Below are positions 1 to 36,763 of a DNA stretch of 36,763 nucleotides, piece by piece; the first letter of the stretch is position 1; each line of letters opens with the position of its first letter. Where the stretch lies: positions 1-36,763 of the IMG/VR virus record IMGVR_UViG_3300046314_000201; one strand, written 5' to 3'. Both the position numbers and the translations under genes were made by a program. Under the pieces are notes generated by a model. The model was given only the letters and a program-made list of their open reading frames with translations, ran no database searches and was not told the DNA's origin. Source of the stretch: a virus.

Positions 1-2
1 GT

Positions 3-392
3 CCTCGACGCAAGGGTAAGTTTTATCTCATGAAAGGTTTGGATCAAGTTCATCCAGACGCTCACGACTCTGTTGATTCGGCCATGAAGGCATGGAAAGA
101 TTTGCCCGAGAAATCTGGTGTAAAAATCATCAAAGAGTCAAAAAATGGCATGGTTGAAATCATGACCGAAGAAGCATTGATGGAAGCATTTGATGTTGAC
201 CAAGTTGGTATTGTTGGAACCCCAACTACCATGAAACTGCATGGCAAGGTATTCAACACAATTGCTTTCCCAAGCATTGACCACGCAAATGCATTCATGA
301 CCTCGGATGCTGGTGCTGATCATGGTTATCTGGGCCAAGATGACGAAGGTTATCACTGTGCCCACATGGAACATAGCGGAAACGACGAGTAA
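3..392 (+). CDS. Unidentified protein, 5' end cut by window edge
   Basis: The reading frame is open from the left edge to a stop at 390-392. The first internal ATG is at 30, but the only purine-rich stretch before it (AAGGG at 13-17) lies too far upstream for a normal Shine-Dalgarno. The frame before it reads as plausible coding sequence (PRRKGKFYL), so I take this as the C-terminal part of a longer gene. The visible 120 residues are mixed alpha/beta in character and end in a His/Asp/Glu-rich tail (GYHCAHMEHSGNDE). No signal peptide, membrane segment or catalytic motif is evident. I do not recognise the family. It lies directly upstream of a small virion-like protein and the fibre genes, so a structural or adsorption role is possible but unproven. 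Confidence 0.55.
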   Translation, partial: PRRKGKFYLMKGLDQVHPDAHDSVDSAMKAWKDLPEKSGVKIIKESKNGMVEIMTEEALMEAFDVDQVGIVGTPTTMKLHGKVFNTIAFPSIDHANAFMTSDAGADHGYLGQDDEGYHCAHMEHSGNDE

Positions 393-409
393 GTAACTGA
401 AAGAACACT

Positions 410-742
410 ATGGCAAATACATTTAAAAGTTTTGGGACATCGGCAGTCGGGACAACATTGACCGACGCATATACGGCTGGTGCTGGAGTAACTGCAACCG
501 TGATTGGAACATCTGTTGCTAACATCAATGCGTCCACTTTGGTTACAGTTGACGTAGTTCTCACAAAAGGTGCTACTAACTACTACCTCATCAAGAATGC
601 TCCGGTTGCTCCGGGAGGCACATTGGTTGTTGTTGGTGGCGACCAAAAGGTTGTGTTGGAGACTGGTAACAAGATTAAAGTCAAGTCTTCTTTGGCTGCT
701 TCGGTTGATGTTGTTCTGTCTGTTCTTGAAATCACTGCATAA
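410..742 (+). CDS. Small beta-rich probable virion protein
   Basis: A 110-aa protein beginning MANTFKSFG, rich in Thr, Val, Ala and Gly with alternating hydrophobic residues, as in an all-beta domain. There are no Cys or Trp residues, no signal peptide and no membrane segment. The composition and the VTATVIGTSVAN pattern resemble small structural or decoration-type proteins encoded near fibre genes in tailed phages. It follows the truncated first gene by 17 bp (GAAAGAA-type ribosome binding region before the ATG) and precedes a fibre gene. A role as a head or tail accessory protein is inference from composition and place. The exact position in the virion cannot be told. Confidence 0.55.
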   Translation: MANTFKSFGTSAVGTTLTDAYTAGAGVTATVIGTSVANINASTLVTVDVVLTKGATNYYLIKNAPVAPGGTLVVVGGDQKVVLETGNKIKVKSSLAASVDVVLSVLEITA

Positions 743-753
743 GGACTTCTCTA

Positions 754-2352
754 ATGTCATATCAAGGTAACGGAACTGAAGGTTATCCAGCAGAAGCGTT
801 TGCATCGGCTGCGGCAACAACATCGGTCACATTGGCTGCAAGTTATTCTTCTGCTGCGGCCACGTCTGCGTCTACGGCAGCAACTCACGCTGCAACGGCT
901 CTTTCTCATGCAACAACTTCGGCAATCAATGCTGGTGCGACGTTGTGGGTCAGTGGAACTACCTATGCGATTGGGGATGCTCGATATAGTGCTGTTACTG
1001 GACAGACTTATCGCAGGTTGACTGCAGGGGCAGGGACAATCGATCCATCGACTGATACGACCAACTGGAAACCAATTCTGTTGGACGTACAAACCAATTT
1101 ACCAACGATTCGACCATCGTTGAATCTTGACTTTGCCAATATCCAAATAGTAGACCCACGGATTACGTTTACTCGCGCAAGTACAGCTACCAGAGTAAAC
1201 AAAAAGGGGCTGATTGAGTCCGTGGCGTCTGGTGTCCCCCGCATTGACTACGACCCCATCACGTTGGCCTGCAAGGGGTTGTTGATCGAAGAATCAAGGA
1301 CGAGCCTGTTGACCTACTCGCAGGAGTTTGACAATGCAGCATGGTCGAAAGTGAATGGCACGGTTACAGCGAACGCATCAGTGGCACCCGATGGCACCAC
1401 AACGATGGACAAATGGGTCGTTGATAATGGTCTTTCGTCTATATCTGCATATATTGGACGTTCGTTCTCTAAAGCAGCATCGGCCACGACATACTCTTTG
1501 AGTTTCTTTGTCAAAGCGGCAGAAGTGGGTGGGTTTCGCATTTATGTGCGCGACGCTGCTACGTCTGCAAATTTCGCCATCGTCACATTCAATGTTAATA
1601 GCGGCACGATACAAACAGCAGCAGCGGCTGGCGGCACATTCACAGCCGCAAGTGCGCCCGTCCCAGAAAATTACGGTGGCGGCATTTACAGGTGCTCGCT
1701 CAAGTTCACCACTGGCACTGAAACGAGCATCTCAATCAGACCTCTTGTCCTAAATGAAGACGGTACCTCTTTCATAGGAGACGGAACTTCTGGGCTGTTT
1801 GTTTGGGGAGCCCAACTAGAAGCAGGTCCATTCCCTACCTCATACATCCCAACTACCTCCGCCCAAGTTACCCGAGCAGCAGACGTTGCAAGTATGACTG
1901 GAAGCAATTTCTCAAGTTGGTATCGGCAAGATGAAGGCACATTTACTGTGTCTTGTATCCCATACGCAACTTCATACGCTACGGCTGGGCACATCGTCAG
2001 TGTGTCTGCCGGTATAACAGCAGAGTTCTTACTAATTCAGCGAGTGGCTGCTCTCACCAGTGGATTCGCAATCACGACTGCAAGCGTTGCACAGATGGCG
2101 AACAATGGCACAATCATGGCAACAGGTGAAACATCAAATCTGGCACTTGCATACAAACTCAATGATTCCGTCGGTGCGTATGACGGTGTTCTTACGGCGG
2201 TTGACGCTGCTTGTACCATGCCTGCAGTCACACAAATGCATATCGGCTCCCGTTATGACTCCGTGCGGTTTATAAGTGGTCATATTAAACAGTTGACATA
2301 CTATCCAGAACGCTTACAGAGCGAAACTCTGACAGTAATTACATCACAATAA
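754..2352 (+). CDS. Tail fibre protein with carbohydrate-binding-like domains
   Basis: A 532-aa protein with an AAGGA ribosome binding site about 8 bp before the ATG. Residues 1-60 start MSYQG and continue with an Ala/Ser/Thr-rich, probably trimeric stalk. Residues about 64-108 (WVSGTTYAIGDARYS ... TTNWKPI) look like a chitin-binding CBM5/12-type module. From about residue 120 comes the segment common in phage adhesins: LDFANIQIVDPRITFTRAST, then PRIDYDP, then LLIEESRTSLLTYSQEFDNA, followed by a beta-sandwich part resembling a concanavalin-like fold. It is probably a receptor-binding fibre or head-spike adhesin. Which organelle it sits on (long fibre, short fibre or capsid spike) cannot be decided. 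The small genes downstream may be its partners or assembly factors. Confidence 0.75.
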   Translation: MSYQGNGTEGYPAEAFASAAATTSVTLAASYSSAAATSASTAATHAATALSHATTSAINAGATLWVSGTTYAIGDARYSAVTGQTYRRLTAGAGTIDPSTDTTNWKPILLDVQTNLPTIRPSLNLDFANIQIVDPRITFTRASTATRVNKKGLIESVASGVPRIDYDPITLACKGLLIEESRTSLLTYSQEFDNAAWSKVNGTVTANASVAPDGTTTMDKWVVDNGLSSISAYIGRSFSKAASATTYSLSFFVKAAEVGGFRIYVRDAATSANFAIVTFNVNSGTIQTAAAAGGTFTAASAPVPENYGGGIYRCSLKFTTGTETSISIRPLVLNEDGTSFIGDGTSGLFVWGAQLEAGPFPTSYIPTTSAQVTRAADVASMTGSNFSSWYRQDEGTFTVSCIPYATSYATAGHIVSVSAGITAEFLLIQRVAALTSGFAITTASVAQMANNGTIMATGETSNLALAYKLNDSVGAYDGVLTAVDAACTMPAVTQMHIGSRYDSVRFISGHIKQLTYYPERLQSETLTVITSQ

Positions 2353-2364
2353 GAAAGAAATGTC

Positions 2365-2589
2365 ATGCCACAACTAATCGGAAATTCTCCATCTCAGGTT
2401 CCAAGCAATTCGATGCTTGGACGTTTAGCTTACATGAATCCAGATCAACTTGTTGTTGAATTGTCGTCGGTTGTTTCTCCAAAACTCCCCGGAGACATGG
2501 TATTTCAATTGACCAGTGATACCAGTCTGACAATCAAAGCTATGGGTAGCGATGGCGTTGTTCGTTCTGTTTCACTGACACTCGCTTAA
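2365..2589 (+). CDS. Small fibre-associated protein
   Basis: A 74-aa protein starting at ATG 2365, 12 bp after the upstream fibre gene. The sequence VPSNSMLGRLAYMNPDQLVV followed by beta-like strands resembles a short module seen at the start of some phage fibre proteins and as a free-standing small protein. The C terminus is mostly alternating hydrophobic and polar residues. No transmembrane segment or signal is present. Its place between two fibre-cluster genes suggests a fibre accessory or chaperone role, but this is inferred from context only. Confidence 0.55.
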   Translation: MPQLIGNSPSQVPSNSMLGRLAYMNPDQLVVELSSVVSPKLPGDMVFQLTSDTSLTIKAMGSDGVVRSVSLTLA

Positions 2590-2602
2590 TCGAAAGAACA
2601 AT

Positions 2603-3139
2603 ATGCCAGAAATTCAAATACCAGAATCAAACTTCGGTTCATTGGACGTAATCGGTATCATTACTGACATTACCAACTTGGAAAATCAACTTGATGGAGG
2701 TTGGGTTCCATCGGTCAATCAACTTCCCGGATACCATGTCAATTCACCTTGGAAAATTGCCGGTTGGGAATCATTTGAAGTGAATCCAACAACCCCACTG
2801 CGTGTTAATGCGGGAACAACAACGATATTCTATACGTTCCCAGACGAGGCGACATTCTTGGCCGAATTGGAAACTGCTGATGTTACGGCTCCTGCTGTAG
2901 TCCCCAAGGTGGTCACCATGCGTCAAGCACGCTTGGCTCTGCTTGACGCTGGTTTGCTTGGTAGTATAAATACAGCTATTGATGCACTACCAACCCCGAT
3001 TAAGGAAGCTGCTCAGATCGAGTGGGAATACAGTCAAGAAGTTCAACGACACAATGGGTTCGTCAGTCAACTGGCACCAATTTTGGGACTGACTGAAGCA
3101 CAATTGGATGGATTGTTTGTTATTGCAAGCGGTCTGTAA
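2603..3139 (+). CDS. Fibre-cluster protein with C-terminal phage helical domain
   Basis: A 178-aa protein. The N-terminal half (residues about 1-100) is beta-like with Trp and Pro and is not recognised. The C-terminal 75 residues read VTMRQARLALLDAGLL, then PIKEAAQIEWEYSQEV, then LGLTEAQLDGLFVIA. This is a helical module found at the C terminus of many small proteins encoded next to phage fibre genes. Its function is unknown, though it often accompanies fibre assembly proteins. The preceding ribosome binding region is GAAAGAAC, the same type as before the 410 gene. A tail-fibre assembly or attachment role is likely from context. Confidence 0.6.
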   Translation: MPEIQIPESNFGSLDVIGIITDITNLENQLDGGWVPSVNQLPGYHVNSPWKIAGWESFEVNPTTPLRVNAGTTTIFYTFPDEATFLAELETADVTAPAVVPKVVTMRQARLALLDAGLLGSINTAIDALPTPIKEAAQIEWEYSQEVQRHNGFVSQLAPILGLTEAQLDGLFVIASGL

Positions 3140-3142
3140 ATA
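3135..3142 (+). promoter_or_regulatory. Candidate T4-type late promoter (TGTAAATA)
   Basis: TGTAAATA matches the T4 late promoter TATAAATA in 7 of 8 positions and is identical to the element at 30189. It overlaps the stop of the preceding gene and lies about 20 bp before the ATG at 3162, just upstream of an AAGGAA ribosome binding site. An AT-rich octamer can occur by chance, so the confidence is modest. Confidence 0.35.
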
Positions 3143-3161
3143 GATCGAAGGAAATTAAGAT

Positions 3162-3227
3162 ATGTCTATTACGAAAATAAACAACAAAAGTCTTGATGTT
3201 CTTTCCATAATGGTATGTTCCGCATGA
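3162..3227 (+). CDS. Possible 21-aa leader ORF
   Basis: ATG at 3162 has a good ribosome binding site (AAGGAA about 9 bp upstream) and encodes 21 residues (MSITKINNKSLDVLS then IMVCSA). Its TGA overlaps the ATG at 3224 of the peptidase gene as ATGA. The peptidase itself has no clear Shine-Dalgarno, so ribosomes may reach it by termination-reinitiation from this ORF. The alternative is that this is the displaced N terminus of the peptidase after a frameshift, or the remnant of a longer protein. Confidence 0.4.
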   Translation: MSITKINNKSLDVLSIMVCSA

Positions 3228-4144
3228 AAAGCGTCGATCTACGATCTAATATCAACACTGTCTACAACCAAGCTGCAAACAATGCTTGCATGCCTCATGC
3301 TTTAGTTAATGCATTGGATGCTATGTATGACCATGCTGATAAATCTAGGCGATTCAGCAGGTCGCATTTATGGCATTGGGGTCGGCATTGGATGGGTACT
3401 TCTGGTGTAAACGCTGGTGTCAGTATTGAAGCAGCAATCAAGACTGTATCTACTAACGGTATTATGACCGAAGCTGACTGCCCTTGGGAAAAGACTTCTG
3501 GGTTTATTCCACAAGGTGAAGCTGGGTTTACGTTAGTACGAACTCAGATAGATACAGACATGGTTAGTAGCATTAAACGATTGCTATGCATGGGTGTCCC
3601 TGTCGTATGGATTATGCGTGTCACACCCATGTTTTCTGCAATGGCATTCTATCATAACTGGAAAAACTCAGAACCTATTCCACCTGATGTAAGTCAAGTA
3701 ATGGGTGAGCATGTAGTATGTATCGTTGGTTACGATGATACCTGCAAAAGATTCCTAATTGAAAACAGCTACGGTAAAGATTGGGGTGATGGCGGATTCT
3801 TTGGATTACCTTATGCTTCATTACCTGCATTAACCGAAGGGTTCTTGCATTTTGACTTTGCTCCTATTACTCCAAGACCAGTAGAAGGCTATATTGTGAC
3901 AACACCAAAACCAAGTCTAATTGAACGATCTGAATTTTTTGATGCAAGTAAAACTGCTTTGCGTCAGATTCTGATTGAAGCATTTACCAGAAACCCTCAA
4001 GATTTTATTGATACGTGCAAAACATGGGGAGTTTCTGATAAGCACGTTGAATATCTTGCTGAATGGCCGAGAGGTACTGTAAGAAACTACAAATCGCTTA
4101 ACCTTCAACTTAATTGGGATGGTTTTATTTGGAATCAACTTTAA
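3224..4144 (+). CDS. Papain-family (C1) cysteine peptidase
   Basis: The product is 306 aa from ATG 3224, or 309 aa from ATG 3215. Numbered from 3215, the papain-fold hallmarks are in order. DLRSNINTVYNQ places the oxyanion Gln at 19. NNACMPHALVNAL places the catalytic Cys at 25, the same Q-to-C spacing as papain. GEHVVCIVGYDD gives His166, and LIENSYGKDWGDGGFFGLP gives Asn184 with the typical Trp/Gly context. The catalytic core ends near residue 225 and the last 85 residues form an unrecognised helical tail. There is no signal peptide. A cysteine peptidase among fibre genes is unusual. It might trim fibre proteins or act on host surface or intracellular proteins. The family call is strong, the substrate unknown. 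Confidence 0.8.
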   Translation: MKSVDLRSNINTVYNQAANNACMPHALVNALDAMYDHADKSRRFSRSHLWHWGRHWMGTSGVNAGVSIEAAIKTVSTNGIMTEADCPWEKTSGFIPQGEAGFTLVRTQIDTDMVSSIKRLLCMGVPVVWIMRVTPMFSAMAFYHNWKNSEPIPPDVSQVMGEHVVCIVGYDDTCKRFLIENSYGKDWGDGGFFGLPYASLPALTEGFLHFDFAPITPRPVEGYIVTTPKPSLIERSEFFDASKTALRQILIEAFTRNPQDFIDTCKTWGVSDKHVEYLAEWPRGTVRNYKSLNLQLNWDGFIWNQL

Positions 4145-4184
4145 TGAAACAACATCGGTTTTGCTATGCCGAATGGAAATTCTA

Positions 4185-4192
4185 CATAAATA
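4185..4192 (+). promoter_or_regulatory. Candidate T4-type late promoter (CATAAATA)
   Basis: CATAAATA differs from T4 late TATAAATA at one position. It sits in the 75-bp gap before the 609-aa fibre gene, with a GGATAA-type ribosome binding region closer to the ATG at 4220. The position in an otherwise non-coding gap supports the call. Confidence 0.55.
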
Positions 4193-4219
4193 ATACACAC
4201 GGATCACAAGGATAAACAT

Positions 4220-6049
4220 ATGGCATATCAAGGCACTTCGCCTCAAATTGGGACACACAAGAAACTGGACAATCTGACATTTAATGGAGCGACAACTTCA
4301 TTCGTTTTGTCTTCGTCCGGTTCTCCCGTATTTCCTGCAATTGCAGAGGCATTAATCATTTCATTGAACGGTGTTATCCAAGAACCGAATGGTAGCTTTA
4401 CTGTATCTGGTTCCAATATCACTTTCAGTGCAGCACCAGCAATCGGAACATCATTCTTTGGTGTTCTGTTGGGAGAAAAGGTTCTTTTGGCTGATGTGTT
4501 GGCTGCTTCTGGCGGCACAATGACAGGTCTTCTGACTCTATCGGCAAATCCAACCGCTGCGTTAGGTGCTGCAACCAAGCAGTATGTAGATGCTGGAGTT
4601 TCATCTGTTTCGACTGCAAAGCAAGATGTTTTGGTTTCTGGAACAAACATCAAAACCGTCAATGGTGCTTCTGTTCTTGGAAGTGGAGACATTACCATCG
4701 CTCAAGGATATGATTCGTCGGATTTGATTATTGACGGAGAAGCATATTTGAATGTAGCTGTTGGTGGGACAGCTTCCGAGATTAAGACTGTTGTGAACAT
4801 TGATGCGAATAGAGAAGCCTTGATATTTTCTACGACATCGAATTCTATTGAATCACTCTATATCGTCGTTTATAATAAGACCACGAAAAATTTTGGAACA
4901 GTTACACTTTTAGGGACAGGTAGTGTTGGTACAGTTTTTTATGTTCAAGCTGGTTTGATCTCTACCGATAAACTGCTATTGTGTTCATCAAATTCACAGA
5001 CTACATTTTCATCAACTGTTATTAGTTTTACTGGTTCCAGCATATCTGTCGGTACTCCAGTATTGACTCCCGGGGATGGCACAGCAACATTGCTTAGTCT
5101 ACAAGCCCCTCTGATTGTAGGTTCGGCAATGGTAATTAAGTATGCCGGTACCACAGGAGTTCCTTATATAAGAGCGATTACAGTTACGGGAACAGTTCCT
5201 TCAGTCGGTTCGGCTTTGTCTCTGGCATATGATCGTGGACGAGACTGCCCAATGACGGTTACTTCTGAAGGTAAAATTTTAGCAGTTTCTGGGGATTCTG
5301 CTGGTAGCGCCGGGGTATTTTTGATAGAATTGTCTGGAAATACTTTATCAACTTTGAATGGTTCGTTTCAAAATAGTGGTTCATCGTTTACCACTACATA
5401 TGATTCAGTTCGGCTACAACAACTGTCAACCGGAAAATACATTTTTATCTGGTCTGACACGAATGGCGATATTAAATGTGAGTTGATTGATGCGACAGTA
5501 GCCGGATTTTCCGCGTCATCTATAGTTTCAATATCTGGTTTCCAGAACGCTGCTGTTATCACAACGCTTGTTGTATCAAATCAAATTATTATACGTGCTT
5601 CCGGTAGAGTTACTGTAATCACTGACAACAATTCTGGAACCCCCATTGTCGGCACCTCGATACCGACTGGAGAATCTGAAACATCAAGTCCTGCGTATAA
5701 CCTCGGATATACTACATCAGAGATGATTATATCGCCAAATGGGTCGTACATTTCCGTTGGTATTTCAGGAAACAATCCATATGTATCATACTCCGATATG
5801 ACCACCAAGATGGTGCCGATTGGTCTTAAATTTCTAAGAACATCTACGGCTAAACACGTGTCTCCTCCTAGAGTTGATAGTCCATACATATACGTTGTGA
5901 CATCGGGGACTAAAGCCAAGCAGACGTTGGGTGGATTTGGACTATACGCCTCTTCTTATTATATTCTCCCAAATGAATCTGAAGCATGGAGTTCCGTTCA
6001 TGTCCAATCATCAAATAAAGTATTTTTAAGAAAGATTAAAGCAGTATGA
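4220..6049 (+). CDS. Tail fibre protein
   Basis: A 609-aa protein starting MAYQGTSPQIG. The N-terminal part (residues about 1-90, LDNLTFNGATTSFVLSSSG ... ALIISLNGVIQEPNGSFTV) is a module widespread at the start of fibre proteins of environmental T4-like phages. It is followed by LADVLAASGGTMTGLLTLS and ATKQYVDAGVSSVSTAKQD, a coiled-coil/trimerisation-type linker typical of fibres. The C-terminal 430 residues are Ser/Thr/Gly-rich, beta-structured, and probably carry the receptor-binding surface, with periodic blade-like strands (for example GKILAVSGDSAGSAGVFLIEL). Its stop overlaps the next gene by 4 bp (ATGA). It is probably a receptor-binding fibre. Confidence 0.75.
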   Translation: MAYQGTSPQIGTHKKLDNLTFNGATTSFVLSSSGSPVFPAIAEALIISLNGVIQEPNGSFTVSGSNITFSAAPAIGTSFFGVLLGEKVLLADVLAASGGTMTGLLTLSANPTAALGAATKQYVDAGVSSVSTAKQDVLVSGTNIKTVNGASVLGSGDITIAQGYDSSDLIIDGEAYLNVAVGGTASEIKTVVNIDANREALIFSTTSNSIESLYIVVYNKTTKNFGTVTLLGTGSVGTVFYVQAGLISTDKLLLCSSNSQTTFSSTVISFTGSSISVGTPVLTPGDGTATLLSLQAPLIVGSAMVIKYAGTTGVPYIRAITVTGTVPSVGSALSLAYDRGRDCPMTVTSEGKILAVSGDSAGSAGVFLIELSGNTLSTLNGSFQNSGSSFTTTYDSVRLQQLSTGKYIFIWSDTNGDIKCELIDATVAGFSASSIVSISGFQNAAVITTLVVSNQIIIRASGRVTVITDNNSGTPIVGTSIPTGESETSSPAYNLGYTTSEMIISPNGSYISVGISGNNPYVSYSDMTTKMVPIGLKFLRTSTAKHVSPPRVDSPYIYVVTSGTKAKQTLGGFGLYASSYYILPNESEAWSSVHVQSSNKVFLRKIKAV

Positions 6050-6489
6050 AACAAATCTTAACACCTTCATTTAAGTTTGGTCCATATCACGTCATAGAAA
6101 CCCTTGAAGATTGCTATATGTGTGACGGTGCTATATTGCCGTTTACTGTAGTCGGTACAGGTGAGGTGATGGAATGGGACGGTGTAATTGAACAACCACC
6201 AGTTCAACCCGTCGTTGAAAAACGACACATCACTCAATTGGCGTTCATTAACAGGTTTACTGATGCCGAAGCTATTGCAATTGACTTGGCTTCTCAAGGG
6301 ACAACTGTTCAGGCGGCAGCAATGCGTCGATACCAAGCAAAGGTAAATGCTGCGACCTATATTGACCTTGACAGACAAGACACGAGAGATGGTGTTATTG
6401 CTCTTGAGGCTCTCGGTTTGCTTGGAACAGGACGGGCTCTGAGCATCTTGGATGATCCGATTTTGTTTGATGAACAATCAGCTAAATAA
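6046..6489 (+). CDS. Fibre-linked protein, possible assembly factor
   Basis: A 147-aa protein translationally coupled to the upstream fibre gene through an ATGA overlap. Residues 1-60 are beta-like (MKQILTPSFKFGPYHVIE), followed by a Pro-rich hinge (EQPPVQPVVEK). A helical C-terminal domain follows: ITQLAFINRFTDAEAIAI, then AAAMRRYQAKVNAATYI, then GVIALEALGLLG. This C-terminal helical domain recurs in small proteins directly after phage fibre genes. A fibre chaperone or tip-attachment role is plausible. It is the last gene before a strong terminator. Confidence 0.6.
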   Translation: MKQILTPSFKFGPYHVIETLEDCYMCDGAILPFTVVGTGEVMEWDGVIEQPPVQPVVEKRHITQLAFINRFTDAEAIAIDLASQGTTVQAAAMRRYQAKVNAATYIDLDRQDTRDGVIALEALGLLGTGRALSILDDPILFDEQSAK

Positions 6490-6506
6490 GAGTAAGTCAA
6501 CAAAAC

Positions 6507-6530
6507 AAGGCCCGAATGGGCCTTTTTCTT
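6507..6530 (+). terminator. Rho-independent terminator
   Basis: The stem AAGGCCC / GGGCCTT with a GAAT loop is followed by a run of T. It closes the fibre module. It ends 2 bp before the annotated start of the next gene, leaving no room for a promoter or a Shine-Dalgarno between them. Confidence 0.85.
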
Positions 6531-6531
6531 T

Positions 6532-6885
6532 ATGATCAAAACAGAAGCAGAATATCTATCCAGAGCAATGCACTCATATGACAATCCAGCATGTATTTCG
6601 TTGGAAGAATTTCAATATGACTTGAATGGAAATACCACTATTCATCGAGCCATTAAAAAATACATGATTACTCGTGAAAATCTTCAGAGATTGGTCAATC
6701 ATGTGATTATATTTTACAACTGTTTTGGAAAAGATGCAACAGATTTGCTTTTGTTCAAAATCAAAGAACCAGAACTTGGTGTCTTGGTTCCAATAATTTC
6801 ACATCTTGGGTGGCTTGACTCAGGGACGCTTAATGTAAGTATTGATAGTCAAACCGTTATTGAACTTCAGGAAATTTTCAAATGA
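6532..6885 (+). CDS. Conserved T4-like phage small protein (baseplate-operon leader)
   Basis: A 117-aa protein. The part ISLEEFQYDL ... RLVNHVIIFYNCFGKDATDLLLFKI ... LVPIISHLGWL resembles a small protein often encoded just ahead of baseplate genes in marine T4-like phages (I recall it as the DUF7207 type). Its role is unknown. The start is uncertain. ATG 6532 abuts the terminator T-run and has no Shine-Dalgarno, while ATG 6568 gives MHSYDNPACISLEEF with only a weak CAGAG upstream. It ends in an ATGA overlap with the next gene and so belongs to the baseplate operon. Confidence 0.6.
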   Translation: MIKTEAEYLSRAMHSYDNPACISLEEFQYDLNGNTTIHRAIKKYMITRENLQRLVNHVIIFYNCFGKDATDLLLFKIKEPELGVLVPIISHLGWLDSGTLNVSIDSQTVIELQEIFK

Positions 6886-7460
6886 TCAAAGAAATTGACC
6901 GAATCTACGCATATCGAATTATGCAAATGTTGCTCAAACCTTTCAATGAGCAACAGGCATTTTCATTGGGGATCATTGATGAAAATGGAAACGAAAAAAG
7001 ACAACCAAGTGATTCCGAGGAAATCCACTATACAAAACTTCACAAGATGGCTTTTCAAGTCAAGCAGATTATCAATGACCTTCCGTCAGGGAAACAAAGA
7101 TTGCGAAAAATTGCTGTTGCAATGGCTCTTTTGAAGCCATTGGCAATTCCGTCTATGTATAAGGAAGATGTTCAAGAATCGTATCTCAAATTGTTGGACG
7201 TTGTTCTTGAGTCTGATATTGGACTTCCCGAAGAAGAATGTATACTTGAATCCACTCAACTTGATTTTGTGGTTGATGTGGTCACTGAAGGAAATTTGTT
7301 TTCTGTTAAAACTTCGTCTGGTGAATTTACGATTGGTGCTGGGACGTTGGAAGAAGCCAAAGAAAAGGTCAAGAAGTGTCTTGGTGTGTCAGAAGACATG
7401 GTAACAACCGCTGCAATTGATGCCTCAACACCAAGGATTAAGAAACATGATCCCGAATAA
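6882..7460 (+). CDS. Conserved T4-like phage protein, function unknown
   Basis: A 192-aa protein coupled by ATGA to the preceding gene. The N-terminal 115 residues (IYAYRIMQMLLKPFNEQQAFSLGIID, then HKMAFQVKQIINDLPSGK, then LRKIAVAMALLKPLA) match my memory of a helical protein conserved in environmental T4-like phages. The pattern includes a KLGIID-like motif and a short Pro-Gly turn. Residues about 130-180 form a small alpha/beta piece (FVVDVVTEGNLFSVKTSSGEF). No enzymatic motif is seen. Its position before spanins and gp25 suggests virion assembly. Confidence 0.55.
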   Translation: MIKEIDRIYAYRIMQMLLKPFNEQQAFSLGIIDENGNEKRQPSDSEEIHYTKLHKMAFQVKQIINDLPSGKQRLRKIAVAMALLKPLAIPSMYKEDVQESYLKLLDVVLESDIGLPEEECILESTQLDFVVDVVTEGNLFSVKTSSGEFTIGAGTLEEAKEKVKKCLGVSEDMVTTAAIDASTPRIKKHDPE

Positions 7461-7779
7461 ACTTGCTGGAATGTTGATTGGATTTCTTCTGGCTATTTTC
7501 GTATTGCTCCTGACATATGCATATGGTGTTCATAATGGAAGGTCTGAAAAACAAAAGATTATTGACCAGATGGTGAGCGAAGCCAAGACTGTTGTGAAGA
7601 TTGTTGAAAAGAAAACGGAAAATGTTAAAAAAGAAATCGTCTATCGGGACAGAATTGTTGTCCAAAAAGGCGAAGAACTCATAAAAAAGGTTGACGATGT
7701 TCTCAAAGAAGAGTCTAAAGATTGTCGGATTGGTGATGGTTTTATCTGGTTGCACAACAGCGCAGCCACTAAGAATTGA
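7447..7779 (+). CDS. i-spanin (Rz-like inner-membrane spanin subunit)
   Basis: A 110-aa protein from ATG 7447, with AAGGA about 10 bp upstream; an upstream TTG at 7417 is less likely. It has an N-terminal signal-anchor (residues about 6-26, LAGMLIGFLLAIFVLLLTYAYG) and then a long charged helical periplasmic part (residues 30-95) rich in Lys and Glu, as in Rz. The next gene starts out of frame inside its 3' end and encodes a lipoprotein, which is the classic Rz/Rz1 overlapping arrangement. Together they would link inner and outer membranes and fuse them at the last step of lysis. The gene starts within the preceding one, overlapping by 14 bp. Confidence 0.85.
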   Translation: MIPNKLAGMLIGFLLAIFVLLLTYAYGVHNGRSEKQKIIDQMVSEAKTVVKIVEKKTENVKKEIVYRDRIVVQKGEELIKKVDDVLKEESKDCRIGDGFIWLHNSAATKN

Positions 7780-7978
7780 GTATCCACTTCCGCCATCAAA
7801 GTTAATGGAACCGTCCCCAGAACTCGAAAAGGTTCCCGAAGGAACGAGTGATATAGAATCAGTATCTAAGGTGATAATCCGAAACTATTCTTTATACCAA
7901 CGAGAAGTTTTGAAACTTGAGTTGCTTCAAAACTGGGTACAAACTCTCCACGAAATATCGAATGGAATCAAGAAATGA
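7697..7978 (+). CDS. o-spanin (Rz1-like outer-membrane lipoprotein)
   Basis: A 93-aa protein read in another frame over the last 83 bp of the i-spanin gene. The start at ATG 7697 is supported by AAAAGG 6 bp upstream. The signal peptide has basic residues (SKK), a hydrophobic core (IVGLVMV) and a lipobox LSGC with Cys19 as the lipidated residue. A Pro-rich stretch follows (PLPPSKLMEPSPELEKVP), as in Rz1 proteins. The C-terminal 40 residues are helical (REVLKLELLQNWVQTLHEI) and make it longer than lambda Rz1. The stop overlaps the gp25 start as ATGA, so lysis and baseplate genes are co-translated. Confidence 0.85.
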   Translation: MFSKKSLKIVGLVMVLSGCTTAQPLRIEYPLPPSKLMEPSPELEKVPEGTSDIESVSKVIIRNYSLYQREVLKLELLQNWVQTLHEISNGIKK

Positions 7979-8376
7979 TTGAAATCAAATCAAGAAGAGC
8001 GAAGTTCATTGATATTGATTTGAGATTTCTTCCTCACCCTATCACAAATGACCTAACCCGAAGGGTTGATACTAACGCAATCGTCACGTCCATTAGAAAT
8101 TTGGTAATGGCAAGGAGATTCGATCACCCATTTCATCCTGAAATATATTCACCAATACAAGATTTGCTTTTTGAACTATTGACGAACGATGTTCTGGCAA
8201 ACATCAAACGCGCTGTTGAGTATATCGTCACAAACTTCGAGCCAAGAGTTGAGATTATTAAAGTTGATGTGGTTCCATTTGCCGAAAAAACTGGAGTCGA
8301 TGTTACGATTTACTTTAAAATAATTGGAACAGAAGAAACTCTAAAAACAACAATTTCACTGGATAGAATTCTATGA
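7975..8376 (+). CDS. 25: Baseplate wedge subunit gp25
   Basis: A 133-aa protein, the same length class as T4 gp25 (132 aa). It carries the GPW/gp25 family pattern: FIDIDLRFLPHPITNDLTRRVD near the N terminus, then AIVTSIRNLVMARRFDHPFHPEI with the conserved F.P..YSPI segment and LLFELL, then a C-terminal beta strand (VDVTIYFKIIG). In T4, gp25 sits at the inner baseplate and nucleates sheath polymerisation through its sheath-like fold. It overlaps the o-spanin and gp6 genes by 4 bp at each end. Confidence 0.9.
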   Translation: MIEIKSRRAKFIDIDLRFLPHPITNDLTRRVDTNAIVTSIRNLVMARRFDHPFHPEIYSPIQDLLFELLTNDVLANIKRAVEYIVTNFEPRVEIIKVDVVPFAEKTGVDVTIYFKIIGTEETLKTTISLDRIL

Positions 8377-10124
8377 GTCAAAATCTTCGCGTATCTGAAT
8401 TGGATTTCGATAACATCAAGCAAAATCTTGTCGATTTTCTTCGTTCAAAACCAGAGTTTACAGATTATGATTTTACTGGGTCTGGTCTAAATGTTATTCT
8501 AAATTTGCTTGCATATAACACGCATTATAATGGTGTTATTGCAAATATGCTTGCCGGAGAGTCTTTTCTTGATACAGCAGTAAAGCGAGAAACGGTTGCC
8601 ATGCATGCTCACCGACTCGGATATACCCCTCGTTCAGCAAGATCAGCATATGCAATAATCGACATCGAGGTTTTTCCAACCGACTCTCCTGCGTCAATAA
8701 CTCTTCGGCGCGGGTCGCTGTTCACATCGACTGTTGGTTCAAGCGTTCTCTCATTCAATAACAGAGACTCATACGTCACATATAGGACGGATAACCGTTA
8801 CATATTCAGGGATGTTGTTATCCATGAAGGGACGTTGACACAGTTCAAGTATTTGGTTCTTCCGCAAAACACTTCTCATAAATTTGAAGTGCAGAGTGAT
8901 GTTGTTGATATGTCAACTCTTCGAGTCAGAGTTCAAAAATCTGCAACAAATACCGAGACAATTGATTACACATACTGTCAAGACATCATTGGTAAAACCA
9001 GAGACTCCAAGATATTCTTCACTCGAATGAATGAGCGTGGTCGGTATGAGATTTATTTTGGAGACGGTGTTATTGGACACAAGATAGAAGATGGAAACAT
9101 CGTCATTCTTGATTACGTCATCACAAATAAATCTATTGGAAACTATGCAAAGAATTTTAGATTTGATGATAACGCCGATGGATATTCAAATGCAATCGTC
9201 ACAACAAAAATTTCTGCCATTGGTGGATCAGAAGCAGAGTCGATTGATGATATACGTAAATCCGCATTGTCGTCGGTCTTGGCAAATAATAGAGCAGTGA
9301 CAGAGGACGATTTTGAAGTCCTAATTCCAAATACATTTCCAGTTGAATCTGTCTCCACTTGGGGAGGTGAGGTTAACGATCCGCCAATCTATGGAAAAGT
9401 TTTTATCTCTGTTAAGTTGCCAAACACAACAGAAAAGTTAAGTGCGGAGATGCGTAACGAGATTAAGAGAGAAATTGACAAGAAAAAAATTCTGGCAATT
9501 CAAACTGAAATTGTTGACCCAGAGTATATGTATATCGTTTTGGATAGTGTTGTTTCATTTGATCCACGAAAAACATCACTGTCGGCTGGTTCAATTGAAT
9601 CTACGGTTTTTTTGAAACTTAAATCTTTCCTATCAAACAATTTGAATAAGTTTTCATCGGTTTTTCACTATTCAACAACCATTAGTGAAATTGATTCAAT
9701 GGAAGGGTCTATCATATCGAATCAAACTAAGGTTGGGTTGAAGAAAATCCTTGTCCCAAAACTCGGACAAGACTCTCATTATCACATATCGTTCATGTCT
9801 GAATTGGTAAATGGATCGATCAAAAGCACTCCAATACAAGTATATGGTAGCGCCGAACAACTCTTCATTGGGGACAATGACGGAATTCTGTTTTTGTATA
9901 CTATAATCAATGGAGAAGTTGTAACGAGAAATTCAAATGTCGGGACTATTGATTACATCAATGGGAAGCTAACTATTCCGAAAATGAACATATCATCATT
10001 TTCGGGAACAAACATTGGAGTATATGGTTCCCCCGTTTCATTTGATGTTCGTCCAAAGAGAAATATGATTCTGACTTTTACCGACAGCGACCTAACCATT
10101 AAATCGAAGGTTGAGACAACATGA
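8373..10124 (+). CDS. 6: Baseplate wedge subunit gp6
   Basis: A 583-aa protein, somewhat shorter than T4 gp6 (660 aa). The N-terminal pattern is diagnostic of gp6: LRVSELDFDNIKQNLVDFLR, then FTDYDFTGSGLNVILNLLAYNTHYN, then ANMLAGESFLDTAVKRETV and AHRLGYTPRSARSA. The middle has the baseplate J-like part (YEIYFGDGVIGHKIEDGN, IRKSALSSVLANNRAVTEDDF). gp6 dimers form the continuous ring that joins the baseplate wedges. The gene is coupled to gp25 and to the next gene through ATGA overlaps. Confidence 0.92.
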   Translation: MSQNLRVSELDFDNIKQNLVDFLRSKPEFTDYDFTGSGLNVILNLLAYNTHYNGVIANMLAGESFLDTAVKRETVAMHAHRLGYTPRSARSAYAIIDIEVFPTDSPASITLRRGSLFTSTVGSSVLSFNNRDSYVTYRTDNRYIFRDVVIHEGTLTQFKYLVLPQNTSHKFEVQSDVVDMSTLRVRVQKSATNTETIDYTYCQDIIGKTRDSKIFFTRMNERGRYEIYFGDGVIGHKIEDGNIVILDYVITNKSIGNYAKNFRFDDNADGYSNAIVTTKISAIGGSEAESIDDIRKSALSSVLANNRAVTEDDFEVLIPNTFPVESVSTWGGEVNDPPIYGKVFISVKLPNTTEKLSAEMRNEIKREIDKKKILAIQTEIVDPEYMYIVLDSVVSFDPRKTSLSAGSIESTVFLKLKSFLSNNLNKFSSVFHYSTTISEIDSMEGSIISNQTKVGLKKILVPKLGQDSHYHISFMSELVNGSIKSTPIQVYGSAEQLFIGDNDGILFLYTIINGEVVTRNSNVGTIDYINGKLTIPKMNISSFSGTNIGVYGSPVSFDVRPKRNMILTFTDSDLTIKSKVETT

Positions 10125-11878
10125 GTAAAGATCACATTCAGATTGAAACTCTAATCAGCGAACAAATTCCAGAATTTGTCACAGACAACACAACTTCAAT
10201 GTTGCCGTTGTTTTTGGAATACTACTATGAATTCATGGAGTCAGAAGAAGAACAGAATACATTCACAAGAGATATTCTAAAGTATTTTGATTCATTCACA
10301 ACAAATTCAAATATCCTTAATGGAAATTTTGAGGAAGTTTCTCGCATGCCACACAAGATGGCAGCAGACAAGAGAAAATTTGCCAAACGAGCATATGACG
10401 TATATCGAGCCAAGGGAACTGAGGAATCTTTTAAACTTCTGTTTCGGTTGTTCTTTGATGTTGATGTCGAGATAACATACCCATCCCAAAACATACTCAG
10501 AGCATCTGATGGTCGATGGACTCGTGAATCTGAGATACTTGTTAGGTTGACGTATGGTGAATTTACTCGACAAACAAATATAAACCTAGCAATAACTCAA
10601 TCGAGTGGTGTGGTCTCATATAAAACAGCATTGCGAGCCACTCGGGTAGATTCTCTACAAGATTATTGGTTGACGTTTGATGCTGGTCAAAAAATAGAGA
10701 CTGATGTTGGAAACAGAATCGTTGGATATGCTGAAAATGGAGAGGTATTGTTTGTTGGAACAGTTCTTCCATCGCCAACTCAGATAAAAGTAGTATCTTC
10801 TGGAAAAGGATTTAGGATAGGACAAGTTTTTCGAGTGACTGGCACTCATAGAGATTCTGTTTTTAAAGTGACTTCAATTGGACCACAAGGAACCCTGACC
10901 TCGTGTGAAATGATTCAATTCGGTTACGGTCATCCAGAAAATCTAAAAATTGATATTTCACCATATAAAAACTATCCACAAACTTCATCATTCACATATA
11001 CTTCTTCTGTTGTTTCTCCAACAGAGGTATACCATCAACTAAAACTTACTGATGCGGTTTATCAAATAAGTGACAGGGTTTCTGGTGGAAATTTTTTAGT
11101 TGATAGCATCGTCAATGAGCAAACGTCTGGATTGCCAACAGGGTCTATTGGGCTAACCATTTCAACGTATTTGGCGTCCGTTGCGACTCTAAGTATTGTT
11201 TCTGGTGGAGTAGCATTATATCCCGGCAAATGGTCTACTGATGATGGTCGATTGAATACTCCCAACATCGTTCTTCAAGATAATTACTACTATCAACCAT
11301 TTTCGTATGTGATTCACGGTGACGTAAACCTCACTGACTATGAACATACTCTATTGCCGATGGTTCATCCTGCTGGAATGAAGTCTTTTGCTGATATGGT
11401 CAAAACCGTATCTTTCGACATTACTCCATCGTTTGATGTGTATCGCATCCGTAAATATTTTATGGTATTCGATGATGTGGTCGATCCGGTTGATGCAGGA
11501 ATGAGAAAGTTTGTCAATAAGTTCTTCGATGAAGGAAAAATTATTGATAGATACGTCGAAATTGGTTACTGGGATGATGCATATGGCGGGTTCGATAAGG
11601 TTGGTGGAGATAATCCAATTGTTGTGTGGGACGGTATATCAAAGTCTGTTGAACGGAATCTCATTGAGACCGTAACGACAAGTGATACGACCAAGAAAAA
11701 CATAACAAAGTCGCTGAGTGAGGCAATGATAGTCAATGACTTCACTGCAAATCTCATATCCAAAGCCTTAATTGATGGAGCACTGATAACGGATTTTGCA
11801 ACAGCAACAATTCCACCATATGCTGTAAACGGATATTGGTCAACTGACTACGTGAGTGACCAAATCATTCTTGGATAA
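10121..11878 (+). CDS. Baseplate wedge protein at gp7 position
   Basis: A 585-aa protein in the gene order 25-6-X-8, where T4 has gp7 (much longer, 1032 aa). The N-terminal region (LISEQIPEFVTDNTTSMLPLFLEYYYEFME, then AADKRKFAKRAYDVYRAKGTEESFKLLFR) is a segment common in structural proteins of environmental T4-like phages. It places a helical domain before beta-rich parts (VLPSPTQIKVVSSGKGFRIGQVF). The C-terminal 130 residues carry FDDVVDPVDAGMRKFVNKFFDEG and helices. Its function as a gp7 equivalent is inferred from order and from the N-terminal family. The lack of clear T4 gp7 motifs makes the symbol unsafe. Confidence 0.6.
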   Translation: MSKDHIQIETLISEQIPEFVTDNTTSMLPLFLEYYYEFMESEEEQNTFTRDILKYFDSFTTNSNILNGNFEEVSRMPHKMAADKRKFAKRAYDVYRAKGTEESFKLLFRLFFDVDVEITYPSQNILRASDGRWTRESEILVRLTYGEFTRQTNINLAITQSSGVVSYKTALRATRVDSLQDYWLTFDAGQKIETDVGNRIVGYAENGEVLFVGTVLPSPTQIKVVSSGKGFRIGQVFRVTGTHRDSVFKVTSIGPQGTLTSCEMIQFGYGHPENLKIDISPYKNYPQTSSFTYTSSVVSPTEVYHQLKLTDAVYQISDRVSGGNFLVDSIVNEQTSGLPTGSIGLTISTYLASVATLSIVSGGVALYPGKWSTDDGRLNTPNIVLQDNYYYQPFSYVIHGDVNLTDYEHTLLPMVHPAGMKSFADMVKTVSFDITPSFDVYRIRKYFMVFDDVVDPVDAGMRKFVNKFFDEGKIIDRYVEIGYWDDAYGGFDKVGGDNPIVVWDGISKSVERNLIETVTTSDTTKKNITKSLSEAMIVNDFTANLISKALIDGALITDFATATIPPYAVNGYWSTDYVSDQIILG

Positions 11879-11904
11879 GTAACTCAAACCACAAAGGAAT
11901 TAAC

Positions 11905-12342
11905 ATGAAAGACAATGTAAACCCAACAGGAAAACTTAAAATTACTCTGCGAGACTCTGATGGAAACATCAAAGAACAGCGGGAAGTAAAGAACTTGGTC
12001 GTCAATGCAGGCAAAGAATTCATTGCATCGAGAATGAACGCAGCCACAATGAGCCCGATTAGTCATATGGCGGTAGGTTCTGGTTCAGCAACGGCGATTG
12101 TGACAGACACCACTCTTGGAACCCAAATTTCTCGGGTAGCACTGACTTCAGTGGCAGTTTTGTCTCGAACCCTGACATTCACTGCGACGTTTCCTGCGGG
12201 CGTTGGTAGTGGGGCGTTGACTGAAGCAGGTCTTTTTAATGCGGCATCTGGTGGAACCATGCTTGCTCGAACCACCTTTGGGGTTTTTAATAAACAGGCA
12301 ACAGATGTTCTGACTATTGAGTGGGACGTGACGATCAACTAA
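11905..12342 (+). CDS. Beta-sandwich tail/baseplate-associated protein
   Basis: A 145-aa protein with AAAGGAA ahead of the ATG. The pattern LKITLRDSDGNIKEQREVKNLVVNAGKEFIASRM, then MAVGSGSATAIVTDTTLG, then TFPAGVGSGALTEAGLFNA is a phage family often found near baseplate or fibre genes in podo-, sipho- and myophages. It is of unknown exact role and probably forms a small beta-sandwich attached to fibres. It lies between the gp7-position gene and gp8, where T4 has no extra gene. TATAAATA-like GATAAGTA lies about 25 bp upstream (11874-11881), too weak to annotate. Confidence 0.65.
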   Translation: MKDNVNPTGKLKITLRDSDGNIKEQREVKNLVVNAGKEFIASRMNAATMSPISHMAVGSGSATAIVTDTTLGTQISRVALTSVAVLSRTLTFTATFPAGVGSGALTEAGLFNAASGGTMLARTTFGVFNKQATDVLTIEWDVTIN

Positions 12343-12353
12343 TCGGAAAAACC

Positions 12354-14177
12354 ATGTCAACATTTCTTGTTAAGTCTCCTTTCCATTATACCCTTGCGAA
12401 CAATTTGATTGACGATGTTCGCATGGGTCGTAGCAGCTATTACTATTTTTTGGGTAAGGTATTACCTTGGGATGTTTCAGACGAACCTCCAGTAACAATT
12501 GAAAACACTCTTTCGAGCGAACTTGATATTCGCAATGAAATCATTGCAATGGAGAAAATCACAGGCAATGACGTTTCTCTCGTTATTCCAAGAATTGATT
12601 GGGAGTTTGGTCAAGTTTATGATATGTGGGATTCCACTATTGATATGATAGGTAAAAGGTTTTACGTCATAACAGACACCTTCGATGTGTACAAGTGTAT
12701 TGACAATAACAACAATGCAACATCGACAGTAAAACCATTTGGTAATTCCATTTCGATGGTCACAACTCCTGACGGATATGTGTGGAAATACATGTATACC
12801 GTTCCGTTGGTTAAGCGTAAGAAGTTTGAGTCAGTAGCTCATATCCCGGTTCAACGGTCAATGGCAGACTCTAACTATGACTCTGGCTCAATCACATCCG
12901 TGATTATTCAATCACGCGGAACGGGGTATCTTGATGTTCCTCGCGTATCTTTAAATGTTATTGGAGGAAATCCAACCACTCTTGCAGAACTGGTTCCAGT
13001 CGTTTCGGAAACTTCTGGAGAAATTGTTTCTGTTTATATTCGCAATTCTGGTGACGGATTTACTTCTGTTCCAACTATATCTGTCATTTCAGACGATGGG
13101 ACTGGGACTGGTAAATGGAATCCAACAGCGGTTATCAGACCGATCGTTCAAGGCGGAAAAATTGTTCGAGTTACGATTGATGACCCCGGTATCGGATACC
13201 CTGCTGGCGGTTCGACGTATATCGAAATTGACGGGGATGGAGAAGGAGCAGCAGTTACTCCAGTGGTCATTGATGGTGAAATCAAAGATGTTGTGATTGA
13301 AAATAGAGGCAGTGGATACACATTCATGACATTGAATGTGGTAGGTCAAGGGACGGGAGTTGAACTGACTGCATTTATTGGGAATAACGACATCACAACC
13401 GAACAATCATTGGTTGAATCAACATCAATTGATGGTGGAATCCATGCCATAAAATTGACCGAAATTGGTTCCGATTATACATCAGCCACTATTTCGATCA
13501 TTGGCGATGGTAGTGGAGCAACAGCAATTCCAATTTTACAAAATGGACAGTTTGTTGGCATCACAGTCACGAACCCGGGGACAGGATATACCAATGCCAG
13601 AGTTGTTATTGCTGGAAACAACATCAGCAATAACCCAGCAGCAACTTCTGCCGAAGCATATCCAATTCTATCCCCCGTTGGTGGACACGGGAAAGATCCA
13701 ACAAGAGAATTGTTTGCCGATACGGTATGTTTCCATTCAATTATTCGATATTCAACAGAGTCTGTTGCAAACATTTCACAAGATTTTCGTCAATATGGAA
13801 TCTTAAAAAATCCATCAAAAATGTATACTGGAAATAATGTCACGGAACAATTTGCATTGACAACATATACAGCAACTCTCAGTGGAACATTCGGAATCGT
13901 AAAAGACGACGTTCTTAAAAACGGAGACAGTCTATATCGAGTAATTGATATTTTTCCAGGAAACGTATGCGTGATTCTTCCGTTGAATACGAAAAATTTA
14001 CTGGTTGGAGATATATTAACCACAACCAATACAGTGAACAGCTATACAGTTAACACAATAAGTGCCATCCCTCTTGCGAATAAGTATTCGGGAGAAATGC
14101 TTTTCACATCTGCTGATTATGCTTTTGCATTTAATGCAAGTCAATCAGTGACGATTAAAACCTACATGAAGCTATAA
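12354..14177 (+). CDS. 8: Baseplate wedge subunit gp8, enlarged
   Basis: A 607-aa protein from ATG 12354; an upstream in-frame start at 12321 would overlap the preceding gene. Residues about 1-165 follow T4 gp8: a short N-terminal helix (FHYTLANNLIDDVRMGRSSYYYFLGKVLPW), then VIPRIDWEFGQVYDMWD, then the hallmark TTPDGYVWKYMYTVPL. T4 gp8 is 334 aa. The extra length comes mainly from about six tandem beta repeats (nt about 12885-13625), each with a core like GSGYTS.P.ISI.G.GTGA. A C-terminal beta part follows (NVTEQFALTTYTATLSG). gp8 forms dimers on the wedge near gp7 and gp10 in T4. The repeats may decorate the baseplate rim. Confidence 0.8.
   Translation: MSTFLVKSPFHYTLANNLIDDVRMGRSSYYYFLGKVLPWDVSDEPPVTIENTLSSELDIRNEIIAMEKITGNDVSLVIPRIDWEFGQVYDMWDSTIDMIGKRFYVITDTFDVYKCIDNNNNATSTVKPFGNSISMVTTPDGYVWKYMYTVPLVKRKKFESVAHIPVQRSMADSNYDSGSITSVIIQSRGTGYLDVPRVSLNVIGGNPTTLAELVPVVSETSGEIVSVYIRNSGDGFTSVPTISVISDDGTGTGKWNPTAVIRPIVQGGKIVRVTIDDPGIGYPAGGSTYIEIDGDGEGAAVTPVVIDGEIKDVVIENRGSGYTFMTLNVVGQGTGVELTAFIGNNDITTEQSLVESTSIDGGIHAIKLTEIGSDYTSATISIIGDGSGATAIPILQNGQFVGITVTNPGTGYTNARVVIAGNNISNNPAATSAEAYPILSPVGGHGKDPTRELFADTVCFHSIIRYSTESVANISQDFRQYGILKNPSKMYTGNNVTEQFALTTYTATLSGTFGIVKDDVLKNGDSLYRVIDIFPGNVCVILPLNTKNLLVGDILTTTNTVNSYTVNTISAIPLANKYSGEMLFTSADYAFAFNASQSVTIKTYMKL
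12885..13625 (+). repeat. Six tandem degenerate beta repeats inside gp8
   Basis: Repeat units of about 35-45 residues share the order G-x-I-x-x-V-x-I-x-x-x-G-x-G-Y-T then P-x-I-x-I-x-G-x-G-x-G-A. Units are visible at about 12885-12965, 13014-13155, 13158-13278, 13278-13386, 13437-13548 and 13549-13625. They are protein-level repeats; the DNA has diverged. The same unit occurs at least twice in the 810-aa gene at 17830. Confidence 0.7.
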
Positions 14178-14181
14178 AACA

Positions 14182-17100
14182 ATGGAAACAAATTTCAACA
14201 TCAATCCTTGGTATGACGATTTTGATAAAACAAAAGGGTTTCATAGGATTCTATTTAACCCAACATTTGCAGTTCAGGCAAGAGAACTCACGCAAATGCA
14301 AACCATGCTTCAAAATCAGATTGAACAATTTGGATCGCATGTATTTAAGCATGGGTCGATGGTACTCCCAGGAAATTCTGATGTAGAACTTTCCGTTCCT
14401 TACGTTAAAATTCAACCAACATATAATTCATCAACTGTTGATTTTTCTGCTTTTAATGAAAAAATCATTGTTGGACAGTCTTCTGGTGTTAGAGCATATG
14501 TAAAAAAATCTATTGGAAGCACCAATACTGATCCGATCACCTTCTACTTGTCATATTTGTCTGGGGGCAACAATTCTGAACTGACCTTCTTAGATGGAGA
14601 GACTCTCTATGTCGAAGGCCAGACATCATTGTCGTGTTCTACTCATTCGACAAATTCTATTGGGTTGGGAGCAGTTGCCTTCATCAAAGCCGGAGTGTTC
14701 TATGTGAATGGACACTTTGTATATTGTCATCCACAAATTGAAGTAATTTCAAAGTATTCGTCTTCTCCATCAGTCCACGTTCTACTCAAGATTGTTGAAG
14801 AAACAATCAACTCGTCTGCTGATGGGTCTCTGCTCGATCCTGCACAGGGAACTTATAATTTTGCGGCTCCGGGAGCAGATCGGTTCAAAATTTCATTGAA
14901 TCTGACCACACTACCACTCGGATCACCCATTTCAGATAACTTCATTGAGATAATGCGGTTTGAAGAAGGAGTAATGACTGAGCATGTTCGCTCTCCAAAA
15001 TACAACGAACTTGAAAAATCTTTGGCTACACGAACGTATGATGAGTCCGGTGACTATATTGTCAATGGATTTGATACTAAAATCAGAGAGCATAAAAAGA
15101 CTCGGATTAATGATGGGGTTTATGAGGCTGGTAATCTCGAAAAATTTGTATACAATGTTTCTTCTGGTAAAGCATATTTTCATGGGTTTCCAATTGAAAA
15201 AATTTCAGGGACTACCATTGTTGCAGACAAAGCTCGAACCACAACTCACGTAAAACAAACGGAAGCTACTCTTAAACCGAGTTACGGTCAATTTTTCTTT
15301 GCGTCAATGGCTGTTGGTAGTCTTGACATTTTCAATCGTGAATTGATTCAACTGTGGGACATTTCTTCTTCAACAGGCGGAACCCAGATAGGAACAGCCA
15401 AAGTTCTGTATATTGATTATCACTCCGGGGATGGCACAAATACAATTTACAAAATATTTGTATCTGATGTATATCTTGCCACAGGAACGTACGATGATAT
15501 TGGTTCTATTAGAACGGCTTCTGGTGAGTTTTTCGCCCAAGTATCTTCTGAGTACGATGTTCCATTGAGTTCTGGTACGTATTCTGTTGGTGAGGTTGTG
15601 GTTCATTCAACTTCTCTTAGAACTGCAACCGTTGCTTTCTATGATTTGTCTCGCGGCAAACTGTATGCACATCGCCACACTATTGCCGATGCTCCAAAAA
15701 CAGGAGACCTAATTGTTGGTGCAAGTACACAAGTTGTCATAAAATCAAAAAAGACAATTACGAACAATGGTCAGGTTGGGTGCATATTTAAACTCCCAAC
15801 AACTGCAACAAAAGCACTAAAAAATTCTGCAAATGCATTCGACCTCGAATACACACACACTATTCGTCTGTTGATTCCAGAAGGAAGCACGACGACTCCG
15901 ACAGTGACTGGAACAATCGTGCCTATTGAAGTTGGTAACTTTATTGCACTGACTTCAAGTGGAAGCGATTCTATCGGCAACTATTCTATCAATGGAACCG
16001 GAACTGCTATTGTTAGGTCGAGTCCTGCTCCTATTGGTGGGGTATCTGTATATGCACAAGTCAATGTAGAAGGAGCAACCCCTCGAACAAAATCTCTAAC
16101 AAACTATTCGACAACGAAACCATCGACTGCTAATGTTACGCTCGATCACGCCGACGTTTATGAGATCGTTTCTGTTATTTGTGGCGGCGTTGAGACAATA
16201 AATCTCTGGACTCTCGACTCGGGCGCTAATGACTATGAATATGGTCTATCGAAACTTAAACTGAAAACGGGGTATACTCTTCCATCAGGAACATTGACAA
16301 TCTCTTATAAATATTTTTTCCACACTCCGGGAGATTTCTTTAGTGTTGACTCCTACAATGGAATTCTGAGTGAAAACATCCCAACATATGAGTCTGTTGC
16401 TACTGGTCAAAGATATAGCCTAAGAGACGTCATTGATTTTAGAAAAACATATTATTCCCCATCAAACATTGTTGTATCAGACACAATAGTAACAACTTCC
16501 GTTCAAAAATACATCGGAAGAATTGATTCCATCTGTTTGACCAAAGATTCTAAGTTTAAAGTTCTGAGTGGAACCCCATCAGACAAACCGAATCCTCCAC
16601 AAATTCCAGAAGATGTCTATGAGATTTCTCGATTTGAAATTCCAGCATACACATACAACATAAACGACATTTCAGAAACAAGAGTTGCTGTTAATCGGTA
16701 TTCAATGAACGACATTAAGAATATCGACGATCGGGTGTCAATGCTCGAAGAGTTTTCAACACTAAGTGCGGCAGAATCTGCTCTGATGTCGATTCCGGTC
16801 ATTGATGATGCAACTGGAATTGAGAGATTCAAATCTGGATACTTGATTGAAAGTATGGAAGACCCATTTGGGATGGCCGACATAACAAATGATGGATTTT
16901 CAGCATCGCTCAACTCCAAACTTGGAATTTACCCAAGAGTAGAGCAAGATGTTATTTCGATGGTTCTTTGGAATGCCACATCTGGTGGTTATAGGATCAG
17001 TAATGGGGTTCTTACTCTAAACTACACAGAAGTCCCATTGGCTGAAGTTGGAGTGTCGAGTCGTGTCACAAACTTGAATCCATTTCTTGTTATTGCGTGG

Positions 17101-17724
17101 AACGGTGAACTGACACTGACTCCTCCCGGCGACGTTTGGGTAGAGGTTTTGGATAACCCAGAAACAGTTGTTCATGCAACTAACATCGAATGGATTTTTG
17201 TCCCGCCAGTTCCGGTTGTAGTTTCACCGCCACCTGCACCAGCACCTGCACCAGAGCCCCCAGTTGTTACCATCACGATTGATGTTCCTGCACCAAGTCC
17301 TGCACCTGCACCAAGTCCTGCACCAAGTCCTGCACCTGTGCCCACAGAGACTGATTTGTGGATATATGGAACTGGAGGAGCAGCATTCTATATTCCAACT
17401 GGAGTTGGAACAACTTCGTCAGGACAGACGTTCACTCGAACAGCAGCCCAAGAAGGTGCAGCAGAACACATTTCGGCTGGAGGAACAATTCAGCAAATTA
17501 TTGCAGTTGGCGCATTTGGTGGGTATACATTGGAACAAGCTGAACAAATTTTGGGAATAGACTTGCCGCTTTTCCAAACCAGATTTGAGACGATGCCAGC
17601 AGCTTTGTTGCCCGGAGCTATCCAAACACCAATAACAAACCCTATAAATGCAATTCCAGTGTCAGTTCCTCCAGTTATACCAACACAAACAGTTCAAACC
17701 CAAAACTCTGTTGGCATAAATTAA
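14182..17724 (+). CDS. Large DUF4815-type tail/baseplate structural protein
   Basis: A 1180-aa protein starting 4 bp after the gp8 stop. The N terminus (NINPWYDDFDKTKGFHRILF, then VQARELTQMQTMLQNQIEQFG, then HVFKHGSMVLPG) is the DUF4815 pattern of environmental T4-like phages. A middle region (VYEISRFEIPAYTYNINDI, NRYSMNDIKNIDDRVSMLEEFSTL) is a coiled segment that precedes beta domains (TNLNPFLVIAWNGELTLTPPGDVWVE). Residues about 1015-1057 form a Pro/Ala/Ser hinge, followed by an unrecognised 125-aa C-terminal domain. In relatives this polypeptide appears to continue into the sequence encoded here by the next gene. It is probably part of the peripheral baseplate or a fibre network. Confidence 0.75.
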   Translation: METNFNINPWYDDFDKTKGFHRILFNPTFAVQARELTQMQTMLQNQIEQFGSHVFKHGSMVLPGNSDVELSVPYVKIQPTYNSSTVDFSAFNEKIIVGQSSGVRAYVKKSIGSTNTDPITFYLSYLSGGNNSELTFLDGETLYVEGQTSLSCSTHSTNSIGLGAVAFIKAGVFYVNGHFVYCHPQIEVISKYSSSPSVHVLLKIVEETINSSADGSLLDPAQGTYNFAAPGADRFKISLNLTTLPLGSPISDNFIEIMRFEEGVMTEHVRSPKYNELEKSLATRTYDESGDYIVNGFDTKIREHKKTRINDGVYEAGNLEKFVYNVSSGKAYFHGFPIEKISGTTIVADKARTTTHVKQTEATLKPSYGQFFFASMAVGSLDIFNRELIQLWDISSSTGGTQIGTAKVLYIDYHSGDGTNTIYKIFVSDVYLATGTYDDIGSIRTASGEFFAQVSSEYDVPLSSGTYSVGEVVVHSTSLRTATVAFYDLSRGKLYAHRHTIADAPKTGDLIVGASTQVVIKSKKTITNNGQVGCIFKLPTTATKALKNSANAFDLEYTHTIRLLIPEGSTTTPTVTGTIVPIEVGNFIALTSSGSDSIGNYSINGTGTAIVRSSPAPIGGVSVYAQVNVEGATPRTKSLTNYSTTKPSTANVTLDHADVYEIVSVICGGVETINLWTLDSGANDYEYGLSKLKLKTGYTLPSGTLTISYKYFFHTPGDFFSVDSYNGILSENIPTYESVATGQRYSLRDVIDFRKTYYSPSNIVVSDTIVTTSVQKYIGRIDSICLTKDSKFKVLSGTPSDKPNPPQIPEDVYEISRFEIPAYTYNINDISETRVAVNRYSMNDIKNIDDRVSMLEEFSTLSAAESALMSIPVIDDATGIERFKSGYLIESMEDPFGMADITNDGFSASLNSKLGIYPRVEQDVISMVLWNATSGGYRISNGVLTLNYTEVPLAEVGVSSRVTNLNPFLVIAWNGELTLTPPGDVWVEVLDNPETVVHATNIEWIFVPPVPVVVSPPPAPAPAPEPPVVTITIDVPAPSPAPAPSPAPSPAPVPTETDLWIYGTGGAAFYIPTGVGTTSSGQTFTRTAAQEGAAEHISAGGTIQQIIAVGAFGGYTLEQAEQILGIDLPLFQTRFETMPAALLPGAIQTPITNPINAIPVSVPPVIPTQTVQTQNSVGIN
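17229..17340 (+). repeat. CCTGCACC-type microrepeats encoding Pro/Ala/Ser hinge
   Basis: Tandem and near-tandem copies of CCTGCACCA and CCTGCACCAAGT encode PAPAPAPEPP and PAPSPAPAPSPAPSPAPVP. This is a flexible linker in the DUF4815-type protein. The DNA-level identity of the copies makes this a likely site of slippage or recombination between related phages. Confidence 0.8.
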
Positions 17725-17759
17725 CCAAAAGGTAAAGATCCAACTGATCTATAAAATTT

Positions 17760-17791
17760 TAGGAGACCGTCTTGAGCAAGACGGTCTCCTA
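17760..17791. other. Perfect hairpin without T-run
   Basis: TAGGAGACCGTCTTG pairs perfectly with CAAGACGGTCTCCTA around an AG centre (about 14-15 bp stem). On the plus strand no T-run follows. On the minus strand the hairpin is followed by TAAAATTTT. It lies between the two DUF4815-related genes and 8 bp before a late-promoter-like octamer. It may be an mRNA 3'-end stabiliser, a processing site, or a terminator acting without a U-tract. Confidence 0.75.
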
Positions 17792-17798
17792 TACGAGT

Positions 17799-17806
17799 GA
17801 TAAATA
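17799..17806 (+). promoter_or_regulatory. Candidate T4-type late promoter (GATAAATA)
   Basis: GATAAATA differs from TATAAATA at one position. It lies in the 105-bp gap before the 810-aa gene, 24 bp from its ATG and just after the hairpin. An AGGAAC ribosome binding region is between them. Confidence 0.6.
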
Positions 17807-17829
17807 TGATAACACATTAGGAACATTCT

Positions 17830-20262
17830 ATGGCAACTTCAATTTCTCGAACCCTCGCATCACGAAATTCTATTACGTATATCCGACCATCATCCGTTAC
17901 CGTAAGACTTCGGAATGCTCGACCAAACACCAAAATGTTCGTTTTCTTTGATGGAGAAAACGTCAATGAGTATTGTCAACCAATTGACAATACCAACACT
18001 GCCGGTGCTCTAAACGGCGACATCATTAGTAATGGCATTGGTGAATGTTATTTTGTATTCAATATCATTGCTAATCGTTGGTTGTCGGGCGACAGGGAGA
18101 TTATTGTAAGCGATGTTTCCGATCAGTCAATGTTGCTTGTTCATGGAAACGTATATGGCACAGCAAGGGCAGTATATGGTACGAAGGGGACGCTTGAAGT
18201 ATATGACAACACTCGGACAATAACAACAACCGTAACGCAATTTACGAGCGAAGTTCCCCCTGCCAGAAGTGATCCACTCGCTCAGTCATTCTTTACACAT
18301 GGAGTTACTGGGGGGTGCTTCTTGACTTCGGTTGATTTATATTTCCAATCAAAAGATGACACTATTCCAGTTAGAGTAGAGATTCGTAAAATGGAGAATG
18401 GATTTCCAACAGAATTTTCTGATTGGAACGTGGATGCTTTTGCAACGAGAAACCCAGAACATATTTTCGTATCCAATAATGCATTTGTCCCAACTCGATT
18501 TGTGTTCAATGCTCCAGTGTATCTTGAAGAAGATAGAGATTACTGTTTTGTTGTCATGTCCAACTCAAACAAATATAATCTTTGGACGTCAAGAATGGGA
18601 GAGAAGTCCATTGAGAATGGTAGAACAATTTTCTCACAACCTCACGTTGGGTCGATGTTCAAGTCGCAAAACAACTACACGTGGACGCCGGAACAGTCTG
18701 AAGACATTAAATTTAAGCTGAATATAGCAAAATTTGACACATCGACCCCAAGCGATTTGACCTTTATTGCGAACGCAACTCCACATACTGTTTCTGGTAA
18801 AATGTTTACGACAACAGCGGGATCGGACATTGTTAAGTTTTCGTCAACGGCACAGCATGGATTGACTGTTGGTTCCAAACTAAAACTTGATGTGGATGTT
18901 GATGGGGAATATAACGGCATTCCCGGACAAAATCTACATGGAACATGGAATGTTTATCGAGTTTTGTCTGATTATGTCGTGGAGTTTATTGTTGGAGCAG
19001 CAGCAACTGTATCTGGAAAAATAGAATCCAGTAACATCATTCGAGGAATTCACGTTGCAGATGGTGGTAGAAATTACACAAACGCCACAACCATTACTAT
19101 ATCTTCTCCTCCAAACGGAGTAACGGCAACGGCTGTTCCAGTAGTCATCAATGGGAAGATTTCTCGTGTAGAAATCACCAATAAAGGTTCTGGATACACG
19201 AGCACCCCAACAATCAGTATTATTGGAGCCGGAACTGGAGCCCAAATCAGGACTACTGTTGAACCGAACTTTGTTATCACAACAAATAAAAAGCTACATC
19301 ATATTTCACCTCAATTTTTAACAAAAACTTTTCAAGACACCGAGGTTAAAACTTCAGTCAAGACTACAACTGAAGGATATGGTGTTGGTGAAACAATAGA
19401 ACTCCAAGTGGATGCCAACATCTCGTTGAATAATCCAGTTCTGCTCGCATCCCGAGATAATGAGTTTTCAATGATGAATAACTCAAATAGCATGGAAATC
19501 GGGGTAGTCATGTCAACGACAAATGAAAACTTGTCTCCAATTATTGACATGAGGACTGGTGTTAATTTCTTTGGATACACAAACGCCATCAATAATCAAT
19601 CAAGGACGGATGACTTAACATCAACGATTTCCAGTTCTGGGATTAGTGGAACGACGATTACATTTGGTGGAATCGGATACACAACTGCACCAAACGTCAC
19701 CGTTTCTGTTTCTGAGATTGAAATATCAACAGACTACATTTTGCCAACAATCACTGCAACAATTTCGTCAGGGGAAGTGACTGGGTTGACTATAATCAAT
19801 AGTGGATATGGTTTGACACAGCCACCAATGATTGTGATTGAGCCTCCACAATCAGGTGTTGCTGCGACAGCATATTGTTCGATTTTCCCTATCAATACGG
19901 AAATTAAGACGAAGGGAAATGCATATTCTCGATACATCACAAAAAAGATTCAGCTTAAAACTGTATCCGATTCAATCAAGCTGTTCTGTACACTTTCATC
20001 TATGCCTGAAACTAATGTTGATTGGTATATCAGGACATCGTTGAGTTCTGATTCAAGCATCCATACTGAAAACGAATGGAAATTGATGAAATGTGACACA
20101 TTACGGAACAAATCAACGAACAGCACAGATTTTCATGAATTTGTCTTTTATCTGAACAACATTTCGCCATTTGATGTATATGACTTGAAAATGGTTCCGT
20201 CGTCAAGCGTATCCACTAAGATGCCATTCATTAAAAAATACAGAGCAATCACATTAGCATGA
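17830..20262 (+). CDS. Large virion structural protein, C-terminal partner of the DUF4815 protein
   Basis: An 810-aa protein. Residues about 13-60 (NSITYIRPSSVTVRLRNA, then PNTKMFVFFDGENVNEYC) and about 155-300 (SDPLAQSFFTHGVTGGCFLTSVDLYF, IPVRVEIRKMENGFPTEF, LEEDRDYCFVVMSNSNKYNLW, GSMFKSQNNYTWTPEQSEDIKF) match what I recall as the second half of the DUF4815 protein in relatives. Repeats of the GSGYTSTPTISIIGAGTGA type occur at about nt 19048-19260, and a related set at 19630-19890. The C terminus (KYRAITLA) is a beta domain with a PEAN-like strand pair. It is beta-rich throughout with no signal peptide. It is likely assembled with the upstream protein into the baseplate periphery or fibres. 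Confidence 0.7.
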   Translation: MATSISRTLASRNSITYIRPSSVTVRLRNARPNTKMFVFFDGENVNEYCQPIDNTNTAGALNGDIISNGIGECYFVFNIIANRWLSGDREIIVSDVSDQSMLLVHGNVYGTARAVYGTKGTLEVYDNTRTITTTVTQFTSEVPPARSDPLAQSFFTHGVTGGCFLTSVDLYFQSKDDTIPVRVEIRKMENGFPTEFSDWNVDAFATRNPEHIFVSNNAFVPTRFVFNAPVYLEEDRDYCFVVMSNSNKYNLWTSRMGEKSIENGRTIFSQPHVGSMFKSQNNYTWTPEQSEDIKFKLNIAKFDTSTPSDLTFIANATPHTVSGKMFTTTAGSDIVKFSSTAQHGLTVGSKLKLDVDVDGEYNGIPGQNLHGTWNVYRVLSDYVVEFIVGAAATVSGKIESSNIIRGIHVADGGRNYTNATTITISSPPNGVTATAVPVVINGKISRVEITNKGSGYTSTPTISIIGAGTGAQIRTTVEPNFVITTNKKLHHISPQFLTKTFQDTEVKTSVKTTTEGYGVGETIELQVDANISLNNPVLLASRDNEFSMMNNSNSMEIGVVMSTTNENLSPIIDMRTGVNFFGYTNAINNQSRTDDLTSTISSSGISGTTITFGGIGYTTAPNVTVSVSEIEISTDYILPTITATISSGEVTGLTIINSGYGLTQPPMIVIEPPQSGVAATAYCSIFPINTEIKTKGNAYSRYITKKIQLKTVSDSIKLFCTLSSMPETNVDWYIRTSLSSDSSIHTENEWKLMKCDTLRNKSTNSTDFHEFVFYLNNISPFDVYDLKMVPSSSVSTKMPFIKKYRAITLA

Positions 20263-20465
20263 TTAGAATCAAGGATCAAATGGGAGAAATCGTTCAAGGA
20301 GCATTTAGAACAGATGCTGGGGCGATTTCAATATATGACCCAGAAGCTCATGGTAAATATATGAAAGAACTGGATAGAGTAAGAGAAGTCCATTCATTGA
20401 ATAAAAAAGTTGACTCTCTTGAAAAACTTGTTCAACAATTAATAACTAAATTGGAAGAAAAATGA
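20259..20465 (+). CDS. Small coiled-coil phage protein
   Basis: A 68-aa protein coupled by ATGA to the upstream structural gene. It opens MIRIKDQMGEIVQGAFRTDAGAI and ends in a Leu/Lys/Glu heptad stretch (LNKKVDSLEKLVQQLITKLEEK), a probable coiled coil. A similar short protein is found near the DUF4815 gene in environmental T4-like phages. Its function is unknown; the coiled coil suggests trimerisation or docking of a fibre. Confidence 0.6.
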   Translation: MIRIKDQMGEIVQGAFRTDAGAISIYDPEAHGKYMKELDRVREVHSLNKKVDSLEKLVQQLITKLEEK

Positions 20466-20644
20466 CTGCTCCACTGACACTTCGCGTTAGAACCCATGCA
20501 GGGGACACTACCATAGCGGTTCCACTAACTATGGAACAAGTTGATGATAACTTCATTGCGTTAAAAGACGCAACAACAACCATTGAACAAACAATCACAG
20601 TTATTGAAGCAGATTCAATTTCAATGGCAATTGCATTGGGATAA
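20462..20644 (+). CDS. Small fibre-cluster protein
   Basis: A 60-aa protein with an ATGA overlap to the gene before. The sequence LTMEQVDDNFIALKDATTTIEQ resembles the LTHTEVDNNF-type segment common near the N terminus of cyanophage fibre proteins. The end, SISMAIALG, is nearly repeated at the end of the 92-aa protein at 22389 (ALALAIALG). It is probably a separately encoded piece of a fibre or its adaptor. Confidence 0.55.
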   Translation: MTAPLTLRVRTHAGDTTIAVPLTMEQVDDNFIALKDATTTIEQTITVIEADSISMAIALG

Positions 20645-20647
20645 ATT

Positions 20648-20935
20648 GTGAGACTTGATGCTCGTATCGAAAAGGAATATATCGAGCAGCGGTTGAGTGA
20701 CATTCAAAAGAAGAATCACACAACCGAAAAGTTAGCCACGCCTGTTCATATCAATGGCATTGAGTTTGATGGCTCACAGGACATCACTATAGCAGCAACA
20801 GGTTCTGGGACGATCGGTGGATTTCCAGTAAACATAACACAAGCAAATGACAATGACGTTCTTGTTTTTAATGCATCAATCGGAGCATGGGTTGATGTTA
20901 ACAAACAAGAAATAGTTGACGGAGGAAACTTTTAA
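20648..20935 (+). CDS. Small fibre protein, GTG start
   Basis: A 95-aa protein starting with GTG 20648, 3 bp after the upstream stop, with a GGGAT ribosome binding region about 8 bp upstream. The N terminus is a short helix (DARIEKEYIEQRLSDIQKKN). Residues about 30-45 read KLATPVHINGIEFDGSQDI, a motif typical of phage fibre shafts and repeated in the 22389 gene. The C-terminal part (NDNDVLVFNASIGAWVDVN) is another common fibre motif. It overlaps the next fibre gene by one base (TAATG). Confidence 0.6.
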   Translation: MRLDARIEKEYIEQRLSDIQKKNHTTEKLATPVHINGIEFDGSQDITIAATGSGTIGGFPVNITQANDNDVLVFNASIGAWVDVNKQEIVDGGNF

Positions 20936-22380
20936 TGGCAAATACGATTAGAATCAAAAGACGCAGTTCTGGTGGAGCAGTTGGAGCACCAGCTTCATTG
21001 CAGAATGCCGAATTGGCATTCAACGAAGCAGACAACACGCTGTATTACGGTAACGGTACTGGTGGGGCTGGTGGCACTGCAACTACGGTAGATGCTATCG
21101 GTGGTCGCGGTGCAGTAACAATGCTAACAGGGAACCAAACGATTGCTGGGATTAAAACATTTTCCAGTTCGCCAGAAGTACCAACAGTTGCAACTTCAGA
21201 TAACTCTGTCAAGGCAGCATCAACTGCATTTGTTAAAGCACAGAACTATATCACTGGAAACCAGTCCATCACTTTTACCGGAGATGCAACTGGTTCTGGC
21301 TCAACCACAGTAGCACTCACCTTGGCGAATAGTGGCGTAACTGCCGGAACATACACGAAACTGACAGTGGATGCTAAGGGTCGAGTAACATCTGGAACAC
21401 AGATGGTTGCTGCCGACATTTCCGACTTCGACACAAGAGTTCGCACGTCTCGTTTGGATCAAATGGCGGTACCAACTGCTGCGGTCTCAATGAACAGTCA
21501 ACGAATCACAAACTTGGCAGCACCAACGGCTGATGCTGATGCTGCAACGAAGCTGTATGTTGATTCCAAAGCAGCGGGATTGGATATTAAAGAATCCGTT
21601 AGAGTAGCAACAACCGCCAACATCACGCTGTCTGGAACCCAAACTATTGATGGAGTGGTTCTGATTGCAGGTGACCGGGTTTTGGTTAAGAATCAAACAA
21701 CTGCGGCTGATAATGGAATTTATGTCGTTGCTGCTGGGGCATGGGCTCGCTCAAGTGATGCAGAAATTTCCGCTGAAGTTACTCCCGGAATGTTTACGTT
21801 CGTTGAAGAAGGAACGGTCAATGCCGACTCTGGGTGGACACTTTCCACCAATGCTCCAATCACACTCGGAACAACATCTCTTACGTTTACTCAATTCTCT
21901 GGTGCTGGCTCATTCACAGCATCTAATGGTGTAACAAAGGTTGGTAATGACTTTCAGTTGACCGGACAAGCATTGGCTTTCCATAACTTGGCGACCAACG
22001 GATTCTCTGCTCGAACTGCTGCTGGGACAGTTGCTGCCCGGTCATTTGCTGTTTCTGGCTCAGGAATTTCGGTAACAAACGCAGATGGTGTTGCAGGTAA
22101 CGTCACATACTCTCTGTCTGCTGCATTGTCTTCTATTGGTGGACTGACTCCTGCTGCTGACAGACTGGCGTATTATACTGGCGCAACAACAGCAGCATTG
22201 GCAACAATCACTTCTTTTGGTAGGTCTATCATTGATGACATTGATGCTACTACGACAAGAGCGACGCTTGGGCTTGGTACCATCTCCACACAGGACGCAT
22301 CCAACGTAAATATCACTGGTGGTAGTATTGTTGGTCTAACGACTTTCGATAATATCGTTATTGATGGTGGAACATTCTAA
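20935..22380 (+). CDS. Tail fibre protein
   Basis: A 481-aa protein. The N-terminal module (MANTIRIKRRSSGGAVGAPASLQNAELAFNE) is a widely used phage fibre start. A shaft with repeated short motifs follows (TLANSGVTAGTYTKLTVDAKGRVTSGTQ, AAPTADADAATKLYVDSKAAG). Residues about 215-325 (SVRVATTANITLSGTQTIDG, LVKNQTTAADNGIYVV, GWTLSTNAPITLGTTSLTF) form a beta domain common in fibres of diverse phages. The C terminus (TRATLGLGTISTQDASNVNITGG) is another widespread tip module. It is likely a trimeric receptor-binding or short-fibre-like protein. Confidence 0.75.
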   Translation: MANTIRIKRRSSGGAVGAPASLQNAELAFNEADNTLYYGNGTGGAGGTATTVDAIGGRGAVTMLTGNQTIAGIKTFSSSPEVPTVATSDNSVKAASTAFVKAQNYITGNQSITFTGDATGSGSTTVALTLANSGVTAGTYTKLTVDAKGRVTSGTQMVAADISDFDTRVRTSRLDQMAVPTAAVSMNSQRITNLAAPTADADAATKLYVDSKAAGLDIKESVRVATTANITLSGTQTIDGVVLIAGDRVLVKNQTTAADNGIYVVAAGAWARSSDAEISAEVTPGMFTFVEEGTVNADSGWTLSTNAPITLGTTSLTFTQFSGAGSFTASNGVTKVGNDFQLTGQALAFHNLATNGFSARTAAGTVAARSFAVSGSGISVTNADGVAGNVTYSLSAALSSIGGLTPAADRLAYYTGATTAALATITSFGRSIIDDIDATTTRATLGLGTISTQDASNVNITGGSIVGLTTFDNIVIDGGTF

Positions 22381-22388
22381 GTGATTAA

Positions 22389-22667
22389 ATGGCGAATACA
22401 ATCTTATCGAAACGATCAGGAGTGGCTGGTGCTGCTCCTAACTCTCTTCAGTATGGCGAAGTTGCGATTAACTACGCAGATGGTAAGATGTTCTACAAAG
22501 ACACTGGAAATACCATCCGTGTTGTTGGATATAACTGGAACGTGGCTTCGGCAACAAAATTGGCAACAGCAAGAACCATCAACGGCGTTGCTTTTGATGG
22601 AACCCAAGACATAACAATACCCAGCGACACATCTGATGCGCTGGCTTTAGCGATTGCGCTCGGATGA
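22389..22667 (+). CDS. Small chimeric fibre protein
   Basis: A 92-aa protein. Residues 1-45 (MANTILSKRSGVAGAAPNSLQYGEVAINY) parallel the start of the 481-aa fibre. Residues about 55-77 (ATKLATARTINGVAFDGTQDI) parallel the 95-aa protein. The end (ALALAIALG) parallels the 60-aa protein. It therefore looks like a fused short copy of the modules encoded just upstream. It ends in an ATGA overlap with the 2H phosphoesterase gene. It may be a fibre adaptor, or a duplicate left by module shuffling. Confidence 0.65.
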   Translation: MANTILSKRSGVAGAAPNSLQYGEVAINYADGKMFYKDTGNTIRVVGYNWNVASATKLATARTINGVAFDGTQDITIPSDTSDALALAIALG

Positions 22668-23170
22668 ACATATTTCTCAATTACCTCAAAGAAGCAACTG
22701 ACACCAAGAAAGGAAACTACGTTTCTATTGGTGTTTCTTCCATGCCTAAAATTGAAATTGAACCAAAAACAGGAAAGATTTCAAAAGAGTTTCACGTAAC
22801 ATTGATGTATTCAAAAGAATCGACTCGAAACCCAAATACCATCAAGAGAAATGTTGAAAAGAAGTTTCCGAACAAAATCGAAACAAAAATCTCACATGCG
22901 TCTGGATTTGATTCAGAAGAAGATGGAGTGACGTGTATCGTTTTGGAGTTGGAAGATTCGGGATTGAGTAAAATCCACGAATACCTCAAGATGGAAGGGT
23001 TGAAACACTCGTACAATGATTTCAAACCACATCTAACCTTGTTCTATGATGTGAATACCGATGAAGCAAAATCTCTTATTGAGAAATTGAATGCTTCTGA
23101 TGTTATCGGAAAGCCTGTTGTTTTGTCTGGTTTTGATTCAACTACTGTCAAAGAGGACTGGAACGAATGA
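22664..23170 (+). CDS. 2H phosphoesterase, Acb1-like anti-CBASS candidate, with possible head-targeting leader
   Basis: A 168-aa protein with the two signature H-x-T motifs of the 2H phosphoesterase superfamily: His44-Val-Thr46 (KEFHVTLMYS) and His123-Leu-Thr125 (KPHLTLFYDV), each on a predicted strand. T4 Acb1 (57B, about 152 aa), which cleaves CBASS cyclic oligonucleotide signals, has the same architecture, with the first motif at the same position as I recall. RNA 2',3'-cyclic phosphodiesterase or ligase-like activity is the alternative. The N terminus MNIFLNYLKE|A looks like the ten-residue capsid-targeting sequence of T4 internal proteins and has an L-x-E|A site for the gp21 protease. 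The gene is coupled to the fibre gene upstream by ATGA. The superfamily call is strong; the substrate is inferred. Confidence 0.75.
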   Translation: MNIFLNYLKEATDTKKGNYVSIGVSSMPKIEIEPKTGKISKEFHVTLMYSKESTRNPNTIKRNVEKKFPNKIETKISHASGFDSEEDGVTCIVLELEDSGLSKIHEYLKMEGLKHSYNDFKPHLTLFYDVNTDEAKSLIEKLNASDVIGKPVVLSGFDSTTVKEDWNE

Positions 23171-23586
23171 TGAAAATAGCTCTATACAAAGGCCCACCTT
23201 CAATCAACAAAGATTTTGTCCATTGGATTTCTCATTGGGCAATTTGTGCCAGATCGTTTAGCAAATACTCTCATGTTGAATTGGTTATTGATGGACAATG
23301 CTACTCAAGTTCTTCCCGTGATGGTGGAGTTCGTTCAAAAATAATTGACTTGAATTCCGGCAAATGGGATGTGGTTGATGTTGAAGGGGACGAACAGTTT
23401 GCATTGGCTTATATGATTGAGCGACTCGGAAACAGTTACGATTGGTGGGGAATCGTTCGATTCATCATCCCATTTGTCCCACAAAAGAACGGTCAAGAAT
23501 TTTGCTCAGAGATTGTTGCTGGTGCATTGGGAGCAGAATGTCCCGAAGATTATTTTCCGGCTGATTGTATTCGTTTTGCTAAGTAA
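23167..23586 (+). CDS. Permuted NlpC/P60-like (YiiX-type) papain-fold protein
   Basis: A 139-aa protein; the start ATGATG overlaps the 2H gene stop. His36 in KYSHVELVIDGQCYSSS and Cys113 in QEFCSEIVAGALG give the reversed order (His before Cys) typical of circularly permuted NlpC/P60 proteins such as YiiX/YebB. The segment SYDWWGIVRFIIPF between them is also typical of the family. Members hydrolyse amide or thioester bonds in peptidoglycan, lipids or proteins. No signal peptide is present. It could be a cell-wall or lipid amidase used in entry or lysis, or an intracellular effector. It lies between the 2H phosphoesterase and the 637-aa protein. Confidence 0.7.
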   Translation: MMKIALYKGPPSINKDFVHWISHWAICARSFSKYSHVELVIDGQCYSSSSRDGGVRSKIIDLNSGKWDVVDVEGDEQFALAYMIERLGNSYDWWGIVRFIIPFVPQKNGQEFCSEIVAGALGAECPEDYFPADCIRFAK

Positions 23587-23610
23587 TAGATAACAAAGAA
23601 AGAGTGTATC

Positions 23611-25524
23611 ATGGAAGAAGATTTTAGTCCAGAATTTATTGCCGAATCAATTGAACTTTTGTCCGAAGCATTGACTGACGAACAAAAGAAAAAAGTTGAC
23701 AGTTGGTATCAGTATGGTAATCCGCACAAAGAAGTCTTTGGAGACACTGACCGAATTCGCATCCCATATGATGACTCTAAAGATGAACCGATTACTCGGT
23801 CCGGTCAAACTGGTCGTTGGGATGCACATCACAATATCGTCTTAAATGCTCTTTCTGACCGTGGATATAAGACCGACGATTATGTATCGGGAACAGCATA
23901 TCACGAATCCGATCCGAAGCGGAAATATCGCATTGGTTCTCTGTTGACTGGAGAACATGATAAATGGACAAGAAAACTGACAATGACTGGAGCCAATAAA
24001 GGTAAGCCAATGTCTTTGTCTCAAGTGTATGCTGCTGACCCAGTTCGCGGTGCAGCCAAGACTCCAAAAGAAATTGTTATCAGCAAAAACAAATATGATG
24101 TTGCTGGTGTATCAACTGACCGTGGTTGGTCATCTTGTATGGATATGGATGGTGGAAGTAATAAACACTATCTCCCAAAAGATATTGCAAATCACACACT
24201 TGCTGCATATTTGGTCAAAAAGGGAGAAGACCCTGACAAAAATCCTCTTGGTCGAATAAGCATCAAACAATTCTATAACGAAGGTCACAAAATTTGGAGA
24301 CCTGAAAATGGAGTGTATGGGGCTGCTCCAAGGGGATTCCATTCACAAGTTAGTTCATGGGCAGATGAAAAGTATCCCTCCAAAGAAGGATTTTATCAAA
24401 AAAACCCAGAACTCTACAATGATGATGGGAAAAATCTGTTGATGGAAAAATCACACAGTGATTCCGAAAAGATGCATAGAGATATTGAATCTGCTGTATA
24501 TCATGCAGTAAAGGCTGCTCGAAACACACACGACAATTGGGAATGGGACAAACATCCCGATGGGCCTGATGATGATGGAGATGGAATCCAACAAAAGATT
24601 GCCGACATCCATGACAAAATTTCAGAAAAGGATAAGGTTCATTCAATTGTACATCATTTGATTAAGAATGCCGATGAAGACTTGGATTATCGAGACATCC
24701 ACGACAATAATGTCGAGGATAAGATGTTGCACAGTTACGCTGCAGAGAATGCAGATAAGATGTTTGGTCGAAGGAAAAGTCCGTTCAAGGATTTTGGCCC
24801 CGGCGAGTCAATTGAACTCCTTGGAAAGCTGCACAATGAAGCCAAGGACTATCAAGGAGCCGACTATGAGTCCAAAACAAGATCATTGATGGGAGATGCT
24901 CATCACGACTTGATTGACCATGTTTTGTCACATACCGGCAAATCAAAAGAATGGGATGCTGCTGGTGATGTTGCTCTTGGACACATTGCAACACCAAGCC
25001 ACGAAGACTATTATAGCGACTTGAATCCCGGACAGTCTCGGTATCTGTTGAACCACACCAAAAATCCGCGATTGATGCATACGATTCTCAATAACAATGA
25101 GGACGAGCGAGACTCCACTTTCCAATCACATCCAGTCATGGAACATATGGGAAAATATGCCGATGCAAAGTTGGCCCATGAAGTCTATCATCACCCAGAC
25201 TTGGGATATGGTCACGCAGCAAGTTTGATAAATGGAACCAATGAAAACAAAAATGGCGAAGCAATTCAACACGAATTGACTTCACAAATGCTATTGACTG
25301 GTGGGCATGACAACGAAGGAAATGATTTGTCTGATAGTCATGTTCAACTGCATATGCATGTTGCCAAACTGACCAAGTTCAAATCTGTCTATGACAAAAT
25401 CAAGGCTCGATCTACATCAGACCTCGATCACCCAGACGTTCATGCTGGTCTGAAGGCAAATCATAACTTCCATGTTGCTGAACAGACAGACATGGAACGC
25501 TATCTGAGGGCGTTTAAGAAATGA
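23611..25524 (+). CDS. 637-aa phage protein of unknown function, possible internal head protein
   Basis: The N terminus has SPEFIAE|S (residue 12) and LLSE|A (residue 19), fitting the (L/I)-x-E cleavage rule of T4 gp21. The first resembles the T4 internal-protein leader ending FIAE. Residues about 165-240 (DRGWSSCMDMDGGSNKHYLPKDI, then LAAYLVKKGED, then NPLGRISIKQF) form a pattern I have seen in large-phage proteins of unknown role. The middle is charged and helical (residues 290-400). The last 250 residues have short helical units such as LLNHTKNPRLMHTILNN and HPDLGYGHAASLING, resembling HEAT-like or leucine-rich-variant repeats. It is notably His- and Asp-rich. No signal peptide or membrane segment is seen. 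The gene ends in an ATGA overlap with a membrane protein gene. Confidence 0.55.
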   Translation: MEEDFSPEFIAESIELLSEALTDEQKKKVDSWYQYGNPHKEVFGDTDRIRIPYDDSKDEPITRSGQTGRWDAHHNIVLNALSDRGYKTDDYVSGTAYHESDPKRKYRIGSLLTGEHDKWTRKLTMTGANKGKPMSLSQVYAADPVRGAAKTPKEIVISKNKYDVAGVSTDRGWSSCMDMDGGSNKHYLPKDIANHTLAAYLVKKGEDPDKNPLGRISIKQFYNEGHKIWRPENGVYGAAPRGFHSQVSSWADEKYPSKEGFYQKNPELYNDDGKNLLMEKSHSDSEKMHRDIESAVYHAVKAARNTHDNWEWDKHPDGPDDDGDGIQQKIADIHDKISEKDKVHSIVHHLIKNADEDLDYRDIHDNNVEDKMLHSYAAENADKMFGRRKSPFKDFGPGESIELLGKLHNEAKDYQGADYESKTRSLMGDAHHDLIDHVLSHTGKSKEWDAAGDVALGHIATPSHEDYYSDLNPGQSRYLLNHTKNPRLMHTILNNNEDERDSTFQSHPVMEHMGKYADAKLAHEVYHHPDLGYGHAASLINGTNENKNGEAIQHELTSQMLLTGGHDNEGNDLSDSHVQLHMHVAKLTKFKSVYDKIKARSTSDLDHPDVHAGLKANHNFHVAEQTDMERYLRAFKK

Positions 25525-25784
25525 TACTCGATGTTTTGGTCTTGGTAACTGCCATGTGTTGTATTTTTATCTGTTCGTCTGGATATACCCTTAAAAGACG
25601 ACGACGAGATAATCAAGTATTGACCTTGGCAATTATTTCTTCTGTGTTGTTAATTTTCGCGGAGTCCTCTTGGATCATTGGGTATCATTTGATGAATCAC
25701 GTTGACCCAGAACTTCTATCTATTAGAGCCGGAATTGAAATTGCTTTCCTTTGTGCATTATCTTTGTTTGGATTTAAGCGATGA
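25521..25784 (+). CDS. Small membrane protein, three predicted TM segments
   Basis: An 87-aa protein with hydrophobic segments at residues about 3-22, 33-55 and 67-84, and a basic loop KRRRRD after the first, which by the positive-inside rule would face the cytoplasm. It is coupled by ATGA to the gene on each side. Size and topology would fit a class I holin, but no lysin gene is adjacent unless the NlpC/P60-like gene serves as one. No family recognised. Confidence 0.6.
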   Translation: MILDVLVLVTAMCCIFICSSGYTLKRRRRDNQVLTLAIISSVLLIFAESSWIIGYHLMNHVDPELLSIRAGIEIAFLCALSLFGFKR

Positions 25785-26167
25785 GACTCAAAAATCTCTT
25801 TCCCCAAGATACACGTTCATCTGAACTTATATCTGCTGCTGCCATGATTGTGTTTGGAATTGGTTTCATGTTCGATGACGTCATAAAATTCCAAACCATG
25901 ATTGTTGTTGGTATGGTAAGTATTATGTTCGGACTGATTCAGTTTGTATCCATACTTGCCCATCCAAGACTTGAATTGTCTCGAATTCTCATGGCATGGA
26001 TCAATGGAACTTGCTGGTTTTGGATGGCTTCGCTGTTCTTCCCAACATCAATTGCAATGACCTCGATCTGTGTGATTCTGTCGGTGTCAAATTACGTTGC
26101 ATTCATTATCAACATCCACATTCTGAAGTTTATGTGGGAGACTAAAACAGAATCAAAATTGGAGTGA
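25781..26167 (+). CDS. Membrane protein, four predicted TM segments
   Basis: A 128-aa protein with hydrophobic segments at residues about 16-32, 38-60, 69-87 and 89-112, short charged ends (MRLKNLFPQDTRSSE, and WETKTESKLE at the C terminus), and conspicuous Met, Ile and Trp. ATGA overlap with the previous gene and 3 bp before the next show that it belongs to one membrane-protein trio. It might be a holin, an antiholin or a superinfection-exclusion protein. The sequence does not decide. Confidence 0.6.
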   Translation: MRLKNLFPQDTRSSELISAAAMIVFGIGFMFDDVIKFQTMIVVGMVSIMFGLIQFVSILAHPRLELSRILMAWINGTCWFWMASLFFPTSIAMTSICVILSVSNYVAFIINIHILKFMWETKTESKLE

Positions 26168-26170
26168 CAG

Positions 26171-26497
26171 ATGTTTGATTTTTTCTTGGAACTGCTAAAG
26201 ATTATTGGTCTTGGAACGTCGGAGATGATTTCTGCCATCATTGCATTTGGTGTGCTTGGGATTGCTGGTTACTTGTTTATTCGCAAAACTTCCATTGAAG
26301 AAGTAACCTCTGCTGGTGCATTACACACACAACAAATTGATAGCTTAATCAAGCAAGTGACGCTGTTGTCCGAAGAACTGACATTGGCTCGTGCTCAACT
26401 CAAAGAAATTCACGATCAAAACGTCCTATTGATGCAACAAGTCCGGGATTCGACAAAGCGAATCCAAGAACTTGAAGACTTGCTGTCAAGAAAATAA
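26171..26497 (+). CDS. Single-TM coiled-coil membrane protein
   Basis: A 108-aa protein with one hydrophobic segment (residues about 19-37, MISAIIAFGVLGIAGYLFI). A long C-terminal coiled coil follows (residues about 50-107, QQIDSLIKQVTLLSEELTL, LMQQVRDSTKRIQELEDLL). This resembles a small membrane-anchored scaffold or i-spanin-like topology, yet a full spanin pair already exists at 7447-7978. It is the last plus-strand gene before the inverted terminase. The two stop codons are directly adjacent. Confidence 0.6.
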   Translation: MFDFFLELLKIIGLGTSEMISAIIAFGVLGIAGYLFIRKTSIEEVTSAGALHTQQIDSLIKQVTLLSEELTLARAQLKEIHDQNVLLMQQVRDSTKRIQELEDLLSRK

Positions 26498-28117
26498 TCA
26501 AAGCATTGGGAAATCTGCCCAAGAGTCAGTTGCTTCAATATATGGCTTATCTGGAGTCAATTGAACAAACGACTCTCCACGATCAACGAACCCAATCGGC
26601 TCCATCCAGTCGTCCCATTCTTTCTTTTGGTTTTGCAGATAAACCGTTCTTAGGTTGTAATCAAACAACTCTTTGAATATAGGTTGTGCTGACAGATAAC
26701 CAAACATCACCAGACACATCATCAAGTCGTCTGTTTTTCCTTCCTCTGCCTTATAGCTATTTCCAACCCTCACAAAAGTTGACATCTCATCAACAATGGT
26801 TGGGTCATTGATTTCAATGGCTTTGTTCTCAACCAATGTCTTTAGGTTTGAACAGCCAATTGATTTTGTCTTTTTGGTCGTTCTCAGTCCGGGAATCTTT
26901 TTACCAGCACCCTCATTGATCTTCTCTCTAAAAGACAAGTATACATTCTCGTACTCCAAGTCATAGAACAAAATGTCAGCAACCTGTTGACCAATATCGT
27001 TTGTTTCAACCAAAACAAAGGCTTCATTGTACTTCATCCCAATCCGATAAATCACATCTGGATACATCTGTGGGTCAATTTTGTTGTTGCGAAAAACTGC
27101 CGAAATTTTGTATGGGAGTGATGTTATATCAAGAACAATGAATGCGGAATAGTCAAGTTCTGCGCCTCTTGCAACATCGGTCATGATGACATAGGAATGT
27201 CCGGGGATTGGTTGATGATATTCGGTATACCCATCAAAAATAACTGTCCCAATACCAAGAGGAATTGAGCTTATTGCAGAACCGGAAATTAGACTAAGAC
27301 TACTTCCAAGAAATTCGCACAAAATCTCCTGATTGTATTTTAGGTCACCAAGTTCTCGTAATTGTTCGTCTGCCCATGTTTGTGTTCGATGTGGATGATC
27401 TTGCCATTTCGCAGCTATTGGAATGAATCCATTGATACCAGCTTCTGCTTCTCTCCAGATTTTGTAGTAATGATTCATCCCTTTTGGGGTACTAACGATA
27501 ATCAGCTTTGAAGACTCTGATGATGAAAGTGTTGGGAAAACAGATGCAATGAATTCTTCTGCAAGATTTGGACTCAAGAAAGCAAACTCATCACATAGAC
27601 AAAAGTTTAAACTCTGTCCACGAACAGCCGATGGCGAAGTTGCTGCACAAAATACAGTTGATTCATTCTCAAATTTAAACGAAGTCTTTGACCACTCCTT
27701 GACTCCGCGCTGCATCCATTTTGGGCAATTTTCTACAATGAATTGAGTTCTTCCAAATATTTCCTTTGCTGTCGTTAGCTTGTTTGCAAGTATACAGGCA
27801 GTCTTTTTTTCTTTACTAAAAAGAACCAACCATGCGATATACCCAGCGGCAGATGTTGATTTTCCACTTTGACGAAACCATTTTGAGATGACTCTGGTTG
27901 AAGAGTGAACGGTTCTTACAAATGTTTTTTGATACTCAAACATTTTAAATGGAACGATACCCTTGTCCAAGGATACGATTTTTGCATAATTTTCAATGAA
28001 GTAAATCGGATCGTTCTTACACCGTTCTAACTCATCCAACTGTTCGTCAGTGTACTCAATCTCCTCATGTGCTCTGCGTAAAAATTTATTTCCATTAAAC
28101 CCAATCTTCTCTGCCAT
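26498..28117 (-). CDS. 17: Large terminase subunit gp17 (DNA-packaging ATPase/nuclease)
   Basis: A 539-aa protein (T4 gp17 is 610 aa) on the strand opposite to all other structural genes. ATPase motifs: Walker A-like RQSGKST (about 82-88), Walker B CLCDEFAF (Asp176, Glu177) and coupling motif IVSTPKG (about 207-213). RNase H-like nuclease acidic residues: Asp314 in VIMTDVARGAELDYS, Glu371 in FVLVETNDIGQ, and Asp463/464 in GKTDDLMMCLVMF. It cuts concatemeric DNA and pumps it through the portal encoded at 30821. No small terminase (gp16) gene is visible in the window. Translation starts at the ATG complementary to 28115-28117, with an AGGAG ribosome binding site just upstream. Confidence 0.93.
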   Translation of the reverse strand: MAEKIGFNGNKFLRRAHEEIEYTDEQLDELERCKNDPIYFIENYAKIVSLDKGIVPFKMFEYQKTFVRTVHSSTRVISKWFRQSGKSTSAAGYIAWLVLFSKEKKTACILANKLTTAKEIFGRTQFIVENCPKWMQRGVKEWSKTSFKFENESTVFCAATSPSAVRGQSLNFCLCDEFAFLSPNLAEEFIASVFPTLSSSESSKLIIVSTPKGMNHYYKIWREAEAGINGFIPIAAKWQDHPHRTQTWADEQLRELGDLKYNQEILCEFLGSSLSLISGSAISSIPLGIGTVIFDGYTEYHQPIPGHSYVIMTDVARGAELDYSAFIVLDITSLPYKISAVFRNNKIDPQMYPDVIYRIGMKYNEAFVLVETNDIGQQVADILFYDLEYENVYLSFREKINEGAGKKIPGLRTTKKTKSIGCSNLKTLVENKAIEINDPTIVDEMSTFVRVGNSYKAEEGKTDDLMMCLVMFGYLSAQPIFKELFDYNLRTVYLQNQKKEWDDWMEPIGFVDRGESFVQLTPDKPYIEATDSWADFPML

Positions 28118-28233
28118 AACGACTCCTAAATCAAATACTTATGATTTTGAACATCAGACTTCCGTAAGTAATTATATGGTTGTGCGTGTTCTGCGCCATC
28201 CGTTATTCCTAACAACATTAAAGGCGATATAAC
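28118..28233. promoter_or_regulatory. Divergent intergenic region between terminase and sheath
   Basis: This 116-bp gap must drive both gp17 (minus) and gp18 (plus). CATAAGTA reads on the minus strand at 28144-28137 and CGTAAGTA on the plus strand at 28163-28170. Both share TAAGTA and are weaker matches to TATAAATA than the other late-promoter candidates here. The plus element GTAAGTAATTATATGG closely parallels GTAAATAATTATATTGG before the capsid gene. AAAGGCGA is the sheath ribosome binding site. Confidence 0.45.
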
Positions 28234-30156
28234 ATGGCATCTTTTTCCATCAGTCCTGCTGTCACGTACAAAGAAACTGACCTCACTTCTATCATTCCTG
28301 CATTTGGTAACTCTATTGGTGCTGTTGCTGGTGAATTTGATTGGGGTCCAGTGTTGGACGTAACCTCAATTTCATCTGAAACAACTCTTGTTTCTCGGTT
28401 TGGTAAACCAACCATTGACACTTATACCGGATTCTTCCAAGCAGCAAACTTCTTGGGATACAGTTCCGCACTCAAACTGGTTCGAGTATCGACAGTAGGA
28501 CAATTGAACGCTGTTGCTTCAGGAACTCCAGTGAAAATTGCCAACGTCGGTGTATATGAAAACACCCACATCAATGGAAATAGTGGCTCTTTTGGCATGT
28601 TTGCATCCAAGTATCCCGGTTCCAAAGGAAACTCATTGAAAGTGTCGATGAGCGATGCAAAGACGTTCTCTCGCACACTGACTGGTACGGTTGAAACTAC
28701 GACTGGTTCGGATGACATTGTTGGAACTGGAACCGCATTCACAACTGAAGTTTCTATCGGAGATACGTTCGAGACAACCATTCTTGGTATCCGAACAATC
28801 AAAAAAGTTGTTTCAATCACCGACAACACTCACTTGTCAGTTGATAGTGTTTTTTCTGCAACAGCAACTGGTCTTACAGCAATCACAAAATGGGAATATG
28901 CATCATTTTTTGACAAGGCTCCATATGACACAGTAACTGCAGAAACTGTTGGTGCAAGTGGTGACGGTTTGCACATTGTGATTGTGGATGAAGATGGTCG
29001 GTTTACCGGCGTTGCTGGAACCATTTTGGAGAAATTTGCAAACGTCAGTAAATCTCTGAACGGAAAATCTTTTGATGGTAATACAGCATACTTTAAAACT
29101 GTTCTCAATAACCGTTCCAATTATGTATATTGGATGGACATGCCATTGTCAACTGCACTGACAAGCACTGGGCACGATTGGGGGACGGAAACAGTTGCCG
29201 GAGCATATCGTAGTCTGATGACTAACAAATCCGTATCTTTGAGTGGTGGCGCAGATGGTTTCGGCGCATCTCGTGATGAGCTTATTGCGGCTTATAGTCT
29301 GTTCTCGAATCCAGAATTGCATGATGTTTCATTGGTAATTGCTGGTCACGTTTCCGTTGATGTTGCTCGTTGGATTATTCAAAACATTGCAGATTCTCGA
29401 ATGGATTGCATGGCATTCGTTTCGCCAAACAACATCGCTGATGGTTCTCCTATTATTGGCGATACATCTGAATCCGTTGAAGCGATGATTGAATACAGAA
29501 ATGAACTGGCAGTGTCTACAAGCTATGCCGTTATGGATTCTGGATACAAATATCAGTATGATGCATACAATGATGTTTATCGCTGGATTGCAATGAGTGC
29601 TGATATTGCTGGTCTCTGTGCTCGGACTGAATCAATTGCAACACCTTGGCATTCTCCAAGTGGTATGACTCGTGGTCAATTGAAAAACGTAACTAAGCTG
29701 GCAGTTAACCCAAACAAATTCATGCGGGATGAATTGTTCAAAGTTGGAATCAACAGCGTTGTTACTTTCCCCGGAGAAGGAACCGTTCTCTTTGGCGATA
29801 AGACTCTGTTGTCTCGGGCTTCTGCATTTGATGCAATCAACGTGCGTCGGTTGTTTATTGTTGTGGAAAAAGCCATTGCAACTGCATCCAAGTATTTCTT
29901 GTTTGAATTGAACAACGACTTGACCCGTCAAATGTTCGTTGCAATGATTACACCATATCTCCGCGACGTTCAGGGTAAGCAGGGTATCGTTGACTTCTTG
30001 GTTGATGCTGGTCCTTCTGTGAACACTGCTGAAGCAATTGACGGTAATGAGTTGCGAGCAAATATCTTCATTAAGCCAACTCGGGCTGTTCGATTCATTA
30101 ACTTGAATTTCATTGCTGTTCGCGGAAACGTGGACTTCACTGAAATCGAACTCTGA
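28234..30156 (+). CDS. 18: Contractile tail sheath protein gp18
   Basis: A 640-aa protein (T4 gp18 is 659 aa). The N terminus (SPAVTYKETDLTSIIPAFGNSIGAVAGEF, then GPVLDVTSISSETTLVSRFG) is the standard T4-type sheath start. Middle protruding domains are Thr/Ser-rich. The conserved C-terminal domain includes YRWIAMSADIAGLCAR, PWHSPSG, LFVVEKAI-like (LFIVVEKAIATASKYFLFELNNDLTR) and DVQGKQGIVDFLV. It polymerises around the gp19 tube and contracts on infection. It is the first gene of the plus-strand head/tail cluster. Confidence 0.95.
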   Translation: MASFSISPAVTYKETDLTSIIPAFGNSIGAVAGEFDWGPVLDVTSISSETTLVSRFGKPTIDTYTGFFQAANFLGYSSALKLVRVSTVGQLNAVASGTPVKIANVGVYENTHINGNSGSFGMFASKYPGSKGNSLKVSMSDAKTFSRTLTGTVETTTGSDDIVGTGTAFTTEVSIGDTFETTILGIRTIKKVVSITDNTHLSVDSVFSATATGLTAITKWEYASFFDKAPYDTVTAETVGASGDGLHIVIVDEDGRFTGVAGTILEKFANVSKSLNGKSFDGNTAYFKTVLNNRSNYVYWMDMPLSTALTSTGHDWGTETVAGAYRSLMTNKSVSLSGGADGFGASRDELIAAYSLFSNPELHDVSLVIAGHVSVDVARWIIQNIADSRMDCMAFVSPNNIADGSPIIGDTSESVEAMIEYRNELAVSTSYAVMDSGYKYQYDAYNDVYRWIAMSADIAGLCARTESIATPWHSPSGMTRGQLKNVTKLAVNPNKFMRDELFKVGINSVVTFPGEGTVLFGDKTLLSRASAFDAINVRRLFIVVEKAIATASKYFLFELNNDLTRQMFVAMITPYLRDVQGKQGIVDFLVDAGPSVNTAEAIDGNELRANIFIKPTRAVRFINLNFIAVRGNVDFTEIEL

Positions 30157-30162
30157 TAAACC

Positions 30163-30186
30163 TGACGGGGAGACATCTCCCCGTCA
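30163..30186. other. Perfect hairpin after sheath gene, no T-run
   Basis: TGACGGGGAGA pairs fully with TCTCCCCGTCA around CA. No T-run follows on the plus strand. It starts 7 bp after the sheath stop and is followed 2 bp later by a late-promoter-like octamer, the same arrangement as at 17760-17806. It may protect the sheath mRNA 3' end or act as an attenuator. Confidence 0.8.
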
Positions 30187-30188
30187 TA

Positions 30189-30196
30189 TGTAAATA
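30189..30196 (+). promoter_or_regulatory. Candidate T4-type late promoter (TGTAAATA)
   Basis: TGTAAATA differs from TATAAATA at one position and sits in the 78-bp gap before the tube gene, with AAAGGA as ribosome binding site nearer the ATG. A separate promoter would allow the tube gene its own transcript. Confidence 0.55.
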
Positions 30197-30234
30197 AAAT
30201 AAGATGTTCGATTGAACATATAAAGGAAAATAAA

Positions 30235-30765
30235 ATGGCAAATTTGACAGCTTTTCGGGCTTCTATTTCAGACGGTCTGGTTCGTCCAAACCAATTCAGG
30301 GTTGACCTTAACTTTCCGCTGTTTGTGACAAACAGCACTGCGTCTTCTGCACTGGCTCAATTCCATTGCAAGTCTGCATCTCTGCCAGCAAGCAATGTTG
30401 CTCCGGTTCCAGTGTTCTATCAGGGTCGGTCTATTAACGTGGCTGGTGAACGAGACTTCCAACCTTGGAACATTGTTGTTTACAACGAAAACTTCCTGAT
30501 TCGTGATACGTTTGAGCGTTGGTCAAACGGAATGAACAATATCGCTGATAACAGCGGTATCATTCAACCAGCATCATACACATCAGACCTTCGTGTTAAA
30601 CAATTGGATCGCAATGGTACCATTCTCAAAGAAGTTACTATGATCAATGCTTTCCCAATTGAACTCAGCCCTATTCAATTGGATTGGGAAGCAAACAACC
30701 AAGTTGAAATGTTTGAAGTCACTTTCGTGTACGATTATTACATTTCTTCGTCAGTCAACTCCTAA
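30235..30765 (+). CDS. 19: Tail tube protein gp19
   Basis: A 176-aa protein (T4 gp19 is 163 aa) starting MANLTAFRASISDGLVRPNQFRVDL. It carries the T4-type tube pattern: CKSASLPASNVAPVPVFYQGR, then VAGERDFQPWNIVVYNENFLIRD, then FERWSNGMN, and the C-terminal NAFPIELSPIQLDWEANN with VEMFEVTFVYDYY. It builds the inner tube on the baseplate hub, surrounded by gp18. An AAAGGA ribosome binding site precedes it and a terminator follows. Confidence 0.95.
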   Translation: MANLTAFRASISDGLVRPNQFRVDLNFPLFVTNSTASSALAQFHCKSASLPASNVAPVPVFYQGRSINVAGERDFQPWNIVVYNENFLIRDTFERWSNGMNNIADNSGIIQPASYTSDLRVKQLDRNGTILKEVTMINAFPIELSPIQLDWEANNQVEMFEVTFVYDYYISSSVNS

Positions 30766-30776
30766 GTAAAGAACAA

Positions 30777-30799
30777 GGGAACTTCGGTTCCCGTTTTTC
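30777..30799 (+). terminator. Rho-independent terminator between tube and portal
   Basis: The stem GGGAAC / GTTCCC with a TTCG tetraloop closed by C-G is followed by GTTTTTC. It lies 11 bp after the tube stop and 22 bp before the portal ATG. No promoter-like octamer is seen between it and the portal, so portal expression probably relies on read-through. Confidence 0.85.
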
Positions 30800-30820
30800 T
30801 AACTGAACAGAGATTTTACA

Positions 30821-32377
30821 ATGAAGATTTTTGGATTTGAGATTCGTAAACAACAGACCGAACTTGGTGCGCTTGTGCCACCAAAAACAGAAGACGGAAC
30901 CCACGATCAGGTTTCCTATGGTTCTGGTGCGGCCATGTATGGATACTCATTCGATATTGAAGGTCGGTATCGTAGCGAATCTGAGAGAATCCAAAAATAT
31001 CGCTCAATGGCAATGTCTCCCGAAATTGACATGGCAATTGAAGAAATTACGTCAGAAGCCATTGTCATTGAGGACGACAAGCCACCAATGTCATTGTCGG
31101 TATTTGCCGAGAAAAACGAAATTCCAGATGCGGTTAGCAAGTCCATCACCGATGAGTTTGATAACGTGGTGTCTCTGCTGCGTTTAAACACCGATGGACA
31201 CGATTTATTTCGTCGGTGGTATGTTGATGGTCGATACTACGCACACATCGTTGTAGACGAATCTAACGTCGCTGAAGGCATCAAGGATATTAGACAACTC
31301 GATTCTCGCAAAACCAAAAAAATTCGAGAAATCATCAAGTCTAAAACTCCTGACGGTGTTGAAGTTGTTTCTGGTACAGAAGAGTATTTCATCTATAACG
31401 ACAAAGGCCTTGCCTCGACTGAATCAACGGCATTGAGATTGTCTCCTGATGTGTTGTTGTATGCTCCATCTGGATTGATGGACGAAGCTGGAACGGTTAT
31501 CAGTCATATCCATAAATCAATCAAACCATATAACCAACTTCGGTATATGGAAGATGCTTGTTTGATTTATACATTGTCTCGTGCGCCACAACGTAGAGTT
31601 TTCTATATCGACGTTGCTGATATGCCAAAACAAAAGGCAGAACAGTATATTCAAGATGTGATGAATCGCTACAAAAACAAAGTTGTATATAACAATTCAA
31701 CTGGTGAAATTTCAGATGATCGAGTCCATACCAGCATGTTGGAAGATTATTGGTTGCCCAGAAGGTCCAATGGTAGAACTACCGAGATAACAACCCTCCC
31801 CGGCGATTCTGTCATGTCCAATATGGACAACATCATGTATTTCATGAATAAACTCTATGCATCTCTAAACCTTCCTCAATCTCGGGTCAAGGCAGATCAA
31901 AGTGGGTTTAATTTGGGTAGAGCATCGGAAATCACAAGAGACGAAGTTAAATTCTCAAAATTTGTAAATAGACTTCGTATCAAATTTGCAGAAATCCCAC
32001 TACAGGCACTTAGAGTTCAGTTGATTCTCAAGGGGATCATTGCTCCAGAAGATTGGACGTTTGTTCGGTCAAAACTTAAAGTTCAGTATCAAAAGGATAA
32101 CTTCTTTGCTGAATTGAAAGAAAGCGAAATTATGCAAGGTCGAATTGGTCTTGCCGAAGCAATGCAACCATTTGTTGGTAGCATATTTTCACAAAACTAT
32201 ATCAAGCGCAATGTGTTCCGTCTGTCGGATGAAGAAGTCGATAGCATGGATGAAGAAATTGCTGAAGAGCAACAACAAGGAGTATATGATGACCCCAACG
32301 CTGGTTCAACTGATTCAGAACAACCCCAAGCAAGCCAAAAAAGTCCTAACCGACGTTCTGCGCCAAAAGGCGAGTGA
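30821..32377 (+). CDS. 20: Portal protein gp20
   Basis: A 518-aa protein (T4 gp20 is 524 aa). Conserved portal features: YRSMAMSPEIDMAIEEITSEAI, then LDSRKTKKIREI, then HIHKSIKPYNQLRYMEDACLIYTLSRAPQRR, the DVADMPKQKAEQYIQDVMNRYKNK block, and DYWLPRRSNGRTTEITTLPG followed by FMNKLYASLNLPQSR. Twelve copies form the packaging channel at one capsid vertex and initiate head assembly. The ribosome binding site is weak (CAGAG) and a terminator lies upstream, in keeping with low demand. The acidic C-terminal tail overlaps a small gene in another frame. Confidence 0.95.
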   Translation: MKIFGFEIRKQQTELGALVPPKTEDGTHDQVSYGSGAAMYGYSFDIEGRYRSESERIQKYRSMAMSPEIDMAIEEITSEAIVIEDDKPPMSLSVFAEKNEIPDAVSKSITDEFDNVVSLLRLNTDGHDLFRRWYVDGRYYAHIVVDESNVAEGIKDIRQLDSRKTKKIREIIKSKTPDGVEVVSGTEEYFIYNDKGLASTESTALRLSPDVLLYAPSGLMDEAGTVISHIHKSIKPYNQLRYMEDACLIYTLSRAPQRRVFYIDVADMPKQKAEQYIQDVMNRYKNKVVYNNSTGEISDDRVHTSMLEDYWLPRRSNGRTTEITTLPGDSVMSNMDNIMYFMNKLYASLNLPQSRVKADQSGFNLGRASEITRDEVKFSKFVNRLRIKFAEIPLQALRVQLILKGIIAPEDWTFVRSKLKVQYQKDNFFAELKESEIMQGRIGLAEAMQPFVGSIFSQNYIKRNVFRLSDEEVDSMDEEIAEEQQQGVYDDPNAGSTDSEQPQASQKSPNRRSAPKGE

Positions 32378-32432
32378 AGTCATTGCAAAAAGACGAGAAC
32401 AAATTCTGAAAGAACGTAAAAATGGCAATTGA
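32289..32432 (+). CDS. 67: Prohead core protein gp67-like, overlapping portal 3' end
   Basis: A 47-aa protein read in a different frame from the portal over the portal's last 89 bp. It has AAGGAG 6 bp before ATG 32289 (an alternative ATG lies at 32286). The sequence TPTLVQLIQNNPKQAKKVLTDV then RQKASEVIAKRREQI resembles the N-terminal helix pair of T4 gp67 (EGLIEAIKSNDLVAARKLFAEA ...) and holds the same map position after gene 20. T4 gp67 has an additional acidic tail that is absent here. gp67 is an essential component of the scaffold core, cleaved by gp21. The gene ends 11 bp inside the next one. Confidence 0.65.
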   Translation: MTPTLVQLIQNNPKQAKKVLTDVLRQKASEVIAKRREQILKERKNGN

Positions 32433-32745
32433 TTTTCCTCGACTATCGAACGTAATTTTTGACCACGGTGTTCGGCTCACTGAGAGCGAGTTCACTTCCA
32501 TTCAAGAATCAATTGAGAATGAACAATTTACTCTCAATGAACATGTGATTGGGTATAAGAACGCCGAGTCTGTTTATGAAAAAATCCCATTCCGATTGAA
32601 GGATGGGAAGCTGGTTCTTGTCAACGAAGATACCATTGAGAAGATTCGTTCCCTTGAAATTGATAAAGAAAAATTGACGACATTCATGAATGAGTCGTAT
32701 GAGAATTTTTCCAAAGTCATTTCAATGGTTCTTACGAATGAATAA
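32422..32745 (+). CDS. Small protein at the gp68 (prohead core) position
   Basis: A 107-aa protein, acidic, starting MAIDFPRLSNVIFDHGVRL. It is helical with a short beta part (ESVYEKIPFRLKDGKLVLVN) and ends in a helix (KLTTFMNESYENFSKVISMVL). It lies between the gp67-like gene and the protease region, where T4 encodes the core protein gp68. Sequence similarity to gp68 is not evident to me, so the role is positional inference. Its start overlaps the gp67-like stop, which suggests coupling. Confidence 0.5.
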   Translation: MAIDFPRLSNVIFDHGVRLTESEFTSIQESIENEQFTLNEHVIGYKNAESVYEKIPFRLKDGKLVLVNEDTIEKIRSLEIDKEKLTTFMNESYENFSKVISMVLTNE

Positions 32746-32750
32746 CTTTT

Positions 32751-32758
32751 GGTAAATA
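32751..32758 (+). promoter_or_regulatory. Candidate late promoter (GGTAAATA)
   Basis: GGTAAATA is identical to the element before the major capsid gene at 34923 and matches TATAAATA in 6 of 8 positions. It lies 16 bp before the ATG at 32774, with AAAAAGGA in between as ribosome binding site. Confidence 0.55.
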
Positions 32759-32773
32759 ATAAAAAGGATTTCT

Positions 32774-33169
32774 ATGGCAATTACCAAATACATCCAGAAG
32801 AACACACACTTAGATGCTGTGGTTAAAGTAGTCAATGAAGGTGGTGGTGCATCAACCACCATTGGCTTGTTGACCGATCTTCTGAAGAACAACGAGACAC
32901 AAAGACCCGGAGTGACCCCAAGAGTCAATGTCAGTAGCATGGAACTGTCAATTGCTGCTGGGTCTAAATTGACGATTTCTCGTGGTGGAGTGACGACCAC
33001 AATGTTGTTTTCTGAAACTGAAAGTCTGACCAATGAGTTCAGTGCCGATAGTCAAGGAAATGATCAAGACATCGTTGTTACCTTTACAGGCGAGGGTATG
33101 CTTTCTTTGCGTCTGTTGAAGGTTGCTGGTTACATGCCTAATTTCCGTCCAGAACAGGGGATTAGCTAA
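32774..33169 (+). CDS. Conserved virion-assembly protein before protease
   Basis: A 131-aa protein, predominantly beta. MAITKYIQKNTHLDAVVKVVN, then GGASTTIGLLTDLL, then RVNVSSMELSIAAGSKLTISRGG, then the C terminus VTFTGEGMLSLRLLKVAGY. A similar protein is encoded near the portal and protease genes of environmental T4-like phages but not in T4. No catalytic motif seen. It overlaps the protease start by one base (TAATG) and carries its own late-promoter-like element. It could be a head decoration or completion protein. Confidence 0.6.
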   Translation: MAITKYIQKNTHLDAVVKVVNEGGGASTTIGLLTDLLKNNETQRPGVTPRVNVSSMELSIAAGSKLTISRGGVTTTMLFSETESLTNEFSADSQGNDQDIVVTFTGEGMLSLRLLKVAGYMPNFRPEQGIS

Positions 33170-33834
33170 TGAAACTAATTTTTGAACAGAACATTGCTGT
33201 AAACAATGCAGAAATCTCCAGTGACGTTGATTCCGATGGACAAAAACGGATGTATATCAGTGGTCCATTTTTGATGTATGACAAAAAGAACCGCAATGGC
33301 CGAATTTATCCAAAAAAGGTCATGGAAGAAGCAGTCAAAGAATACGACAAAGAATACATCAAAACTGCACGGGCACTCGGTGAAATGAATCATCCCGGAT
33401 CGCGCACTCATGTCGATCCAGAACGCGCATGTATTCTGACAACAATGCTCGAAAATGATGGCAAAAATCATTTCTATGGAAAAGCAAAAGTTCTGTCAAC
33501 TCCACTTGGGAAGATTCTTCAGAATTTGCTCGAAGATGGTGTTCGATTGGGCGTATCCAGTCGAGGATTGGCTTCCGTCAGTAAACAAGGTTCTACCACA
33601 ATTGTTCAACCCGATTTTCGGTTGTCAGTGGCTGCTGATTGTGTATATGACCCATCAGTGGCAGATGCGTTTGTTGACCATTTGATGGAATCAGCAAGCT
33701 ACATTTTTGTTGATGGTATGTATATGGAGCGAGAAGTATTTGAGGCACAGCAGATTATTTTGTCTGCTCCTCTTGCAAAACTTCAAGAAGCAAAACTGGA
33801 AGCATTTCAAGACTTCCTCAATAAGATTCGGTAA
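33169..33834 (+). CDS. 21: Prohead core scaffold protease gp21
   Basis: A 221-aa protein (T4 gp21 is 212 aa). The family pattern is clear: ISGPFLMYDKKNRNGRIYPKKVMEEAV, then ALGEMNHPGSRTHVDPERAC with the catalytic His, then LLEDGVRLGVSSRGLASV with the nucleophile Ser, and DFRLSVAADCVYDPS. The fold is that of herpesvirus-assemblin-like serine proteases. It cleaves core and capsid proteins after Glu in (L/I)-x-E sites during head maturation and then itself. Candidate substrates in this window are gp22, gp23 and the two accessory proteins at 22664 and 23611. Confidence 0.92.
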   Translation: MKLIFEQNIAVNNAEISSDVDSDGQKRMYISGPFLMYDKKNRNGRIYPKKVMEEAVKEYDKEYIKTARALGEMNHPGSRTHVDPERACILTTMLENDGKNHFYGKAKVLSTPLGKILQNLLEDGVRLGVSSRGLASVSKQGSTTIVQPDFRLSVAADCVYDPSVADAFVDHLMESASYIFVDGMYMEREVFEAQQIILSAPLAKLQEAKLEAFQDFLNKIR

Positions 33835-33851
33835 GCCGATAGGGAATACTA

Positions 33852-34910
33852 ATGACAACCAAACTCGAAAAAGACCTGAAGGCATTGCTGGAAGGTAAAC
33901 AAACTGAAGAACAAAGTCTCTTGGAAGCCATCAAGAAAAAGATGGAAGATGAAGAACCTGTTGCTGCCGATACTCCCGCACCCACCGCAACTGCTCCAGA
34001 GGCCGAAGCAGAACCAGAAGAGCCTCCTGTGTCAATTGAAAACCCAATTGACCCCACACTGATTCCACAAGAGCCAACAGAAGCTCCTGCCGAACCAGAA
34101 GTGGAAACAAAAGAAGACGAAGACGAAGATAAAAAAGAAGTCAAGGAAGATACGATTGACTCCGTTTTGTCTGAAGAATTCAATGAAGAATTTAAAACCA
34201 AAGCAACGGCTCTTTTTGAAGCTGCTTTGGAAGAAAAACTTGTTGATGCTCGCAAAGTAATTGAAGAAGAGTTCCATAAAAAAGAACAACTTCTCATTGA
34301 AGAGTTTGAAGCAAAAACAAAAGATCAGACTGCAATTTTTGAAGAACGAATTGCAGAGATGGAAAATGTTCTGAGCGAAAAGATTGATGGTTGTTTGTCC
34401 CAAGTGGCCGAACAGTGGATGACAGATAATATTGTTGCCGTTGATAGCGGCATCAAGACCGATATTGCAGAATCTTTTATTATGGGCATCAAAGGAGTAT
34501 TCGAGGCACATAGCATTGATCTCCCTGAAGCTGGTGTTAAGTTGGTATCTGAATTGCAAGAAGATAAAACTGAATTGAGCGACAAACTCAGTTCACTTCA
34601 GCAAAAATTGGATGAAGCCAATGAAATGCTTGCCGAAATGAAGCGCGAAAAAATCATTGAAGAAACGGTCAAAGATTTCACGGTTATTGATAAAGCCAAA
34701 TTCAAAACACTTATCGAAGGATTTGTCTTTGAATCCGAAAGAGAATTTGTTAAGAAACTTGATTCCATTAAAGAATCATTTTTTAGCAAAGAATCCAAAC
34801 GGAATAGCATTACCGAGGAATTTGCGAAAAAGAGTGTGACCATTACGGAAAGCCATGAAACAGAAGACAATGTGTCTCCCCGTATGCAATCATATCTCAG
34901 GGCTTTGTGA
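33852..34910 (+). CDS. 22: Prohead core scaffolding protein gp22
   Basis: A 352-aa protein, longer than T4 gp22 (269 aa). Residues 1-30 hold two candidate gp21 sites, ALLE|G (Glu14) and SLLE|A (Glu25). Residues about 30-110 form a Pro/Ala/Glu-rich acidic spacer (DTPAPTATAPEAEAEPEEPP, KEDEDEDKKEVKED). From residue 110 on the protein is a long charged helix bundle with coiled-coil character (LSDKLSSLQQKLDEANEMLAEM). The position between protease and capsid genes matches T4. The scaffold core shapes the prohead and is degraded by gp21. The acidic spacer accounts for most of the extra length. Confidence 0.88.
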   Translation: MTTKLEKDLKALLEGKQTEEQSLLEAIKKKMEDEEPVAADTPAPTATAPEAEAEPEEPPVSIENPIDPTLIPQEPTEAPAEPEVETKEDEDEDKKEVKEDTIDSVLSEEFNEEFKTKATALFEAALEEKLVDARKVIEEEFHKKEQLLIEEFEAKTKDQTAIFEERIAEMENVLSEKIDGCLSQVAEQWMTDNIVAVDSGIKTDIAESFIMGIKGVFEAHSIDLPEAGVKLVSELQEDKTELSDKLSSLQQKLDEANEMLAEMKREKIIEETVKDFTVIDKAKFKTLIEGFVFESEREFVKKLDSIKESFFSKESKRNSITEEFAKKSVTITESHETEDNVSPRMQSYLRAL

Positions 34911-34922
34911 AAAACAAAGTTA

Positions 34923-34930
34923 GGTAAATA
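34923..34930 (+). promoter_or_regulatory. Candidate late promoter of the capsid gene (GGTAAATA)
   Basis: GGTAAATA followed by ATTATATTGG is in the 66-bp gap between gp22 and gp23. T4 late promoters start transcription about 6-7 bp after the octamer, which would place +1 at about 34936-34937, at the base of the following hairpin. Confidence 0.65.
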
Positions 34931-34935
34931 ATTAT

Positions 34936-34952
34936 ATTGGCATATTGCCAAT
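34936..34952 (+). promoter_or_regulatory. 5'-UTR hairpin of the capsid mRNA
   Basis: ATTGGCA and TGCCAAT form a perfect 7-bp stem around TAT. If the late promoter at 34923 is used as in T4, the hairpin would be at the very 5' end of the transcript, upstream of the AAGGA ribosome binding site. A terminal 5' stem-loop commonly stabilises bacterial mRNAs. Confidence 0.55.
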
Positions 34953-34976
34953 TCATTCAATCTTTAAGGAATTAAA

Positions 34977-36302
34977 ATGACTTCTCTCGTTCAAAAATGG
35001 GCTCCCATCCTGGATGCCGGTGAGACCCCTATCACCGAAGACTATCGCCGTAAGGTAACCGCTATCCTGTTGGAAAACCAAGAAAAAGCCAACATGGAAT
35101 CCCGTCAAGCTCTGTTTGAAGATGCTCCTACCAACTCCGTTGGTGGCTATGCAGACTCGAACGGTATTGCCAAGTATGACCCCATTCTGATTGGTCTGGT
35201 TCGTCGCACTGCTCCCCAACTGATTGCATACGATGTGTGTGGTGTTCAGCCTCTGACCCAACCTACCGGCTTGATCTTTGCTGCCAAAGCTCGCTATGGC
35301 AACCAAACCGGCCAAGAAGCTCTGTTCAGTGAAGCCGATAGCTCCTTCTCTGGCGACAAGACTGCCCGTTCTGGTACCCAAGGTGCAGATGATACCCAAC
35401 GTGGTACCAACCCCGGCGTTCTGAACGATACCGTGAACAGCCCTGCAACCGATTTCACCTATGGCGTTGGTATGTCTACCGCTGTTGGCGAAGCTCTGGG
35501 TTCTGCTGGTGGCAATGCTTTCGGTCAAATGGCTCTGACCATTGAGAAGAAAGCCGTTGAAGCCAAGACCCGTGCGCTGCGTGCTGAATACTCTGTGGAA
35601 CTGGTGCAAGACCTGAAGGCTCTGCATGGTCTGGATGCCGAACAAGAACTGATCAACATGCTCTCCACCGAGATCACTGCTGAGATGAACCGTGAAGTTG
35701 TGCGTTCGATTGCCGTGTCTGCTAAGGTTGGCGCACAATACACCACCACCCCCGGTCTGTTTGACATGGATCAAGATGCCGGTGGCCGTTGGTCTGTGGA
35801 AAAGTTCAAAGGTTTGATGTTTGCTTGCGAACGCGATGCGAACGTCGTCTCCCACGATACCCGTATGGGTCGTGGTAACTTCATCATCTGCTCCAGCGAT
35901 GTGGCTGCTGCTCTGGCAATGACTGGTCAACTGGACTACAACCCCGCTATCGGTGGCGTGAACGTCGTTGATGACTCTTCTACTACCTTTGCTGGTATCC
36001 TGAATGGTCGCTTCAAGGTGTATGTCGATCCTTACCTCGCCAACGGCGCTGCTAACGAGCACTATGCCATCATTGGTCGTAAAGGTGCTACTCCTTACGA
36101 AGCCGGTATGTTCTACTGCCCATATCAGCCTCTGCAACTGTTCCGCGCTGTTGATCCTGCTTCTATGCAGCCTCGCATTGCGTTCAAGAGCCGCTATGGT
36201 ATCGTTGCCCACCCCTATGCAACGACTACCGTTGCTGGCGATGGTATGGCAGCTAACTCCAATGCGTTCTATCGTCGTATCAAAATCACTAACCTGCTGT
36301 GA
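34977..36302 (+). CDS. 23: Major capsid protein gp23
   Basis: A 441-aa protein (T4 gp23 is 521 aa before cleavage). T4-type capsid hallmarks: YDPILIGLVRRTAPQLIAYDVCGVQP, then TGLIFAAKARYG, then AEYSVELVQDLKALHGLDAEQELIN, then NFIICSSDVAAALAMTG, then YAIIGRKG, MFYCPYQPLQLFRAVDP, and the end SRYGIVAHPYATT. A gp21 cleavage site is likely at LFE|DAP (Glu48), removing an N-terminal delta peptide. Leu is almost always CTG and many codons end in C. The gene therefore looks strikingly GC-richer and more codon-biased than its neighbours, as expected for the most expressed gene. Confidence 0.96.
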   Translation: MTSLVQKWAPILDAGETPITEDYRRKVTAILLENQEKANMESRQALFEDAPTNSVGGYADSNGIAKYDPILIGLVRRTAPQLIAYDVCGVQPLTQPTGLIFAAKARYGNQTGQEALFSEADSSFSGDKTARSGTQGADDTQRGTNPGVLNDTVNSPATDFTYGVGMSTAVGEALGSAGGNAFGQMALTIEKKAVEAKTRALRAEYSVELVQDLKALHGLDAEQELINMLSTEITAEMNREVVRSIAVSAKVGAQYTTTPGLFDMDQDAGGRWSVEKFKGLMFACERDANVVSHDTRMGRGNFIICSSDVAAALAMTGQLDYNPAIGGVNVVDDSSTTFAGILNGRFKVYVDPYLANGAANEHYAIIGRKGATPYEAGMFYCPYQPLQLFRAVDPASMQPRIAFKSRYGIVAHPYATTTVAGDGMAANSNAFYRRIKITNLL

Positions 36303-36313
36303 TTTTGATAGCA

Positions 36314-36340
36314 AACTATTCAATACTGTATTGAATAGTT
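36314..36340. other. Perfect hairpin after capsid gene
   Basis: AACTATTCAATA pairs with TATTGAATAGTT around CTG (12 bp, extendable by a C-G pair). It lies between the gp23 stop and the terminator at 36351. It has no T-run of its own. It may block 3' exonucleases and stabilise the abundant capsid mRNA. Confidence 0.8.
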
Positions 36341-36350
36341 CACCAAATAA

Positions 36351-36372
36351 AACCCGCTTCGGCGGGTTTTTT
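36351..36372. terminator. Bidirectional rho-independent terminator
   Basis: The stem AACCCGC / GCGGGTT with a TTCG loop is followed by TTTTTT on the plus strand. On the minus strand the same stem is followed by TTTTATTT and lies directly after the stop of the endonuclease-like gene. It therefore serves both convergent genes. Confidence 0.9.
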
Positions 36373-36374
36373 CA

Positions 36375-36763
36375 TTATTGGTTCCAGATATATTGGATTT
36401 TACCGGAATCATAACATCGAATCAATTTGTATTCAATAGCCAATTCTCGTTCAGTTTTTCCTTTAATATCAAGACCAATCTTGGCAAATTTTGATTTTCT
36501 ATAACCAAACTTATGCTCGCGCATCTTCGTTCGATAATCATAGTATCGGTAGTCTGGATCAATGACCGCATGTTGAACAAATCCGTTTGATAGGTAAACA
36601 TTTTTACGTTTATCAATTATTTCGAGGTCGCCAAAAGATGACACAAACTGTGGGTTTCGCAGCGATACGAAATGTTTGAACAATTTTGCAAATGCTCCAT
36701 TGACGTTTGTGTTCGCAAACCGATTTAACTCAAACCCATTTTTCATTTTTGTGTTCGATGCCG
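36375..36763 (-). CDS. Probable homing endonuclease, C-terminal part (truncated by window edge)
   Basis: The frame is open from the right edge to a stop at 36377-36375. The first internal Met (36746) is preceded in frame by ASNTK, so the gene most likely begins outside the window. Visible features are a helical FAKLFKHFVSLRNPQF, then DLEIIDKRKNVYLSNGFVQ, then DYRYYDYRTKMREHKFGYRK, and the end IEYKLIRCYDSGKIQYIWNQ. The last part matches the common C terminus of phage-encoded free-standing endonucleases (pattern NG-x-x-R-I-W-D-C-G-N-x-x-Y-x-W). The catalytic region is not visible. A location next to the conserved capsid gene and on the opposite strand is typical for such elements. Confidence 0.65.
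   Translation of the reverse strand, partial: ASNTKMKNGFELNRFANTNVNGAFAKLFKHFVSLRNPQFVSSFGDLEIIDKRKNVYLSNGFVQHAVIDPDYRYYDYRTKMREHKFGYRKSKFAKIGLDIKGKTERELAIEYKLIRCYDSGKIQYIWNQ

Follow-up and report, generated by a model that had tools for sequence, protein, structure and literature searches.

A predicted xylellain-type C1A cysteine peptidase between tail-fibre genes of a T4-superfamily myovirus

What would a papain-like cysteine peptidase do among the tail-fibre genes of a myovirus? The question is raised by an open reading frame at 3215-4144 (+) of the window, by which we mean the whole 36,763-nucleotide stretch of viral DNA analysed here. The window carries the virion cluster of a myovirus of the T4 superfamily, marked by a baseplate wedge protein (phrog_219), tail sheath (phrog_23), portal (phrog_213) and major head protein (phrog_138); its baseplate protein shares about 36% identity with that of the nearest listed isolates, phages of Methylophilales and Pelagibacter. 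Upstream of the peptidase lie a tail/fibre protein gene at 754-2352 (+; phrog_5939 tail protein, E 2e-95) and, directly adjoining, a small fibre-associated protein gene at 2603-3139 (+; phrog_6034, E 1e-18). Downstream, at 4220-6049 (+), is a fibre/structural protein whose first 88 residues match tail fibre family phrog_18673 (E 6e-22), so that the position between fibre genes given by an earlier, sequence-only reading of this DNA holds.

Several other genes of the window deserve mention in their own right. A small fibre-side protein (6046-6489, +) shares 60% identity across 91 aa with L032 4657-5103, two genes upstream of the peptidase of L032, a divergent relative described below. Inside the same virion cluster is an Acb1-type anti-CBASS phosphodiesterase gene (22664-23170, +; PF23474, E 4.7e-13), at the end of which begins a phrog_1128 moron (23167-23586, +). 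The moron product looks NlpC/P60-like by eye, yet has no Pfam match; its homologue, L032 5108-5644 (26.5% identity, E 2.5e-11), lies directly upstream of the L032 C1 peptidase. The 637-aa protein encoded at 23611-25524 (+) has no Pfam or PHROG match, and the terminase large subunit gene (26498-28117, -) lies on the strand opposite to its virion-cluster neighbours.

The peptidase reading frame is uninterrupted (309 aa) and represents a real gene, the start of which required revision. The sequence-only reading had taken the in-frame ATG at 3215 (3215-3223, +), which has no Shine-Dalgarno sequence and is probably not the start. The next candidate, ATG 3224, overlaps the TGA (3225-3227) of a 21-codon open reading frame at 3162-3227 (+; MSITKINNKSLDVLSIMVCSA), itself preceded by a strong Shine-Dalgarno sequence, AAGGAAATTAAGAT. 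When starts were compared, the peptidases of L003, L008, L009 and L052 proved to begin in the same way, their start codons overlapping the preceding stop as ATGA or GTGA; in L032 the peptidase begins just past the upstream stop, with no overlap. Because this overlap recurs in four of the five relatives, ATG 3224 replaces ATG 3215 as the probable true start, giving a protein of 306 aa (3224-4144, +) that opens straight at the mature catalytic domain (MKSVDLRSN). The 21-codon frame, for which our searches found no relatives, is a probable coupling mini-cistron or leftover of an upstream gene.

The product matches Pfam PF00112 (Peptidase_C1) with an E value of 2.5e-11 and 44.5 bits, against a curated cut-off of 20.7, and its best match among PDB sequences is xylellain (3ois; E 6.3e-11), with cathepsins at about 2e-5; the Pfam and xylellain matches lie far beyond chance and bear out the papain-like C1 assignment made earlier. 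The catalytic set comprises Q16, C22, H163 and N181, the positions given previously as Q19, C25, H166 and N184 in 309-aa numbering, and all four residues are invariant across 27 viral and plasmid C1 domains, the conservation whose absence would have refuted the sequence-only reading. An AlphaFold model, built with 20 window and viral sequences (mean pLDDT 85), has a papain-fold catalytic domain in residues 1-215 (3224-3868, +), with pLDDT mostly between 80 and 94. The best fold match of this part is again xylellain (Z 22.4, 2.4 Å over 206 residues, 25% identity). Papain and cathepsins follow closely at Z of about 21, and many C1A structures score between 20.7 and 22.4. Judged by its sequence, with a score above the family cut-off, the Q/C/H/N set and a modelled papain fold, the product is a member of peptidase family C1A (papain).

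Residue 1 of the model pairs with residue 58 of 3ois, and the part of xylellain before that residue is missing. The 306-aa protein contains no signal peptide, prodomain or xylellain-type N-terminal plug; the best 19-residue Kyte-Doolittle mean within the first 40 aa is 0.46, consistent with the absence of a hydrophobic N-terminus and of a signal peptide, as first read. As one part of the joint explanation developed below, and only as such, we lean towards a catalytically competent enzyme, predicted to be an endopeptidase of E-64-sensitive type.

Beyond the catalytic domain, a four-helix domain occupies 3896-4141 (+), with the core motif WGVSDKH..(E)..W.RG.VR.(F)..W.GF. The C-terminal 82 residues modelled alone gave four helices at pLDDT 90, the domain itself spanning about 75 aa. 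No match of weight was found in Pfam, PHROG or PDB sequences, and the best Foldseek E values were 8.6 (PDB) and 2.1 (viral). The best VIA match, to histone folds (Z 3.7, 7.8 Å), was treated as noise, and a helix-turn-helix reading found no support.

Among the sequences searched, the helical domain was seen only in one group of peptidases. The full architecture of C1 plus C-terminal domain occurs in MW202426 (43% identity), L007/L008, L009/L010 and L052, and in divergent form in L032. In a tree of 27 rows, the window protein and the four core relatives form one clade (support 98/93), which L032 joins weakly (88/64); plasmid C1 matches are distant (25-39%). By these comparisons, the C-terminal helical domain is the defining feature of a small phage clade. 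Between L008 and L052, dN is 0.15 and dS 1.31, with dN far under dS wherever measurable, and the peptidase is thus under purifying selection.

Clade members come after fibre genes in L003, L008, L009, L052 and L032, and lysis genes, often holin or endolysin, come after the peptidase in L002, L009 and L003. Of the more distant C1 genes, those of L024 and L029 also have fibre or lysis genes nearby, and others, such as those of L011 and L033, do not. The carriers are unrelated phages of differing tail types, L003 for instance encoding a phage stabilisation protein, and the fibre proteins adjoining clade members are unrelated between carriers, bar a short shared linker. Direct evidence of movement comes from L002, to which window positions 3996-4153 are 97.5% identical at the nucleotide level, with four differences, all synonymous, in a comparison that spans 48 codons of the gene end only. 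Homology breaks at 4153/4154, 9 nt past the stop codon and 10 nt into the next gene of L002 (phrog_3342), such that the window retains a scar, ATGAAACAAC (4144-4153, +), which corresponds to the first 10 nt of the next gene, on the lysis side of the L002 peptidase. The abrupt end inside the next gene, together with the high identity, indicates recent exchange, and the immediate source of the window copy looks, from its sequence, like another phage.

The earlier suggestion of a host-acquired gene therefore stands in a broad sense only. Acquisition of bacterial xylellain-type C1A genes by tailed phages (Myoviridae, Siphoviridae) is described in a passage of PMC10380794; the immediate source here appears to be a phage. 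Two pattern-based scans of genome contigs, a method weak for distant kin, found no relatives that could mark a bacterial donor. A search of 45 loci from T4-type relatives turned up no C1 gene or domain; many of these loci are too short to decide and, by an incomplete hand tally, about 18 extend as far upstream as the position of the gene in the window, so that the result is partial evidence of absence.

Taken together, these observations lead us to favour, at a probability of roughly 55%, a constitutively active xylellain-type C1A endopeptidase that is carried as accessory cargo (a moron) and cuts a host protein, not the phage's own fibres. The gene would be optional cargo inserted where tail-fibre and lysis genes meet in tailed phages and translated late, together with the fibre and lysis genes. 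The enzyme would fold in the cytoplasm, already active without removal of a prodomain; its C-terminal domain may dock it to a partner, and the peptidase would then cleave a host protein, either as infection ends or during the following adsorption. With adjoining fibres unrelated between carriers, the fibres themselves are unlikely substrates. Insertion at a fibre/lysis hot spot could by itself account for the location, with no function in late events.

Two narrower roles are each a tentative possibility. The peptidase may be packaged on the tail through its C-terminal domain and, as the phage adsorbs, digest a host surface protein of the pilus, S-layer or outer membrane. The fibre-side position and the start codon on the upstream stop would suggest this; the extra domain could dock, and carriage on the virion would need no secretion signal. 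However, the C-terminal domain is unlike any known virion-attachment domain, and neither fibres nor tail types are related among the carriers (which include L003 with its stabilisation protein). Literature searches on virion C1 proteases yielded no experimental case. Alternatively, the enzyme might act inside the cell on a host regulator or defence protein, with ubiquitin-like conjugates on phage proteins among the targets, a role for which we would likewise venture only a guarded case. The Acb1 gene indicates that counter-defence genes do occur in this virion cluster, the peptidase is predicted to be cytoplasmic and pre-active, and a C1 domain is found within a phage effector-like protein at L025:4630-7725. 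This polymorphic-toxin-like virion protein fuses a MuF head protein, a C1 peptidase and an ADP-ribosyltransferase; the fusion recurs in L026 and L027, and MuF-C1 fusions were seen in these three only. Against such a role, the gene has no PADLOC match and sits in a late cluster, and Acb1 was not found in ten records with relatives, in a search whose control matched nowhere.

That the enzyme assists lysis, being released or active then against envelope proteins or peptide links beside holin and endolysin, seems unlikely. Lysis genes do come next in L002, L009 and L003, and L004, a distant phage relative annotated as an endolysin, combines C1 with glycoside-hydrolase-like and peptidoglycan-binding domains. 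Yet the clade has neither a wall-binding domain nor a signal peptide, the window protein has no Pfam match to a cell-wall hydrolase or wall-binding domain, its C-terminal domain being unmatched, and no lysis gene adjoining the peptidase was identified in the window. Fibre maturation, proposed in the sequence-only reading and suggested by the position directly between two fibre genes, is improbable, as the gene moves among phages whose fibres belong to unrelated families and the T4-type loci searched, many of them short, yielded no C1 gene. A long shot is that the C-terminal domain recruits the late, mobile protease to tail parts, which it would protect by stripping off ubiquitin-like modifiers attached by the host or by cutting a defence protein; if true, a tail-recruited protease would be a new class of protease-based counter-defence.

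Returning to the accessory endopeptidase that we favour, its relatives form a small, testable clade of predicted pre-active papain-type proteases moving among unrelated phages. The substrate would reveal what a phage gains from a late cytoplasmic cysteine protease, and the enzyme could serve as a compact protease that is active without prior cleavage of a prodomain.

Among known systems, xylellain of Xylella fastidiosa is the closest solved relative by sequence and fold, and likewise a short bacterial C1A type. The phage protein lacks the part before residue 58, adds the C-terminal helical domain and begins at the catalytic domain, which makes it a variant of the xylellain type, not an orthologue. 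Two phage proteins carry C1 in other settings: in the Alicyclobacillus phage MMB025 endolysin, C1 is fused to Rv2525c-like glycoside-hydrolase-like and PG_binding_1 domains, as the window peptidase is not, and the three-domain L025 fusion places C1 in a structural gene, in contrast to the stand-alone peptidase here, which is not fused to a MuF head protein. Much nearer is the MW202426.1 peptidase UOF76782.1 of a Manatee Spring phage, whose 43% identity runs end to end, C-terminal domain included, and which shares the ATGA overlap and the fibre-lysis junction; its phage has a P22-like stabilisation protein, whereas the window has T4-type head and tail genes. The kind of enzyme is already known in tailed phages, since the passage of PMC10380794 on phage C1A describes horizontally acquired short bacterial xylellain-type enzymes in Caudoviricetes; that passage does not mention a C-terminal domain, a fibre/lysis locus or phage-phage exchange. 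What the present analysis adds is the C-terminal domain, the fibre/lysis locus and recent exchange between phages.
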